DNA of 64,000 nucleotides, taken from contig JAJYEX010000001.1 in NCBI GenBank assembly GCA_021785515.1, forward strand, positions 310,001 to 374,000, in the 5' to 3' direction. Numbering within the stretch: position 1 is the first letter of the stretch; every line of letters begins with the position of its first letter. The stretch comes from Pseudomonadota bacterium (GTDB taxonomy: Bacteria > Pseudomonadota > Gammaproteobacteria > Acidiferrobacterales > UBA6901). Shown piece by piece: positions 1 to 64,000 of the stretch. Below the pieces are notes generated by a model. That model was not told the DNA's origin and made no database searches. It saw nothing but the letters and a program-made list of their open reading frames with translations. The translations under genes and the position numbers were made by a program.

Positions 1-783
1 CGCGGGATAGGTGTTAAACCACAGAAACCCGAGCCCCGCCCCGACTAGCGCTGAGCAGAACACCAGCACCTCGCCCGCGCCGGCGATGTATGGGATGCCG
101 AGGTACTGGGAAAACTGGTAATGACCCGTGACGTAGGCGAATATTCCCAGCGCGCCTGCTACCATGACCGTAGGCATGACTGCCAGGCCATCTAGACCAT
201 CGGTAAGATTGACGGCATTGCTCGATCCGACAATGACAAAATAGGTCAGCAGGATGAACCAGGGACCCATGGCAATCGCCACGTGCTTGAAGAATGGGAC
301 GATCAGTTCTATTTCCACCGGAGAGCGGGCGGTGTAGTAGAGAAACAGCGCGGCAGCAAGGCCGGCCACCGACTGCCAGAAATATTTGGCCTTGGCACCA
401 ATTCCGCGTGGGTTCTTGTTCACGAGCTTTTTGTAATCGTCCGCCCAGCCGATGGCACCAAACGCGGAGGTGGTGAACAGGACCACCCATACAAATCGGT
501 TGGTCAAATCGGCCCACAGCAACGTCGTAATGAATACCGCCACCAGTATGAGCGCCCCACCCATCGTAGGGGTTCCAGCCTTGGTCAGATGGCTCTGCGG
601 CCCATCATCCCGAACTGTCTGACCGATCTGGTACTGGCTGAGCTTGCGGATCATGAACGGACCCACGATGAAACAGATTCCGAGAGCGGTAAGCACACCG
701 AGAATTCCGCGCAGCGTGAGATAGCGAAAGACATTGAAAAAGGAAATATCATGCGCCAGGCGCTTGAAGAGATAGAACAACAC
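1..783 (-). CDS. mraY: MraY, phospho-N-acetylmuramoyl-pentapeptide transferase (C-terminus cut by window edge)
   Basis: Integral inner-membrane enzyme that transfers phospho-MurNAc-pentapeptide from UDP to undecaprenyl phosphate, giving lipid I. The frame opens with GTG at 783, overlapping the murF stop by one base (TAGTG), and stays open to base 1, so about 261 N-terminal residues are present. The start [20 protein letters not shown] and the motif WADDYKK are typical. The two metal-binding aspartates fall at residues 115-116, the same numbers as in E. coli. A third acidic motif, NLTDGLDGL, follows near residue 195. Several hydrophobic membrane segments are visible. The position after murF is the standard dcw order. 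The C-terminal third lies outside the window. Confidence 0.95.
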
Positions 784-2180
784 TAGGCGTTCCTCCCGTG
801 TTCCTGGCCGTTGTCGACGATGCGAGGTCCTTTCCAGTCACCGCTATTTGGTGCCACCAGACCGGCTACAATCTGCTCCATACGCATTACCCGGGAACCT
901 TTGACCAGAATGGTCATGTCGGGATGCATCAAGTTGCGCAGGCTTTCAACGATTTCATCGTATTGATCGAAGTGCTGGCCACCTGGCCCGAAACTGCGGA
1001 CAGTCGACCAGGTCAGCGTGCCGATGGCATACAGGCGATGCACCCCGGCTTGTCGTGCCAGATCACCAGCACGGCTATGGATCTCAGGGGCGTCGTCACC
1101 GAGCTCGGCCATGTCGCCAATAACCAGTACCCGTTCACCGTCGGCGCGCCCAAGAACGTCTATGCCGGCCGCGAGGGATCCAGGATTAGCGTTGTACGTG
1201 TCATCCATCACGCGGGCGCCCCGGAATCCAAGCTTGGTTTCGAGCCTACCGGGAGCTGGCTGCAGTTTTTCCAACCCCTTCTTTATGTCCTGCAGTGTGG
1301 CGCCAGCAGCAATGGACGCAGCTGCCGCCGCGAGCGCGTTCATCACATTGTGTCGGCCGAGCAGAGCGAGATGCACGTCCACATTCCCGTCTGGAGTTCT
1401 CATGGAGATCGCGCTGCCCTGGGCATCGAGCACATAGTCGGCACTGACGTCCGCGGCGGCATTCAGCCCGAACTTGAGCTGGCGGCGCGGGCCCGCCAGT
1501 TTATGCCACAGTTCCGCATAGGAATCGTCCGCATTAATAACCGCGGTGCCATTATCGGCGAGCCCCAGAAAGATCTCGCCTTTTGCCCGCGCAATTGCAG
1601 CAACACTGCCCAGGCCGGCGAGGTGCGCCTGCGCGGCGTTTGTGATCAGCGCAATCGTGGGTCGCGCCAGGCGCGACAAATAGCTAATCTCGCCCGGATG
1701 ATTCATGCCCATCTCGATCACGGCATAGCGGTCCTGTGTGCGCAAGCGCAGCAGGGTAAGCGGTACCCCGATGTCGTTGTTGAGATTACCTTCCGTCGCC
1801 AGCCCTGGCCCGGTCTCCGCCATGATTGATGCCAGCATGCTTTTCACCGTGGTCTTTCCGTTGCTTCCAGTGACGGCAATCAGCGGCAGATTGAAAGTGC
1901 CACGCCAGTGCGCCGCCAACGTCCCAAGGCCCAGCCGCGTATCCGCTACACGCACCGCCGGCAACGGGTAATCGACAGCGCGGCTGACCAGGGCACCCGC
2001 GGCTCCAGCGCGAGCGGCTTCGCCCAGAAAATCGTGGCCATCAAACCTCGGACCAACCAGCGCCACGAACAGGTCGCCCCGAGTTAGTCTGCGGGAATCG
2101 CTCACCACGCCCGTAAACGGCACGTCTGCGCCAACCAGGCCGCCGTTCAGGACCTGCGCTATGGCACCCAAGGTCATCAC
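783..2180 (-). CDS. murF: MurF, UDP-MurNAc-tripeptide--D-Ala-D-Ala ligase
   Basis: Cytoplasmic ATP-dependent ligase that adds D-Ala-D-Ala to UDP-MurNAc-tripeptide, the last soluble step of peptidoglycan precursor synthesis. The 465-residue length is normal. The order is an N-terminal uridine-binding region, the Mur-ligase ATP loop GSNGKT at residues 105-110, a central domain with [10 protein letters not shown], and a C-terminal domain with [10 protein letters not shown] and GDMAELG. The start is GTG at 2180, overlapping the murE stop as GTGA; an ATG one codon later is an alternative. It lies between murE and mraY with no intergenic space, so it is almost certainly co-transcribed and translationally coupled. 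Confidence 0.97.
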
Positions 2181-3655
2181 GCGGCGATACCCAAAACCTG
2201 CATCACAACCTCTCTGTCACTGAACGGGATACGCTGGTCTCCGATCTGCTGGTAACTCTCGTGACCCTTGCCAGCGATCAGGACCCCATCCCCGGTGCGG
2301 GCGCCGCTTACGGCCATCGTTATGGCGCGCGCACGATCGCGCACAACGGTCGGACTTGTGCGCATACCGTTGACGATGTCGGCAATAATCTGTTCCGGGG
2401 ATTCATGGCGCGGATTGTCGTCGGTAACGATAATGACATCGGCCAGATCTTCAGCAAGCCGGCCCATCAGCGGTCGTTTGCCGCGGTCGCGGTCGCCGCC
2501 ACAGCCGAATACGCACCACAGACGTCCTCCGACGTGCTCACGCAGCGCCGCCAGGGCTTTTTCCAGGGCATCCGGGGTATGCGCATAGTCAACCACCACG
2601 AGCGGCGTACCGGCGCCGCCAAACCGTTCCATTCGTCCCGCTACCGGCTTCCCCCGGCTCAGGCGTTCTGCCGCCTGCTGCGGAGACAAACCGGCCTCCA
2701 TCAGCACAGCAAAAACCGCGAGCAGGTTCATAGCATTGAAACGCCCTATGAGCGGACTGCGCAGCGCGACAGAACCGGCTGCTGTCGTCACCCGCAAGTC
2801 CAGCCCCTCGGAAGTCGGCGTCAATGCAGCAACCGTGACATCTGCATCGGCTAAGCCAAAGGTGGTCACCCGCACGTTTTTTTGAACAGTCTGCGCCAGT
2901 TCCCGCCCAACGGGATCATCGCTATTGATGACAGCCGCCTCCAATCCTGGAAAGCGGAACAGGCGCGCCTTGCTGCCGGCATAGGCCTCCATCGTGCCGT
3001 GGTAGTCCAGATGATCGCGCGTGAGGTTGGTAAAGACGGCAACGTTGAAAGCAACGCCCTCCACCCGCCCCTGATCAAGGCCATGCGAGGATACCTCCAT
3101 GCACACGCTCGAGGCGCCTGCATCCACAAAACCGGCCAGAAGCCTGTGAACAGTGATGGAGTCCGGCGTAGTATGACTGGAAGGATCGAGCTGTCCGGGG
3201 AATCCCGCCCCCAGAGTGCCGATCAAACCGCAGCGTCGCCCCGGCTCATCGAGCGCCTGAGCGGCCAAATGCGTACACGTGGTCTTGCCGTTGGTGCCAG
3301 TGACACCGACCATAAAAAGCTTTTGCGAGGGAGAACCAAAGAACCGGTCAGCGACCACCCCACTGAGGCGACCGAGACCTGAAACCGGAATCATGGGCAC
3401 CGCGCAGTCCGGCGGCAAAAATTGCGCACCAGACGGAAGCGGCGCGTCTCTCTCGAATACAACCGCCGCAGCGCCACGCGCAATCGCACTGCCCACATAC
3501 TCACGTCCGTCGCCGCGGATTCCCGGCGTCGCGAGAAACAGGCAACCCGGACCGACCATCCGACTGTCGCTGCTGATTCCAAGAATCTCAGGATCGGACG
3601 GCAGATTGAGATCCGCCAGCCCTGCAAGCAACCAGCTCAGTCGCATGGCCGTCAT
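2177..3655 (-). CDS. murE: MurE, UDP-MurNAc-L-Ala-D-Glu--meso-diaminopimelate ligase
   Basis: Cytoplasmic ATP-dependent ligase that adds the third stem-peptide residue. I place the start at the ATG at 3655 because it forms an ATGA overlap with the ftsI stop; the frame stays open further upstream but that part overlaps ftsI and has no MurE character. This gives 492 residues, close to E. coli MurE. The P-loop TGTNGKT is at residues 119-125. The motif DDNPRHE near the C-terminus contains the DNPR signature that recognises meso-diaminopimelate rather than lysine, so the organism should have DAP-type peptidoglycan. The neighbours ftsI and murF overlap it on both sides. Confidence 0.97.
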   Translation of the reverse strand: MTAMRLSWLLAGLADLNLPSDPEILGISSDSRMVGPGCLFLATPGIRGDGREYVGSAIARGAAAVVFERDAPLPSGAQFLPPDCAVPMIPVSGLGRLSGVVADRFFGSPSQKLFMVGVTGTNGKTTCTHLAAQALDEPGRRCGLIGTLGAGFPGQLDPSSHTTPDSITVHRLLAGFVDAGASSVCMEVSSHGLDQGRVEGVAFNVAVFTNLTRDHLDYHGTMEAYAGSKARLFRFPGLEAAVINSDDPVGRELAQTVQKNVRVTTFGLADADVTVAALTPTSEGLDLRVTTAAGSVALRSPLIGRFNAMNLLAVFAVLMEAGLSPQQAAERLSRGKPVAGRMERFGGAGTPLVVVDYAHTPDALEKALAALREHVGGRLWCVFGCGGDRDRGKRPLMGRLAEDLADVIIVTDDNPRHESPEQIIADIVNGMRTSPTVVRDRARAITMAVSGARTGDGVLIAGKGHESYQQIGDQRIPFSDREVVMQVLGIAA

Positions 3656-5421
3656 GGAGCACCCCCCGCCGGCGCAGCCGGGTTTTGCGCGACGACACGG
3701 ATGAACCCCCCTTTCGCACCTGCTGCCGGCGCCTGCGCGACCCACCGCTGCATGTGGGGCAGGTTATCAGGCGGAATGTTGAGCATGCGCAACGCGCCGC
3801 TCATGACCCTGCTGAAGACTGGCGCTGCGACTTCACCACCGTAGTACTCGCTGCTGCGCGGGTTGTTTACGACGACAACCATCGCCAGGCGTGGGTCGCT
3901 GGCAGGCACAAAACCGGCAAAGGAGGCATAGTACGAATTCGGTCGATAACCGTCCGTACCGAGCTTGTGTGCTGTTCCAGTCTTCCCGGCCACCAGGTAG
4001 TTGGGTACGGCCGCCCCGGGCGCGGTACCACCACTGCTGACAACAAGCTCAAGCATGTTGCGAAGCTCTCTTGCTATGGTCCCGGACATAATCCGTCTTC
4101 CCACAACCGGCTGGTCGCGGCGCAAAATCGTCACCGGCATCATCATTCCGTCATTGGCTATTCCCGCAAATGCCTGCGCCATCTGCATTACGGTGACGGA
4201 GATTCCGTAGCCAAAGGACATGGTTGCCTGCTCGGACGGCAACCATTGCTGGTATGGCCTTACAAAACCCGGCTCCTCTCCGGGCAGGCCGACGCCGGTG
4301 GACATACCGAAACCTGCGCGGCGAAACATGTCCCACATCGTCTCGGGTTTGAGCGAAAGTGCAATCTTGGTAGCCCCGACGTTGCTCGACACCTCAATGA
4401 TCTGGGCCACGGATATCGTGCCTGAATCTACGTCGTCGCGAATTGTATAGCCTCCAACGCGTATGGTGCCGGGGGAGGTATCGATCATTGTCGTCGGCTG
4501 GTACCTGCCGGTGCCCAATGCAGCGGCGATCGTGAACGGCTTTAGCATGGACCCCGGCTCAAACTCATCCGTCACCGCCCGGTCCCGGATCAGACTGCTG
4601 GCCAGCGTGCTGCGGTTGTTCGGATTGAAGCTCGGCACGTTGACCAGAGCCAGCACCTCTCCAGTGCGGACATTAACCACCACGGCGCTGGCCGCATGCG
4701 CGTGAAACTTCCGGATCGTTGCCATGAGCGCCCGGTACGTCAGAAACTGAATGCGCCTGTCGATGCTCAGAACGAGATTCCTGCCAGGGACAGGTAACGA
4801 AATGCTCTCTACCGGCTGCACAATATTGCCGTAGCGGTCCTGCAACACGCGTTCCTTGCCAGGAACTGCACGCAGCCAGTCGTTGTACTCCAGCTCCGCC
4901 CCCTCCTGCCCCACGTCGTCGATGTTGGTAAAGCCAATAAGCTGGCCCGTGACCGGGCCAGCCGGGTAGTAACGGCGATACTCGCGTTGCAGCGCCACAC
5001 CGGGGATGTGCAGCGCCATCACCGCCTTGGCCGTCTGCGGCGCAATTTCGCGATCAACGTACATGAACTGCAGACCGGCACTGTTCCGAATCGCCCGCGC
5101 CAGCTGCGCGCCGGATATCCCCAACAATCTGGTGAGGGCTGGCCACCTGTTTCGGGCTTGCGCCAGTTCGGCCGGATGAGCCCACACCGAGTCGACCGGT
5201 GTGCTGATGGCAAGCGGCTCTCCGTTACGATCAAGGATCATTCCGCGATGAGAATCGTCTTCGATGACCCGCAAGTGGGTCGCGTCACTCTGGTTCTGTA
5301 GGTAACTGGCTTCCACTACCTGAAGGTAGAAGGCGCGTACCGCCAGCAGGGCAAACCCCGCGAGCATCGTCGACAGGACTGCCCAGTACCGGACCCTGCC
5401 GCCTGTAGACACAGAACTCAC
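3652..5421 (-). CDS. ftsI: FtsI (PBP3), septal peptidoglycan transpeptidase
   Basis: Bitopic inner-membrane transpeptidase that crosslinks septal peptidoglycan in the divisome and is the target of several beta-lactams. The start is GTG at 5421, overlapping the ftsL stop as GTGA; this gives 589 residues, matching the family. A single N-terminal membrane helix (VLSTMLAGFALLAV) follows a short cytoplasmic tail, then a dimerisation/pedestal domain, then the transpeptidase domain. The three catalytic motifs are intact: SMLK (nucleophile serine) within EFEPGSMLKPF, SSN, and KTGT within VAGKTGTAHK. The C-terminus is alanine/proline-rich. It sits between ftsL and murE in the normal dcw order. Confidence 0.96.
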   Translation of the reverse strand: MSSVSTGGRVRYWAVLSTMLAGFALLAVRAFYLQVVEASYLQNQSDATHLRVIEDDSHRGMILDRNGEPLAISTPVDSVWAHPAELAQARNRWPALTRLLGISGAQLARAIRNSAGLQFMYVDREIAPQTAKAVMALHIPGVALQREYRRYYPAGPVTGQLIGFTNIDDVGQEGAELEYNDWLRAVPGKERVLQDRYGNIVQPVESISLPVPGRNLVLSIDRRIQFLTYRALMATIRKFHAHAASAVVVNVRTGEVLALVNVPSFNPNNRSTLASSLIRDRAVTDEFEPGSMLKPFTIAAALGTGRYQPTTMIDTSPGTIRVGGYTIRDDVDSGTISVAQIIEVSSNVGATKIALSLKPETMWDMFRRAGFGMSTGVGLPGEEPGFVRPYQQWLPSEQATMSFGYGISVTVMQMAQAFAGIANDGMMMPVTILRRDQPVVGRRIMSGTIARELRNMLELVVSSGGTAPGAAVPNYLVAGKTGTAHKLGTDGYRPNSYYASFAGFVPASDPRLAMVVVVNNPRSSEYYGGEVAAPVFSRVMSGALRMLNIPPDNLPHMQRWVAQAPAAGAKGGFIRVVAQNPAAPAGGAP

Positions 5422-5693
5422 CGATGCGCCCCCGCAATATCGACGATGACAACCTGATTGGGCGCCGGCATGGACATTCCAAGTTTGGTTCTCGCGAGAG
5501 CCTCGACGCGACGGTGTTCGGACCAAACGCCTTCTTCCAGAAGCAGTTTGCCGCGCTCGACCACCAGGTCCTCGTGCTTGCTGCGTAACGTTTCCAGCTT
5601 CACGAAGTCCATGCGATTGCGCTGCCGCAGATCTACGACAACCAGGGCGGAGATCATGACTGCGGCAATCAGCACCACGAGGCGTTTATCCAT
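5418..5693 (-). CDS. ftsL: FtsL, bitopic cell-division protein
   Basis: Small divisome protein that works with FtsB and FtsQ to activate FtsW/FtsI. It has 91 residues: a short cytoplasmic N-terminus, one membrane helix (LVVLIAAVMISALVVVDL) and a periplasmic part rich in charged residues with a heptad-like pattern that fits the FtsL/FtsB coiled coil, ending in a conserved-looking RTKLGM segment. Sequence conservation in this family is weak, so the call rests on size, topology and position: it overlaps the end of rsmH by 8 bases and the start of ftsI by 4. Confidence 0.9.
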   Translation of the reverse strand: MDKRLVVLIAAVMISALVVVDLRQRNRMDFVKLETLRSKHEDLVVERGKLLLEEGVWSEHRRVEALARTKLGMSMPAPNQVVIVDIAGAHR

Positions 5694-6621
5694 GGAGCTT
5701 CTCCGCTATGCGCAGGATCGCGCTGCGCGCACGCGGATTTTCCCGCAGTTCCTGCTCGCCCGGTCTGATCAGCCGACCCACGGCACGCAGCCGCGGACTG
5801 AGCATCTCCGCGCTTACGGGCATGTCGGGCGGAAAATGGTCACCGCGCGCCTCGACGCGGATGAAATCCTTGACGATACGGTCTTCCAAGGAGTGAAAGC
5901 TGATAACCGCCAGGCGGCCACCGGGCGCCAGCGCGTTAACCGCCTGAGGCAGCACGGCACGCAGCTCATCGAGCTCGTGGTTGACATGCAGACGTATGGC
6001 CTGAAAGGTTCGCGTAGCGGGGTCCTGCCCAGGTTCACGGGTTGGAACCGCGGCCGCGACAATCCGGGCTAAACGCGCTGTCGTTACGATCGGCTCGCGA
6101 ACACGTTCGGCACAAATAGCGCGTGCGATCCGCCGGGAGAAGCGCTCTTCGCCGAAATCGCGGATCACGCGGGCAATCTCCGCTTCCGTGGCGCCATCAA
6201 GCCACTGCGCCGCGGACACCCCGCTTTCGGGGTCCATACGCATGTCGAGCGGGCCATCGTGCCGAAAACTGAACCCGCGATAGGGGTCGTCCAGTTGTGG
6301 CGAGGAGACCCCGAGATCCAGCAGGATTCCATTGACCCTCCCGGTCCAGCCGCGATCGGCTATCGCTTGCCCCATCATCGAGTACTGCCCCCGTACCACC
6401 TCAAAACGCGAATCATCGGCAAACAACGCACGTGCAACCGCCACCGCCTGCGGGTCGCGATCTAGCGCAAGCAGATGGCCCTGCGGATCGAGCTGTTCCA
6501 GTATCCCGCGTGCATGCCCGCCACGGCCAAAGGTGCCATCGACATAAATGCCACCAGACCGCAGACTGAGGGCTGCCAGCACCTCCTGCAACAGAACCGG
6601 ACGATGCGACAGCTCATCCAC
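5686..6621 (-). CDS. rsmH: RsmH (MraW), 16S rRNA m4C1402 methyltransferase
   Basis: SAM-dependent methyltransferase that N4-methylates C1402 of 16S rRNA in the ribosomal P site. The frame encodes about 311 residues from GTG at 6621; an alternative GTG lies three codons upstream at 6630. I prefer 6621 because a GAAGG Shine-Dalgarno sits 8 bases before it and the protein then starts just before HRPVLLQEVL, as in the family. Visible motifs are the SAM-binding DGTFGRGGHA, ALDRDPQA, and ILLDLGVSSPQLDDPYRGFSF, with LAVISFHSLEDRIVK near the end. It lies directly after mraZ and overlaps ftsL. Confidence 0.96.
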   Translation of the reverse strand: MDELSHRPVLLQEVLAALSLRSGGIYVDGTFGRGGHARGILEQLDPQGHLLALDRDPQAVAVARALFADDSRFEVVRGQYSMMGQAIADRGWTGRVNGILLDLGVSSPQLDDPYRGFSFRHDGPLDMRMDPESGVSAAQWLDGATEAEIARVIRDFGEERFSRRIARAICAERVREPIVTTARLARIVAAAVPTREPGQDPATRTFQAIRLHVNHELDELRAVLPQAVNALAPGGRLAVISFHSLEDRIVKDFIRVEARGDHFPPDMPVSAEMLSPRLRAVGRLIRPGEQELRENPRARSAILRIAEKLHG

Positions 6622-6632
6622 CTCTCCCACCT

Positions 6633-7085
6633 TCAAAGAGACAGCGATACAAGTTCCGGTGGCAAATTGCCATCGACAGGTCCCGCCGCCAACCACTCGG
6701 CGCGCTTCGTATTCCAGGTCGTCGCGTCCCAGATCTCGAACTTGTTGCCTTGCCCGATCAGCACAACCGCTTTTTCCAGGCTGGCATAGTCCCGCAGCGG
6801 CGGTGGCAGCAGTATTCGGCCGCTTCCATCCAGCTCACAATCGGTCGCATAGCCGATCAACAGACGCTGTAGCTGACGCGCAGGTTCGTTGTAGCTCGGC
6901 AACTGCACCAGCTTACGCTCGATCTCCTCCCAATCAGGCAGCGGATACAGCAACAGGCAGTGGTCACGGTCCACCGTCACGACCATACGACCGTCGCAGT
7001 GACGTTCCAGCATTTCGCGATAGCGGGTAGGTACCGCCAGCCTGCCTTTGCTGTCGAGAGTGAGTTCGTTAAGGCCGCGTAGCAT
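6633..7085 (-). CDS. mraZ: MraZ, transcriptional repressor of the dcw cluster
   Basis: DNA-binding protein with two SpoVT/AbrB-like half domains that autoregulates the division/cell-wall cluster. It has 150 residues, the family's usual length. The opening MLRGLNELTLDSKGRLAVPTR is typical, and the second repeat contains CELDGSGRILLPPPLRDYA; each half has the DSKGR/DGSGR motif that marks the fold. It is the first gene of the cluster. Its own promoter and a set of three short direct repeats that match MraZ operators lie immediately upstream on the same strand. Confidence 0.97.
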   Translation of the reverse strand: MLRGLNELTLDSKGRLAVPTRYREMLERHCDGRMVVTVDRDHCLLLYPLPDWEEIERKLVQLPSYNEPARQLQRLLIGYATDCELDGSGRILLPPPLRDYASLEKAVVLIGQGNKFEIWDATTWNTKRAEWLAAGPVDGNLPPELVSLSL

Positions 7086-7118
7086 TTGTCGCCTTTTCTG
7101 CGATCAGTCGCCCTGATG

Positions 7119-7143
7119 CCACAATTATCCACATTTTCCCACA
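7119..7143 (-). promoter_or_regulatory. MraZ operator: three TGTGG repeats at 10-base spacing
   Basis: On the minus strand the 5-mer TGTGG occurs three times at exactly 10-base steps (complement CCACA starting at 7119, 7129 and 7139), between the promoter and mraZ. MraZ is known to bind short G-rich repeats of this kind with one helical turn of spacing, so this is the expected autoregulatory operator. The repeat and spacing are seen directly; binding is inferred. Confidence 0.85.
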
Positions 7144-7154
7144 AATTCACACTC

Positions 7155-7184
7155 ACTATAGATAAGCACGAGATCTGCTGTCAA
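7155..7184 (-). promoter_or_regulatory. Sigma70-type promoter of the mraZ/dcw operon
   Basis: The minus strand has a perfect -35 TTGACA (7184 to 7179) and a -10 TATAGT (7160 to 7155) separated by 18 bases. Transcription would start near 7148, just ahead of the MraZ repeats and about 60 bases before the mraZ ATG, so a bound MraZ would sit on the early transcribed region. Confidence 0.7.
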
Positions 7185-7376
7185 GAAAAGGGCGTGTCCG
7201 ATGGTACATTTCTTCTTTTATCGACAGGAGGTTATGCAAGGGAACCTGGTTAACTGGGGACGAAATCGGGACCGACCTGAATTTCCCACCGGCTAAGGGG
7301 GCAAACAGACCTGAAAACTGCAGAAATAAAAACCAGAAAATACAGAAAATTATACTTGGAACTTAAAGTGGAAGGT

Positions 7377-7725
7377 GGAGTTGGCCGATAAGCCGGGTTC
7401 TGTCGTGGACAGCCATTCCTCTAGGGCACACGTCACCGCGTGCCTCAAGCAACCTACCCGGGAACGGTGCGGACCACACCATAGTTCCCCTATTCGGTCT
7501 TGCTCCGGGCGGGGTTTTCCGTGCCGTGAATGTTGCCACCCACGCGGTGCGCTCTTACCGCACCATTTCACCCTTACCGGCACAGTCAGAAGACTGACGG
7601 TGCTTAGGCGGTATCTTTTCTGTGGCACTTTCCGTGGGCTTGCGCCCCCCAGGCGTTACCTGGCGCCCTGTCCTCTGGAGCCCGGACTTTCCTCCGCATG
7701 CTGCGGCGGCTGTCTGGCCAACTCC
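7377..7725 (-). ncRNA. rnpB: RNase P RNA (catalytic subunit)
   Basis: Ribozyme RNA that removes 5' leaders from pre-tRNAs. The 5' end GGAGTTGGCCAGACAGCC and the 3' end CGGCTTATCGGCCAACTCC pair with each other (P1 helix), and the conserved 5' element GAGGAAAGTCCGGGCTCC is present, as is the 3' element ACAGAACCCGGCTTAT. The length of about 350 bases is normal for bacterial type A RNase P RNA. Ends are taken from the P1 arms; a perfect -10 box lies 8 bases upstream of the 5' end. The RNA lies between mraZ and rsmI, a common place for it in Gammaproteobacteria. Confidence 0.96.
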
Positions 7726-7733
7726 ACGAACGG

Positions 7734-7739
7734 ATTATA
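7734..7739 (-). promoter_or_regulatory. -10 box of rnpB promoter
   Basis: A consensus TATAAT on the minus strand lies 8 bases before the predicted first base of RNase P RNA. The -35 region is poor (best match CAGACT-like about 17 bases upstream). Stable RNA genes often have such an arrangement, and the box supports the 5' end chosen for rnpB. Confidence 0.6.
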
Positions 7740-7767
7740 CGCCGCCTGCGAAGATAAGTCTGTGCGG

Positions 7768-8646
7768 CTATTCTTCACCGCTGTCCGAGCCGGACCCGAC
7801 CCGATCGGTCTGCCTGAGGCTGCGCTCATAAAGCCAGTTCTTCTTTGCCCCCGTAATCCGGGCAGCCAGGGCCGCTGCCTGTCTCGGCGGCAATTCTGAC
7901 TGCAGAATCTGCATAACCCTGTCTGCTTCGGCATCAACCTCCTGATCGGCCGTTGCCCTCGCACCGTGGATCAAGACCACTATCTCGCCCCGCCTCTGAT
8001 TTGGATCCCCAAGGACCCAGTCACGAAGTGCGCCAAGGGTCGCACTGTTCACGGTCTCGAACTGCTTGGTAAGCTCCCGGGCAAAAACCCCGGGGCGGTC
8101 ACGGCCAAAAATATCCACCATGTCATCGAGACTTGCGGTAATCCGGTGGGCCGACTCATAAAAAATCAGGGTGCGGGGGTCAGCACGCAGTTCCTCAAAT
8201 CGCGCGCGCCTTGCGGCAACCTTTGCGGGCGGGAACCCCTCGAAAGCAAAGCGGTCTGACGGTAAACCCGAGGCCGACAATGCCACAATGGCCGCACAGG
8301 GGCCCGGAACCGGGACCACCGGAATTCCGGCAGCACGCGCCGCACGCACCAGGTGGAAGCCAGGATCGCTCACCAGAGGGGTGCCAGCATCGCTGACCAA
8401 GGCAACGTTTTGACCGTCATCCAGCCTGCGAAGCAGCTGGTGGAGCTTGGTGCGCTCGTTATGTTCGTGAAACGCCATAACCGGCCGCTCGATGCCGAAG
8501 TGGCGCAACATTGGAGTACTATGACGGGTATCTTCCGCGGCTATCAGGTCTGCCTGCGATAATGCCCGGATCGCGCGTGGCGACATATCCTCCAAATTTC
8601 CGATCGGTGTTGCCACCACATACAGGGCCCCGGTCTGGTTTGACAC
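7768..8646 (-). CDS. rsmI: RsmI (YraL), 16S rRNA 2'-O-methyltransferase C1402
   Basis: Tetrapyrrole-methylase-fold enzyme that 2'-O-methylates C1402 of 16S rRNA, the same nucleotide that RsmH N4-methylates. The start is the GTG at 8646 (SNQTGALYVV), preceded by GGAGG at a 5-base spacing; the longer open frame upstream lies over the divergent lpoA and is not protein-like. The 292 residues match the family. Motifs include LYVVATPIGNLEDMSPRA, AAEDTR, LVSDAGTPLVSDPG, PVPGPCAA and IFYESAHRI. It is divergent from lpoA, the usual yraL/yraM pairing. Confidence 0.96.
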   Translation of the reverse strand: MSNQTGALYVVATPIGNLEDMSPRAIRALSQADLIAAEDTRHSTPMLRHFGIERPVMAFHEHNERTKLHQLLRRLDDGQNVALVSDAGTPLVSDPGFHLVRAARAAGIPVVPVPGPCAAIVALSASGLPSDRFAFEGFPPAKVAARRARFEELRADPRTLIFYESAHRITASLDDMVDIFGRDRPGVFARELTKQFETVNSATLGALRDWVLGDPNQRRGEIVVLIHGARATADQEVDAEADRVMQILQSELPPRQAAALAARITGAKKNWLYERSLRQTDRVGSGSDSGEE

Positions 8647-8697
8647 ATGCGCCTCCACTTTAAGATACTGTCGGCACAGTTTATACGACATTCCCCA

Positions 8698-10638
8698 ATG
8701 AATTCGATTTTCACTGCCCGTGTCCGGGCTGCAGTACTCGCTATTGCCGGCCTCATGGCGCTCCAAGGATGCGTGACCCAGATTCCGCTGCAGCCGGCTG
8801 TGACGTCGGCCGATGCGCAACACGCCGAACAGGCCGGGGAGTACATCATCGCCGCGCATGACTATGAGCGTCTCGCCCGGCAGGCCGTACCGCCCGAACG
8901 GCAGCGCTTTCAGCTCCGCGCGGTCGATGCGCTCGTCAAGGCAGCACAAGTTCGCGAGGCTCGCGAGCAGATCCGGTCTATTGACACTACAGGACTCGCT
9001 CCGTACTTCCTTGCACGCAAACGCATTCTGTCCGCACGCATTGCCTCTCTCGAAGGCCGCCCTGAACATTCCATTTCCCTGCTCAACCAGGCCGCGCGAA
9101 TGCGCAACCTCAATCCGTCCCTGCAGGCAGAGATCCTCCGCGATCGGGCACGGGCCGAAATCAAGGTCAACCAGCCGATCAGCGCGGTCAACGATCTGAT
9201 CGCACGCGAACAGTTCATGGTGAGCGGCAAGGAAATCACCCAGAATCAGCTGCAGCTTTGGCACATCCTGCAAACCCTGAGCCCCGCTGACCTGAACAAG
9301 GCGCTCGCCACCGCACACAACCCCACGCTAATCGGCTGGCTACAGCTTGCGATCGCGGTCGCGGACAACTCGGGGGATCCCAATCAGCTCGCCGCGGCTG
9401 TTAACGCTTGGCGAAAATCCAACCCCACGCATCCAGTAACTCAAGAATTCCTCAATATGCTGGCGCACCCGGTGCCAGGCATAATTGGACGTGTCAATCG
9501 GATTGCGCTGCTTCTGCCGCTGACCTCGCAGTTTTCAACACAGGCAGATGCCGTTCGGGACGGATTTATGGCCATGGACGCCGCCAATACCGATCCTGAC
9601 AAGCCTACGGTAACCGTCTACGACACCGGCCCCGATCCTACCCAGATAACAAAGTACTACACGGCTGCAGTGGCAAATGGGGCCCAGCTCGTGGTGGGTC
9701 CCTTGGGACACGACGCTGTCCAACAGCTCGTGAAATCCGGCGACTTGAGCGTCCCAACCCTGCTGTTGAGTCGTACCCACCAGAAAACTGATCAGACGCA
9801 CGAGGTGTTCCAGTTCGGTCTGTCGCTTGAACAAGAAGCCCGCCAGGTGGCGGAGCGCGCCTATCTCGATGGCCACCGACGCGCCGCAATCCTCTATCCC
9901 GACACCGGTTGGGGACTACGCATCGCAAACGCCTTCTCCTCAGCCTGGCAGCGGCTCGGCGGCATGGTTCTGGTCTCAGAACCATACCAACCCGGCCGCG
10001 GTGACTATTCACAGCCGGTAAAGCAGCTGCTGAACATTACGCAGAGCGAAGAACGTGCCCAAATGCTGGAGAATTTGCTCAAAATCAAGCTCAAGTTTGC
10101 GCCCAGGCCGCGTCAGGACATCGACATGATATTCCTGGAGGCCGACGCCCAGAATGGCCGGCTGATCAAGCCAGAGCTTAACTATTATCGTGCGATGCAG
10201 ATCCCCGTATATGCCACGTCGCACATATTTACCGGGCATGTAGATGTCATGCGGGATACCGATCTCGATGGCATCATATTCGGTGACATGCCCTGGATGT
10301 TGATCCATGACGGGAGCATCAAGGCGCTACGCACAAAGCTGCAGAATGGGAACTGGAAATATGCCCATACGGCCCTGGGCAGGCTGTATGCGCTTGGAGT
10401 CGATGCCTATGCGGTCATTCCCCAGCTGGACAGACTCAGCACCGAGCCCGGCGTGCACTTCGATGGCGTTACGAGCGGCCTGAGCATCGGACCACATGGA
10501 CGTTTCCACCGCCAACTCCTCTGGGCGCAATTCCAGAAAGGTGCGCCCCAACTCCTGGATAAATTTCTCGACTACCAGGGGCAGTTTGCCCTTGATGACG
10601 GTGCCGGGATCGATGTCCCGTCCCTCACGGCCCAATGA
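8698..10638 (+). CDS. lpoA: LpoA, outer-membrane lipoprotein activator of PBP1a
   Basis: Outer-membrane lipoprotein that reaches through the periplasm to stimulate PBP1a. I choose the ATG at 8698 because it gives a clean lipoprotein signal with lipobox LQGC (Cys at residue 25); in-frame codons upstream would overlap the rsmI start region. The mature part has an N-terminal helical, TPR-like half (rich in alanine and charged residues to about residue 260) and a C-terminal type I periplasmic-binding-protein fold (IALLLPLTSQFSTQADAVRDGF, then VVGPLGHDAVQQL). The 646 residues compare with about 680 in E. coli. The yraN gene that commonly follows is absent. Confidence 0.93.
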   Translation: MNSIFTARVRAAVLAIAGLMALQGCVTQIPLQPAVTSADAQHAEQAGEYIIAAHDYERLARQAVPPERQRFQLRAVDALVKAAQVREAREQIRSIDTTGLAPYFLARKRILSARIASLEGRPEHSISLLNQAARMRNLNPSLQAEILRDRARAEIKVNQPISAVNDLIAREQFMVSGKEITQNQLQLWHILQTLSPADLNKALATAHNPTLIGWLQLAIAVADNSGDPNQLAAAVNAWRKSNPTHPVTQEFLNMLAHPVPGIIGRVNRIALLLPLTSQFSTQADAVRDGFMAMDAANTDPDKPTVTVYDTGPDPTQITKYYTAAVANGAQLVVGPLGHDAVQQLVKSGDLSVPTLLLSRTHQKTDQTHEVFQFGLSLEQEARQVAERAYLDGHRRAAILYPDTGWGLRIANAFSSAWQRLGGMVLVSEPYQPGRGDYSQPVKQLLNITQSEERAQMLENLLKIKLKFAPRPRQDIDMIFLEADAQNGRLIKPELNYYRAMQIPVYATSHIFTGHVDVMRDTDLDGIIFGDMPWMLIHDGSIKALRTKLQNGNWKYAHTALGRLYALGVDAYAVIPQLDRLSTEPGVHFDGVTSGLSIGPHGRFHRQLLWAQFQKGAPQLLDKFLDYQGQFALDDGAGIDVPSLTAQ

Positions 10639-10714
10639 CGTCACACGTACATCGCTTTACGGCCGAGATGTTCTGCAAGCCTGTGGTCCGCTGGCCAGCA
10701 TCTCAAATCGTGCC

Positions 10715-11368
10715 ATGAAGCAGGCCCGCAGAAGCCCCGTGGCAGCGGGAAATGAAGCCGGAAGCACCGGGGCGGCGGACAACCTCGCCAGCCGCGCACG
10801 GACCGCATTTGCGCGCAACATCGAAACCGTTAAACAGAGTCTCGACCCGATCACGCCGCTGATCGTAGCGGCATCCGAACTAATGGTCAGGGCACTGGTA
10901 TCAGGACACAAGATTCTATTGTGCGGCAACGGCGGGTCTGCTGCCTGCGCACAGCTGTTCTCCGCACACCTGCTTAACCGCTACACGCAGGAACGACCGG
11001 GACTGCCGGCGATCACACTGTCGGCGGATGGCGCTACGCTTACGGCTATTGCCAACGATCACCACTTCACGGATGTGTTTGCACGCCAGATCATGGCCCT
11101 TGGCAATCCCGGTGATATTCTGGTGGCGTTTTCGACCACCGGAAATTCTCCGAATCTCACGCGCGCGGTCGAGGCGGCGCATGCACGCAACATGCGCTGC
11201 GTCGCCCTCAACGGCCGGGACGGCGGCGAACTCGGGAGCGTGCTGGCACGCGACGATCTCAACATTCTCGTCACCGGCGGGTCGACCGCCAGGATCCGTG
11301 AAGTACATATTCTTACCGTTCACTGCCTTAGTGAGCTGATCGACTACCAGCTTCTGGGACAGGAGTAG
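10715..11368 (+). CDS. diaA: DiaA/GmhA-like SIS-domain phosphosugar-binding protein
   Basis: Protein of the SIS family related to DiaA, which binds DnaA and promotes orderly replication initiation, and to sedoheptulose-7-phosphate isomerase GmhA. With the ATG at 10715 it has 217 residues, about 20 more than E. coli DiaA, the extra being an N-terminal basic stretch (KQARRSPVAAGNEAG). The SIS motifs GNGGSAACAQLFSAHLLNRY, ALSADG-like TLSADGATLTAIAND and FSTTGNSPN are clear. Context, between lpoA and dolP, is that of diaA (yraO), which I prefer over gmhA; sequence alone does not settle it. Confidence 0.82.
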   Translation: MKQARRSPVAAGNEAGSTGAADNLASRARTAFARNIETVKQSLDPITPLIVAASELMVRALVSGHKILLCGNGGSAACAQLFSAHLLNRYTQERPGLPAITLSADGATLTAIANDHHFTDVFARQIMALGNPGDILVAFSTTGNSPNLTRAVEAAHARNMRCVALNGRDGGELGSVLARDDLNILVTGGSTARIREVHILTVHCLSELIDYQLLGQE

Positions 11369-11375
11369 AGAGCCC

Positions 11376-11984
11376 ATGATTCACACCCGTTTCCTCGGAA
11401 AACACGCTTTGCTGACCGTCCGATGGATCCTGCTGGCAGGCCTGTTTGCCGGCGTTCTCCAGGGATGCGCCCCAGTTGTCGTTGCCGGGGCTGCCGCCGG
11501 TGCCGACGTGATCCATGACCGTCGTACCCTGGGGTCTATCGTCAACGATGACACCGTTGAACTGAAGGCGACTGGCATTCTTGATACAGACCCGCAATTG
11601 CGACATGTGGTGCACGTCAGCGCAATTTCTGTCAACGGGATTGTGCTGCTGACTGGCCAAGCGCCCACCACCCAGCTGAGGGACCTCGTGCTGGCAAAGA
11701 TCAGGAACATACCCAGCATTCGCCGCATTCTAAATGAAATCGAGGTAGCGCCGGTAAGCACCCTGGCTGAACGCGCCCAGGACAGCTGGATTACCACGCA
11801 GGTCGAAACCCGCTTTCTTGTGACAAAAGGACTCGATCCGACGCGCGTCAAGGTCGTTACGGCCAACTCCATCGTGTATCTGATGGGTCTGGTGACACAA
11901 CAGGAAGGGAGCCTTGCCGCCAATGCCGCGGCAAACGTGCGCGGGGTTGTGCGCGTGGTGGAGTTGTTCGAATACATTAACTGA
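11376..11984 (+). CDS. dolP: DolP (YraP), dual BON-domain outer-membrane lipoprotein
   Basis: Periplasmic-facing lipoprotein that supports outer-membrane integrity and is linked to the BAM machinery and septal amidase activation in E. coli. The signal peptide ends in lipobox LQGC with the acylated Cys at residue 31. Two BON domains follow: the first around residues 55-125 (VHVSAISVNGIVLLTGQAP) and the second around 130-200 (RVKVVTANSIVYLMGLVTQQE). The length of 202 residues is near E. coli DolP (191). It starts 7 bases after the diaA-like stop with AGGAG upstream, so the two are probably co-transcribed, as in the yraO-yraP pair. Confidence 0.93.
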   Translation: MIHTRFLGKHALLTVRWILLAGLFAGVLQGCAPVVVAGAAAGADVIHDRRTLGSIVNDDTVELKATGILDTDPQLRHVVHVSAISVNGIVLLTGQAPTTQLRDLVLAKIRNIPSIRRILNEIEVAPVSTLAERAQDSWITTQVETRFLVTKGLDPTRVKVVTANSIVYLMGLVTQQEGSLAANAAANVRGVVRVVELFEYIN

Positions 11985-12031
11985 AATGCGTGGCGGCATC
12001 CGCCCGTTAGCGATACCCCTGGATCCGGCAT

Positions 12032-13423
12032 GTGAGCAACCTCTCACCTGAATTCATGCAGACCCTGCGCTCGCTGGTGGGAACACCTAACGTGCTCTCC
12101 GACCCCGCAGACTGTTGGGTGTACGGGTATGACAATTCCCGAAAACACAACTCTCCGGACGCTGTTGCGTTCGCCGTGACGCATGCTGAAGTTGCCGACA
12201 TAGTGCGCCTGTGTCGTGATCACCGGGTTCCGCTGACCGCACGCGGTCGCGGCACGGGCACCAGTGGCGCGTCCATCCCCCTGGGGGCAGGCCTGGTGCT
12301 GTCGCTCGAACGCATGAACAAAATAGTGAGCACCGACGCCACTAACCGCGCGATGACGGTGGAGCCGGGCGCCACTAATCAGGCAGTCCAGGAGGCGGCT
12401 CGGGCCAGCGGGTTCTTCTGGCCGCCGGACCCGACGAGCGCGGCCTTCTGCACTGTCGGAGGCAATCTCGCCCTCAACGCGGGAGGGCCGAGAACGGTAA
12501 AGTACGGGGCAACCCGGGAGAACGTTCTGGGTCTCCGTGCGGTAACCGGTCTCGGGGAAGAAATCCGGACCGGAACCTACACCACCAAGGGCTCTATCGC
12601 CTATGACTTGACCCGGCTCCTGATCGGTTCGGAAGGCACACTGGCGATAATCACTGAGGCCGTGCTTCGGCTCACCCCCCTGCCCGAGGCGCGGCGCACC
12701 CTGCAGGCCACGTACGCGCAGGTCAGGGATGCGGCGGCAGCCGTGGCGCGGGTCATGACCCAGCCGACAACGCCCTGCGCGCTCGAGATGATGGACAGTG
12801 GGGCTGTCGATATTATCCGCCGCCAGTCTGGCGTCCCGCTTCCGCCCGGTACGGGCGCGTTGCTGATGATCGAGATAGATGGCCCGGAGGCCGCCCTGGA
12901 CTCCATGCTCCAGGCCGTTGCCGGTGCACTCGGTGGCACTGGCCTATTAGAAATCAAGGTGGCCCACTCCGCTGAAGAGGTCAAGGAATTATGGACTGCA
13001 CGCAAAGCGCTGTCGCCGGCGCTGCGGACCATAGCCCCGAACAAGCTCAACGAAGATGTGGTGGTGCCCGTATCGAAGATAGCCGATCTGATTGACGGGC
13101 TCGGCGATATCAGTAGCCGATATGGCATTCCGGTCGTCAACTTCGGGCATGCCGGAAACGGCAACATACACGTGAACTTGCTCTATGACTCCCAGGATTC
13201 TCAGCAGGAAAAGAATGCACGTCCGGCGGTAAGCGCGGTGTTCGATTTGGTGCTTGCCCTGGGCGGTACGCTGTCCGGAGAGCACGGCATCGGACGAGAG
13301 AAGCGTGACTACATTGATCGCGCAATAGATCCTGTCACGCTTGGTCTGATGCGCCGCATAAAAGAACAGTTTGATCCCCACGGCATCCTCAATCCCGGAA
13401 AGATCTTTCCGCCGCAGCAATGA
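12032..13423 (+). CDS. FAD-linked oxidase of the GlcD/D-lactate dehydrogenase family
   Basis: Flavoprotein dehydrogenase with an N-terminal VAO/PCMH FAD-binding domain and a C-terminal FAD-oxidase domain, 463 residues, likely oxidising a 2-hydroxy acid such as glycolate or D-lactate. FAD-binding features are the LTARGRGTGTSGASIPLGAG stretch, TVGGNLALNAGGPRTVKYG and LLIGSEGTLAII. The C-terminal NFGHAGNGNIHVN and GEHGIGREK motifs place it in the GlcD-like group. Start is GTG at 12032; an ATG eight codons later is possible. GlcE and GlcF, the other glycolate-oxidase subunits, are not adjacent, so the exact substrate is open. Confidence 0.85.
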   Translation: MSNLSPEFMQTLRSLVGTPNVLSDPADCWVYGYDNSRKHNSPDAVAFAVTHAEVADIVRLCRDHRVPLTARGRGTGTSGASIPLGAGLVLSLERMNKIVSTDATNRAMTVEPGATNQAVQEAARASGFFWPPDPTSAAFCTVGGNLALNAGGPRTVKYGATRENVLGLRAVTGLGEEIRTGTYTTKGSIAYDLTRLLIGSEGTLAIITEAVLRLTPLPEARRTLQATYAQVRDAAAAVARVMTQPTTPCALEMMDSGAVDIIRRQSGVPLPPGTGALLMIEIDGPEAALDSMLQAVAGALGGTGLLEIKVAHSAEEVKELWTARKALSPALRTIAPNKLNEDVVVPVSKIADLIDGLGDISSRYGIPVVNFGHAGNGNIHVNLLYDSQDSQQEKNARPAVSAVFDLVLALGGTLSGEHGIGREKRDYIDRAIDPVTLGLMRRIKEQFDPHGILNPGKIFPPQQ

Positions 13424-13665
13424 CCGGTGGCGGACGCGGATGGCGACCATGCCCGACATCGTCACATGGGGCCGTTACGGATCCAAGCCGGCGCTGACGG
13501 CCGCGAACCGGATGGCGGCCTGCGACACGACCCGGAAACTGCTTACGCAATTCGCCGCAACCCGGTAACCTCCGGTTGGACACGGCGGGTTTGCCACAAT
13601 TCATCCAATTAGACACAATTGGGACGACGGCTGAACGCCGTACATTTTTTCGGGGAGATGCAGGA

Positions 13666-13860
13666 ATGAAGGCAGGCGCACCATCAAAAAACACGGCACT
13701 TATCTGCCTGATTCTCTTTGCCCTGGGCATTACCGGCTATTTGATTCCACTCGGCCATATCGCGTACATCGGACCGGCCCTGAGGATATTCAATCGTATT
13801 GCCGTTGATCTGCTGATCGGCGGATATGGCTTGCTTCTGCTTGGCGTCTATATACTGTAA
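13666..13860 (+). CDS. Small two-helix membrane protein
   Basis: A 64-residue frame starting at ATG 13666 with GGGGAG about 8 bases upstream. It has two hydrophobic helices (TALICLILFALGITGYLI and AVDLLIGGYGLLLLGVYI) joined by a short polar loop, and ends on the second helix, so it is an inner-membrane hairpin. I do not recognise a named family. Codon use and the strong ribosome-binding site make it a plausible real gene. The 240 bases before it show no convincing gene. It is followed on the same strand by an outer-membrane protein gene. Confidence 0.6.
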   Translation: MKAGAPSKNTALICLILFALGITGYLIPLGHIAYIGPALRIFNRIAVDLLIGGYGLLLLGVYIL

Positions 13861-13872
13861 TTGTCGTGCACG

Positions 13873-13888
13873 ACGCACTGTAAAGTGC
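13873..13888 (+). repeat. Short stem-loop after the small membrane protein gene
   Basis: CGCACT-GTAA-AGTGCG is a perfect 6-base stem with a 4-base loop, 12 bases after the stop of the upstream gene. There is no T-run after it on the plus strand, so it is at most a weak terminator or processing signal. Confidence 0.35.
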
Positions 13889-14022
13889 GGTACAAGCGCG
13901 ATTTGTAGATGTCTGTAACCGCCGCGGCCGGCGGGTTGCGGCCATCGGCGGCAAAGAGTCCGGCGGCATAAGCCCCGCTCTCGCCCAAATCCACAACCAC
14001 AAACAACCGGGAGGGGTCCGGA

Positions 14023-14763
14023 ATGCCACACCGCACGTCTTCATTGCTGCTCGCCTCGACACTTGCCACGGCCCTGTGGTGTATCGCCCCACCAGGTCAT
14101 GCGGCCACCAATATCGACAACCTGGGCGCCGCAAACCAGCCGGAATTCCGGCTGTTTTCCGAGGATCTTGGTTCTGCTCTGAGCGACAAGGCGCTGATTC
14201 CGACAGCACCGCTGGGGCTTACCGGGTTTGATGTCGGAATCGAGGCAACCGACACGGAAATCACGAACACATCAGCCTGGGACGTCGTGACAGGAAACAG
14301 CGGAAAAACCTCGCTGGTCCTGCCCAAGATTCACGTCTACAAGGGTCTGCCGCTCGGCTTCGACGTGGGCGCCTTTTATTCTCAGGTACCCAACAGCAAT
14401 ATCAAGCTATGGGGCGCCGAGCTGCGCTATGCCCTGCTGAGCGGCGGGGTCACGGAGCCCGCGGTTGGAATTGAGGCCAACTACACGAAGCTTCAAGGCG
14501 TGAATCAGCTTGATTTTCATACCACTGGCCTTGACCTATCTGTCTCAAAGGGCTTCACACTACTCACCCCGTACATCGGTATTGGAGAGGTGTGGGTAAA
14601 TAGCAACCCAATCGGCATTTCCAGCCTCCAGACCGAGCGATTCTCGCTGAACAAGTACTTCATCGGTGCCGATCTGAATTTTGCAATTCTCAACATGGCA
14701 GTTGAAGCCGACCGGACCGGCAACGACACGACTTATGGCCTGAAGTTGGGCTGGCGCTTCTAG
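14023..14763 (+). CDS. Predicted outer-membrane beta-barrel protein
   Basis: A 246-residue protein with a Sec signal peptide that looks cleavable at GHA-ATN (about residue 28). The rest is made of alternating amphipathic strands (for example LPLGFDVGAFYSQV, AELRYALLS, YIGIGEVWV, FIGADLNFAILNMAVEAD) and the chain ends in the phenylalanine of LKLGWRF, the C-terminal signature used by the BAM machinery. Eight to ten strands would fit. I cannot assign a transported substrate or named family. The start is ATG 14023 with GGGAGGGG a few bases upstream. Confidence 0.75.
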   Translation: MPHRTSSLLLASTLATALWCIAPPGHAATNIDNLGAANQPEFRLFSEDLGSALSDKALIPTAPLGLTGFDVGIEATDTEITNTSAWDVVTGNSGKTSLVLPKIHVYKGLPLGFDVGAFYSQVPNSNIKLWGAELRYALLSGGVTEPAVGIEANYTKLQGVNQLDFHTTGLDLSVSKGFTLLTPYIGIGEVWVNSNPIGISSLQTERFSLNKYFIGADLNFAILNMAVEADRTGNDTTYGLKLGWRF

Positions 14764-14798
14764 GACGCACGGCGTTGGACAGCTTGCAGGGAATGTAG

Positions 14799-15296
14799 TC
14801 AGGGCTGCGCGCGCAGCACAGCGTCGTACACGGCCTTATCGGCGTCGCTGTAGCAGCAGAAGACGATGCGGTCCAGCCGGGAGTCGCAGGTACGCGCCGC
14901 TGTGAGCGCGATGCGCGCGGCCTGTGGCTTCGGATAACCATACGCGCCGGTACTTATTGCCGGAAATGCAATGGTGCGGATACCCTGTTCCACGGCCAGA
15001 CAAAGTGAGTTGCGGTAACAGGATTCCAGCAGCTGCGCCTCATGGTACGCCCCTCCACGCCAGACCGGTCCGACGGTATGTATGACCCGGCGGGCCGGCA
15101 GCCGGAACCCTGACGTAATGCAGGCCTCGCCAGTCCGGCAACCACCGATGCGACGGCAGGCGGCGAGCAGGTCCGGCCCTGCCGCGCGATGAATCGCGCC
15201 ATCGACCCCGCCGCCGCCCAACAGCGTTTCATTCGCCGCATTGACGATCGCGTCAACAGCAAGAGTCGTGATGTCGGCAACGATGACTTCGATCAT
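14799..15296 (-). CDS. Macrodomain protein (YmdB/Af1521-like ADP-ribose binding)
   Basis: A single macrodomain of 165 residues, expected to bind ADP-ribose or hydrolyse O-acetyl-ADP-ribose or mono-ADP-ribosylated targets in the cytoplasm. The N-terminal [26 protein letters not shown], the middle [15 protein letters not shown] and the loop [12 protein letters not shown] are the diagnostic ligand-binding elements. The asparagine in VNAAN and the GGGGVDGAI loop are intact, so activity is likely. No ADP-ribosyltransferase or sirtuin gene is adjacent; the neighbours are an outer-membrane protein gene (convergent) and a doubtful ORF. Confidence 0.93.
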
Positions 15297-15959
15297 AAGC
15301 CCGCCCGGGGACCTTCCTCCGTCAGGTGCTCATTCTGCCTGGGTCCAACCATTTTTGGGGAAATATCCCGCATTCTCCTGGAATGTCGGGACTTCCTCTC
15401 CTGACGGGACCAACCGTCGACGGGTCTTCGACGACTCGTGCCTGCCAGCCGGCATGGACACAGCCCTCCGCGCATCACTCGCGATCCGGTCTTCCCGCCA
15501 CAGATACGGCGATACCTCAATCAATCGCCGACTGCTTCCGGTAACGTGCCACTCCCGCGTCACGTGTGCGCCGGCATCGTGCCCAAAGCGGGCCAAGGCA
15601 TCATCTGCCATCGTCCGCGCGCAGATGATCAGTGCCAGAGCAATGGACACAGCCTTGTCAGCCTCATCAAGAAGATGTGCTCCGGAAAAAGCCGTTATGT
15701 GCGCGGACGGAACCACGTCCGCGGTCCGGATCTGATCCTTACGGCTCTTGCGCCTGCGCCATTCGGTCCTGCTGCGATCGCGCTCGGTCGACACCGGTGA
15801 CGCCGATCGCCCCGCCCGGGTTACCGGAACATAAAGAACAAAAACGGTTGCCCCTCTGTAGCATCAGGCACCAGGGCGTCCGCGTGCCAGGTACAAGCCG
15901 CCAAATCCCGCAGTCCCGATTTCTGGCCAAACCATGGTCTCCGTGCTTGAATCAGGACC
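15297..15959. other. Stretch without a confident gene between macrodomain gene and DUF3301 gene
   Basis: About 660 bases in which several overlapping open frames occur on both strands but none has a recognisable domain, a clear ribosome-binding site and clean codon use together. The best candidate is a minus-strand frame at 15330-15794, listed separately with low confidence. No tRNA, repeat or insertion-sequence end was found here. Confidence 0.5.
15330..15794 (-). CDS. Hypothetical protein (doubtful)
   Basis: A 154-codon frame starting at GTG 15794, with another possible GTG at 15716. The middle part (SGAHLLDEADKAVSIALALIICARTMADDALARF) could form a helical bundle, while the ends are basic and proline- or serine-rich. 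I do not recognise it. No good ribosome-binding site precedes either start, and an overlapping plus-strand frame is equally long. It could be the downstream partner of an old gene remnant. Listed so the stretch is not left blank. Confidence 0.25.
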   Translation of the reverse strand: MSTERDRSRTEWRRRKSRKDQIRTADVVPSAHITAFSGAHLLDEADKAVSIALALIICARTMADDALARFGHDAGAHVTREWHVTGSSRRLIEVSPYLWREDRIASDARRAVSMPAGRHESSKTRRRLVPSGEEVPTFQENAGYFPKNGWTQAE

Positions 15960-16268
15960 ATGGAATATCTGCTTGCACTGATGGCGGCGGGCGCTGTCGG
16001 CTGGATTTGGCACACCAACCTCGGAGTCCGCGAACTCGCCACACGGCTGGCACGGGAGCGGTGCACTGAAACCGGCGCGCAGTTCCTCGACGGCACGGTA
16101 GCGTTTACTGGCGCCTTCCCAGAACGGCGGAACGGACGGGTTTATCTGCGCCGGCGATACCGCTTTGATTTCACGGATGGCAGCGGACAACGCTTTACCG
16201 GCAGAGTGATTCTCGTCGGGCAGGAGCTCGACGAACTCCGATTGTATACGGGTCCGGTCCCGCATTGA
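15960..16268 (+). CDS. DUF3301-family small membrane-anchored protein
   Basis: A 102-residue protein with an N-terminal hydrophobic anchor (YLLALMAAGAVGWIW) followed by a compact basic domain: REL(A)xxxARxxC, FLDGTVAF, RRRYRFDFTDGSGQRFTGRV and LELDEL-like GQELDEL. This arrangement is that of the gammaproteobacterial DUF3301 family, whose function is not known. It converges with sspB, ending 17 bases before that gene's stop. Confidence 0.8.
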   Translation: MEYLLALMAAGAVGWIWHTNLGVRELATRLARERCTETGAQFLDGTVAFTGAFPERRNGRVYLRRRYRFDFTDGSGQRFTGRVILVGQELDELRLYTGPVPH

Positions 16269-16285
16269 GCGCCCGCGTGCTGCGG

Positions 16286-16732
16286 CTACTTGACGCGCTT
16301 CAGGGAAACGCCTTTTCGGCCGGTGGGCCGGCTCCCGGAAGACGGCGATGGGGACGCCGAAGAAGAATCACCGCCATCCCCCGGTCCGGTTCCGTCTCCA
16401 TCCGGCTCCTTCTGAAAGAAGAAGCCCCGGCCATTTTCACGGGCATAGATCGCCAGCACCGCGCTGATCGGCACTTCAACCTCGAAGCTGCGTCCGCTGA
16501 ATCGGGCCGAGAACAATATGCTGTCGAGGCCGAGCTGCAGTCCCTCTACGGCACGGGGATGGATGTTGAGGGCAATCCGGCCCTCCTGAACATAAGCCGA
16601 GGGCACCTGCACCCCGGAAATCTCGGCATCTACCAAAACATGCGGAGTCAACCCGTTGTCTACCGCCCACTCATAAATGGCCCGTATCAGATACGGCCGG
16701 GTGGAACCCGTCTGTGGTATCGGATCGGCCAA
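16286..16732 (-). CDS. sspB: SspB, ClpXP specificity-enhancing adaptor
   Basis: Adaptor that binds ssrA-tagged proteins and delivers them to ClpXP. The 148 residues have the N-terminal folded substrate-binding domain (RPYLIRAIYEWAVDNGLTPHVLVDA, then GRIALNIHPRAVEGLQL and ISAVLAIYARENGRGF) followed by a long glycine/serine/proline-rich linker. The last eight residues, GVSLKRVK, correspond to the C-terminal ClpX-binding motif. It starts 6 bases after the sspA stop, so the pair forms the usual sspAB operon. Confidence 0.96.
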   Translation of the reverse strand: MADPIPQTGSTRPYLIRAIYEWAVDNGLTPHVLVDAEISGVQVPSAYVQEGRIALNIHPRAVEGLQLGLDSILFSARFSGRSFEVEVPISAVLAIYARENGRGFFFQKEPDGDGTGPGDGGDSSSASPSPSSGSRPTGRKGVSLKRVK

Positions 16733-16738
16733 ACGGTG

Positions 16739-17374
16739 CTACCGCATTGGAGCGCGCATATCGCGTTCCGCGTCAGTCAGACTCAGCTTAAACGACTTTC
16801 GTTCAAATAGTCGTTCGGCGTAGTCCAGTATCGGGCGCGCTTGCCGCGGCAGCTCAATCCCCCAGACCGGCAGGCGCCACAGCAGGGGCGCCAGCGAACA
16901 GTCGACCAGTGAAAATTCATCGCCCAGCACATACTGTTTCTCCTTGAAAACCGGAGAGATTACCGTAAGACCGTCGCGAACGATGTTGCGGGCTCGCTGG
17001 ACCAGCCTGCGGTCACCGCCCTCGAGCTCAGCCAGCAAACTGTACCAATCTCGGTCAAAACGCATGAGCAGAAGCCTGGCACGACCCCGCGATACCGGGT
17101 CTACCGGCATCAATGGGGGATGCGGAAGGCGCTCGTCCAGGTATTCATTGATGATCAGCGACTCGTAGAGCACCAGCTCGCGATCAACCATGGTGGGTAC
17201 ACAGTTATACGGATTCAGATCCGCGAGTTCGCGCGGCATTTTGTTGATGTCTACCTCAACTACCTGGCACTCGACATCCTTCTCGTACAGCACTATTCGG
17301 GTACGGTGGCTGTAGGGATCAGTCGTGCCAGAATAAAGGGTCATGACATGCTTGCGGGTGGCCAGGGATGCCAT
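16739..17374 (-). CDS. sspA: SspA, stringent starvation protein A
   Basis: GST-fold protein that associates with RNA polymerase and helps stress and stationary-phase gene expression. The 211 residues begin MASLATRKHVMTLYSGTTD, matching the known N-terminus, with a GGAG box 9 bases upstream. The thioredoxin-like half contains VPTMVDRELVLYESLIINEYLDE and the C-terminal all-helical half contains SLVDCSLAPLLWRL. It follows the terminator of petABC and is probably transcribed from its own promoter, since a TTGACA lies at 17407-17412 on the complement, although I see no good -10. Confidence 0.96.
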   Translation of the reverse strand: MASLATRKHVMTLYSGTTDPYSHRTRIVLYEKDVECQVVEVDINKMPRELADLNPYNCVPTMVDRELVLYESLIINEYLDERLPHPPLMPVDPVSRGRARLLLMRFDRDWYSLLAELEGGDRRLVQRARNIVRDGLTVISPVFKEKQYVLGDEFSLVDCSLAPLLWRLPVWGIELPRQARPILDYAERLFERKSFKLSLTDAERDMRAPMR

Positions 17375-17418
17375 TCACAGATTCTCCAGCGTGGAATTTG
17401 GCGTGCTGTCAAACAACA

Positions 17419-17450
17419 AAAGGGGCCCCTATCACGATAGGGGCCCCTTT
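17419..17450 (-). terminator. Intrinsic terminator between petC and sspA
   Basis: A perfect 14-base stem (AAAGGGGCCCCTAT with its complement) and a 4-base loop. On the minus strand it is followed by CCTTTTGTTGTTTG, a T-rich tail. It lies 23 bases after the petC stop and would end petABC transcription before sspA. The stem is symmetrical enough to work on the other strand too, but no plus-strand gene leads into it. Confidence 0.85.
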
Positions 17451-17472
17451 CGGACTGGAGCACTACCGCGTA

Positions 17473-18243
17473 TCAGTGTACGTCTTTCCAGTATTCCTTC
17501 TTGAGCAGGATTGCCAGAACCAAGAATACCGCCAGGAATATTAACACATAAACGCCGATCCGGATGCGCTCCAGCTTGGCCGGTTCGCCCATGTACACCA
17601 TAAAATTGGTCAGGTCGCGGATGGCCAAGTCGTATTGCTTGGGCGTCATAGTGCCTGGTTTGGCAAGGACAAAGTGGCTAAAAACCCGTTCCTCGGTAAC
17701 TTCGGTCACAGCCTTGCCGTTTTCCATCACATGGCTGACCAGCTTCACATTCCGAAACACGGCCCGCTGCTCCCCCTGCCACCCGTACAGCACAAATGGC
17801 ATGGCTACGTGCGGAAAAACCGTATTGTTCCAGCCGCTGAAAGACTTGGGATCACGATAAAAGCTGTGCATGTAGGTGTATATCCAGTCCGGCCCGCGAT
17901 ACCTCGCCTCCAACGTCAGGTCGGGTGGAGCCACACCGAACCACTTCTTGGCATCGGCCGCCGGCATCGCGGCGCGCATGCGGTCACCTATCTTGTTCGT
18001 CGCAAACAGCAGGTCCTGCTTTACCAGCTGGTTGCTGATACCAAGATCGTGACCCATGCGGTTGTACCGCAGATAGGCCGCGTTGTGGCAGGACAGGCAG
18101 TAATTGACGAATATCCTGGCCCCACGCTGCAGAGATGCCTGATCGCTCAGATCGATGCGGACGTGGTCAAGTTTCAGTCCTTGCTCGGCATGGGAAACAA
18201 TCGGCAACAATCCCAACAGCAGGCTCAATATGATTTTATTCAT
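17473..18243 (-). CDS. petC: Cytochrome c1 of the bc1 complex
   Basis: Periplasm-facing, membrane-anchored c-type cytochrome of complex III that passes electrons from the Rieske centre to soluble cytochrome c. It has a signal peptide (IILSLLLGLLPIVSHA), the haem-attachment motif CLSCH in VNYCLSCHNAAYLRYNRMG, a distal methionine candidate in AMPAADAKKWFG or VAMPFVLYG, and a single C-terminal helix (IGVYVLIFLAVFLVLAILL). At 256 residues it is normal for proteobacterial c1. It overlaps the petB stop by 4 bases. Confidence 0.96.
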   Translation of the reverse strand: MNKIILSLLLGLLPIVSHAEQGLKLDHVRIDLSDQASLQRGARIFVNYCLSCHNAAYLRYNRMGHDLGISNQLVKQDLLFATNKIGDRMRAAMPAADAKKWFGVAPPDLTLEARYRGPDWIYTYMHSFYRDPKSFSGWNNTVFPHVAMPFVLYGWQGEQRAVFRNVKLVSHVMENGKAVTEVTEERVFSHFVLAKPGTMTPKQYDLAIRDLTNFMVYMGEPAKLERIRIGVYVLIFLAVFLVLAILLKKEYWKDVH

Positions 18244-19613
18244 TTAAGCGTCACCCTCTCCGGAACCGGCTTGGTCTTGTCGATCATCGTGTACCAGGGC
18301 ATGAGCACAAAAAATGCGAGATAGAGGAGCGTAAAGCCCTGTGCCCATAACACATTTTTGAACCAGAACAGGTCGACAGCCGCAGGCGACTTAGTGCCAA
18401 GATACCCCAGCAGGATGAAGCTCAGAACGAAAATGATGACTGCGCCCTTGAACAGCGGTCCGCGGTAACGTATCGATTTGACCGGGGACCGGTCGAGCCA
18501 CGGCAAAAAGAAGATCAGAACGATGGAAGAACCCATCAGGATCACGCCCCATAACTTTGCCTCGAGAGTGTACATGCCTAGAAGCAACACCCCCGCTATC
18601 GCTACTGACAAGAATTTGGCCCGGAAACCGCGCTGTGTAAAAAACGCCAGCATCGCTACCAGCATGGTGAAAATTGCCAGCATTCCATGTGTAAAGTCGG
18701 TCGTGGATGCACGCAACATGGAATAGAACGGTGTGAAGTACCACAACGGGACGATATCCAGGGGCGTCGAAAGGATATTCGCCGGAATGAAGTTGTCATG
18801 TTCCAGGAACTTCCCGCCCAGGGTCGGCGCAAAGAAGATCACAGCCGCGAAAACCATCAGGAACACGGTTACACCCACGATATCCTTTACCGTGTAATAC
18901 GGGTGAAACGGAATGCCGTCGAGCGGAATCCCCTTTTCGTCCTTCTTTTTCTTTATTTCCACGCCATCGGGGTTGTTAGACCCAACTTTGTGCAGTGCGA
19001 CAAGGTGCACAAACACCAGGGCGACCAGCACAAGCGGCAGCGCAATGACATGGAATGCAAAGAACCGATTAAGCGTCGCATCAGATACGACATAATCTCC
19101 ACGAACCCACTGCGCGAGGCCGTTTCCGATTACAGGAATTGCGGTAAAAAGCGAGATGATCACCTGCGCCCCCCAGTACGACATGTTGCCCCAGGGAAGC
19201 AGGTAGCCCATAAAGGCCTCGGCCATAAGCGCCACAAAAATCAGGGTACCAAAGATCCAGATCAGTTCACGCGGCTGCTTGTGCGATCCGTATATGAGGC
19301 CGCGGAACATATGCAGATAGATAATAATGAAGAACATCGATGCGCCTACCGAATGCATATACCGGATCAGCCATCCCCAGGATACGTCGTACATGATGTA
19401 CTGCACCGACCCGAAGGCCAGTGCTGCATCCGGTTTGTAGTTCATGGTCAGGAAGATGCCGGTGACGATCTGGTTCACCAACACCAGCAGCGCCAGGGAT
19501 CCGAAGTAGTACCAGAAATTGAAGTTCTTCGGCGCGTAATATTGCGCCAAATGCTCATTCCATACCTTGGTCAGCGGAAACCGGTCATCGATCCACGCAA
19601 TTATCTTTTGCAT
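18240..19613 (-). CDS. petB: Cytochrome b of the bc1 complex
   Basis: Core membrane subunit of complex III that carries both b haems and the quinol-oxidising and quinone-reducing sites. The 457 residues contain eight or so hydrophobic helices. Paired haem histidines are visible as RYMHSVGAS with YLHMFRGLIYGS, and FAFHVIALPLVLVALVFVHLVALH. The Qo-site PEWY equivalent appears as PLWYFTPFYSMLR; the usual Glu is replaced by Leu in this PxWY, although the alignment there is by eye. It lies between petA and petC in the standard operon order. Confidence 0.96.
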   Translation of the reverse strand: MQKIIAWIDDRFPLTKVWNEHLAQYYAPKNFNFWYYFGSLALLVLVNQIVTGIFLTMNYKPDAALAFGSVQYIMYDVSWGWLIRYMHSVGASMFFIIIYLHMFRGLIYGSHKQPRELIWIFGTLIFVALMAEAFMGYLLPWGNMSYWGAQVIISLFTAIPVIGNGLAQWVRGDYVVSDATLNRFFAFHVIALPLVLVALVFVHLVALHKVGSNNPDGVEIKKKKDEKGIPLDGIPFHPYYTVKDIVGVTVFLMVFAAVIFFAPTLGGKFLEHDNFIPANILSTPLDIVPLWYFTPFYSMLRASTTDFTHGMLAIFTMLVAMLAFFTQRGFRAKFLSVAIAGVLLLGMYTLEAKLWGVILMGSSIVLIFFLPWLDRSPVKSIRYRGPLFKGAVIIFVLSFILLGYLGTKSPAAVDLFWFKNVLWAQGFTLLYLAFFVLMPWYTMIDKTKPVPERVTLK

Positions 19614-20218
19614 TATGCAGCTCCTTCCTTCTTGTCGCTTCCGACGCGAATCAGGGTGTCGGTAAGATAGATATAGGGAGGCACGTCAAGATTCATGGGC
19701 GCGGGAACGTTCTTGAACACGCGCCCCGACAGGTCGTACTTAGATCCGTGACAGTGACAGAAGAAGCCGCCAGGCCAGTCCGCGCCGAGACCCGATACGG
19801 CGCCCACTGTAAAAACCTTACTTGGAGCGCAACCAAGATGAGTGCATACCCCGAGCGTGACCAGAATCTCGGGCTTGCGGGAACGGTAGATGTTTTCCGC
19901 ATAGGGAGGCTGCTGACTCTTGACCTTGGAATAGGGGTCGAGCAGGAGAGGAGTGTTGTTTGGCAACTGGGCCAGCATGGCCTTGGTACGATTGACGATA
20001 TACACAGGCTTTCCGCGCCAAGCGACAACGAGCATCTGGCCGAGCTCGAGTTTACTGATATCCACATCCACCGGAGCACCCGCGGCGCGCGCCCGCGCGC
20101 TTGGCGTCATGCTCAGAACGAATGGGGTAGCGGCAAACACGATGCCGACCGTCCCCACCCCTGCCGTCAAGGCCGTTAAGAACCGGCGCTTTCCGCGATC
20201 AACACCATCGTCATTCAT
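19613..20218 (-). CDS. petA: Rieske iron-sulfur subunit of the bc1 complex
   Basis: [2Fe-2S] protein that takes the first electron from quinol in complex III. The N-terminus has a twin-arginine motif (DRGKRRFLTALTAG) before the membrane helix, as expected for a Tat-dependent Rieske protein; a tat operon lies about 1.5 kb away. The two cluster-binding motifs are complete: CTHLGC at residues 125-130 and CHCHGS at 154-159. The 201 residues are standard. It heads the petABC operon; the 318 bases upstream are AT-rich and must hold its promoter. Confidence 0.97.
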   Translation of the reverse strand: MNDDGVDRGKRRFLTALTAGVGTVGIVFAATPFVLSMTPSARARAAGAPVDVDISKLELGQMLVVAWRGKPVYIVNRTKAMLAQLPNNTPLLLDPYSKVKSQQPPYAENIYRSRKPEILVTLGVCTHLGCAPSKVFTVGAVSGLGADWPGGFFCHCHGSKYDLSGRVFKNVPAPMNLDVPPYIYLTDTLIRVGSDKKEGAA

Positions 20219-20536
20219 CTAAGCCCCCGCGGGTTCCCACATTTAGTGGGTAGGTTCCCCTTTTTTGAATGTAACTAATTAATATTTAATGACTTTAAAG
20301 ATCAGAAATTACTAATATTCCCCCTCAAGGCGGGCATAGAATGGTCCACCGCCCGTAGCCAGTCAAGAGAAACAATCGTGTTTTTGCACCACCTTTTGAC
20401 AATGATCAATATTGATATCCACCACTGCCGGTCGATATAAACCGGTCTAATTCCAAAAAACGGCAGTGGTTGTAAACCGGCATGCATTACCAGACAATGC
20501 GCGCTTTGCCGCCCTCGCCACCGCACGGACCCCGTC
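20219..20536. other. Divergent intergenic region petA / degS
   Basis: About 318 bases with no gene. The part nearest petA is AT-rich (20260-20320) and contains a small stem-loop, CCCAC-ATTTA-GTGGG at 20236-20250, that would lie in the petA leader. The part nearest degS holds a 10-base inverted repeat (20421-20470). Promoters for both genes should be here, but no -35/-10 pair stands out clearly. Confidence 0.6.
20421..20470 (+). repeat. Perfect 10-base inverted repeat upstream of degS
   Basis: ACCACTGCCG (20421-20430) and its exact complement CGGCAGTGGT (20461-20470) flank 30 AT-rich bases. The second arm ends 66 bases before the degS start. It could be a cruciform or RNA hairpin with a long loop, or two half sites for one regulator. 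Inside and just after it, AAACCGG occurs twice (20440s and 20475-20480). Confidence 0.45.
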
Positions 20537-21709
20537 ATGCGCTTTCGAAGCCTTCTGATATTCATCGGCCAAGCAGTCACGCTGGGGCTCGCGGCTGCGT
20601 TTATCGTGACGCTTGTCTGGCCTGGCCTGGTCAGACATCGCAGACCGGGTATCCAGATTACGGAAACCACCCCCAGCTCCTCGACCGTGCGCGTCAATGG
20701 ACCGGTGTCCTACGCCTATGCGGTCGACCGAGCTGCACCGGCAGTCGTCAACGTCAACACCGCCAGGGTCGTAACAGTGCAGCCGAATCCATTCTTCAGT
20801 AATCCGCTGTTTCAGCAGTTTTTTGGCGGGGCCAGGCTGCCAGGGGTTCCAGACCAACGCCTGGAGACCAGCCTCGGGTCAGGCGTTATCATCAACAAGC
20901 AGGGCTACATCCTTACGAACCGGCACGTGATCGCCAAGGCCGACGCCATCCAGGTTGTACTGCACGATGGCCGCACCGCGACAGCCACTGTGGTGGGCAG
21001 CGATCCTGATACCGATATCGCAGTCTTGAAGATCAATCTCCCCCATCTGCCGGTGATCACAATCGGGCGGTCGGACCAGATACGTGTCGGCGACGTTGTC
21101 CTCGCGATCGGAAATCCCTTCGGCGTAGGGCAGACCGTGACCATGGGCATTGTGAGCGCCACCGGCCGTAGCCGGCTCGGGGTCAGTCAGTTTGACAACT
21201 TCATCCAGACTGACGCGCCGATCAATCCCGGGAATTCCGGTGGCGCCCTGGTCGACACCGAGGGCAACCTCATCGGAATAAACACCTTTATTGTCAGTCA
21301 GAGCGGTGGGTCACAGGGTCTCGGGTTTGCCATTCCGACGAGCATTGCCGTCAACGTCATGGAACAGATCATCGAGTATGGCAGGCCCTTAAGAGGCTGG
21401 CTCGGAATTGATGCGCACGCACTCACTCCGCAGATCGCACAGGCCCTGGGGGTCAGCCAGAAGATTCACGGTATCGTGGTCGTAGGCGTGGTGCGCGGCG
21501 GGCCCGCCGCCAAGGCCGGGGTCAGACCCGGAGACATTGTCCTGTCCATGGACGGCAAATACCTCCTGGATGCGCGTCAGGCCCTGCTTGCGATTTCCGG
21601 ACACCGTCCGGGAGACACGATCCGGATGCAAATTCTGCGCAACGGTCGCACGATCTCACTATCGGCCATCACTTCCGAACGGCCGGCAAGCGTCAAACAG
21701 CTCGAATAA
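20537..21709 (+). CDS. degS: DegS-like periplasmic serine protease (HtrA family, one PDZ domain)
   Basis: Membrane-anchored serine protease; DegS cleaves RseA to start the sigma-E envelope stress response. The 390 residues have an N-terminal anchor helix (LLIFIGQAVTLGLAAAFIVTLVW), a trypsin-like domain with catalytic His130 (TNRHVI), Asp160 (DTDIAVLK) and Ser234 (PGNSGGALVD), and one C-terminal PDZ domain (GIVVVGVVRGGPAAKAGVRPGDIVLSMDG). One PDZ plus an anchor and no cleavable signal points to DegS rather than DegP/DegQ. It converges with tatC, with only 10 bases between the stops. Confidence 0.9.
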   Translation: MRFRSLLIFIGQAVTLGLAAAFIVTLVWPGLVRHRRPGIQITETTPSSSTVRVNGPVSYAYAVDRAAPAVVNVNTARVVTVQPNPFFSNPLFQQFFGGARLPGVPDQRLETSLGSGVIINKQGYILTNRHVIAKADAIQVVLHDGRTATATVVGSDPDTDIAVLKINLPHLPVITIGRSDQIRVGDVVLAIGNPFGVGQTVTMGIVSATGRSRLGVSQFDNFIQTDAPINPGNSGGALVDTEGNLIGINTFIVSQSGGSQGLGFAIPTSIAVNVMEQIIEYGRPLRGWLGIDAHALTPQIAQALGVSQKIHGIVVVGVVRGGPAAKAGVRPGDIVLSMDGKYLLDARQALLAISGHRPGDTIRMQILRNGRTISLSAITSERPASVKQLE

Positions 21710-21719
21710 CCCCGCCAAA

Positions 21720-22610
21720 TCAGCGGGAACGGCGCTTCGGCTTCCCGCTACTGCGTTGTGAGCGCCTTGCGGCGCCGGTCCGCCGCGTGCTGTCCGTCGG
21801 ACGGCCGGCGGATTCCTCTGCCTCAGCATCCGCGACAGCCAGTGCCTTCGCCTTTTTGGAGCGAACCACTCGGCGCGCGAAAAACAAGCCGATCTCGAAC
21901 AGCAGCAGCATCGGTACTGCCAGAAACGTCTGGGAAAACACGTCCGGAGGCGTGAGAAAGGCGGCGATCACAAAAACCACGAGGATCACGTAGGGCCGTT
22001 TTTTTGCGACGGCATCAGGGTCCAGGATCCCCATCCACGCCAGCAACACCACCGCCACCGGGAGCTCGAACGCGATGCCAAACGCGAAAAACATGGAAAA
22101 CACAAAATTCAGGTAAGAGCGGATATCCGTCATCATCGTCACTCCGGCCGGCAGCGAGTGGACGAAAAACCGGAATACCATCGGAAAAATTACGAAATAC
22201 GCAAACGCCATGCCGGCGTAAAACAGCACCGTGCTGGATACAAGCAGGGGCAGAACCAGACGCCGTTCGTGGCGATACAGGCCCGGGGCAATGAACGCCC
22301 ACAACTGGTACAGCACAAAAGGTATCGCCACAACGACCGCCACCGCCAGCGTAAGCTTGATGGGGGTCAGGAAAGGGGATGTCACGTCCGTGGCAATCAT
22401 GCTGGTGCCCTTGGGGAGCACCGCCATCAGGGGCTGCGCCACACGCGTATAGACATCGTTGGCAAACGGCACTAGGCCGATAAAAACGACGCCAATCGCA
22501 ATCACCGAATACAGCAGGCGGTTGCGCAGCTCCAGCAGATGGGAAATAAAGGTGCCTTCCGCCCCGTTTCCGGGCGAATCAGCGGGGTCGGGTCTTTCTT
22601 GCGCCGCCAT
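21720..22610 (-). CDS. tatC: TatC, twin-arginine translocase receptor subunit
   Basis: Polytopic membrane subunit that recognises twin-arginine signal peptides. The 296 residues contain the N-terminal [17 protein letters not shown] signature, six hydrophobic segments and the conserved [16 protein letters not shown] region. A long basic, serine/arginine-rich cytoplasmic tail (about 50 residues) follows the last helix and is longer than in E. coli (258 residues total there). The start overlaps the end of tatB by 32 bases. No terminator is visible after it before the convergent degS. Confidence 0.96.
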
Positions 22611-23079
22611 GGCTGTTCCGGGTGGTTTTCGGGCCCGCAGCGCGCGGGGTACCGGATTTTACCTGTGCCGACTTTTTGCGGACTGAACGTTTGCGTGCCG
22701 GCGCCTTGCGCGCAACCGCATCCGCCGGCTCTTTCCGCCGGGCAGGTCCGCCAGCGACGGATTCCTCCTCCGCACCGACCGGACGGGTATCGGCTCCATC
22801 AACCCCGAAGGGCGCGCTCAGATCCGCCAAGGTATCGTGGGCAGACTGCTTCAGGGCGCTGCGGGTCTGAACCAGCTCCTCCTGGATCCTACGAAATGCG
22901 GCCAGATCGTCGTCCTGCACTTCATGGTTGATGTCGCGCTTCACGTCGTCAATGAAGCGCCGCAGCCGCGCCGCCCACCGCCCCATGGCGCGCGCCACCT
23001 CCGGCAGCCTCTGCGGCCCCAGAACGATCAGGGCTATCAGGCCGATCAGGACCAGTTCTGAAAAACTGAAATCGAACAC
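22579..23079 (-). CDS. tatB: TatB, Sec-independent translocase subunit
   Basis: Bitopic membrane protein that forms the receptor complex with TatC. The N-terminus [29 protein letters not shown] carries the single helix, hinge and start of the amphipathic helix; the E at residue 8 and GP at the hinge are the TatB hallmarks. A helical region with [22 protein letters not shown] follows, then a long lysine/arginine/alanine-rich tail. The 166 residues are normal. It is followed directly by overlapping tatC. Confidence 0.95.
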
Positions 23080-23107
23080 AAATTGCGCGCCCGCGTCAGG
23101 GATCGGG

Positions 23108-23371
23108 TCAAACCTTCTTCTTGTCCCTGCCGGTATGCTTGGAGGTTACCTTGCCTTCGATGATCCGGTGAGGACTGTTCTTTTCTTGCTGTTCGTCTGG
23201 CTCACCCGCGGAATCATTAGGGGACCCATCCATCTCTTCCTTCATGGACTCCTTAAAGCTTTTAATCGCCCCTCCCACATCACTGCCTATGTTGCGCAGC
23301 TTTTTTGTGCCGAAAATGACCAGGACGATGGCCAGTATCACCAGCCAGTGCCAAATACTGAATTCGCCCAT
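23108..23371 (-). CDS. tatA: TatA, pore-forming Tat subunit (copy 1, promoter-distal)
   Basis: Small bitopic protein that oligomerises to form the Tat translocation path. The 87 residues consist of [21 protein letters not shown] (membrane helix), the [10 protein letters not shown] amphipathic helix, and an acidic/polar tail rich in E, K and S. Its first 27 residues are identical to those of the tatA gene 42 bases upstream, and the corresponding DNA is identical over 67 bases. It lies between that copy and tatB. Confidence 0.94.
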
Positions 23372-23382
23372 GTCCGCTTTCC
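23316..23382 (-). repeat. 67-base direct repeat, copy in downstream tatA
   Basis: Identical over 67 bases to 23648-23714. It covers the ribosome-binding region, start codon and the membrane-helix coding part of tatA copy 1. The perfect match, including third codon positions, indicates recent duplication or gene conversion of this segment. Confidence 0.95.
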
Positions 23383-23412
23383 GTTAGTTCGCCAATCGGG
23401 ACCCGTCGAAGA

Positions 23413-23703
23413 TCAGGCTGTTTTGTTGGAGCGGGAACCGCCCTTTGCCTTGGACGCCCTGGATCCAGTGGCCGCCCTCGTGCGCTGCGCCCGCGCCGGC
23501 TGCCGCGCAATCTTCGGAACATCCGCGACTGGCTTGGTTTCTTCCGAAACATCAGCCTTGTCAGCCTCTTCCTTCATGGCCTGCTTGAAGTTCTTGATGG
23601 CGCCACCCAGGTCACTGCCCACGTTGCGCAACTTCTTCGTTCCGAAGATGACCAGGACGATGGCCAGTATCACCAGCCAGTGCCAAATACTGAATTCGCC
23701 CAT
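23413..23703 (-). CDS. tatA: TatA, pore-forming Tat subunit (copy 2, promoter-proximal)
   Basis: Second TatA paralogue, 96 residues from the ATG at 23703; further upstream in-frame codons overlap the hinT end and are not part of the conserved protein. Its N-terminus equals copy 1 up to residue 27, then reads [19 protein letters not shown] against [19 protein letters not shown]. The tail differs completely, being alanine/arginine/lysine-rich with repeated RAR and [10 protein letters not shown]. It might be called tatE by function, but both lie in the same operon. It follows hinT. Confidence 0.94.
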
Positions 23704-23714
23704 GTCCGCTTTCC
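23648..23714 (-). repeat. 67-base direct repeat, copy in upstream tatA
   Basis: Identical over 67 bases to 23316-23382, 332 bases away in the same orientation. It begins 11 bases before the start codon of tatA copy 2 and extends through its membrane helix. Confidence 0.95.
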
Positions 23715-23725
23715 TCCTAAGTCTT

Positions 23726-24064
23726 TCAAAATCCAGGCAGGCGTCCGGCACCGCCCAACAGATGGATGTGGAGGTGAAAAATCTCCTGGCCTCCTCCGCG
23801 CCCGGTGTTGATCACCGTACGAAACCCTTCTACCAGACCCTGAGCGCGCGCCAAACCGGGCAACAGCCGCACCATGTGCGCGATCAGGCGGTCATGTTCC
23901 GGGGCAAGATCGTTAAGACTCTCACAATGAGCGCGCGGAACCACCAGCAGGTGCACCGGGGCCTTCGGATATATGTCACGGATGACGATTACATCGTCGT
24001 CCTCATAAACCCGATCGGACGGTATCTCACCGGCCACAATTCGGCAAAAAAGACACTCTGTCAT
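23726..24064 (-). CDS. hinT: HinT-like HIT-family purine nucleoside phosphoramidase
   Basis: Small histidine-triad nucleotide hydrolase. The 112 residues contain the N-terminal [20 protein letters not shown] and the catalytic triad [10 protein letters not shown] near the C-terminus. The start at ATG 24064 overlaps the hisE stop by 4 bases (ATGA). Its position after hisE and before tatA is often seen in Gammaproteobacteria and Betaproteobacteria; it may have a housekeeping role rather than a function in histidine synthesis. Confidence 0.94.
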
Positions 24065-24387
24065 GGCCCTGATCCGCCACGTTGCGCCTTTTCTTCAAGC
24101 CCCGAAAGGCCAAAACGGCGTTTTAGCTCGAACAGCACATCATCCGGCTTCAGACCACAATGTGCAAGTAGCACCAGGGTATGGAACCAAAGATCTGCCG
24201 TCTCATGGACCAGCTGGTGCTGATCGCCGCCCTTGGCCGCAATCAGCACCTCCGTTGCCTCCTCGCCGATCTTCTTCAGGATCGCGTCAATGCCTTTGCT
24301 GTAAAGGCCGGCGACATAGGACGAGGCCGGGTCCGCAGTCTTGCGGGCCTCCAGCACATCGGCGAGTTGAGCAAGAATATCAGACAT
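24061..24387 (-). CDS. hisE: HisE, phosphoribosyl-ATP pyrophosphatase
   Basis: Second step of histidine biosynthesis: hydrolyses PR-ATP to PR-AMP. The 108-residue protein starts at ATG 24387; the open frame extends 11 codons further but without homology. MazG-like helices with [16 protein letters not shown] and [16 protein letters not shown] carry the metal-binding glutamates. It is a separate gene here, not fused to hisI, with 117 non-coding bases between the two. Confidence 0.95.
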
Positions 24388-24504
24388 TATACCTGCATCC
24401 GGGAAGCACTGCGGCAGCAATTTTCATGCCTTCCGCCCGTCCGCAACCGGGTTTTTTGGTCCTACCCGCACCCACCCGCCGGCAACATTGCCTCGGCGTA
24501 TGCC

Positions 24505-24903
24505 TCATTTTGCGTCCCTGTGGTAGATCTCAGATTCACTCTTGATTACGGGATCGACAGTCACCCACTGATCCCCCTGCAATTGGCGGAAAAAACAGCT
24601 ATGCCGCCCGGTATGGCAGGCAATACCACCGATCTGCTCGACGCTGACGAGGATCACGTCGCTATCACAGTCCAAACGTATGTCGCGGACAATCTGGACG
24701 TGCCCGGACTCCTCTCCTTTGCGCCACAGGCGGCCGCGGGACCGCGACCAGTATACCGCCTGTCCGGTGCGGACGGTTTCCGTCAGCGCATCCCTGTTCA
24801 TCCACGCGACCATAAGCACGCGGCCGCTGCCCTGTTCCTGGGCAACAACCGGAACCAGCCCACGTTCGTCCCATTTGACAACATCCAGCCACGATTCACT
24901 CAC
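24505..24903 (-). CDS. hisI: HisI, phosphoribosyl-AMP cyclohydrolase
   Basis: Third step of histidine biosynthesis: opens the adenine ring of PR-AMP. I place the start at GTG 24903 ([14 protein letters not shown]), which has a GGGGA box 7 bases upstream; a TTG five codons earlier is also open. About 132 residues. The metal-binding motifs [13 protein letters not shown] and [13 protein letters not shown] carry the conserved Asp and Cys residues. It follows hisF. Confidence 0.95.
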
Positions 24904-24975
24904 AGGCAATCCCCGCAACTGCAGATGCGCTCCCTCGTCCGTCAGGGTTAGCGTACAGGCTCATGTGTAGGACTC

Positions 24976-25746
24976 TCACAGGCGCACTTCTATTCCGCGT
25001 TCGGCCATCCGCCGCTTCGCATCTCCCACGGTGTACTCTCCAAAATGGAAAATGCTCGCCGCCAGCACCGCATCAGCATGACCCAGCAGAACACCGTCCG
25101 CCAGGTGATCAAGATTGCCCACCCCGCCCGAGGCGATTACCGGAATGGATACGGCGTCGCAGACTGCCCGCACCAGCGCCAAGTCGAAGCCGTCCCGCGT
25201 ACCGTCGCGATCCATGCTGGTGAGAAGAATTTCTCCGGCTCCGTATTCAGTCATTTTTAGCGCCCAAGCCACCGCATCAATGCCCGTGGCGCGACGCCCG
25301 CCGTGAGTAAATACCTCCCACCTTTGAGCCTTGCCATCCGTCACCTGCTTTGCATCGATTGCCACCACGATGCACTGAGATCCGAAATGGCCAGATGCCT
25401 CCTGCACCAGTTGCGGATTAGCTACTGCTGCAGTATTGATCGCGACCTTGTCAGCGCCCGCCACCAGCATCCGCCGGACATCCTCCACCTGGCGTATGCC
25501 GCCGCCCACCGTCAGCGGAATAAATACCTGCTCGGCCATCGCCTCCACAACGTGCACCATTGTCTGGCGGTTATCGGAACTTGCAGTAATGTCGAGAAAG
25601 GTGATCTCGTCCGCACCCTGCTCGTCATAACGACGCGCAATCTCCACCGGATCACCGGCATCGCGGATGTCGACGAAACGAACGCCCTTGACCACTCGCC
25701 CGTTATCGACGTCCAGGCAGGGAATAATTCGCTTGGAGAGACCCAT
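24976..25746 (-). CDS. hisF: HisF, imidazole glycerol phosphate synthase cyclase subunit
   Basis: TIM-barrel cyclase that, with HisH, makes imidazole glycerol phosphate and AICAR. I take ATG 25746 ([16 protein letters not shown]) as start, six codons inside the open frame. 256 residues as usual. Catalytic Asp of the first strand (CLDVD) and of the middle ([10 protein letters not shown]) are intact, as are TVGGGI and [11 protein letters not shown] phosphate-binding loops. It lies between hisA and hisI. Confidence 0.97.
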
Positions 25747-25808
25747 GTCCGTTTCCAGTATCAAATTCCGAGATGCGGCCCTGAAAGCCGGCCACGACCG
25801 GACAAAGC

Positions 25809-26546
25809 TCAGGACACCAGCGTGTCCGCCAGCTTCTGAGCCTCGGCAAAATCAAGCGTCCCTTCGTAGATGGCACGGCCGGTGATGGCCCCGACCACTC
25901 CCTGATCCCGGATCTCACACAGCCGGCGAATGTCTTCAAGATTGGTGATCCCGCCGGACGCGATCACCGGAATGGATATGGACTGCGCGAGCCGCAAGGT
26001 TGCATCGATATTGACCCCACTGAGCATGCCGTCCCGGCCGATGTCCGTATAAATGATCGCGTCTACCCCTTCATCCTGGTAGCGCCGGGCAAGATCAATG
26101 ACATCGTGGCCGGAAAGCTTGGACCACCCGTCAATAGCAACTTTGCCATCCCGGGCATCGAGCCCGATGATAATATGCCCTGGAAATTCCGCGCACATGT
26201 CACCGACGAAGTGCGGAACATTGACTGCCTTGGTACCCAGAATGACGTACCGCACACCAGCATCCAGATAACCCTGGATTGTCTCCTCGTCCCGGATACC
26301 ACCGCCCACCTGAACAGGCAGGTCGGGATAGGCCTTCACGATCTCCTCGACCACCTCTGAATTGACGGGTTTGCCGGCGAAAGCGCCATTGAGGTCGACC
26401 ACATGCAAACGCCTTGCTCCAGCCGCCACCCAGCGGCCCGCAACCGCCACCGGGTCGTCGGAAAAGACCGTGTTGTCATTCATGCGGCCCTGCCTGAGGC
26501 GTACGCATTTGCCGTCCTTGAGATCGATTGCAGGAATTACTAACAT
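25809..26546 (-). CDS. hisA: HisA, ProFAR isomerase
   Basis: TIM-barrel isomerase that converts ProFAR to PRFAR. From ATG 26546 ([17 protein letters not shown]) it has 245 residues, matching the family. The first catalytic Asp (AIDLKDG), [13 protein letters not shown] and the second Asp in [11 protein letters not shown] are present, and the SGGITNLED phosphate loop follows. It is homologous to HisF next door. It follows hisH with 118 untranslated bases between. Confidence 0.97.
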
Positions 26547-26664
26547 CGGCAGGTCACTCACCGGAACCGTCTGTACGTCCACTGCCACACCGGGCCATAC
26601 GTATCCGTCCGGTCGACAACGCCTATTGCGTCCGCCACGTCACCAAGATCCAGGCGCCGCACGG

Positions 26665-27315
26665 TCACGCAGAACCATCCCAGGACACGAAGTTCTCCAG
26701 CAGTCTCAGTCCCGCCTGCTGGCTTTTCTCGGGGTGAAACTGAACTGCGAAAATGTTCTCACGGCCCGCCGCGGAGGTAAAGCGTATGCCATATTCGGTC
26801 ACCGCCATGACCTGGCCGCGGTTGGCGGCCTCCGCATAATAGCTGTGCACAAAATAGAATCGCGCACCCTGTGCAATACCACGCCACAGCGGATGAGCCG
26901 CAACCTGACACACCTGATTCCATCCCATGTGAGGTACCTTGAGCGCCCGGTTGTCTCCAGGCTCACGCATTTGCTCGCGCGGAAACAGGGACACCCGTCC
27001 TGGCAACACTCCCAGTCCATCGGTACCGCCACCCTCCTCGCTGCGGTCGAACAGCGCCTGCAACCCGAGACATATCCCGAGAAACGGCTTGGTATCCATG
27101 ACCTGCAGTATCGCAGCACGCAGACTCAGCCGGTCAAGCTCCGCAATGCACCCTCCGATCGCTCCCTGTCCTGGAAATACCACCCGGTCAGCCCGCACCA
27201 GCGCGTCAGAGTCGGACGTGAGCATTACCCGTGCACGAGGCGCGACATGTTCCAGCGCCTTGCACACCGAGCGCAGGTTCCCCATACCATAATCGATCAC
27301 TGCTATCGTATTCAT
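26665..27315 (-). CDS. hisH: HisH, glutaminase subunit of imidazole glycerol phosphate synthase
   Basis: Class I glutamine amidotransferase that supplies ammonia to HisF. From ATG 27315 (MNTIAVIDYGMGN) it has 216 residues. The catalytic Cys lies in PFLGICLGLQALF and the His-Glu pair in AVQFHPEKSQQAG; the oxyanion strand PGQGAIGGC is present. Gene order hisB-hisH-hisA-hisF is the usual proteobacterial core. Confidence 0.97.
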   Translation of the reverse strand: MNTIAVIDYGMGNLRSVCKALEHVAPRARVMLTSDSDALVRADRVVFPGQGAIGGCIAELDRLSLRAAILQVMDTKPFLGICLGLQALFDRSEEGGGTDGLGVLPGRVSLFPREQMREPGDNRALKVPHMGWNQVCQVAAHPLWRGIAQGARFYFVHSYYAEAANRGQVMAVTEYGIRFTSAAGRENIFAVQFHPEKSQQAGLRLLENFVSWDGSA

Positions 27316-27398
27316 GACCGGCGGCCCCACACCTGGTCCGGATCAAGACCCAGACGACATGCCCGCCCGCCCGCATGTTCTGTACGCCACGACACAGC

Positions 27399-27992
27399 CT
27401 AGAGCAGCCCCTTGGTCGATGGGACGACTCCCGCCGTGCGTGGGTCGACCTCTAGCGCCATGCGCAGGGCGCGCCCAAAAGCCTTGAATATGGTTTCGGC
27501 CACATGATGTGCATTGCCGCCATGAATCATGTCGACGTGCAGAGTAACCATCGCGTGGTTGCAGAACCCCTGGAAGAACTCCCGGATCAGATCCACATCG
27601 AACACGTCGATGCGGGCCCGAGGGAATTCGACCCTGTACGAAAGCCCAGGCCTGCCCGACAGGTCAATCACTACCCGGCTCAACGATTCGTCGAGCGGTA
27701 CATAGGCGTGCCCGTAGCGCCGGATTCCCTTCTTGTCACCTGCAGCACGGGCCAGGGCCTGTCCGAAGGTGATGCCGATGTCTTCGACCGTGTGGTGTGC
27801 ATCAATCTGCAAATCGCCACGGGCGCGAACGGTCAGGTCGATAAGACCATGACGGGCGACCTGTTCGAGCATGTGCTCCAGAAACGGTAATCCGGTGTCA
27901 AACTCGGCCTTACCGCAACCATCGGCATTCACGCGAACGCTGATTTGCGTTTCCTTGGTTTCACGTGTCACCTCAGCGACTCGTTCGGTCAC
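27399..27992 (-). CDS. hisB: HisB, imidazoleglycerol-phosphate dehydratase
   Basis: Mn-dependent dehydratase that makes imidazole acetol phosphate. The 197-residue protein is the monofunctional form, without the HAD histidinol-phosphatase domain of E. coli HisB. Metal-binding motifs [11 protein letters not shown] and the second [20 protein letters not shown] are intact, as are FLEHML and [10 protein letters not shown]. The start is GTG 27992. The missing phosphatase step must be done by an enzyme elsewhere. Confidence 0.96.
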
Positions 27993-28057
27993 AATCCTGC
28001 CCCCCGGAGAATCATCGAATCCTCATGTTAACAAATAATCGGTATACGGCAGAAGAA

Positions 28058-29146
28058 TCAAGAAGACCGAAGGACCTGTGTCAACGCATCCAGAAACTGC
28101 GCGTTTTCCTGCGGCGTGCCCACAGTAACCCGTAGACATCTTTCCAAGACGCCACCGGACCCTCCGAGATTCTTGACCAGAACGCCATTGCGGCACAGAC
28201 CGGCATAGACCGTGTCCGCCGGCATGTCGGTCCGAAACAGCAGAAAGTTGGCCGCACTTGGCCATACGCGCACGCCTGCCAGGCTAGCGAGCTGCCGGTG
28301 AAGCCACTCGCGGTCCGCACGGATCTGAGCAGCCTGCTCATCCAGGACCTCGGCGTGTTCCGTCGCGAATTCGGCACTGACCTGCGTGAGGACATTGATA
28401 TTGTATGGCAGGCGCAGCTTGTCGAATTCCTGCAGCCAGGCGGTATCACCGGCCAGGACGCCGAGTCGAATGCCGGCCAGGCCCTGCTTCGATAGCGTTC
28501 GCAACACGAGCAGGTTATCGTAGCCCCCGATCCGGTCGATGAAGCTGTGTAGCGCAAAGGCATGATACGCCTCATCAACAACAACCAGGCCCGGCGCATC
28601 CCGCGCTATAGCCTCTACGGCCGCAGCATCGAACAGGTTGCCCGTCGGATTGTTGGGATAGGCGAGAAATACGGCAGCAGGACGGTGGGCGTGAATCGCG
28701 GACTGCATCGCCGGCAAGTCCAGCGCGAAGTCTTCACCCAATGGTACGCCGACAAACCGCAAACCCAGAAACTTCGCAATCATTTCGTACATCACGAACG
28801 TCGGAACCGGTGCCACCACCGTAGCACCGACCTGGGCAATCGCCATGAGAATCAACTGAATGAGCTCGTCCGAGCCGTTGCCTAACAGCAGATCGGCACC
28901 GGCAGGCAACCCGAAGGACTCCCGCAACCGCTGTCGCAAGACGCGCGAACCCGGATCGGGATAGCGGTTGATCGCGACCTCCCGCAGCCGCTCGAGCCAC
29001 TGGCGCTTCAGTGGCTCCGGCCAGGAGTAAGGATTTTCCATCGCATCCAGCTTGACCAGCCCGGAAGCATCTGGAACGTGATAGGCACGCAGCGCCCGCA
29101 GCTCCGGGCGGATCAACCGCGCAAGCTTGTCCGTCGGCGCGTTCAT
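28058..29146 (-). CDS. hisC: HisC, histidinol-phosphate aminotransferase
   Basis: PLP-dependent aminotransferase converting imidazole acetol phosphate and glutamate to histidinol phosphate. From ATG 29146 (MNAPTDKLARLIRPELRALRAY) it has 362 residues; an ATG eight codons upstream is possible. The fold-type I motifs are NGSDELIQL, YPNNPTGN, VVVDEAYHAF and the Schiff-base lysine in LRTLSKQGLAGIRLG. It lies between hisD and hisB. Confidence 0.95.
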   Translation of the reverse strand: MNAPTDKLARLIRPELRALRAYHVPDASGLVKLDAMENPYSWPEPLKRQWLERLREVAINRYPDPGSRVLRQRLRESFGLPAGADLLLGNGSDELIQLILMAIAQVGATVVAPVPTFVMYEMIAKFLGLRFVGVPLGEDFALDLPAMQSAIHAHRPAAVFLAYPNNPTGNLFDAAAVEAIARDAPGLVVVDEAYHAFALHSFIDRIGGYDNLLVLRTLSKQGLAGIRLGVLAGDTAWLQEFDKLRLPYNINVLTQVSAEFATEHAEVLDEQAAQIRADREWLHRQLASLAGVRVWPSAANFLLFRTDMPADTVYAGLCRNGVLVKNLGGSGGVLERCLRVTVGTPQENAQFLDALTQVLRSS

Positions 29147-29214
29147 GGCACGTGACACACGGATCGACATGTCAGCATGGCCATGGGCCCTTGTCGGTCC
29201 CCCATACCGGACAC

Positions 29215-30525
29215 TTACTTGCCGCCGCCCTGGATGCGGTATTCGGCCGAGCGGGCATGGGCTTCCAGACCCTCGCCACGGGCCAGAACCGATGCCGTTG
29301 CACCGAGTTCCGACGCGCCGGCCGGCGAACAGTGAATAAGGCTGGAACGCTTTTGGAAATCATAGACTCCGAGCGGCGAGCTGAACCGCGCCGTTCCGGA
29401 TGTGGGCAGAACATGGTTCGGTCCCGCGCAATAGTCACCGATCGCCTCGGCAGTGTAGCGGCCGAGAAAAATTGCGCCGGCATGCCGTATCCGGACAGCG
29501 AGTCGTTCCGGGTCGCCGACCGACAGCTCCAGGTGTTCAGGCGCGATACGGTTGACGACGGCCACCGCCTCGTCGAGATCACGCACCTGAATCACGGCAC
29601 CGCGTCCTTCAAGCGATGCCCGGATGATGTCAGCCCGCGCCATACCCGGCAGAAGGCTTTCAATCTGGGCAAGCACCGCCTGCAGGTACTCTTCCTGTAT
29701 GCCAATGAGTATCGCCTGTGCCTGCTCGTCGTGCTCTGCCTGGGAGAACAGATCCATCGCAATCCAGCTCGGCTCGGTAGTGCCGTCACACACCACGGCG
29801 ATCTCGGACGGACCGGCAATCATGTCGATGTCCACCTGCCCGAATACCTGACGCTTGGCGGCCGCCACATACACATTGCCTGGCCCGACAATCTTGTCGA
29901 CGCGCGGCACCGTCTGTGTGCCGTACGCGAGCGCCGCCACGGCCTGCGCGCCACCGACCCGAAACACGCGGCTGACGCCGGCGATATGCGCCGCAGCGAA
30001 CACCAGATCGTTGACGCACCCATCGGGCGTCGGAACCACCATGATCAGTTCCGGTACACCGGCGACCTTCGCCGGTATGGCATTCATCAGGACAGAGGAC
30101 GGATAGGCCGCCTTGCCTCCCGGAACGTACAAGCCCACGCGATCAAGCGCGGTAACCTGCTGGCCCAGGCGTGTACCGTCGGCCTCGGTGTAGGTCCACG
30201 AATCCACACGTTGCCGTTCGTGATAGCGCCGGATACGCCCGGCCGACTGCTCCAGAGCAGCACGCTGCGCTGCGGGCAAGCTGTCCGCCGCCTGACGCAG
30301 CTCCGGTTCCGAAACCTCAAGCATTGCCGCCGAGGCCGGCCGGAAGCGGTCAAACCGGGCGGTGTACTCGAGCAGCGCATCGTCGCCTTTCGTGCGCACA
30401 GCCGCGATGATCTCACGCACAAGCACGTCGATCTGCGGGTCCGTCTCCTCAATGCGGTCCAGCAGCCGATCCAGCTCTTTCTGGAAATCGGTGCTGGCCG
30501 TACTGAGACGTCTGATCCTGATCAT
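29215..30525 (-). CDS. hisD: HisD, histidinol dehydrogenase
   Basis: Zn-dependent NAD enzyme that performs the last two oxidations to histidine. I take ATG 30525 ([15 protein letters not shown]), giving 436 residues; the open frame extends 33 codons upstream into hisG. Signature [13 protein letters not shown] and the catalytic region ..[10 protein letters not shown] carry the conserved Glu/His pair; the zinc ligands lie around [25 protein letters not shown] and the [14 protein letters not shown] stretch are also diagnostic. Confidence 0.97.
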
Positions 30526-30533
30526 CGCCAGTT

Positions 30534-31178
30534 TCAGCCTCCTGCCGCCACAGCCAGACTCTGCACCAGACCTTTCAGCGGCCCGTGCTTCATTTTCATA
30601 GATGCCTTGTTCGCTACCAGCCACGCGCTGATGTCGGCTATATGTTCGACTTCCACCAATCCGTTTGCCCGTAAGGTCTTTCCGGTACCGACAAGGTCCA
30701 CGATGCGATCACACAGCCCGACCAGAGGGGCAAGCTCCATGGATCCATAGAGTTTGATGATGTCGGTCTGAATACCCTTCTCCGCGAAATGCCTGCGTGT
30801 GGTCACGGGATATTTGGTCGCAATCCGCAGGCGTGTCCACTGGTGGGGATCATCGCGCTCTGCCAGGCGCGCAGGCTCCGCCACCATCAGCCGACAGGCT
30901 GCAATCTTCAGGTCCAGCAGCTCATACAGACCGTCGCCGCCGTACTCCATGAGAACGTCCTTGCCGGCCACTCCCAGATCGGCAGCTCCATACTGCACAT
31001 AGGTCGGCACGTCGGCGGCCCGGATGATCACCACTTTCACATCCGGACGGCTTGTGTCGATGACGAGCTTGCGGCTCTCCAGCGGATTCTCGGCTGGCTC
31101 GATCCCGGCGCGCGCAAGCAGTGGCAACACCTCTTCGAGAATACGTCCCTTTGACAGCGCAATCGTAAGTGGCAACAT
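30534..31178 (-). CDS. hisG: HisG, ATP phosphoribosyltransferase, short (HisZ-dependent) form
   Basis: First and feedback-regulated step of histidine biosynthesis. The 214-residue length and the end at [13 protein letters not shown] show the short form, which lacks the C-terminal histidine-binding domain and works with the regulatory subunit HisZ. HisZ is not in this window and should be elsewhere. Motifs are [26 protein letters not shown] and [13 protein letters not shown]. It starts 3 bases after the murA stop, so the two are in one transcript. Confidence 0.96.
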
Positions 31179-31181
31179 GCT

Positions 31182-32600
<1,419 letters not shown>

Positions 32601-32635
32601 TTATCGCCGCACAAACAACCCCTGCGGCACAGAAC

Positions 32636-32950
32636 CTACCCCTGCGCACTCGCAACAAGCCTCTGCAGTTCGCCCTTCTGGTAGAGTTCCGTCATGATAT
32701 CACAGCCACCAATAAACTGGCCCTTGATATACAGCTGTGGAAGGGTCGGCCAGTTGGAGAACTGCTTGATCCCCTCCCGCATCTCGGCGTCAGTAAGAAT
32801 ATCGACGCTCGCAAACGTGGCGCCGCAGGCCTGTAATAGCTGCACCGACCTGCCGGAAAATCCGCATTGTGGAAACTGGGGGGTTCCCTTCATGTAAAGG
32901 ATGATATTGTTGTCAGAAATTTGCTGTTTGATCCGTTCCTGCACATTCAT
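32636..32950 (-). CDS. grxD: GrxD, monothiol glutaredoxin (CGFS type)
   Basis: Glutaredoxin-4-like protein that binds a [2Fe-2S] cluster with glutathione and forms complexes with BolA-type proteins for iron-sulfur trafficking. The 104 residues carry the active site CGFS at 29-32, the GSH-binding WPTLPQLYIKGQFIGGCDI region, and normal length. It directly follows ibaG, a BolA homologue, which fits the known Grx4-BolA partnership. Confidence 0.96.
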   Translation of the reverse strand: MNVQERIKQQISDNNIILYMKGTPQFPQCGFSGRSVQLLQACGATFASVDILTDAEMREGIKQFSNWPTLPQLYIKGQFIGGCDIMTELYQKGELQRLVASAQG

Positions 32951-32976
32951 GGCTCATTAGCCTCGCTGTATTCGGG

Positions 32977-33219
32977 TTACTGCGCAGACTGCCCTGCTGA
33001 ATCGGGGGTCAGCGTGCGTATAGACAGCGCGTGGATCTCGGCCCGCATCTTCTCGCCCAAAGCCCCGTAGACCATCTGGTGCTGGGCAACCATGCTCTGA
33101 CCGGCAAACGCGCTACAGACGACCACGGCCTCGAAATGGCGTCCGTCACCAGCAACCCGCACGCTGGCTCCGGGAATCGCCGCCTCGATCAGCCGCTTAA
33201 TGTCTTCAGGATGTACCAC
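32977..33219 (-). CDS. ibaG: IbaG (YrbA), BolA-family protein
   Basis: Small BolA-like protein of 80 residues. The opening MVHPEDIKRLIEAAIPGASV, the GDGRHFEAVVVCSAFAGQSMVAQHQMVY core and the MRAEIHALSIRTLTP end match the IbaG/YrbA branch. The conserved His in VAQHQ is a candidate cluster ligand in complexes with monothiol glutaredoxin, which is the next gene. It follows mlaB by 121 bases, the order seen in E. coli (mla-yrbA-murA). Confidence 0.95.
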   Translation of the reverse strand: MVHPEDIKRLIEAAIPGASVRVAGDGRHFEAVVVCSAFAGQSMVAQHQMVYGALGEKMRAEIHALSIRTLTPDSAGQSAQ

Positions 33220-33340
33220 AGGCCGCTTATATCCGGTCTAGAGGGAAACGATTCAAGCCCACGGGACAGAATACGCCGCGGCGCCCGGCGATAACAAGCC
33301 TCGCCGGCCTGTTGCGGGGACCCAATAACTAGGCGCCGGT

Positions 33341-33631
33341 CTACTCGGGAAAGATGCCTGGCAGGCCGTTTACGCGCGCTAACACCCTCATCTGGGCGGG
33401 AATATTGAGCAAACGAAGTGCCCGCCCGGCGGTCTGCGCCACACGTCGCCACTCGACCACAAGCGCCAAACCTGCGCTGTCCACCCGCGTAACGCCAGCC
33501 AGATCCAATACCAGCTCACCGCTTCCGGTAAACCAGCCTTTGCTGGCTGCATAAATATCGGGGACCGTGTCAAACACCAGCGGGCCGGAGACAGGCCGCA
33601 CATCCCCTTCCTGGCCACCGGGTGCGGTCAT
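33341..33631 (-). CDS. mlaB: MlaB, STAS-domain subunit of the Mla transporter
   Basis: Cytoplasmic STAS protein that stabilises the MlaFE ABC transporter for retrograde phospholipid transport. The 96 residues include GELVLDLAGVTRVDSAGLALVVEWRR, the diagnostic STAS segment with the conserved Ser in DSAGL. It overlaps the mlaC stop by 4 bases. Confidence 0.94.
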   Translation of the reverse strand: MTAPGGQEGDVRPVSGPLVFDTVPDIYAASKGWFTGSGELVLDLAGVTRVDSAGLALVVEWRRVAQTAGRALRLLNIPAQMRVLARVNGLPGIFPE

Positions 33632-34260
33632 TTTTTCTTCCGCAGGTTAGTGTCGGTAGCCGTCATGGATTGCAGCAGTGCGTTCATGCCGCCCTGGCGA
33701 ATCTTGCCTGCATAGACCGACCGGTAATTGGTTACGAGGCTGACACCATCCAGACTGACATCATAGACCTTCCATTGCCCTTTCCCGGTCTTGTAGAAGC
33801 TGTAGAAGATCGGAATGTCCGGCGCCCCGTTGGACTGCTGCACCTCAGTCCTGACAAGCACCTGCCTATCGCCGGGCGCTGCGTTCACAGGCAAATACCT
33901 GATCCGCTGGTCGGTGTACTGCAACAGCGCCGTGGAATAGGTCCGGACCAGCAGGTCGCGAAACAGCACAACGAACCGAGCACGCTGCGCTGGCGTGGCC
34001 GTGCGCCAGTAGCGGCCCAGCACCCATTGAGACATGCGGTCAAAATCGAAGTAGGGCAGCACCTTTGTCTGTGCCAGCTGGTACAGCTTGGCATGATCAC
34101 GAACGTACTCCTCGCGATTCTGCTTGATGGTCGCCAGGATCTCGCTTGTGGTCTGACGGACAAGCTGCTCGGGGGCCATGTCCGCCGTTACGGCAGCTTG
34201 CACTCCGGACGAGCCAAACATTACCAGCAACCCAAACAGCATAACGGCGATCTTTCTCAT
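33628..34260 (-). CDS. mlaC: MlaC, periplasmic phospholipid-binding protein
   Basis: Soluble periplasmic carrier between the outer-membrane MlaA complex and the inner-membrane MlaFEDB complex. The 210 residues begin with a Sec signal (IAVMLFGLLVMFGSSGVQA) and contain the family's YFDFDRMSQWVLGRYWR and VYDVSLDGVSLVTNYRS motifs. It lies after mlaD. Confidence 0.96.
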   Translation of the reverse strand: MRKIAVMLFGLLVMFGSSGVQAAVTADMAPEQLVRQTTSEILATIKQNREEYVRDHAKLYQLAQTKVLPYFDFDRMSQWVLGRYWRTATPAQRARFVVLFRDLLVRTYSTALLQYTDQRIRYLPVNAAPGDRQVLVRTEVQQSNGAPDIPIFYSFYKTGKGQWKVYDVSLDGVSLVTNYRSVYAGKIRQGGMNALLQSMTATDTNLRKKK

Positions 34261-34298
34261 TCTGCCATCCTCCGAAATTCCAACGGTACCGAGAGCTG

Positions 34299-34778
34299 CT
34301 ACTTCGAATGCGACCCTGACTTGGACGCAAAGTTAAACAGGAACTGGCTTATGACTTTTTCCAGCACAATGGCCGACTGCGTGACCTGTATCGTGCTTCC
34401 GTTCTTGAGGTAGTGGCTCGAACCCCCTGGATCGAGCCCTATGTACTGCTCTCCCAGCAGGCCGGAGGTCAGTATGGATGCGCTGGAGTCGGACGGAATG
34501 GTCTTGTAACGGCCGTCAAGCTCCATCGTCACCTTGGCCTCGAAGTCCGACGGATCCAGACTGATGGCTGATACCCGCCCTATGCGCACGCCCGCGAGGG
34601 TGACCGGTGCCCGCACCTTGAGACCACCGATATCGTTGAATTCGGCTTGAACCATGTAGGGGTTGTTCACCCCTCCAGCGGCCAGATTGCCGACACGGAA
34701 TGCCAGCATCGCAAGCGCCAGCAATCCCGCCGCGACGAACACCCCGACCCAAAGCTCAAGCTGCCGTCTTTGTATCAT
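34299..34778 (-). CDS. mlaD: MlaD, MCE-domain periplasmic subunit
   Basis: Bitopic protein with one N-terminal helix (WVGVFVAAGLLALAMLAF) and one MCE domain that forms the hexameric lipid channel. The start is ATG 34778 (MIQRRQLELWVGVF), with AGGAG 4 bases upstream; a GTG four codons earlier overlapping the mlaE stop is an alternative. Conserved AEFNDIGGLKVRAPVTLAGVRIGRV and LTSGLLGEQYIGL segments are present. Around 159 residues; the C-terminus is shorter than in E. coli (183) but the MCE fold is complete. Confidence 0.95.
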   Translation of the reverse strand: MIQRRQLELWVGVFVAAGLLALAMLAFRVGNLAAGGVNNPYMVQAEFNDIGGLKVRAPVTLAGVRIGRVSAISLDPSDFEAKVTMELDGRYKTIPSDSSASILTSGLLGEQYIGLDPGGSSHYLKNGSTIQVTQSAIVLEKVISQFLFNFASKSGSHSK

Positions 34779-34786
34779 CCCGCTCC

Positions 34787-35560
34787 TCACTTGAACATCA
34801 AAGCTGTCATTACGAAATCCAGCGCCAGCACCGCCAGAGAAGAATATACGACGGTGCGGTTGGTGGCGCGGCTTACACCCTCGGACGTCGGCACCGACTC
34901 GTACCCCTGAAAGACGGCAATCCAGGTGACTACCACGCCGAACACCACACTCTTGATCACCCCGTTCAGCACATCCTCGTGGAAGCTTACCCCGCTCTGC
35001 ATCTGTGACCAGAACACGCCACTGTCCACTCCCAGCAAGCCCACACCTATCAGCTGGCCACCCAGAACGCCAACCGCAGAAAACAGTGCCGCAAGCAGCG
35101 GCATCGCGATTATCCCGGCAATCAGGCGCGGTGCGATAACGCGCTCGATCGGATTTACCGCCATCATCTCCATGCCCGCAAGCTGTTCAGTCGCCTTCAT
35201 AAGGCCGATTTCCGCAGTCAGCGCCGAGCCAGCCCGGCCGGCAAATAGCAGCGCCGTCACCACCGGACCCAGTTCCCGTACCAGCGACAGCGCCACCAGC
35301 AACCCGAGCGAATCTGCGGCGCCGAACTTGACCAGCGTATTGTAACCCTGCAGCCCCAGCACCATTCCGACAAAAAGGCCGGACACCAGGATGATTAGCA
35401 GCGTGAGCACGCCGACAGCGAAGACCTGCTGTACGACGAGTTCAAAACGCCTGAACAGTTTCCGGGAGCCGGACATCACCTCGAGGAAGAACAGGCTGGC
35501 CCGTCCAAGACCTTCAACGCTGTCAATCACGATGCGCCCCAACCTGCGCAGCGAGTTCAT
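34787..35560 (-). CDS. mlaE: MlaE, permease subunit of the Mla ABC transporter
   Basis: Integral membrane subunit of the phospholipid ABC transporter. The 257 residues have the family's [45 protein letters not shown] core and several hydrophobic helices, ending in [11 protein letters not shown]. It overlaps mlaF by 4 bases and is followed closely by mlaD. Confidence 0.96.
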
Positions 35561-36390
35561 GTACGTACCCCCTGCAGCAAATCGTCGAGGTAATCCGGGG
35601 CCGGATACCGGTAGGGTACCGGACCATCCGGAAGACCGCCCATAAACTGACGCACTTCCGCCACCGATGATTCCTGCATTTCCCGAGGAGTCCCCTCTCC
35701 GATAACGCGGCCATTGCCCAGCAGGTAAGCATAGTCGGATATCGCACAGGTGTCGGCAACATCATGGGAAACAAGGATGGAGGTGATTCCGAGGCTGGTA
35801 TTGAGCTCACGGATTAGTTTGGCAATCACGCCTTTTGATATCGGGTCGAGACCCGTGAACGGCTCGTCATACATCACCATCATGGGTTCCAGAGCTATCG
35901 TGCGCGCCAGCGCGACACGTCGGGCCATGCCGCCGGACAGCTCTGCCGGCATGAGATTACAGGCGCCCCTGAGGCCTACCGTCTCAAGCTTCATGAGCAC
36001 CACATTACGCAGAATCGGCTCCGGCAGACGCTTGTGTTCGCGGATCGGAAAGGCCACGTTCTCGAAAACGTCGAGGTCGGTGAGCAGGGCGCCGTTCTGG
36101 AACAACATGCCCATGCGTTTACGCAGCTCAAACAGGTCGCGGGTGCGCAGAACCGGCACCGAAACGCCGTCTACCAGTACTTGTCCGCTTTCCGGACGCA
36201 ACCGGCCGCCAATCAGGTTGAGCAGCGTGGTTTTGCCGCAACCGCTACCGCCCATGATTGCCGTAACCTTGCCGCGGGCGACTGTCAGCGAGAGATTATC
36301 GAGGATGGTTCGATTGCCGCGGGCAAAATGTACGTTGCGGATCTCAACCAGGGCTTCACCGGTGCCCCGTTCCGTCTTAGCGTCGCTCAA
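35557..36390 (-). CDS. mlaF: MlaF, ATPase subunit of the Mla ABC transporter
   Basis: ABC ATPase that powers phospholipid movement by MlaFEDB. The 277 residues contain Walker A ([10 protein letters not shown]), Q-loop ([11 protein letters not shown]), signature ([15 protein letters not shown]), Walker B ([14 protein letters not shown]) and switch His ([10 protein letters not shown]). The only usable start appears to be TTG 36390, since the codon two triplets upstream is a stop. It heads the mla operon; its promoter should be in the 360 bases before it. Confidence 0.95.
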
Positions 36391-36751
36391 TCTTCATCAT
36401 CCAAGTGGCCGTTCTTCAATTTAGGGATTTCTCTGGATTATCTTAGCTGACATCTCTGCCGCCGGATGGATCCCTAACCGAACCGGTCAGCATCTATTCT
36501 AGTCGCGCAGCCCGTACCTTGTCAGCCGTAGCGGTTGGCGCCGGGACGGATGGAGACGGCATCGCGACAACCGGCAACCTCTTCGTTCATCCCGGACCCG
36601 ATACGATGGCCCAATGTGTCCCATAGACCCTGGTTGCACCTGGGGCGTTCTGTCCAGCCCCGGATTCACCGATATCCGGCCCACCGCGGCTCCGGCAGGT
36701 GCCCGCGGCCGGCGTCGTGGGGACACCGCGGAATGCGGTATCCTACCCGAT
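36391..36751. other. Divergent intergenic region mlaF / luciferase-like gene
   Basis: About 360 bases without a convincing gene. Open frames that extend through it lack ribosome-binding sites and family motifs. It must carry promoters for the mla operon (minus) and for the luciferase-like gene pair (plus), but no clear consensus elements were found by eye. Confidence 0.5.
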
Positions 36752-37831
36752 ATGGAATTCGACCTGTTTTACGAGCTTGCGGTTCCTGATCCAGACGTCC
36801 GCGGCGAAGCGCAGATGTTTCAAGAAATGCTGGATCAGCTGTGTGTAGCGGAAAACTGCGGATTCCGAACCGTCTGGTTGGTGGAACATCACTTCATGCG
36901 CGGCTATTCGCACTCGAGCGCGCCCGACCTCGTCCTGGCGGCAGCATCGCAGAGAACGCAACGTCTGCGCCTGGGCCATGCGATCGTCCCGCTGCCCTAC
37001 CACCATCCGGTCATTGTCGCCGAGCGTCTCGCGACCCTTGACATACTGTCCGGCGGGCGCGTTGAATTCGGATTCGGGCGCGGTTTCTCGCCGCAGGAGT
37101 ATGATGCCTTCGGCGTTGCCATGAACGAGAGCAGGGAACGCGTTGCTGAATCCCTGGAAGTCCTGCGCGGGTATTTTCGTGGCGGGCCGCTGTCACACTC
37201 GGGAAGACTTTACCCGTTCAAGGAACTGGATATCGTGCCATCGGTGGTACAACGCCCCCATCCACCGCTGTGGATGGCTGCGGTAAGTCCGGAGTCGTTC
37301 GATCTGGCCGCACAGCTCGGCGTGGGCGTGTTGGCGGGGCCGTTCAAGCCGTGGTTCATGGTCCGGACAGACATCGAGCGGTACCGCGCCAGCCTTGCGC
37401 AGGAATCGGCGGGAAAGGCACAGGGAGATGGAATCAATCGACGGGTGGGCATGACGGTAGGTCTGTTGTGCCTGGAAGATGGCCGGAGGGCGCGGGCCAT
37501 GGCTAAGGCCAATGTCACCCGGTTCTACCGGGAATTGCTCAGGCGTACAGCGCCCGTATTGGAGAAACTGCACGCCAGCTACGAATACTACCGACGCATC
37601 GGGGGATTACGGTTTCTGCTCGAGAAAGCCGCCAGCCTAGCCGTGCTCGAGACAGCGGGAATGGTCGTGGCAGGTGACCCCGATCACTGCATCCGCAAAC
37701 TGGAGGAGTTCAGCGCCGGCGGCGTCGACCACCTGCTGTGCGCCATTGGCGCCGGAGGCAGTCCGCACGAAGTGGTGGTCGAATCCATGCATACGATTGC
37801 CAAATATCTTATTCCGCACTTTCAACGATGA
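36752..37831 (+). CDS. LLM-class flavin-dependent oxidoreductase (luciferase-like)
   Basis: Bacterial-luciferase-like monooxygenase of 359 residues, starting at ATG 36752 (MEFDLFYELAVPDPD); the frame extends upstream but without homology. Family features are the N-terminal TIM-barrel strand, VWLVEHHFMRGYSHSSAPDLVLAAASQRTQRLRLGHAIVPLPYHHPVIVAERLATLDILSGGR-type segments (given here only in part: VEHHF, PDLVLAAASQRT, GGRVEFGFGRG), and a C-terminal GGVDHLL region. Substrate is unknown. The stop overlaps the start of the following epimerase gene (ATGA), so the two are translated together. Confidence 0.85.
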   Translation: MEFDLFYELAVPDPDVRGEAQMFQEMLDQLCVAENCGFRTVWLVEHHFMRGYSHSSAPDLVLAAASQRTQRLRLGHAIVPLPYHHPVIVAERLATLDILSGGRVEFGFGRGFSPQEYDAFGVAMNESRERVAESLEVLRGYFRGGPLSHSGRLYPFKELDIVPSVVQRPHPPLWMAAVSPESFDLAAQLGVGVLAGPFKPWFMVRTDIERYRASLAQESAGKAQGDGINRRVGMTVGLLCLEDGRRARAMAKANVTRFYRELLRRTAPVLEKLHASYEYYRRIGGLRFLLEKAASLAVLETAGMVVAGDPDHCIRKLEEFSAGGVDHLLCAIGAGGSPHEVVVESMHTIAKYLIPHFQR

Positions 37832-38757
37832 GAGTACTGGTCACAGGCAGCGCATCACATCTGGCACGGGTACTGATCCCGCGGTTGCTGGCGGAGCCCG
37901 ATATCGATGAGGTGATCGGCGTGGACTGGCGCGACAGCGGTCTGTTTCAGCCGCGCTACACCGAGGTGTTGCTGGACATCCGGTCACCGCAGCTGAGTCG
38001 CGTGATGACCGGAGTCGATGCCGTGGTACACCTTGCATTTGTCGTCATGCAGGGAGATCTCGGCAGCAACAGATATGACCGGGACTTGGCGCGGAACATC
38101 AACGTCTGCGGTACCCAGAATGTCGTAACGCTGGCCGCACAAAGCGGTGTCAGGAATTTGGTGCACCTGTCGAGCGCGGCCGTCTACGAACTACCGACGC
38201 ACTTCAAGCGTGCCACAGAATCGCACCCGCGAGCGGCGCTTCCCAAGTTTTCCTACGCCGTGGACAAGACGTCAGTGGAAGAATGGCTGGATGAATTCGA
38301 GAAGCGCAGCCCGGACCTGCGCGTGGTCCGCCTGCGACCACACATCATTCTCGGGCCCCAGTCCCAGCCCCTCCTGCGTACGCTCCTGCGCCTTCCGTTC
38401 TATCCAAATCTTCCGGACCCGCAGCCGGTGGTTCAGTTTGTGCACGAACAGGACGTCGCCGAGGCGGTGTGTCTGGTCCTTGCCAAGGACACACACGGTG
38501 CCTTCAACCTTGCCTGCGCCGACAGCGCGTCGCTACGCACTATACAGCGCTACGCCCACCTCGCGCCTTTGCCGGTACCCCGGATGCTGGTTGAAGCGCT
38601 GGCCAAGGCTGGCTGGAAATGGCTGGGCCGGGGCACGGAACCGGGATGGCTGGAAGCTCTGGGATATTCGCTCGCGCTGGACTCTACCCGGGCGCGCCGC
38701 GAGCTCGGCTGGAAGCCCCGGTTTGACTCTTGGAAGTCCGTACTCGACGGCCGTTAG
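37828..38757 (+). CDS. NAD-dependent epimerase/dehydratase family protein (extended SDR)
   Basis: A 309-residue extended short-chain dehydrogenase. The N-terminal glycine-rich motif is VLVTGSASHLARVL, a loose version of GxxGxxG, in which the last glycine is replaced. The catalytic YxxxK appears as YAVDKTSVEEW and the active-site Ser as HLSSAAVYE. The C-terminal part (RARRELGWKPRFDSW) is typical of sugar-nucleotide epimerases and related enzymes. It is coupled by ATGA overlap to the luciferase-like gene; substrate is unknown. Confidence 0.85.
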   Translation: MRVLVTGSASHLARVLIPRLLAEPDIDEVIGVDWRDSGLFQPRYTEVLLDIRSPQLSRVMTGVDAVVHLAFVVMQGDLGSNRYDRDLARNINVCGTQNVVTLAAQSGVRNLVHLSSAAVYELPTHFKRATESHPRAALPKFSYAVDKTSVEEWLDEFEKRSPDLRVVRLRPHIILGPQSQPLLRTLLRLPFYPNLPDPQPVVQFVHEQDVAEAVCLVLAKDTHGAFNLACADSASLRTIQRYAHLAPLPVPRMLVEALAKAGWKWLGRGTEPGWLEALGYSLALDSTRARRELGWKPRFDSWKSVLDGR

Positions 38758-38777
38758 CCCGGAAACACGAGCTGGCC

Positions 38778-38963
38778 GTGGCAAAGATTCTGACATTCAA
38801 GAAGGCAACGGCCCGCGACCGAAACCGCGGGAAAACCCTATGCAGCAGCAATTTTCACCGCTGGCAGGTCGTGACCGAGAAGCGTTTCGATGTCAAGCAC
38901 GGCCGGCTCGTTACCGTACTGCGCTGCACCCGCTGCGGCAAAGAAAGGCTCGAACTCCTCTAG
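38778..38963 (+). CDS. Small CxxC protein, basic, possible zinc ribbon
   Basis: A 61-residue frame from GTG 38778 (AKILTFKKATARDRN), 20 bases after the epimerase stop. It has a lysine/arginine-rich N-terminus, CSSNFHRWQVVTEKRFDVKHGRLVTVLRC in the middle and a CTRCGKERLELL end. The cysteines (CSSNFH and CTRCG) could form one metal site. I do not recognise a named family. It converges with the next minus-strand gene, overlapping by 4 bases. Confidence 0.55.
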   Translation: MAKILTFKKATARDRNRGKTLCSSNFHRWQVVTEKRFDVKHGRLVTVLRCTRCGKERLELL

Positions 38964-39511
38964 CACTCCTGACTGCCACGAGCCGTCGAGGACGGGCCGG
39001 GCGCAAACCTCTGCGCGAGACCTGCCAGGCGCACCCCGGAATTGGTGCCATCCCTGCCGGCAGCCGCGACCGCCTGCGCGTATCCGGCGAAGAATTCCGG
39101 GAGACAGCTGACGATAACGCCTTTGCGCAGACGGCTGGCCCCGTGCAGCGTCCATTCTGCACGCCATCCGGCACAGGGCAGCGCCGTGCACACCCGCACC
39201 GACCAGTCCTGGCGTCCATTCAGCGATACGTGCTCCCGGACGACCAGCCTGTAGACGTGCCGGCCTGCCCCCAGACCCACCTCTGGACCGACATATTCGA
39301 CCCCCAGATCAGCTGCAAGCGCCGCAAGCATGACATCAAGGCGGGCCAGGGCGTCGTCGAGCTCCTGGTCCACGCGCGGATCGACGACGCGACTGCGGGC
39401 AACAAGCAGGTCGATGAATGTGTCCAAAGTGCAATAATGCCGCGGGTGGCGTTGCTGAAACCGGCTACTCAATACCCAGTACGATTTTTCCAGTGGTGTG
39501 GCCACCTTCAA
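38960..39511 (-). CDS. Hypothetical protein, possible conserved
   Basis: A 183-codon frame with plausible protein character: a helical start (CTLDTFIDLLVARSRVVDPRVDQELDDALARLDVMLAAL) and a later mixed region ending GPSSTARGSQEC. I find no known domain. The TTG at 39511 would overlap the end of the quinone oxidoreductase by 47 bases; a TTG at 39472 just before that stop is an alternative. It lies downstream of that gene on the same strand and might be co-transcribed. Confidence 0.5.
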   Translation of the reverse strand: MKVATPLEKSYWVLSSRFQQRHPRHYCTLDTFIDLLVARSRVVDPRVDQELDDALARLDVMLAALAADLGVEYVGPEVGLGAGRHVYRLVVREHVSLNGRQDWSVRVCTALPCAGWRAEWTLHGASRLRKGVIVSCLPEFFAGYAQAVAAAGRDGTNSGVRLAGLAQRFAPGPSSTARGSQEC

Positions 39512-40466
39512 TCAGACGATGCGCCTCCGCTGCCTGGGCCAGAGGGAGCACTTTGCTGACTTTGACGCTCAGTTTTCCCTCCTCGATCAGTTCCGCGCCA
39601 CGCTCCAGTATGCGACATTGCGCGCAACGGGCTTCATGCATCTCCAGCAGCTGGGGTGCAAGCATAAGCTCATAACTGATCGACTGGTTACGTAACCGGG
39701 CTATCTTTAGCGCGTCCGCATCGCACGAAGACTGGAGAAGCGTCACGATCTGCCCGTATACGCGGGTTGCCGCGAAGGACCGGCAGAACGTCGCGCCGCC
39801 TACCGTATCAAGACTAAGATCCACACCTTCACCATCGCTCCAGCCGAGGGCCGCTTCGACGAAGTCCTCGTTCTTGTAATCAATCACCCGCTCCGCCCCC
39901 AGGCTACGCACGAATGAGGCCTTGTCCGCACCGCTCACTGTCGTCGCCACGCGCGCGCCGCCGTTACAGGCGAGTTGCACCGCCACGTGCCCCACGCCCC
40001 CGGCACCAGCGTGGATCAGGACGCATTGTCCGGCATTGAGCGCCGCCCGGTCGTACAAAGACTCCCAGGCCGTAATCAACGCCAGCGGCAACGCCGCGGC
40101 ATCGATGAAGCTCAGCTTGGCAGGTTTCGCCGCGGCATATGCTTCGTGTACCGTGACGTACTGCGCGTAGGTGCCCTGGTCTCTACCGATCCCTCCCTGA
40201 AAGAAGTAAACCTCATCGCCCGGCCGGAAACGTGTAACCCCGCGCCCAACTGCGTCGACGGTTCCGGCCCCGTCGCAGCCGAGCACCGGAGACGGCAGAT
40301 CGGGGTAATAGGTACCGTTGCGGCGCAGCTTCGTATCGATAGGATTGATCCCAGCCGCGTGCAGACGCACACGCAGATGCGATGGGCTGGGAGGTTCGGG
40401 CACCGGTATCTCCACCGGCTTGAGCACATCGGGCTCGCCGAAGGCACTCATGACGACGGCTTTCAT
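39465..40466 (-). CDS. Zinc-independent quinone oxidoreductase (MDR superfamily)
   Basis: NADPH-dependent medium-chain reductase of the QOR/zeta-crystallin group. From ATG 40466 (MKAVVMSAFGEPDVLK) it has 333 residues; short upstream in-frame ATGs exist. The nucleotide-binding loop is HAGAGGVGHVAVQLA. The usual catalytic zinc ligands of alcohol dehydrogenases are absent: the GHE motif reads LGCDGAG. GAERVIDYKNEDF and the EAHRLIEGGHTTGKIVL end are typical. Substrate is not identifiable. Confidence 0.9.
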   Translation of the reverse strand: MKAVVMSAFGEPDVLKPVEIPVPEPPSPSHLRVRLHAAGINPIDTKLRRNGTYYPDLPSPVLGCDGAGTVDAVGRGVTRFRPGDEVYFFQGGIGRDQGTYAQYVTVHEAYAAAKPAKLSFIDAAALPLALITAWESLYDRAALNAGQCVLIHAGAGGVGHVAVQLACNGGARVATTVSGADKASFVRSLGAERVIDYKNEDFVEAALGWSDGEGVDLSLDTVGGATFCRSFAATRVYGQIVTLLQSSCDADALKIARLRNQSISYELMLAPQLLEMHEARCAQCRILERGAELIEEGKLSVKVSKVLPLAQAAEAHRLIEGGHTTGKIVLGIE

Positions 40467-40622
40467 GGTGTTCACGCGCATACTCACAAGCAACGGCCAC
40501 GGGGCACCGTACCAACTTACCAGAAGTCGTATGCCGGTTGAACCAGCGAAACACGCCGCCGCATCGGCCGGCCCCGGGGGCTGATCCCGTGGCCAGCACC
40601 CACAAAAACCATCCCGTACCCC

Positions 40623-42596
40623 TCAGCCCTGCATCAGAACCTTTTCGGCGCTGTTCAGCGCCTCCGGGGTGCCATACAGCACCAGCACGTCCCCCTCGTT
40701 CAACGGGATGTCCGGGCTGGGCGATGAACCGGTTATACCGCTACGCCGCACCGCGGTGACCACCACCCCGTGCCGGTCCAGCTCCAGGTCTGCCAGCCGC
40801 TTCGCCACGGCGTGGGCACCGGTGGGCAGCATAATTGAATGCAGCCGTTCTCGATAGGATTCTTCCGCCTGATCTTCACTGGCCGCACCGTGAAAAAAGC
40901 TGTGCAGCATGCGGTACCGGTCGCGGCGCACGGTCTGCACCTGGCGCAGTATCCGGGAGACCGGCACCCCCAGAAGCATCAGAAGGTGTGACCCCATCAT
41001 CAGGCTGCCTTCGAGACTTTCAGGAACGACTTCGACGGCCCCCGCCGCCTTGAGTTCATCAAGGTTGCGGTCATCCATGGTGCGTACAATTACCGGCATG
41101 TCGGCACGCAGCTGATGCGTCGCGCCCAGAATACGCAGCGCCACCGGAACGTCAACGAAGCTGATGGCCAGCGCTCGCGCCTGCATAAGGCCGGCCGCTT
41201 CCAGAATATCCGGACGCGCCGCATCCCCGTAGATCACCGGTTCGCCCGCATCGCGCGCGTCGCGCACGCGCACCGGATCCAGATCGAGCGCAAGGCTGGG
41301 CAAACCCTCCTGTTTCAGCATCCATGCAAGATTCTGTCCGCTGCGACCATAGCCACAGATGATCACGTGTCCTTGGCGGCCGGTCGTTTCGGCTCGGATC
41401 GCGCCGAGGCTGTTGCGGCGGCGTTCACGATAGCCGGGAACCATGCGCAGCGCGATGCGCCCGTTGAAGCGGATGATCAGCGGTGCCAGCAGCATGCTCA
41501 GGACCATGGTTGCGAGCACACCGTCGATAATCCGACCCGACAGCAGATGGTTCTGTTGCGCCTGGATCAGCAACGCAAATCCGAACTCGCCGCTTTCGGC
41601 CAGCACCAGGCCGGTACGCAGCGCGACACCACCCTCAAGCCCAAATGCCCTCCCCAGGACCGAGACCAGGCCCACCTTGAGCACCAACATGGCAATTAGC
41701 CCCCCCAAGACCCATGGCCACAGGGAACGCAGAACTGAGAGATTAAGCAGCATGCCAACCGTGATGAAAAACAGCCCGAGCAGCACATCACGAAACGGAA
41801 GGATGTCACTCTCGACCTGGTGCCGGTATTCCGTCTCGCCAATCATGATCCCGGCGATGAACGCACCGAGCGCCAGCGACAGACCGGCCAGATGCGTCAG
41901 CCATGCCGAGGCCAACGCAACCAGGAGCACGGTCAACATGAAGAACTCGCGCGAACGAGCAAGCGCGACCCGGTGGAACGCCGGCCGCAGTATTGCCGGT
42001 CCCACCAGAAGGATGGCCAACAATGCCACTCCGCCTTTTGCCAGAGCCCAGAAAAGCGCGGAAAACAGAGGCTGCGCCTGACCGCTGGCGAGCATCGGAA
42101 CCACAATCAGGAAGGGCACCACAGCAAGGTCCTGGAATAAGAGCACCCCCAATGCGGCCCAGCCATGACGCGAATGCTGCTCCACCTGCTCGACCAGTAA
42201 TTTCAGTGAAATGGCGGTGGAGGAAAGACTGAGCACGGCGCCGGTTACGATCGCAGCCCTGACCGGCATTCCCAGAGCCCAAACCACGACGCCCACCGAC
42301 AGGGCACTTAGCAGCACCTGGGTTCCACCCAAACCGAGCACCATGCGTTTCATCGCCCGCAGCTGCGGCAGGGAAAATTCGAGGCCGATCGTGAACATCA
42401 GGAATACCAGCCCAAACTCCGCCAGCTGGCCGATGCCCTGGACATCCCGGATCCAACCCAGGCCGTAGGGACCGACGAGCACGCCGGCGCAAAGGTAGGC
42501 AAGCACCTGGGGAAGGCGCAGATAACGGAAAAGCGCCACGAGCACCACAGCGGCACCCAGCAGGACCAGAATGTGTCCGAGAGCCAGGGAGTGCAT
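40623..42596 (-). CDS. CPA2-family cation:proton antiporter with RCK domain (Kef/YbaL-like)
   Basis: Monovalent cation/proton antiporter of 657 residues: about 12 hydrophobic helices to residue 390 (for example LAYLCAGVLVGPYGLGW, LGLFFITVGMLLN), then a TrkA-N/RCK domain (GHVIICGYGRSGQNLAWML) and a C-terminal TrkA-C domain (VAKRLADLELDRHGVVVTAVRR). It resembles KefB/KefC and YbaL; whether the substrate is potassium or sodium cannot be read. It is divergent from kdsD by 44 bases. Confidence 0.9.
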   Translation of the reverse strand: MHSLALGHILVLLGAAVVLVALFRYLRLPQVLAYLCAGVLVGPYGLGWIRDVQGIGQLAEFGLVFLMFTIGLEFSLPQLRAMKRMVLGLGGTQVLLSALSVGVVVWALGMPVRAAIVTGAVLSLSSTAISLKLLVEQVEQHSRHGWAALGVLLFQDLAVVPFLIVVPMLASGQAQPLFSALFWALAKGGVALLAILLVGPAILRPAFHRVALARSREFFMLTVLLVALASAWLTHLAGLSLALGAFIAGIMIGETEYRHQVESDILPFRDVLLGLFFITVGMLLNLSVLRSLWPWVLGGLIAMLVLKVGLVSVLGRAFGLEGGVALRTGLVLAESGEFGFALLIQAQQNHLLSGRIIDGVLATMVLSMLLAPLIIRFNGRIALRMVPGYRERRRNSLGAIRAETTGRQGHVIICGYGRSGQNLAWMLKQEGLPSLALDLDPVRVRDARDAGEPVIYGDAARPDILEAAGLMQARALAISFVDVPVALRILGATHQLRADMPVIVRTMDDRNLDELKAAGAVEVVPESLEGSLMMGSHLLMLLGVPVSRILRQVQTVRRDRYRMLHSFFHGAASEDQAEESYRERLHSIMLPTGAHAVAKRLADLELDRHGVVVTAVRRSGITGSSPSPDIPLNEGDVLVLYGTPEALNSAEKVLMQG

Positions 42597-42640
42597 TAGG
42601 ATATTATTTTCGGTTTCGATATACTCACCAAGGTTACCTT

Positions 42641-43639
42641 ATGCCCCGTAACTTCGCGAAATTTCATGCAGAAACGGCGTCACTGACACGGCTCGGACGG
42701 GAAGTCATCGAGCTCGAGGCGGCGGCGGTATCTGCGCTCGCTGACCGTATCGACGCAAACTTTGCGCGGGCATGCGAGATCGTAATCGGCTGTGAGGGAC
42801 GCGTAGTCGTGGTCGGCATGGGCAAATCCGGCCATATCGGTGGCAAAATTGCCGCCACCCTGGCGAGCACGGGTACACCCGCGTTCTTCGTGCATCCGGG
42901 CGAAGCAAGCCACGGCGATCTCGGGATGATCACACCGGTCGACGTGGTAATCGCGATCTCCAACTCGGGCGAAACCGACGAGATCCTGACTATTCTGCCC
43001 ATCATCAAGCGTATGGGCGCAAAGCTTATCAGCATGACAGGTGGCCGCGATTCCAGCCTCGCGCGTCAGGCGGATGTCAATCTGGACATCGGCGTGGAGA
43101 AGGAAGCGTGCCCGCTCAATCTGGCGCCGACCGCCAGCACAACCGCGACCCTGGCAATGGGAGATGCCCTGGCCATGGCGCTGTTCCAGTCACGCGGCTT
43201 TACTCCGGAAGATTTTGCCCGCTCCCACCCGGGCGGCAGGCTGGGACGGCGGCTTCTGCTATATGTCAGCGACATCATGCATACGGGCACGAGCATACCG
43301 CTGGTCAATGAAGACTCGTCCCTGCGCGAAGCCCTGCTCCAGATGACGAGCAAGGGTCTCGGGATGACGGGCATCACTGATACGTCCGGCAGACTTATCG
43401 GGATCTACACGGATGGAGACCTGAGACGCACCCTGAACAAGGGCGTCGATGTCTATAAAGCCGGGGTCAGCGACGTTATGACCCGTAGCCCGAAGACCAC
43501 CCACCCTGACACCCTAGCTGCGGAAACGGTACAGCTCATGCGATCGCTGAACATCAGTGGGCTTTTTGTCGTGGATAACACCAACCACGTGGTTGGTGCG
43601 CTCAATATGCATGATCTGCTTAAGGCCGGCGTGGTGTGA
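42641..43639 (+). CDS. kdsD: KdsD, D-arabinose 5-phosphate isomerase
   Basis: First step of Kdo synthesis: isomerises ribulose 5-phosphate to arabinose 5-phosphate. The 332 residues have an N-terminal SIS domain (VVVGMGKSGHIGGKIAATLAS, FFVHPGEASHGDLGMI, ISNSGETDEI) and two C-terminal CBS domains (SDIMHTGTSIPLV and SDVMTRSPKTTHPD). An AAGG box lies 7 bases before the ATG. It begins the kdsD-kdsC-lptCAB run. Confidence 0.96.
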   Translation: MPRNFAKFHAETASLTRLGREVIELEAAAVSALADRIDANFARACEIVIGCEGRVVVVGMGKSGHIGGKIAATLASTGTPAFFVHPGEASHGDLGMITPVDVVIAISNSGETDEILTILPIIKRMGAKLISMTGGRDSSLARQADVNLDIGVEKEACPLNLAPTASTTATLAMGDALAMALFQSRGFTPEDFARSHPGGRLGRRLLLYVSDIMHTGTSIPLVNEDSSLREALLQMTSKGLGMTGITDTSGRLIGIYTDGDLRRTLNKGVDVYKAGVSDVMTRSPKTTHPDTLAAETVQLMRSLNISGLFVVDNTNHVVGALNMHDLLKAGVV

Positions 43640-44193
43640 TGGGCGATGCATGTGGATTGCCGTTCGAGGTCCCGCGCGCCGTTCTCGACCGTGCGGCAGA
43701 AATCAGGCTCGTACTGTTTGATGTCGATGGAGTGCTGACTGATGGCAGTCTGTTCGTGGATAACTCGGGCGAGGAGTACAAGGCCTTCAATTCGCGGGAC
43801 GGGCACGGAATCAAGATGCTGCAACGCAACGGCGTGGAGGTCGGAATCATCACCGGGCGCATGTCCCGTATTGTCGAGCATCGTTCGGCGGAACTGGCGA
43901 TCCAGCACGTCTGCCAGGGGTGTGCAGACAAGCTGGCTACCTTCGAATCGCTGCTCTCGCGCCTCAGCCTGGAACCGGCGCAGGCCGCGTTTGCAGGCGA
44001 TGACGTGGTCGATCTGCCAGTCATGCTGCGCGTCGGTCTTGCCGTTGCCGTTCCGGACGCCCATCCGCTCGTCAGAAAGCATGCCCACTGGATAACACCG
44101 AGCCCAGGCGGCCGTGGTGCGGCGCGCGAGCTGTGCGAACTGATTATGGCGGCTCAGGGCAGCTACGCCACGGAAATGCGTCGCTACCTCTAG
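43639..44193 (+). CDS. kdsC: KdsC, Kdo 8-phosphate phosphatase (HAD family)
   Basis: HAD phosphatase that dephosphorylates Kdo-8-P. The catalytic motif is LVLFDVDGVLTDGSL; motif II is GIITGRMS and the late DD lies in FAGDDVVDLPVM. About 184 residues, normal. The ATG at 43639 overlaps the kdsD stop by one base (TGATG); a GTG one codon before also works. It is followed by lptC. Confidence 0.96.
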   Translation: MGDACGLPFEVPRAVLDRAAEIRLVLFDVDGVLTDGSLFVDNSGEEYKAFNSRDGHGIKMLQRNGVEVGIITGRMSRIVEHRSAELAIQHVCQGCADKLATFESLLSRLSLEPAQAAFAGDDVVDLPVMLRVGLAVAVPDAHPLVRKHAHWITPSPGGRGAARELCELIMAAQGSYATEMRRYL

Positions 44194-44229
44194 GTACAAG
44201 GCACCTGACTACTTGAGATCACCGAGCGC

Positions 44230-44661
44230 GTGAACTGGAGCCTTAACAAAATCATGATCACGGTAATCCTGCTGGCACTGCTAGTGCTCACAGTATGGTT
44301 GCCGAATGCGCTGGTTACCCCGGCGATCGCCCTAAAACCGGGACGCCCAAACCAGCCAGACTACGTCATCCGCAATTTTACCGTGACCGCAATGAGCAAA
44401 CTCGGGCGTCCGAAGTATGTGCTCAAGGCACACACGCTGGTGCACTATCCAGATCACAATTCTGCCATGCTGACCGAGCCGCGGCTGGTTCAGTACACGC
44501 CCGGGGAACCTGCCATTTATACGTCGGCGCAGCGCGGACGAGTTTATGACAATGGCAAGCAGTTGCTCATGACTGGAGACGTCAAAGTGGAGCGCGGACG
44601 CTACAAAAGAGCCCCGGCGGGCCAGATGACAACGCGCCAGCTGCGGATCGTGCTGGACTGA
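44230..44661 (+). CDS. lptC: LptC, LPS export protein, shortened form
   Basis: Bitopic periplasmic protein that receives LPS from LptB2FG and passes it to LptA. The 143 residues start at GTG 44230 and have an N-terminal helix (IMITVILLALLVLTVWLP) followed by a partial jellyroll (YVIRNFTVTAMSKLGRPKYVLKAHTLVHYPD, then RGRVYDNGKQLLMTGDVKVERG). It ends at MTTRQLRIVLD, about 50 residues earlier than usual (191 in E. coli), missing the C-terminal strands that contact LptA. The junction with lptA is a clean TGATG, so this looks like natural shortening rather than a frameshift, but a frameshift is not excluded. Confidence 0.85.
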   Translation: MNWSLNKIMITVILLALLVLTVWLPNALVTPAIALKPGRPNQPDYVIRNFTVTAMSKLGRPKYVLKAHTLVHYPDHNSAMLTEPRLVQYTPGEPAIYTSAQRGRVYDNGKQLLMTGDVKVERGRYKRAPAGQMTTRQLRIVLD

Positions 44662-45236
44662 TGCGTATCCGGATTGCCTGGATCATCGTGTTCGTGGCCA
44701 GCCCAATGTTAGCTCCTGGCCAGACATGGGCCGCCGCCGCAAAAACGCGCGACAACAGCGCGATGGCCGAGAGAAATTTGCCGATCCACATCAGCGCAGA
44801 CAGTATCAGGATTGACCAGAAAACCGGTATGGCTTATTACCGGGGACACGTGACGTTCGTGCAGGGTGGCCTGCGCATCACCGCAGCGAGGGCGCAGGCG
44901 AGCACCCATAACGACGCAGTTCAGACGGTCTCGGCCGAGGGCAACCCGATCACGTTCTTCCAGAAAATCCCCGCGCCGGGCCGCGACATTCGCGGACGGG
45001 CACTGCGCCTCAAGTACTATGCGGCCGAACAGCGGCTGGACCTGTATGGCACGGTCCACTTCCGTCAGGGCAGTGACTCACTGCGCAGCGACAGCCTGCA
45101 TTACAACATCGCAACGGGTACCATGACGGCCGTGTCCACATCCCCGAACAGCCGGGTCCACGTCATCATAAAGCCACGGACTGCCCCGACCACTGCAAGC
45201 CACACCACGCCGGCTGAAACCGGCAGCAGGCCCTGA
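44661..45236 (+). CDS. lptA: LptA, periplasmic LPS bridge protein
   Basis: Periplasmic jellyroll protein that forms the LPS bridge to the outer membrane. The 191 residues have a Sec signal ([20 protein letters not shown]) and the OstA/LptA pattern ([50 protein letters not shown]). It overlaps the lptC stop and is followed by lptB at one base. Confidence 0.95.
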
Positions 45237-45237
45237 T

Positions 45238-45963
45238 TTGACGACCCTGACCGCAACCGGCCTGAGCAAGCGCTACAAGGCACGCCAGGTGGTCCAGGAA
45301 GTGTCGCTTCAGATACGCAGCGGCGAGGTCGTCGGCCTGCTGGGTCCGAATGGCGCAGGAAAGACAACGTGCTTCTACATGATTGTCGGCCTCATTCCGA
45401 TCGACCGCGGCTCGATCCACCTGGACGGTCGCGACATAAGCCGTCTACCGATGCACAAGCGGGCACGCCTCGGGGTCGGATACCTGCCGCAGGAGCCATC
45501 TGTATTTCGGAAGCTCACCGTCCAGGACAACATCCTGGCGATCCTCGAGACCGTACCCGGCCTAGCACCCGCGGAGCGCAGTCGCCGGCTCGAAGAACTG
45601 CTGCAGGAACTCCATATCACGGAACGACGTGCCACGCTCGGGGTTAGTCTCTCCGGCGGTGAGAGGCGGCGCGTGGAAATCGCTCGCGCATTGGCGACGC
45701 GGCCCCAGTTCATCCTTCTGGACGAGCCTTTCGCCGGCGTCGACCCCATTTCCGTACTCGATATCCAGCAACTCATAACACACCTGAGGCAACTGGGAAT
45801 CGGCGTCCTCATTACCGATCACAATGTACGGGAAACCCTGAAAATCTGCGATCGCGCCTATATTTTGAGCGAAGGCAAGCTGTTGGCAGCAGGCATGCCG
45901 GCTGAAATTTTGTATAATGAAGAGGTAAAAAAGGTGTATCTGGGCGAGGATTTCCGGCTGTAA
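45238..45963 (+). CDS. lptB: LptB, ATPase of the LPS exporter
   Basis: Cytoplasmic ABC ATPase that drives LPS extraction with LptFG. 241 residues from TTG 45238, one base after the lptA stop. Walker A is [10 protein letters not shown]-loop LPQEPSVF, signature [15 protein letters not shown], Walker [14 protein letters not shown] and switch His [10 protein letters not shown], all intact. The C-terminal [15 protein letters not shown] is characteristic of LptB. Confidence 0.97.
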
Positions 45964-46096
45964 CGGCACTCGCAGGGGATGTACCCGAAAACCGCCCGCG
46001 TCTTTCCGAGCGGAACCGGCCTTAAAGGCTACCCGCCGACGGTCAGGTGATAGCGCTCGACCAGCTAAAATGGACTAGACTTTAGAGTAGCAAGGA

Positions 46097-46110
46097 AGTA
46101 TCGGGATACT
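46097..46110 (+). promoter_or_regulatory. Dyad AGTATC-GG-GATACT upstream of rpoN
   Basis: A perfect 6-base inverted repeat with a 2-base centre, 63 bases before the rpoN ATG in the lptB-rpoN gap. This size is right for a dimeric repressor site, but no matching regulator is known to me; it may also be a short stem-loop in the rpoN leader. Confidence 0.35.
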
Positions 46111-46172
46111 CTATATCAATTCAATGACGCCGCCGCTACGGCACAAACTTCAAGAACGATACCGTTTTGCCA

Positions 46173-47732
46173 ATGAAGCAGTCGCTTGACCTCAAGCTTG
46201 GCCAGCACCTCACCATCACGCCGCAGTTGCAGCAGGCGATACGGTTGCTGCAACTGTCGTCCCTGGAATTGCAGCAGGAGATCCAGGAAGCGATCGAGAA
46301 CAATCCGCTGCTCGAAGAAATCGACGAAGATGCCGCTGCCGGAAAAGGGGACAGCGACGCCCCGCAGGCAGAACAGGAAAAGCACGATGAACGCGATTCG
46401 GTCGGGGAAGATGGTGAGGAGACGACTGCCGGTGATGAGCTTGCATCTGATGCCGGTCGGGACCAGGATGCCGAGCCGGGCCCCGACGACTACGCTTCCG
46501 ACGCCGCGGATGCCTGGGAAGACGCCTTCGATGCCTCGATCAGTACAGCCGACCGGCCGACATCGGACGACGGGCTGCCGGACATAGATGCCCGCAACAG
46601 CATTCCGCTCACCCTGAGAGACCACCTGCAGTGGCAGATGCAGATGTCTCCGTTTTCGGATTCCGACCGCCAAATCGCGATGGCGCTGATCGACGCCATC
46701 AACGAGGACGGTTATCTCACCGCCAGCCTGGAAGAAATCCGCCAGGCGCTGGGCGCTGGCACCGGGCCCGATCAGCCGGACGCAGCTGACGATCCGACTG
46801 CCGTTGATCTGGACGAAATCGAGGCAGTTCTACACCAAATCCAGAATTTTGACCCGGTAGGAGTAGGCGCACGCAACCTGGGCGAATGCCTGCTGCTGCA
46901 GCTGCGCGGGATGGATCCGCAGACGCCTTTTTGGGAAATTGCGCACGTGCTGGCGCGCCCGGAGAATCTCGATCTGCTGGCCGCACGTGATTTCAAGCAA
47001 CTGAGACGAGCGCTCAAGCTGCGGCCGGATGAGTTGCAGGGGGCAGTCGCGCTCATTCATCAGCTCAACCCGAGGCCAGGCGGGAACATCCAGACATCGC
47101 AGGCCAGTTACGTCGTTCCTGATATCATTGTGAAGAAGATTCGAGGAGTATGGCGGGCGGAGCTGAATGGCGGCGCAGCGCCAAGGCTACGCATCAATGC
47201 GCACTACGAAAAGCTGATCCATCGCGGGAGCGCCAGCGCTGACAACAAGTATCTGCAGGAGCGCCTACAGGAGGCGCGCTGGTTCATCAAAAGCCTGGCG
47301 AGCCGCAATGACACGCTCCTTAAGGTGGCAAGGGCAATCGTCGACCGTCAGCGTGCATTTTTCGATCACGGACCGGAGGCCATGAAGCCGCTCGTGCTTC
47401 ACGACATTGCCGAAGTCGTTGAAATGCATGAGTCGACGATTTCGCGCGTGACGACCCAGAAATACATGCTGACACCACGTGGTATATTTGAGCTCAAATA
47501 TTTCTTTTCAAGTCATGTTAACACCGCAGATGGCGGCACCTGCTCGGCTACCGCCATCCGGAGCCTGATAAAGAAGCTGGTAGAATCGGAAATGACATCA
47601 CGCCCTATCAGCGACAGCAAGATTGCCGAGATTTTGGAGGAACAGGGAATACATGTGGCGCGACGTACCGTCGCCAAATACCGGGAGTCCCTCAACATCC
47701 CCCCGTCCAGCCAAAGAAAATCCTTGGTCTAA
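46173..47732 (+). CDS. rpoN: RpoN, RNA polymerase sigma-54 factor
   Basis: Alternative sigma factor that recognises -24/-12 promoters and needs enhancer-binding ATPases. The start is ATG 46173 (MKQSLDLKLGQHLTITPQLQQAIRLLQ), giving 519 residues. Region I is glutamine/leucine-rich as usual, followed by an acidic region II; the core-binding and DNA-binding parts contain LQEARWFIKSLASRNDTLLKVARAIV, HESTISRVTTQKYM, and the RpoN box ARRTVAKYRE at the C-terminus. It is followed by hpf. Confidence 0.97.
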   Translation: MKQSLDLKLGQHLTITPQLQQAIRLLQLSSLELQQEIQEAIENNPLLEEIDEDAAAGKGDSDAPQAEQEKHDERDSVGEDGEETTAGDELASDAGRDQDAEPGPDDYASDAADAWEDAFDASISTADRPTSDDGLPDIDARNSIPLTLRDHLQWQMQMSPFSDSDRQIAMALIDAINEDGYLTASLEEIRQALGAGTGPDQPDAADDPTAVDLDEIEAVLHQIQNFDPVGVGARNLGECLLLQLRGMDPQTPFWEIAHVLARPENLDLLAARDFKQLRRALKLRPDELQGAVALIHQLNPRPGGNIQTSQASYVVPDIIVKKIRGVWRAELNGGAAPRLRINAHYEKLIHRGSASADNKYLQERLQEARWFIKSLASRNDTLLKVARAIVDRQRAFFDHGPEAMKPLVLHDIAEVVEMHESTISRVTTQKYMLTPRGIFELKYFFSSHVNTADGGTCSATAIRSLIKKLVESEMTSRPISDSKIAEILEEQGIHVARRTVAKYRESLNIPPSSQRKSLV

Positions 47733-47753
47733 TGTGTCATTTGGAGAGTGGCT

Positions 47754-48086
47754 ATGCAGATTACAGTGACCGGACAACAGGTAGAAGTTACCGAACCGCT
47801 GCGCAACTATGTATCGGAAAAAATCGGACGCATTCAGAAACACTTTGATCACATGACCACCACCAACGTGGTGCTGCATTTCGAGAAACGCAAAAATCGC
47901 CACACCGTCGAGGCGACCATCAACGCCAAAGGGACCAAGCTGCATGCGGATTCGGAGCATAACGACATGTATGCCGCCATCGACAACTTGGCGGACAAGC
48001 TCGACCGGCAGGTGTTAAGACACAAGGAAAAAATGACCGACCATCACCGCAGCGGCGGCGCCCTCAAGGACCAGAAAGAGGAGTAA
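47754..48086 (+). CDS. hpf: Hpf, ribosome hibernation promoting factor (short form)
   Basis: Small ribosome-associated protein that promotes 100S ribosome dimers in stationary phase. From ATG 47754 (MQITVTGQQVEVTEPLRNYVSEKIG) it has 110 residues, the short HPF form without the C-terminal dimerisation domain. KRKNRHTVEATINAKGTKLHADSEHNDMYAAIDNLADKL is typical (key parts: ATINAKG, DMYAAID). GGAG lies about 9 bases upstream. It follows rpoN by 21 bases and is likely co-transcribed. Confidence 0.95.
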   Translation: MQITVTGQQVEVTEPLRNYVSEKIGRIQKHFDHMTTTNVVLHFEKRKNRHTVEATINAKGTKLHADSEHNDMYAAIDNLADKLDRQVLRHKEKMTDHHRSGGALKDQKEE

Positions 48087-49048
48087 ACCGCAGGACCCTG
48101 CCTGGATTAGGGATGCGCCCGGACAAACGGGCGCCACCGTTGGGCAGCGCCGGATTACGGAACGGCTTGCTGCCAGCCGGGGTACCGTGCCGGAATTCCG
48201 ATCACCTATGCCGTGAGATCCGAAACGTCGGCACGCGTCTGCCCCAGCTTAGGGTCATTCGCCCGGCCGCGATGCAGGCGCTGCCCGGATCAGAAACTAC
48301 CGGATATGGCTGCCTGTATGAGAAACCCGCCTACAGTCCGGACTACTTGTCGTAATAATTCGCGTACGCCACGCGCCAAACTGCTGCCCGCGTCAGTGTC
48401 TGCGCACCGGGAAACGGCCATGGCCCCGGGGCGGCACAGACGGGGCCCAACCGGTACGAGGTTGTTTCGGAGCCCGCGACATTTCCTAAACACCGCGCCA
48501 TTGTGCTAGTGTCAAGCGCTGGAAACCCGCCGGCTTGCTTGCTGGGAAGCTGGGATGCCTTGCCACCCTGGTTAAGGTCTCGGCGCCAGGGGCAGATGGG
48601 TGGTTTCGGGATTGCCGGACGCGGCGCACCGCGTCCCGGATCACCGGAGTTGCTGACGGGGGATTTTTGAGTGGCCGTGTATGGTTACAATAACAGCAGG
48701 TAATTATGGTGGTCCTTCCGGTCACCGCGCAGGCACGCGACCAGCATTGACAGGACAACACGCACAGGCCGGCGCATCGGGGATAGAAGGGATCAGGCTC
48801 TTCCGTAGCACAGCAGCTATTCGGACTACCCTCCCGCACTCAGATTTGAGCCTGGCCGATCGGATGAAGCAACCCGCACCTTGCCGGCGTGCGCAGCAGC
48901 TACGTCGAGGAAACCATGCGGGATTCGGGGCACAATTCGGCAGCATGCCAAAGTTCCGGATAGACGCAGACACCCGTCCAGGGGCGGTAGCTGCGCCCAG
49001 AAAATGACCGCCAGCCGGTCCACCAAAACGCATCCGGCGACGCCCTGC
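48087..49048. other. Stretch of ~960 bases without a recognisable gene between hpf and hprK
   Basis: In related gene clusters ptsN (EIIA-Ntr) usually lies between hpf and hprK. Here I looked in all frames for its diagnostic active-site region (a GIAIPH-like motif) and found nothing similar. The open frames present are short, overlap each other on both strands and are rich in Arg, Pro and Ala with no clear ribosome-binding sites. No hairpin with a T-run was obvious. It may be a degraded gene or a long regulatory region for hprK. Confidence 0.6.
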
Positions 49049-49999
49049 ATGACCACGATCCTCACGGCTAACGGCTTGTTCGATGCCCAGCACAAGACTT
49101 TAAAGCTCAAGTGGCTATCGGGGCTGGCGGGCCAAGACCGGCTGCTGGAACCGGCCACTGCAAAGTTTCCCGGTCTGGCCCTGGTTGGCCACCTCAATTT
49201 TGTCCACCCGAATCGCGTACAAATCCTCGGAAGCGCCGAGATGGACTACCTGCGCAAGCTTCAGCCACCGAAACGCCGCCAGGCGATCCATGACCTGTTC
49301 AATTGCAGCACAACCGCTGTGGTGGTCGTTGCCAATGGCGAAAAGGTGAGTGCGGACCTGCGCTCGGCGTCGGATTCCATGAAGCTGCCCCTGTTTTCTT
49401 CGCCGTTACCCAGCCCCAAGCTTATCGATCATCTGCAGCACTATCTCGCGGCGGCGCTGGCCGCCCATATCACGCTGCATGGAGTGTACCTGGAAGTCAT
49501 GGGGGTGGGAGTCCTGCTCACCGGGGAAAGCGGCATGGGCAAGAGCGAGCTCGCGTTGGAATTGCTCAGCCGCAATCACCGGCTCATCGCTGATGATTCA
49601 GTGGAATTTTTCCGGACCGGTCCGGACGTGCTGCTCGGCCGCAGCCCGGACATCCTGCGGGATTTTTTGGAGGTGCGGGGCCTCGGAATACTCAATGTCC
49701 GGGCCATGTTCGGCGAAACCGCGGTGCGCTCAGAAAAGACGCTGCGGCTCATCGTCCGCCTGGAACAGCTCAAGCGCCGACGCCTAGGCAACATAGACCG
49801 CCTGCAGGCGCAGCAGAAAACCCGACGCATTCTTGACGTCGATATTCCGGAGGTAGTGCTGTATGTTGCTCCTGGCAGAAACCTTGCGGTACTTTTAGAA
49901 GTCGCTACCCGCAACCATATTCTGCGCATGCGCGGAGTAAACCCCCTGGATGAAATCATGAAGCGGCAAGAAGCCGCCATGAATCAGACGGACAGATGA
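49049..49999 (+). CDS. hprK: HprK, HPr kinase/phosphorylase
   Basis: Bifunctional enzyme that phosphorylates and dephosphorylates Ser46 of HPr. From ATG 49049 (MTTILTANGLFDAQHK) it has 316 residues; the frame is open further upstream but without homology. The C-terminal kinase domain has THLHG-type catalytic His in ITLHGVYLEV (about 144), the P-loop GESGMGKS at 159-166, and the signature LEVRGLGILNVRAMFG. The target residue Ser46 is present in the HPr encoded 1.3 kb downstream. Confidence 0.95.
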   Translation: MTTILTANGLFDAQHKTLKLKWLSGLAGQDRLLEPATAKFPGLALVGHLNFVHPNRVQILGSAEMDYLRKLQPPKRRQAIHDLFNCSTTAVVVVANGEKVSADLRSASDSMKLPLFSSPLPSPKLIDHLQHYLAAALAAHITLHGVYLEVMGVGVLLTGESGMGKSELALELLSRNHRLIADDSVEFFRTGPDVLLGRSPDILRDFLEVRGLGILNVRAMFGETAVRSEKTLRLIVRLEQLKRRRLGNIDRLQAQQKTRRILDVDIPEVVLYVAPGRNLAVLLEVATRNHILRMRGVNPLDEIMKRQEAAMNQTDR

Positions 50000-50054
50000 A
50001 AACGTTTCCATCCACCGGGCATCCGCCGGCCGCCATACCAGGACAATGCCAGCC

Positions 50055-50909
50055 ATGACTTTCCTGATTGTCAGCGGACTATCTGGTTCCGGCAAGAGTA
50101 TCGCCCTGCAGGCACTGGAAGACATGGGCTTTTACTGCATCGACAACCTTCCGGCCGCCCTGCTGCCACATTTCGCCCGTCAACTCACTGAAACCGACCG
50201 CAATGAACTGCGCAACGCCGCAGTCGGCATCGACGCGCGCAACCACCGCTTCCTCGATGCCCTGCCCCAGGGGCTCAACCAGCTGAAATCCATTGGGCTC
50301 AGTTACCAGATCATATTTCTCGAAGCGGAGGAATCGGTTCTGGTGCGGCGCTTCAAGGCAACGCGCCGCAAGCATCCCCTTACCGGGGGAGGTGTCCCGC
50401 TGCTGGACGGAATCCGGCAGGAGAAAATCTTGCTCGAACCGCTGTCCGCCGACGCGACGCTACGGGTTGATACCACCCACACTACGCCCCACGAACTGCG
50501 CCATCTGGTGCATAACTTCGCGCACAGCGATAATACCGAAGGGATGACCTTGATGTTCGAGTCCTTTGGCTTCAAGAACGGGACTCCGCTGGATGCTGAC
50601 TTCGTTTTTGACGTGCGCTGCCTGCCGAATCCTTACTGGGAAGCGGATCTGCGCAAGCTGACAGGCCTCGACCGACCGGTCATGGAATTTCTTGAGCGGG
50701 ACACACGGGTGCAGGACATGGTTATGCAGCTGTGCAGCTTTCTCGAGAAGTGGCTTCCCAGCTTCGAGGCTGAACATCGCAGCTACATGACTATCGCGCT
50801 GGGCTGTACAGGTGGCCAGCACCGCTCGGTATACTTGGTTGGACGTTTGGCTGAACATTTTTCGCGCAAGGGCATAAAGGCACAGGTTCGACATCGGGAG
50901 TTGGCATGA
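50055..50909 (+). CDS. rapZ: RapZ (YvcJ family), RNase adaptor / P-loop ATPase
   Basis: In E. coli, RapZ binds glucosamine-6-phosphate and the sRNA GlmZ and directs RNase E to it. The protein has 284 residues from ATG 50055 (MTFLIVSGLSGSGKS); an ATG three codons earlier is possible. P-loop GLSGSGKS is at residues 8-15. The C-terminal part has the family motifs LMFESFGFKNGTPLDADFVFDVRCLPNP and GCTGGQHRSVYLVGRLA (in part). It overlaps the next gene by 4 bases (ATGA). Confidence 0.95.
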   Translation: MTFLIVSGLSGSGKSIALQALEDMGFYCIDNLPAALLPHFARQLTETDRNELRNAAVGIDARNHRFLDALPQGLNQLKSIGLSYQIIFLEAEESVLVRRFKATRRKHPLTGGGVPLLDGIRQEKILLEPLSADATLRVDTTHTTPHELRHLVHNFAHSDNTEGMTLMFESFGFKNGTPLDADFVFDVRCLPNPYWEADLRKLTGLDRPVMEFLERDTRVQDMVMQLCSFLEKWLPSFEAEHRSYMTIALGCTGGQHRSVYLVGRLAEHFSRKGIKAQVRHRELA

Positions 50910-51319
50910 TAGGTCTTCTGATTCTGGCTCAGACGGATTTCGGACTCGGCCTGCTCCGGTCTGCGGAACACGTTCTCGGCAACCTGCCTCCAGGTATTGA
51001 AACGCTGCCGGTTGACTACGAATTGCCACAGGAACAGCTGGAGCAGGCCATCCGCACGCGCATAGAAAATCTGGACCACGGGAACGGCGTACTGATTCTG
51101 GCTGATATTTACGGAGCCTCTCACACCAACACGGCCTGTCGCTTGCTGCGCAAGGGTCAGATCGAACTGATCAGCGGAGTCAATCTCCCCATGCTCATCC
51201 GGCTGCTGAATTACCGTGATCTGGACATGAGGGGTCTGGTTACAAAAGCCCTGACCGGTGGGCCGGAAGGCATCGTGTCGGCGCCAATACCCCTGCGCAA
51301 AGCGGAGCCAAACCGATGA
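50906..51319 (+). CDS. Mannose-type PTS EIIA-like protein lacking the phospho-accepting histidine
   Basis: A single EIIA-Man domain of 137 residues, part of a regulatory PTS with HPr and EI. The fold is clear: MIGLLILAQTDFGLGLLRSAEHVLG, then VLILADIYGASHTNTACRLL and LISGVNLPMLIRLLNYRD. In the family the active-site His lies in an ITHG-like motif at about residue 9-10; here the motif reads LAQTDFG with Gln9 at that place (codon CAG, one base from a His codon). Flanking sequence is well preserved, so it does not look like a decayed gene. It might act without phosphorylation, or by a different residue. The stop overlaps ptsH (ATGA). Confidence 0.88.
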   Translation: MIGLLILAQTDFGLGLLRSAEHVLGNLPPGIETLPVDYELPQEQLEQAIRTRIENLDHGNGVLILADIYGASHTNTACRLLRKGQIELISGVNLPMLIRLLNYRDLDMRGLVTKALTGGPEGIVSAPIPLRKAEPNR

Positions 51320-51585
51320 AGGAGGCTGCGGTAACAGTGATCAACAAGCTCGGCATGCATGCCCGCGCATCGGCCAAGTTTGTCAATCTGGCGTCACAGT
51401 TCCGCAGCGACATCACACTGGAACGAAACGGCCACCAGGCCAACGGCAAGAGCATTATGGGGATAATGATGCTTGCAGCCGGCAAGGGCAGCAGCCTGCG
51501 CCTGCGCGTAGAGGGTGCCGACGAGGATCAGGCGATGCATGCTTTGTGCGGCCTGATCGAAAACCGCTTTGGCGAGGACGAATAG
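51316..51585 (+). CDS. ptsH: HPr, phosphocarrier protein
   Basis: Central phosphocarrier of the PTS. The 89 residues carry the EI-phosphorylated His at position 15 (NKLGMHARASAKF) and the HprK-target Ser at position 46 (GKSIMGIMML), both at the standard numbers. This is an NPr/HPr-like protein of a regulatory PTS. The start overlaps the EIIA stop (ATGA), and EI follows after 6 bases. Confidence 0.96.
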   Translation: MKEAAVTVINKLGMHARASAKFVNLASQFRSDITLERNGHQANGKSIMGIMMLAAGKGSSLRLRVEGADEDQAMHALCGLIENRFGEDE

Positions 51586-51591
51586 AATCCC

Positions 51592-53331
51592 ATGCTCGTA
51601 CTGCACGGAACCGGCGTCAGCAGCGGAATTGCCATCGGCAAGGCCTACGTGCTGCATCGCGAACGGCCGGAGGTTCCGGAATATATCCTGCCAGAAAGTC
51701 TGATCGCTGATGAGATTGCGCGGTTCCTTACCGCGATCGATTCCGCCAGGAACCAGCTTGAACGCATTCGCAACGAGATTCCCAAATCCGCCCCTCCGGA
51801 AATCTCGAGCATCATTGACACGCACCTGCTTATCCTACATGACAAGATGATCTGCGAGACCCCGGTCGAGACCATGCGCACGCACCGGCGAAACGCGGAA
51901 TGGGCGCTTAGAACCCAGAGCGACGAACTGGCGGCAGTATTTGAGCAGATGGATGATCCATATCTGCGCAGCAAGAAGACCGACGTTGGCCAGGTCGTAG
52001 ACCGGATCTTGCGCAATCTGCTCGCGTCCACCGACGAAGAACACGAGCAGATCACGGATGCGCTCGACGGTCAGATCGTTGTCGCCAACGATCTCACGCC
52101 AGCAGACATCGTGCTGCTCAAACATACGCGTATCGCGGCATTCGTAACCAATCTCGGTGGCCCCATTTCGCATACAGCCATTCTGGCCCGCAGTCTCGAA
52201 ATTCCGGCCATTGTCGCGGTACATAATGCCACCCGCGCCATACGCAGCGGCGAGGAGCTGATCGTCGATGGCAAACTAGGTGTGCTGGTTGTTCTTCCGG
52301 AGCCGGACATTATCGCCGAATACCAGAGTCGGCAGAAGGACATAATCCAGCTCAAGCGGGAGCTCGATGCTATCAAGGCAAGTCGCTCAGAAACGCGCGA
52401 CGGCCGCACGATCACGCTCTACGCAAATATTGAACTTCCGGATGATGTCAAGGCGGTCACCAAGGTTGCCGCCCAGGGGATTGGACTGTACCGCACAGAA
52501 TTTCTTTTTATGAACCGCCCCGATCTGCCGGACGAAGAGGAACAATATCGCGCCTATGCGAAGGTCGTCAGGGCCGTTCCCGGAAAGCCTGTGACTATAC
52601 GCACTCTTGATCTCGGAGCGGACAAGCGCGCCGACGCAAATACCCGTCCCACGGACACTGTCACGGTTAATCCTGCTCTGGGTTTGCGCGCGGTGCGGCT
52701 GTGCCTGCAGGATACAAGCCTATTCCGGCCTCAGCTACGGGCCATCCTGCGGGCATCGGCCCTGGGCCAGGTCCGGATCATGATCCCCATGTTATCGAGT
52801 CTGGGGGAGATGTTTCGCGTGCTCGATCTTATCGAGGAGACCAAGGCCGATCTTGCCCGCCAGGGTCAACCATATGATGAGGAGGTGCAGGTCGGCGGCA
52901 TGATCGAAGTGCCGGCGGCGGCAGTATCTGCCGATTTGTTTGCGCCGCACCTGGATTTCTTTTCAATTGGAACAAACGACCTGATCCAGTATACCTTGGC
53001 AATCGACCGGGTCGACGAGGCGGTAAACTATCTTTATGACCCACTTCATCCGTCAGTACTGAGGCTGATTTCGACCACGATTCGGGCCGGCAAGGCGGCC
53101 GGCATCCCTGTGGCAATGTGCGGAGAAATGGCCGGCGACACCCGCTACACGCGTTTGCTTATGGGGCTTGGCCTTGATGAATTCAGCATGCATCCTTCCG
53201 CCCTGCTGGAGGTCAAAAGGGTAGTCCGCGACAGCGACCTGGTAGAACTAGAACGGTCTGCAGAACGCGTGCTCCGCGCCCGCGATACCGTCGAGCTCCA
53301 CGCGATTGTCGACAAGATGAATGAACACTGA
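51592..53331 (+). CDS. ptsI: PTS enzyme I, phosphoenolpyruvate-protein phosphotransferase
   Basis: Transfers phosphate from PEP to HPr. The 579 residues have the HPr-binding N-terminal part, the phosphohistidine His194 in GGPISHTAILAR, the PEP-binding GLYRTEFLFMNR, and the C-terminal PEP-utilising barrel with catalytic Cys510 in VAMCGEMAGD. There is no N-terminal GAF domain, so this is EI rather than the PtsP form. All active-site residues seen are intact. No sugar EIIB/EIIC gene is adjacent. Confidence 0.97.
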   Translation: MLVLHGTGVSSGIAIGKAYVLHRERPEVPEYILPESLIADEIARFLTAIDSARNQLERIRNEIPKSAPPEISSIIDTHLLILHDKMICETPVETMRTHRRNAEWALRTQSDELAAVFEQMDDPYLRSKKTDVGQVVDRILRNLLASTDEEHEQITDALDGQIVVANDLTPADIVLLKHTRIAAFVTNLGGPISHTAILARSLEIPAIVAVHNATRAIRSGEELIVDGKLGVLVVLPEPDIIAEYQSRQKDIIQLKRELDAIKASRSETRDGRTITLYANIELPDDVKAVTKVAAQGIGLYRTEFLFMNRPDLPDEEEQYRAYAKVVRAVPGKPVTIRTLDLGADKRADANTRPTDTVTVNPALGLRAVRLCLQDTSLFRPQLRAILRASALGQVRIMIPMLSSLGEMFRVLDLIEETKADLARQGQPYDEEVQVGGMIEVPAAAVSADLFAPHLDFFSIGTNDLIQYTLAIDRVDEAVNYLYDPLHPSVLRLISTTIRAGKAAGIPVAMCGEMAGDTRYTRLLMGLGLDEFSMHPSALLEVKRVVRDSDLVELERSAERVLRARDTVELHAIVDKMNEH

Positions 53332-53387
53332 ACTGCGTTAGAAATGCACTGCACCAGGCCAAGAGCAGGCGTCGCAGCCGGCCCCGC

Positions 53388-53807
53388 TCAGCGCCGGCGG
53401 ATACCGCCCGGCAGATGCGGACCCATTTCTTCGAGCGCCCCCGATGAAGGCCGGACCGAAGGCTGGATAAATGAACGCCTGCTGTCGTCCACGATGGCAA
53501 GGAGCCGCCCCCGGTATCGATCCTTGTCCGCGGCAAAACCGTCATCCATCCTGGCCTGAAACGGTTCCTTCAGCAGCGATACGGCACTGATCTTCTTGAG
53601 CCGGTAGGGGCGCCAGAACGGCGGCTGGCGTCCGGAAGAGGAATAACCCCGAGTCTGGTACCCGTCGACCACAATCTCCCCGTTGCTGGCGGTATAGATG
53701 GCGTGCGGCTCGATCACGCGGATGTGGGTCTGGCCATGATAACGAATGGCCACGCAGCGCTTTTCCCGCACCGCAGCCGTAAGCACCTGAAGTACATTAG
53801 GAATCAT
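53388..53807 (-). CDS. Lone WYL-domain protein
   Basis: A 139-residue protein consisting mostly of one WYL-like ligand-sensing domain: VREKRCVAIRYHGQTHIRVIEPHAIYTASNGEIVVDGYQTRGYS-type sequence (key parts CVAIRYHG, IEPHAIY, GYQTRG), then FWRPYRLKKISAVSLL. Unlike most WYL proteins there is no DNA-binding HTH in front. The C-terminus is basic and serine/proline-rich. It lies between the PTS cluster and a flavoprotein gene, oriented away from both. Its ligand is unknown. Confidence 0.75.
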   Translation of the reverse strand: MIPNVLQVLTAAVREKRCVAIRYHGQTHIRVIEPHAIYTASNGEIVVDGYQTRGYSSSGRQPPFWRPYRLKKISAVSLLKEPFQARMDDGFAADKDRYRGRLLAIVDDSRRSFIQPSVRPSSGALEEMGPHLPGGIRRR

Positions 53808-53941
53808 GGTCTATAACCACCACTGCCGCTGGCCCGACTTGGGCATGGTCTTTCGAATAATACTACGATATCCGGCAATTTTCGGGCAAACAATCCGGAC
53901 AAGTGGTCTAATTTCAGCTCCCTGCGGTCCTGGTCTGCCCC

Positions 53942-55363
53942 TCAGGATGTCCCGAATATCTTCCATCCCAGACCCCATTTAGCGGCCAATGTCTCGGCAG
54001 CATTCACGAATTCCTCGGCCCGACTCGGGTGGTTGACCGCCACCCGGGAAAGTATCGCCAGGGCAGACGCGCGGTCCGGAGCCAGTTCCAGCGCCTGAAT
54101 CAGCTCCCCCGCCTGCGCCCCTACTACCTCAGCCCCCAGCAGAACCCCGCTGTCCAGCTCTGCAAGGAGGCGCACAAAGCCACGGGAATCGTCCTGACCG
54201 AGCGCGCATGGCGAGGTCTCAAAGGCCGCAAAACCCACGGCCGGCTCGGAACCGGCGTCTTCCGCCATGTCTTCGTTCAAACCCATTCGCGCAAGCTCCA
54301 CGGCGCTGTATATCACCTCGGGCACCCACATCACCTCGCGCTGGCGCTGTGCCGACAACGAACCGCCGGCAATGATGTTCTGCACTGCAACCGCTGCATC
54401 AGCAATTGCCTGATTGGCCGTCATGTGCTCCGACACGCAGTCGCCGATGGCATAAACGTGCGGCAATCCTGTCTGAAGCCATTCGTTTACCCGTACGTAC
54501 CCGCCCTCGCTCAGGTCAATCCCGACCGCCTCTAGCGCAAGACCGCTCGTGAATGGTACACGGCCAGTTCCAAGCAGTGCCCAATCAACGGCCAGCTCCT
54601 TTCCCGTCGTCAGCGTGAGCACCAGCTCACCATTGCGCAGCTTGCCCTCCACTACGCCCGCACCCACGAGCGGCTCGATGTCGTAATCGCGCAGCGCATC
54701 CTCCAGGACCGCCAGCGCCTGGGCGCTGAATCGCGTACGCACCAAGGGAGCTCTGCGAGTCAGCCAGTGGACATCCAGACCGAGCATGGACAATATAAAG
54801 GCGAACTCGACACCGATCAGCCCACCGCCAATCACCGCAACACGCCGCCCCGGCGGCGGCGGCTCATCGAAAAGCATGTCCGTCGTCAGAATTCGCTGTG
54901 GTTGCGGTGACAGGCCAGGCATGGGTGCCGGCTGCGACCCGGTAGCGATGATGATATGGGCGGCGTCGATCTGCTGCTGCTCTGGGCTGGACCGTATATC
55001 GAGCCTGTTGGCAGAAGCGAAACTGGCGGAGCCGTTGTACATGCTTACACCCAGCCGCTTCATGTAATCCCGGTAGCTGCCCTGCACCGCACGCACCACC
55101 GCTTCCTGGTGCTCCCATGCGCGCCTCAGATCAACTTCAATATCCGCCTTGATTCCACGACTCGCAAAAGTCCGTGAAGCAGCAAGTAACCTGGCGCTGT
55201 GGTACCAGTCCTTCTTCGGCACACACCCCCGATTCAGACAGCAGCCGCCCCAGTCCCCCTTTTCGACCACAGCAACGCGCAGGCCGCGCAACGCACCAAG
55301 CACCGCGGCACGGTATCCTCCTGGACCGGATCCGATGACAGCGATATCGAACGGCCGACTCAC
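53942..55363 (-). CDS. Dihydrolipoamide-dehydrogenase-like pyridine nucleotide-disulfide oxidoreductase
   Basis: Class I flavoprotein disulfide reductase of 473 residues. The FAD-binding motif is IAVIGSGPGGYRAA (residues 8-20), the redox disulfide is CLNRGC (Cys42 and Cys47) in GGCCLNRGCVPKK, the NAD-binding motif is VAVIGGGLIGVEFA, and the C-terminal base lies in VNHPSRAEEF. An extra Cys41 replaces the usual Thr before the pair. It may be a lipoamide dehydrogenase or a mercuric-reductase-like enzyme; no pyruvate or oxoglutarate dehydrogenase genes are adjacent, so the role is open. Confidence 0.85.
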   Translation of the reverse strand: MSRPFDIAVIGSGPGGYRAAVLGALRGLRVAVVEKGDWGGCCLNRGCVPKKDWYHSARLLAASRTFASRGIKADIEVDLRRAWEHQEAVVRAVQGSYRDYMKRLGVSMYNGSASFASANRLDIRSSPEQQQIDAAHIIIATGSQPAPMPGLSPQPQRILTTDMLFDEPPPPGRRVAVIGGGLIGVEFAFILSMLGLDVHWLTRRAPLVRTRFSAQALAVLEDALRDYDIEPLVGAGVVEGKLRNGELVLTLTTGKELAVDWALLGTGRVPFTSGLALEAVGIDLSEGGYVRVNEWLQTGLPHVYAIGDCVSEHMTANQAIADAAVAVQNIIAGGSLSAQRQREVMWVPEVIYSAVELARMGLNEDMAEDAGSEPAVGFAAFETSPCALGQDDSRGFVRLLAELDSGVLLGAEVVGAQAGELIQALELAPDRASALAILSRVAVNHPSRAEEFVNAAETLAAKWGLGWKIFGTS

Positions 55364-55510
55364 AACATCTCGCTCCTGCCAGAATTAGACCTGTGGACCG
55401 GCTGCCGGCTGCGCACTGGCCCGCACCATACAGACTGTCCGGGCGACCTCCATATGACTGGCCGTCGTAACCGCTTGCAGCATCTCGCATAACCGGTGAC
55501 ATTATGACAC

Positions 55511-55993
55511 ATGAGCGCGAGACTGCTTGCGATGCTGCGACGCAGCAACTGCCCCATGCCGCAGGCGACAGGCCCAGTCGCCCGATTCTTCGAACGCTTC
55601 GCCGGCAGAACAGTCATTGTTCATTCCGGGCTGGACATCGATTGGGTGGCGGAACTGTTCACCCTGGGTGGTGGTGGCGGACATCTGCGCTTCGATGTCC
55701 GCCAGATTCCCTCATCCCGTCCGCAGCCTTTGGAGCGGGTGGTCACGGATGCGTTGCTGCCCCTGGCGCTACCGCTTCCGCTGCTGCTCAAGATCGGGCC
55801 CAAAGCGATCCTGGTGCGCCACCTGATCCGCGACGGCGTTATCTGTCCTCCGGACAACCTTGCTTGGATATCTGAGGAAATCGACGACCGCTTTCACGTC
55901 GCCCTGCGGCTCGCTGGCAACCGCCTGCATCACATACGCGGCATTCCGCTCGACGATAACGACATCCACGTTCTGCCGACCGGACCCCTCTGA
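55511..55993 (+). CDS. Hypothetical protein
   Basis: A 160-residue frame that fits neatly between the divergent flavoprotein gene and the convergent pmbA, with coding-like codon use. Features include an N-terminal ARFFERFAGRTVIVHSGLDIDWVAELFTLGGGGG, a leucine/proline-rich middle (LLPLALPLPLLLKIGPKA) that is probably not a membrane helix, and a C-terminus LDDNDIHVLPTGPL. I do not recognise the family. The ribosome-binding site before ATG 55511 is weak. Confidence 0.55.
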   Translation: MSARLLAMLRRSNCPMPQATGPVARFFERFAGRTVIVHSGLDIDWVAELFTLGGGGGHLRFDVRQIPSSRPQPLERVVTDALLPLALPLPLLLKIGPKAILVRHLIRDGVICPPDNLAWISEEIDDRFHVALRLAGNRLHHIRGIPLDDNDIHVLPTGPL

Positions 55994-56004
55994 GGCCGCA
56001 CGCT

Positions 56005-57351
56005 CTAGGACCCAGCGAGGGTCATGTTCTCGATAAGAATGGACCCGGTGCGGATGTTCCCGCGCAGATCCACATCCCGGCCCACGGCGACCATATGGCG
56101 GAACATATCAAGCAGGTTCCCGGCGATGGTGATCTCTTCGACCGGATACTGGATTTGACCACCCTCCACCCAGAATCCTGCCGCACCTCGCGAATAGTCC
56201 CCGGTAACGGAATTGACACCGAAGCCAATCAGCTCAGTCACCAGCAGGCCGGTGTGCATGCGTGCGATCAGGTCCGGGAGATCGTCCGTTCCAGGTTGTA
56301 TGGTAAGGTTATGCACGCCTCCGGCGTTCCCCGTCGTTGTCATGTGAAGCTTGCGCGCCGAATACGAATCCAGCACGTAGCCCAGCAGACTGCCATCTCG
56401 CACGAGGTCGCGGTCACGCGTGGCGACTCCTTCATTATCAAATGGCGCGCTCCCTAGCGCCTTCCTGAGGTGCGGCCGCTCGTACAACCGGACCCACGGC
56501 GCGAAAACCGTCTTGCCCAGCTGGCCCAGCAAAAAGGACGCTTCGCGGTAGAGGTTGGCACCGCGCACAGCTCCGACAAAATGGGAAAGCAGGCTGGACG
56601 CCACGGGCGCTTCATACAGTACCGGCGTTTGGCGTGTCGACAGCTTGCGCGCCGAAAGCCTGCGCAGCGCACGTTCTGCAGCCCGACGCCCGACGGATTC
56701 CCTCGACTCCAGATCAGACGCATCGCGGGTCACCGAATACCAGTAGTCCCGTTGCATACCAGAGTCATCCTGCGCCACCACGGCACAGCTCAACCCATGC
56801 CGCGTCGAAGCAACCGCACCCATAAACCCGTTCGTATTGCCGTAAACCTCCAGACCTTCATGCGATGAAAGTGACGCGCCCTCGGAGTTGCGGATCCTCG
56901 GATCAGCTGCGCGCGCTGCCTGCTCGCACGCGGTCGCCACCTCAATGGCCTCATCAGCACCCGGATTCCACGGGTGGTGCAGATCGAGGTCCGGAATACT
57001 GTGGGCGAGAGATTCAGGATCGGCAAGCCCGGAACAATCATCAGCGGCCGTATGCCTTGCGATACTCGCCGCCGCCCGCACGGTATCACGGACGGCCTCT
57101 ATCCGCAGGTCAGAGGTGCTGGCTGATCCGCTCTGCTTACCAAAGTAGAGAGTGATGCCCAAACCCTTGTCGCGCGTATGCTCCACCGTCTCGACGACGC
57201 CGAGTCGCACGGTCACGGCCAAGCCCTGACTGACGCTCGCGCTCGCTTCAGCTGCCGTGGCACCCTGCCTGCGCGCCTCCGCAAGGACCTCGCCGACCAG
57301 CGCTTCCAACGTTCCCGCTATTGCGGCTACCGGCTTCGATTCTTCCGTCAT
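56005..57351 (-). CDS. pmbA: PmbA (TldE), subunit of the TldD/TldE metalloprotease
   Basis: Partner of TldD; the heterodimer cleaves and matures modified peptides (microcin B17) and degrades CcdA in E. coli. The 448 residues from ATG 57351 (MTEESKPVAAIAG) lack the HExxxH zinc motif, as expected for TldE. Typical parts are VRLGVVETVEHTRDKGLGITLYFGK and PGTDDLPDLIARMHTGLLVTELIGFGVN, then GDYSRGAAGFWVEGG. The frame extends upstream across a small gene but has no homology there. It follows orf83 by 7 bases. Confidence 0.95.
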   Translation of the reverse strand: MTEESKPVAAIAGTLEALVGEVLAEARRQGATAAEASASVSQGLAVTVRLGVVETVEHTRDKGLGITLYFGKQSGSASTSDLRIEAVRDTVRAAASIARHTAADDCSGLADPESLAHSIPDLDLHHPWNPGADEAIEVATACEQAARAADPRIRNSEGASLSSHEGLEVYGNTNGFMGAVASTRHGLSCAVVAQDDSGMQRDYWYSVTRDASDLESRESVGRRAAERALRRLSARKLSTRQTPVLYEAPVASSLLSHFVGAVRGANLYREASFLLGQLGKTVFAPWVRLYERPHLRKALGSAPFDNEGVATRDRDLVRDGSLLGYVLDSYSARKLHMTTTGNAGGVHNLTIQPGTDDLPDLIARMHTGLLVTELIGFGVNSVTGDYSRGAAGFWVEGGQIQYPVEEITIAGNLLDMFRHMVAVGRDVDLRGNIRTGSILIENMTLAGS

Positions 57352-57358
57352 CCGAGCC

Positions 57359-57610
57359 TTAACCAGAATGCTTGTTGATGGCACTGCGGTTTCCCCAGTG
57401 CCCGATATTGTCGACCTCGACTCCAACCCACCAGAGGTCACCGATGCTGTCGTGGCTGTGACCGCCGACGATGTGCTGTCCCTGGCCAAGAACGATGTGG
57501 ACCAGATGGGCACGGGCCTCTCCGATATGTCGATACACATGCCACTGCACCACGTTTCCCTGACCAACCTCGGGCAAGGGCCGTTCTTCGTTCAGAAACT
57601 GGTCATTCAT
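57359..57610 (-). CDS. orf83: small protein between tldD and pmbA, unknown
   Basis: An 83-codon frame on the same strand as tldD and pmbA, starting at ATG 57610 with a perfect AGGAGG Shine-Dalgarno 8 bases upstream and ending 7 bases before the pmbA ATG, with an AAGG box for pmbA at its stop. No domain is recognised. The N-terminal third is acidic (NDQFLNEERPLPEVGQG); the rest is rich in Gly, His, Ser, Asn and Trp (for example IVGGHSHDSIGDLWW and GHWGNRSAINKHSG), with 9 His and 4 Trp. In related bacteria a DUF615 gene (darP) often lies in this region, but this sequence does not resemble it. TldD/TldE substrates include modified peptides, so a substrate role is conceivable but is inference. 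Confidence 0.65.
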   Translation of the reverse strand: MNDQFLNEERPLPEVGQGNVVQWHVYRHIGEARAHLVHIVLGQGQHIVGGHSHDSIGDLWWVGVEVDNIGHWGNRSAINKHSG

Positions 57611-57618
57611 GACACGTC

Positions 57619-57624
57619 CCTCCT
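57619..57624 (-). promoter_or_regulatory. Consensus Shine-Dalgarno of orf83
   Basis: AGGAGG on the minus strand, exactly 8 bases before the ATG at 57610. This decides the start of the small gene and is stronger than the ribosome-binding sites of its neighbours tldD and pmbA. Confidence 0.75.
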
Positions 57625-57675
57625 GCATTCATGGCCGAGTCAAGTCGCGCGCCGCCTGATTTTGTTGAGAGCCCA

Positions 57676-59124
57676 TCAGCTTTCATGTGTTCCGCCCACT
57701 GTTAGGCCATCAACGAGCAGGGTCGGCTGACCCACCCCGACCGGTATACTCTGGCCCTCCTTGCCACAAGTTCCCACACCGGAATCGAGCTGGATGTCGG
57801 AGCCGACGCGCGTTACCCGCGTCAGTACATCGGGACCATTCCCGATAAGCGTCGCCCCCCTTACCGGCCGCGTAATCCTGCCATTCTCAATCAGATAGGC
57901 TTCGCTCGTGGAGAATACGAACTTCCCCGACGTGATATCGACCTGCCCGCCGCCGAAATTGACGGCGTACAGCCCCTTGTCCACCGATTCGATGATTTCA
58001 CGGGGATCGTGCCTGCCGGCCAGCATGAAAGTATTGGTCATGCGCGGCATCGGAATATGAGCGTAAGATTCGCGTCGTCCGTTACCGGTTGGCGCCATTC
58101 CCATCAGGCGGGCATTCAGCAGATCCTGGAGGTAACACCTGAGGATTCCCTTTTCTATCAGCACGGTCTGCTGCGTTGGAGTTCCCTCGTCATCCACGCT
58201 GAGCGACCCGCGGCGACCCGGCAAACTGCCATCATCCACCACCGTGCATTCCGCTGACGCCACACGCTCGCCAATTCGCCCTGAGAATGCCGAGGTACCC
58301 TTACGGTTAAAGTCACCCTCCAGACCGTGACCAATCGCCTCGTGCAGCAGTATGCCCGGCCACCCCGGTCCCAGAACAACTTTCATGGTTCCGGCCGGGG
58401 CGGGACCCGCATCGAGGTTCACCACGGCCTGTCGCACGGCTTCGCGCGCATAAGTCTCGGCTGCCCCCATGCTTATGAAATCGTGATAGCTAAAGCGTCC
58501 ACCACCCCCATGACTGCCCTGCTCCCGACGGCCACCCTGCTCCACGATCACTGTTACGTTCAACCGCACCAGCGGTCTGACGTCCGCCGCCAGCACCCCG
58601 TCGCTGCGCATCAACAGGACTATCTCCTGAACTCCGGACAGGCTGGCCATCACCTGCTTTACGCGCCCATCCTGGCGACGCGCCTCCGCTTCCACCTGCT
58701 CCAACAGGCGGACCTTGTCCCCGTCCTCGAGGCTCTCGAGGGGGTCGAGCGGTTGGTACAACTCGTGCACCGGACTGGGATGCCATATCACCGGCACTGC
58801 CGGACCTCCGCCACGATGCGCGATCGCACGCGCCGCCGTGGCAGCCTCGATCAGGGCCGGGAACATGATCTCGTCAGAATAGGCAAACCCCGTCTTTTCC
58901 CCGCTAACGGCGCGTACACCCACACCCTGCTCGATATTGTGGCTGCCGGTTTTGACCTGCCCCTCCTCCAGGGTCCAGCTCTCGTGTCGGCTGTACTGGA
59001 AATAGAGGTCAGCATAATCGAGGCGATAACCGAGAAGCGCCCCCATAAGGCGTTCAATCTCGGTGTCGCCAATACCGGCGGGCTCAAGCAAGGCGCGACG
59101 CGCCTGGTTCAGCAGGGCGCTCAC
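57676..59124 (-). CDS. tldD: TldD, zinc metalloprotease of the TldD/TldE pair
   Basis: Catalytic subunit of the TldD/TldE peptidase. The 482 residues contain the zinc motif HEAIGH at 261-266 within [14 protein letters not shown], the conserved [11 protein letters not shown] in the first half and the [26 protein letters not shown] and [23 protein letters not shown] segments (in part) near the end. It overlaps the nitrilase stop by 4 bases and is separated from orf83 by 65 bases. Confidence 0.96.
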
Positions 59125-59933
59125 AGGTCTGACCTCCGATGGCGGATGCTGGGGAAATTGTTTCGTATCCGGCTCTGCATGGCCTGATCAAGGTCGGCGA
59201 TTACGAATCCTGAGCCCCGCCCCAGACGATCGAGGACCTCGCCCCACGGACTAACAATGATGCTGTCGCCATAGGTCTCGCGTCCGTTCCGGTGATAGCC
59301 CCCCTGGGCAGCAGCAATGACATAGGCCAGGTTTTCCACGGCGCGGGCGCGTACCAGCACTTCCCAATGGGCCCGTCCCGTTCGGACAGTGAACGCTGAC
59401 GGCAGTGCAAACAGTTCCGCACCAGCATCCAGCAGCCGGCGAAACAACTCGGGAAACCGAAGGTCGTAGCACACCGCCAGTCCGAGTCTCCCGAACGGGG
59501 TGGTCGCCACCACGATATCGCTGCCCGGTTCGATGGCGGCCGATTCATTGTACTCCTCACCGCTTTCCAGCCGTACATCGAACAGATGTAGTTTGTCGTA
59601 GCGCGCGACCTGCCGACCCCGGTTGTCGAATAGCAGGCAAGCCGCACGGACCCGGCCGGCCCGGGTCGCCTGCATCGGAATCGTTCCGCCAACGATCCAT
59701 ATACCGTGAAGACACGCCTGGTTGGACAGAAACTCCTGTATCGGCCCCTTGCCCTCGCTCTCCACCACCGCCAGGCGATCGGCATCCTTCATCGGCATTA
59801 TGGAGAAGTTTTCGGGCAGGACAACCAGAGACGCGCCGGCAGCGGCGGCATTGGCAATCAGCCGCGCCGCCTCGTCTAGATTCGCACCGACGTGAGGTCC
59901 CGACGCCATCTGAATTGCGGCAATCCTGTTCAA
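59121..59933 (-). CDS. Carbon-nitrogen hydrolase, nitrilase superfamily (Nit1-like)
   Basis: Member of the nitrilase superfamily; close relatives are omega-amidases or deaminated-glutathione amidases. The 270 residues carry the catalytic triad Glu41 (VVLPENFS), Lys114 ([10 protein letters not shown]) and Cys155 ([15 protein letters not shown]). In E. coli the similar gene lies beside yhdP, and here yhdP is only one gene away. It overlaps the exported-protein gene before it (ATGA) and tldD after it. Confidence 0.92.
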
Positions 59934-60394
59934 AGCCTCTGCTCTCCCCTTCGTTTAATCGAGATCGTCACCGAGTCGTCGCCAGGCCGCAGGTCGGGAT
60001 TGAAAACAATGCGAACCGATGGGACGCCAAGCGCCACCAGCCACCCCCGCAGTTTTCCAGCCCATAATGCGCCGTGTACCCCCGCCGGATAGCGAACGAC
60101 CACCCGCTCTCCGCTGCACTCACGGAAACTGCCAAGCAGCCGCCCGAGACCGGCAATACGCGCAATCTCCTGCCCCGTACGCAGTGCAGGAGGCGATTTT
60201 GCATCCAGCGTCACCATCTTGGCAGGCGCCCGGTTCGCCGAGCATTCGTCGGACTGCTTCCTTCCGACGGCCGCGGCGCCCGCTGCAGCGGGTAGCAAAG
60301 GCGCCGCAGATGCGGCTGATGCCCAAACATGGGCAGTGGCCATCAGCGATGTCAGCGACACCACCAGGACGGGAACGGTTAGTTGAGTCTTCAT
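59930..60394 (-). CDS. Hypothetical exported protein
   Basis: A 154-residue protein with a Sec-type signal (VPVLVVSLTSLMATAHVWASA) and a soluble region containing ALRTGQEIARIAGLGRLL, SFRECSGERVVVRYPAG and LRGWLVALGVPSVRIVFNPD. I do not recognise a named family; the C-terminal arrangement of a short strand followed by a helix and RI(V)F could be an OmpA-like or similar periplasmic fold, which is speculation. It lies 58 bases after yhdP and overlaps the nitrilase start by 4 bases. Confidence 0.7.
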   Translation of the reverse strand: MKTQLTVPVLVVSLTSLMATAHVWASAASAAPLLPAAAGAAAVGRKQSDECSANRAPAKMVTLDAKSPPALRTGQEIARIAGLGRLLGSFRECSGERVVVRYPAGVHGALWAGKLRGWLVALGVPSVRIVFNPDLRPGDDSVTISIKRRGEQRL

Positions 60395-60452
60395 CGATAT
60401 GGAACAGCCGCGACTGCGGCTTTGACCTTGCTTTCCTTTTCTGACCTGGGGC

Positions 60453-63400
60453 TCACGGCGTGAACAACCCCTTTTTCACTACCTTCGGGTTGCTCCACGG
60501 ACCCGTCACGAGGTACTGCGTTTCCGTGGTCTGCTGTAGAGGCTTCTTGAGCATGTTCCGAAATACCGCCACCGCTGCGCCGACCGCCGGCCCGCCCAGC
60601 AAAATGCTTGTCACGGTAAGCTGGTCGCCGAACCGTGGAACCACCATGATCTTCAAGTTCATATCCCGCAGCGCCAGGCCCAGTTGCCCGCTCACGTCGA
60701 GCGTAGCGGAGGGGCCCTTCACCGTTAACCCATCGGTACGGGCGTTCCCGTTCTGAACAGCGACCCTCCCTTCTATGCTATCAAACGTAAAGCCTTTGCC
60801 GAACACATTGCTGAAATCGAGGGCGAGATACCGTGATAGCGCCCGCGTATCGATCAAGCCGAGCAACCTTCCGGCGCCACCCGGGCTAACCTTGGGCAGA
60901 CGGCCATTCTTCACCGATAGAACACAGCTGCCGTTGAGGCGCGCCACACTGAAGTTGGCCGGACTTCCGTCCCATCTCCACTGGCCAGTGGCCTGGAGCT
61001 GGCCATGAGCCAGCTCGCCCGGATAACCGAGGCTGTCGAGAACCCCCCCGACATTGGTGCTGGTCAGGCGCATGTTAAGCGTCGTCGCCTGACCACCTGC
61101 CCCCGAGACGTTCCAGTCGCCACTCGCCTGGAGATCAAGATCATGCTGAAAGAGATGAACAGACTGGATATGCCAACCCTGCGCCGCCGGCACGGCATCG
61201 ATCTCCAGCCCGCCAAGGGCTTTGCCCCAATCCTGGAACCGGGCAACGCGTACATGCAGCTCCGGCATGGTGCGCGGGTCGGTTTCCGTCTTGCTCGACA
61301 CGCCGGACCCCGGCGATTTCGGGGGAATCGTCAGACGCTGCAGCCTGAGATCGACGCGATAATTACGTAACCCCGTCGGCACGCGTGCCTCTGCCTGCGC
61401 CATTTGCGCTCCACTGGGGGGCGGCCCAAGCATCCCCGCGTCCGGCGAAAGGTCTGCCGGTACCACTGCCGCTGCCGGCACCAAAGTGGCCCCCACCGGC
61501 TTCACGTCGATGTCCCCGGCCACATCATCGCCACCCACGCTGCCGCTCCAGCCATTCACCGTGTTCTCCGCAGTCACATGAATCGCTCCGAATGAACGTC
61601 CCATAAGACGAAGCTGTCCGGTACTCAGGCTAACTGACGTAAAACCGCCCCCCAAACTGCCAGCAAAGCCGTCCCGGTTGAGATTCCGCATGACAGCCCA
61701 CCACTGTCCGCCGTCCAGACCAGGCACATTAACGTCCAGCCGCAGACCAGAAGCTGGCACAAGTTCCGCCGGCTGGCCCCCAATCTCAACCGTGCCGCGC
61801 GTCAGTTGCCAGTCGCCACCTGAAGGCTTGTCCAGGACAAACCGGCCGCTCAGTCTGTCGGGCACACGCAGATCAAGGACCTGCTGATTCGGCTTCGCCA
61901 CTCGCGTTTTCACCGTCAGAACGGCCGCAGTACCAGCTGGCTTACCCAGTGGCGACGGCAGGTCCACACCCAGAGGTTGCAGGTCCACGGCCAGATGAAA
62001 CCTCGCTCCAGGCTTAGCAAGTCGCACGGAGGCATCCCACGCAGCAGATCCGCTCAACCTGTCACCCAGCGCCTTCCCAAACACCTGCTGCAATCCAGCC
62101 TGGGTCACCGTTCCTCGCGCACGCATGTCCACGGTGGCGGCAGCCTCAGACGGTCCGGAAATCGTGCGTACCGCCAGCGATGCCGGACCTCCAAGCAGCC
62201 ATCCCCGCAATGCTCCGCCACTCGGTCCGTGCTGCGTGAACTGCAGGGTGCCGTTCAGCGACTTGATGGCTAGCCCTGAAACCGGAAGATAGAGCGCCGC
62301 CCCGCGGACCTCGTAGGCTCCGTCCCACTTCAGCTTGGACGGTGTATCCGCCGGAATCATGAAATCCAGGCTGAGCACCCCGTGACCACTCGCCGACATG
62401 CCCGGAAAGAGCAGGGTCGGGCGCGGGCTGATGTTGCTGGCATAAAGCACGGCTAATGCCTCATTTACCGGACCAGCAACCTGTCCTACGGCCTGGACCA
62501 CGGGTCCGGTACGGGCAGTCAGATCGTCAATCGTGACCGCCACCCTGCGCACCGACAGCCCGCGAATGGTGGCACTGCTTCCGGCTACGGACAGGCTGGG
62601 ACCGCTCGCCAGAATGTCCGCGTTGACGTTGGCCATTCTGGGCCAGTCAGGCAGATAGCGGAACACGCCATTCGTGACATGTGCCGAAGCCTGGAACAAG
62701 CCATTGCCATCGCGGAATGGAAAATCGTTCAACGGCCCCTTGATGGCAACCTGGCCGGAGGTGATGGTGCCGGCAACAAGCGCGTGTTCCAGCCAGTGGC
62801 GCAAGTCAGGAGACATCACGTTTGGATAAAATCGGTCCGCTTGGGCCAGGTCGCCGTTGGTCAGGCTCGCGTTCAGATCAAGCGTCGGTGACGTGTTGCT
62901 GGCGTCCGGCAATTTAATCTCCATCCTGCCCCGCAGGCTGGCACCCCCCGCAACAATGTTAAGACCGGCCCCCCGCACACGCCACGCGCCATCGTCGTGC
63001 TGCCAGCTGATGCGTCCGGCAACACCCTGAAGGTGCAGCGGTTGGCGGAAAACACGCGGCAACATAACCGTCGCTTGCCTGCTCGCCAGTACCAGTTCAC
63101 CGCCATCGGTTCCGAACGACAGATGGCCCGTGAGACCACGCACACCAGGCAGCTTTCCGTAAGGATCAAACGTCAGCCGCTTCAGATCCACGTCGACTGC
63201 GTAACCCGAAATCTTTCCATCGCTCCGGTCAATCCGCAGCCTGAGGTTGTCGACCGTTCCACCGGGATGGACGGTATGCAGCAGGTCGAGCAGCTGACCT
63301 CGGTTCCTGAGCCTGGCAAAGAACGCGTCGACATCATTTACATCGACGTGCTGGACGAATAGATGGTCGGCATCAGGGTTATGCTCGATTCGCAGCTGGC

Positions 63401-64000
63401 CGGCTGACCACGGAGCTACGGTCAGCCCGAGACGCAGGCCGTCGAGTTGAAGCATCCAGCTCTTGCCATGCGATGTCGCATTCCAGTTCACCTGTGCTGC
63501 CGCCTGGTTCACGTCTATGGCCGGGAACCCAGGCACCTTGAGCTTCAGTGCGGCGACCCCGGCGTGACCGGTGAGGGATGTCGCTACTCCATCGGTCCAA
63601 TGGCTGGCCACACTGACATTGAACCGGCCTCCGAAACCGGCCGGCAGCTTGCGGCGTATTATTTGCGGCAGCGCGTAGGTATTGAGTCCCTCGGCCTGAA
63701 CGTCAATCTCCCCGTGCCAGTGTGGATTGGCTAGCGGATCTCCGGTCACATCTGCCAGGAATGAACATGTCCGACACATGGTGAGCGGAAACCGGGCTGT
63801 CAACTGCAGCCGGTGACGATTACCGCTGTTGTTCAACGTCATGTTCACCCGGGTGAGACGCAAAGGCGGCTCCGCCGATTGATAGTCAATCCACTCAACT
63901 TCTCCGTCTTGGACCGAGACGTGACCCTGCTGAAACAGCCACGGCAGGAAACCAGCACCCTGTGCGGGAATGCTCTGCCCGACCGGTGCTAGGCCGGTTA
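60453..64000 (-). CDS. yhdP: YhdP, AsmA-like envelope phospholipid transport protein (N-terminus cut by window edge)
   Basis: Very large AsmA-family periplasmic protein that in E. coli helps move phospholipids to the outer membrane with TamB and YdbH. At least 1180 residues are present; the frame continues without a stop to base 64000, so the N-terminus is outside. Long runs of beta-strand repeats are visible, e.g. GHVSVQDGEVEWIDYQS near the cut end, and the C-terminal AsmA-like segment LRDMNLKIMVVPRFGDQLTV and LVTGPWSNPKVVK. It leads the minus-strand group that goes on to the exported protein, nitrilase, tldD, orf83 and pmbA. Confidence 0.92.
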   Translation of the reverse strand, partial: TGLAPVGQSIPAQGAGFLPWLFQQGHVSVQDGEVEWIDYQSAEPPLRLTRVNMTLNNSGNRHRLQLTARFPLTMCRTCSFLADVTGDPLANPHWHGEIDVQAEGLNTYALPQIIRRKLPAGFGGRFNVSVASHWTDGVATSLTGHAGVAALKLKVPGFPAIDVNQAAAQVNWNATSHGKSWMLQLDGLRLGLTVAPWSAGQLRIEHNPDADHLFVQHVDVNDVDAFFARLRNRGQLLDLLHTVHPGGTVDNLRLRIDRSDGKISGYAVDVDLKRLTFDPYGKLPGVRGLTGHLSFGTDGGELVLASRQATVMLPRVFRQPLHLQGVAGRISWQHDDGAWRVRGAGLNIVAGGASLRGRMEIKLPDASNTSPTLDLNASLTNGDLAQADRFYPNVMSPDLRHWLEHALVAGTITSGQVAIKGPLNDFPFRDGNGLFQASAHVTNGVFRYLPDWPRMANVNADILASGPSLSVAGSSATIRGLSVRRVAVTIDDLTARTGPVVQAVGQVAGPVNEALAVLYASNISPRPTLLFPGMSASGHGVLSLDFMIPADTPSKLKWDGAYEVRGAALYLPVSGLAIKSLNGTLQFTQHGPSGGALRGWLLGGPASLAVRTISGPSEAAATVDMRARGTVTQAGLQQVFGKALGDRLSGSAAWDASVRLAKPGARFHLAVDLQPLGVDLPSPLGKPAGTAAVLTVKTRVAKPNQQVLDLRVPDRLSGRFVLDKPSGGDWQLTRGTVEIGGQPAELVPASGLRLDVNVPGLDGGQWWAVMRNLNRDGFAGSLGGGFTSVSLSTGQLRLMGRSFGAIHVTAENTVNGWSGSVGGDDVAGDIDVKPVGATLVPAAAVVPADLSPDAGMLGPPPSGAQMAQAEARVPTGLRNYRVDLRLQRLTIPPKSPGSGVSSKTETDPRTMPELHVRVARFQDWGKALGGLEIDAVPAAQGWHIQSVHLFQHDLDLQASGDWNVSGAGGQATTLNMRLTSTNVGGVLDSLGYPGELAHGQLQATGQWRWDGSPANFSVARLNGSCVLSVKNGRLPKVSPGGAGRLLGLIDTRALSRYLALDFSNVFGKGFTFDSIEGRVAVQNGNARTDGLTVKGPSATLDVSGQLGLALRDMNLKIMVVPRFGDQLTVTSILLGGPAVGAAVAVFRNMLKKPLQQTTETQYLVTGPWSNPKVVKKGLFTP

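Follow-up and report, generated by a model that had tools for sequence, protein, structure and literature searches.

An EIIA of the mannose family that lacks the canonical phospho-acceptor histidine and may use another in the same active site

Can a mannose-type EIIA without its phospho-acceptor histidine still take phosphate from HPr? The acceptor histidine has long been treated as a defining residue of a PTS protein, and a scan for His10 alone would call the EIIA proteins considered here dead. One of them is encoded in the window, by which we mean the whole stretch of 64,000 nucleotides analysed. Its gene (plus strand, 50906–51319) starts with ATG, overlaps rapZ and ptsH by 4 bases each, and specifies an EIIA-Man-like protein of 137 amino acids. 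Codon 9 (50930–50932) is CAG, which puts Gln9 in the column of the canonical acceptor His10; an earlier reading of this DNA from its letters (the sequence-only reading) had noted as much, and alignment with relatives confirms it. Because four further genomes of the same genus (L035, L050, L054 and L056) also have Gln9, the residue is real, and a sequencing error at this codon is ruled out. The sequence-only reading took this EIIA to be apparently unable to receive phosphate in the usual way, and suggested either a phosphate-independent sensor or binding partner or a chain that stops at HPr. We do not favour that conclusion, which the comparison of relatives suggests is probably wrong. Alignment with His10-bearing relatives brings out a second change, absent from that reading: codon 73 (51122–51124) is CAC, giving His73 where canonical relatives have Pro73, and we propose this histidine as a relocated phospho-acceptor.

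The assignment to the family is straightforward. The protein matches the PF03610 profile (E=6.1e-14) with 52.6 bits, above the curated cut-off of 21.4, and falls below the cut-offs of two NCBIfam models for the IIA component of mannose or galactosamine permeases, TIGR00824 (46.0 vs 98.35) and NF040761 (61.2 vs 130). An AF2 model of the monomer (pLDDT 89.1) keeps the strand at residues 62–66 and the helix at 72–78, and its best Foldseek matches are EIIA-Man structures (1pdo, TM 0.79, 2.2 Å). The genome is 99.92% complete and has a single EIIA-Man by PF03610; the other EIIA that the sequence-only reading had proposed to look for did not turn up, a genome-wide search for PtsN (PF00359) finding none. 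We regard the protein as a mannose-family EIIA with a probable regulatory role, and this, taken together with a migrated acceptor, is the best explanation that we can offer and a reasonably probable one.

The rest of the active site is in place. From Asp67 to Asn75 canonical proteins follow the pattern D-x-[YF]-G-x-[TS]-P-x-N, and the window protein has D-I-Y-G-A-S-H-T-N. Asp67 (codon at 51104–51106) is invariant in proteins of both the His10 and the His73 type, Ser72 (51119–51121; Ser or Thr in the alignment), at the N-terminal end of helix C, is the residue that would position the phosphate, and Asn75 is present as well. In a published EIIA-Man structure the imidazole of His10 is surrounded by Gly71, Ser72 and Pro73; Asp67 orients and activates His10, and Ser72, at the N-terminus of helix C, holds the phosphate with its hydroxyl and amide (PMC7587183). 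Given this role of Ser72, and the helix at 72–78 in the model, His73 is predicted to lie in the first turn of the helix that binds the phosphate. In published structures of the family, position 73 lines the His10 pocket. His15 of HPr also immediately precedes a helix (PMC8509676). More than one contact has been remodelled, since the residue after the lost histidine (Gly11 in the described structures), the Thr before His10 and the Thr before Asp67 have changed too. Elsewhere in the protein, helix 1 carries a His22 (50969–50971) that is found in 95% of the His73 group vs 19% of canonical proteins.

How the two positions vary was followed in the order Acidiferrobacterales (Acidiferrobacter, Sulfuricaulis, Muproteobacteria). 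An EIIA-Man protein was found in 52 of its 57 genomes; His73 is present in 51 of these 52, and His10 is absent from 48. A wider alignment took in 210 non-redundant gammaproteobacterial sequences, drawn from this order, from its class and from named GTDB loci. The residues at positions 9 and 73 were His/Pro in 149, non-His/His in 54, His/His in four (L004, L013, L039 and L098), and non-His/Pro, His/Gln and His/Ala in one each. His10 is thus absent from 54/58 proteins with His73 vs 1/152 without it, counts that come from related sequences and are not independent events. When 369 class genomes and 398 phylum genomes were scanned for the pattern, no His73 EIIA came up beyond those named in this report. 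Besides the window's own, five other matches among the 398 phylum genomes were unrelated or due to chance. In one family with His73 (f64) residue 69 of the motif is Arg or His, for which reason the family was recovered by searching with alignments.

Constraint has changed places along with the residues. On a tree of EI, RapZ and HprK, at least 11 changes in the His73 clade have given position 9 nine different residues (Q, E, Y, H, F, P, T, D and L), and position 73 does not change at all; in His10-type relatives the constraint on the two positions is the opposite. Seven columns of the clade show zero changes: D67, G70, H73, N75, G91, P95 and M96. That His73 is found in 100% of the His73 group is by construction, the group being defined by it; the non-circular figures are the 51/52 of the order and the constancy of position 73 throughout a clade that was delimited with other genes. 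Both histidine codons are in use (CAC in 37 genes, CAT in 17), so the residue has been held although the codon varies. The sequence-only reading had named another conserved histidine in the active site as what would overturn it. At the level of sequence there is one: within the clade His73 never varies, its position belongs to the His10 pocket of published structures, and its presence coincides almost perfectly with the loss of His10. Since the new histidine is as invariant as the old one and would occupy the same pocket, it is probable that the active residue has moved and that the protein is not dead.

A relocated acceptor needs its donors, and here the sequence-only reading, which called the neighbours intact, holds up: what stands of it is the loss of the histidine and the state of the neighbours, and what we would set aside is the inability to accept phosphate. 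All four neighbours lie on the plus strand. HPr (ptsH, 51316–51585; PF00381 E=3.4e-30) has His15 and Ser46, and Enzyme I (ptsI, 51592–53331; above the TIGR01417 cut-off) has His194 and Cys510. RapZ (50046–50909) scores above the cut-off of NF003828. HPr kinase/phosphorylase (49049–49999, its start set at the second in-frame Met of a longer ORF, 48881–49999) scores above that of TIGR00679 and has the P-loop GESGMGKS. Wherever HPr was found at a His73 locus it keeps the His15 motif, and the His and Cys motifs of EI are present wherever those parts of EI were covered. HPr columns that differ between the groups are mostly away from His15 or conservative (Met/Leu14, Ser/Ala19, Ile/Val50), and this column comparison gave no clear compensating HPr change accompanying His73.

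In several other Acidiferrobacterales families ptsN sits in the cluster between rpoN and rapZ. In the window the gap of about 0.96 kb between hpf and hprK (48087–49048) has no ptsN gene, and tblastn gave no convincing remnant there; the sole strong tblastn match was rejected, since the query ORF behind it was not part of the ptsN reading and the match falls in the rpoN-hpf region on the other strand. PtsN is absent genome-wide from all members examined of the window's family (f1) and of its sister family f4, which includes a one-contig genome (G023), and among the EIIA classes searched (EIIA-Man and PtsN) the His73 protein is the only one in these two families. Mannose-type EIIB (PF03830) was found in 0/57 Acidiferrobacterales genomes and in three genomes that served as a control. 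As regards the traits of a regulatory, permease-free PTS, the window has EI and HPr with their active-site residues and has no mannose-type EIIB. The operon contains no known RNA at Rfam gathering thresholds. Just downstream of ptsI the minus strand has a short ORF that matches a WYL domain (53391–53807), and further on there are two neighbouring minus-strand genes of the PmbA/TldD metallopeptidase family (56008–59124).

Taken together, the alignments suggest that the phospho-acceptor moved within one active site, from position 10 to position 73, which on balance we hold to be probable. Loss of the old histidine, fixation of a histidine at an adjoining active-site position and the existence of forms with both are what such a migration would be expected to leave behind, and all three are seen in these alignments.

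The main rival, which we think unlikely though far from negligible, is that the protein takes no phosphate, binds HPr and reads whether it is phosphorylated at His15, phosphorylated at Ser46 or free. His73 would then be a binding or structural residue that might, for example, touch the HPr phosphate without accepting it. The replacement of His10 by many different residues suits such a role, as does the persistence of HprK and of Ser46 in HPr, and with no mannose-type EIIB in the order there is no proven need for onward transfer. Left unexplained are the loss of His10 almost only where there is a histidine at 73, the absolute fixation of position 73 thereafter, and the conservation of Asp67 and Ser/Thr72, which are residues of phosphoryl transfer. 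With a sensor, moreover, f1 and f4 would have no acceptor for P-His-HPr among the EIIA classes searched.

Decay classically shows itself in a lost catalytic residue, and the proteins might be pseudo-functional remnants drifting after their function was lost. An example of what that could look like is the lone sequence with neither His9 nor His73, from genome G088 (L073), whose Asn75 has become Arg and whose gene lies beside rapZ without an adjoining HPr or EI gene. This EIIA-Man gene (L073/L304, 9004–9450, minus strand; Gln9 and Pro73) has its HPr gene on another contig. It looks like real decay and offers a useful contrast to the His73 proteins. For the latter, retention of the gene in 52 of the 57 genomes of the order, its overlaps with its neighbours and seven unchanged columns, mostly in the active site, are the reverse of drift. 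The pattern of conservation largely refutes decay, to which we give very little credence.

His73 might also be neutral and have merely travelled with its lineage from an ancestor that happened to have both changes. As regards origins and INTERMEDIATES, His73 was found in Acidiferrobacterales, in families f116 (G165, G281, G379) and f64 (G113, G249, G353), and in G163. An EIIA-only tree is too short to resolve origins, for which reason the tree of EI, RapZ and HprK was used, and supported contrasts were too few for a pair test on the tree. The EI-based tree joins the order, f116 and f64 with modest support (84), so a single origin for these three is likely; the sequences are phylogenetically dependent, and the His73 group outside G163 probably has one origin. 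G163, a member of the class outside the order with a genome of 1.5 Mb, has Gln9/His73. The nearest EIIA to its own is that of G279 (His9/Gln73), and its EI clusters with that of G279, far from the main His73 clade. In G163 (L186, 3153–5662, minus strand) a fused HPr-EI (689-codon ORF) directly follows the EIIA, and G279 (L305) has the same HPr-EI fusion together with its His9/Gln73 EIIA. On these sequences we take G163 to be a second origin of the same pair of changes.

Most of the His73 group does share ancestry, as neutral hitch-hiking would have it. Hitch-hiking is hard to reconcile with the same pair in a second lineage, with the continuing change at position 9 and none at 73, and with the proteins that have both histidines. 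Nor was any clade member found that had lost His73 and not regained His10; the only one without His73, G050, has His10. We consider hitch-hiking highly improbable. G050 (L003, family f7) has a canonical His10/Pro73 EIIA on a long branch together with a RapZ and HPr typical of f7, so the history of His73 is not a clean one-way series; its EIIA would be a reversal or a gene replacement. An acceptor elsewhere, the least credible alternative of all, could be His22, which is common in the group, but we rejected it because it undergoes three changes on the tree, occurs in His10-type proteins as well and is carried away from the end of strand 1 by helix 1, or it could be the residue at position 9 (Gln, Glu, Asp or Tyr), which in some members is Phe, Leu or Pro.

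If the phospho-acceptor did migrate, the histidine at the end of strand 1 (now Gln9) would have been succeeded by one in the first turn of helix C (formerly Pro73). Phosphate would pass from PEP to the histidine of EI and from EI to His15 of HPr. HPr would dock on EIIA as usual, through the conserved Asn75, Gly91 and Asn93 (75, 94 and 96 in the described structures), and His73 would take the phosphate beside Ser/Thr72 and the helix, possibly with the assistance of Asp67. The balance of P~EIIA and EIIA would then be a regulatory output, as proposed for PtsM of Brucella, and would not feed a sugar permease, because the order has no mannose-type EIIB. We lean towards a fuller version of this history, in which the acceptor histidine moved at least two times by way of a stage with both histidines, acts at the beginning of a helix, similarly to His15 in HPr, and, in part of the Acidiferrobacterales, belongs to the only EIIA found to end the phosphorelay.

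Should His73 be the acceptor, a member of a phosphorelay has moved its catalytic residue while the relay kept running, and living relatives still show both residues. A question about how active sites evolve could then be put to the test with just three small soluble proteins. For annotation, an EIIA described as lacking its catalytic histidine needs a structural check and not one based on a single column.

Migration of an active-site residue within a conserved fold is already known in other families, for example from PMC2628886 and PMC551604, where, as proposed for the His73 EIIA, a residue elsewhere in the pocket was used to rebuild an active site. For PTS EIIA we found no report of it in the open-access literature (PMC), subscription papers being mostly outside the search and an earlier description possible. 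The gene order rpoN-hpf-hprK-rapZ-EIIA-ptsH-ptsI is that of the rpoN-linked regulatory PTS cluster of Proteobacteria (Comas et al. 2008, PMC2405797), from which the window cluster differs in that ptsN is missing in the window's family and the EIIA is of the His73 type. The EIIA of E. coli ManX (1pdo; His10, Asp67, Ser72, Pro73) has the fold of the window protein in common and is like it in Asp67, Ser/Thr72 and Asn75, as well as in the Gly and Asn at the interface with HPr. The window protein departs from ManX in His10 to Gln, Gly11 to Thr and Pro73 to His, and has no EIIB partner in the order. Another parallel is PtsM of Brucella melitensis, an EIIA-Man-like protein that is phosphorylated in vitro via P-His-NPr and binds SucA (PMC2937029). 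Like the window EIIA it is a stand-alone regulatory EIIA-Man, clustered with hprK and an HPr gene and without a permease (PMC2937029). Its predicted phosphorylation site is the canonical His9, whereas the window protein has Gln at that position and His73 as its candidate.
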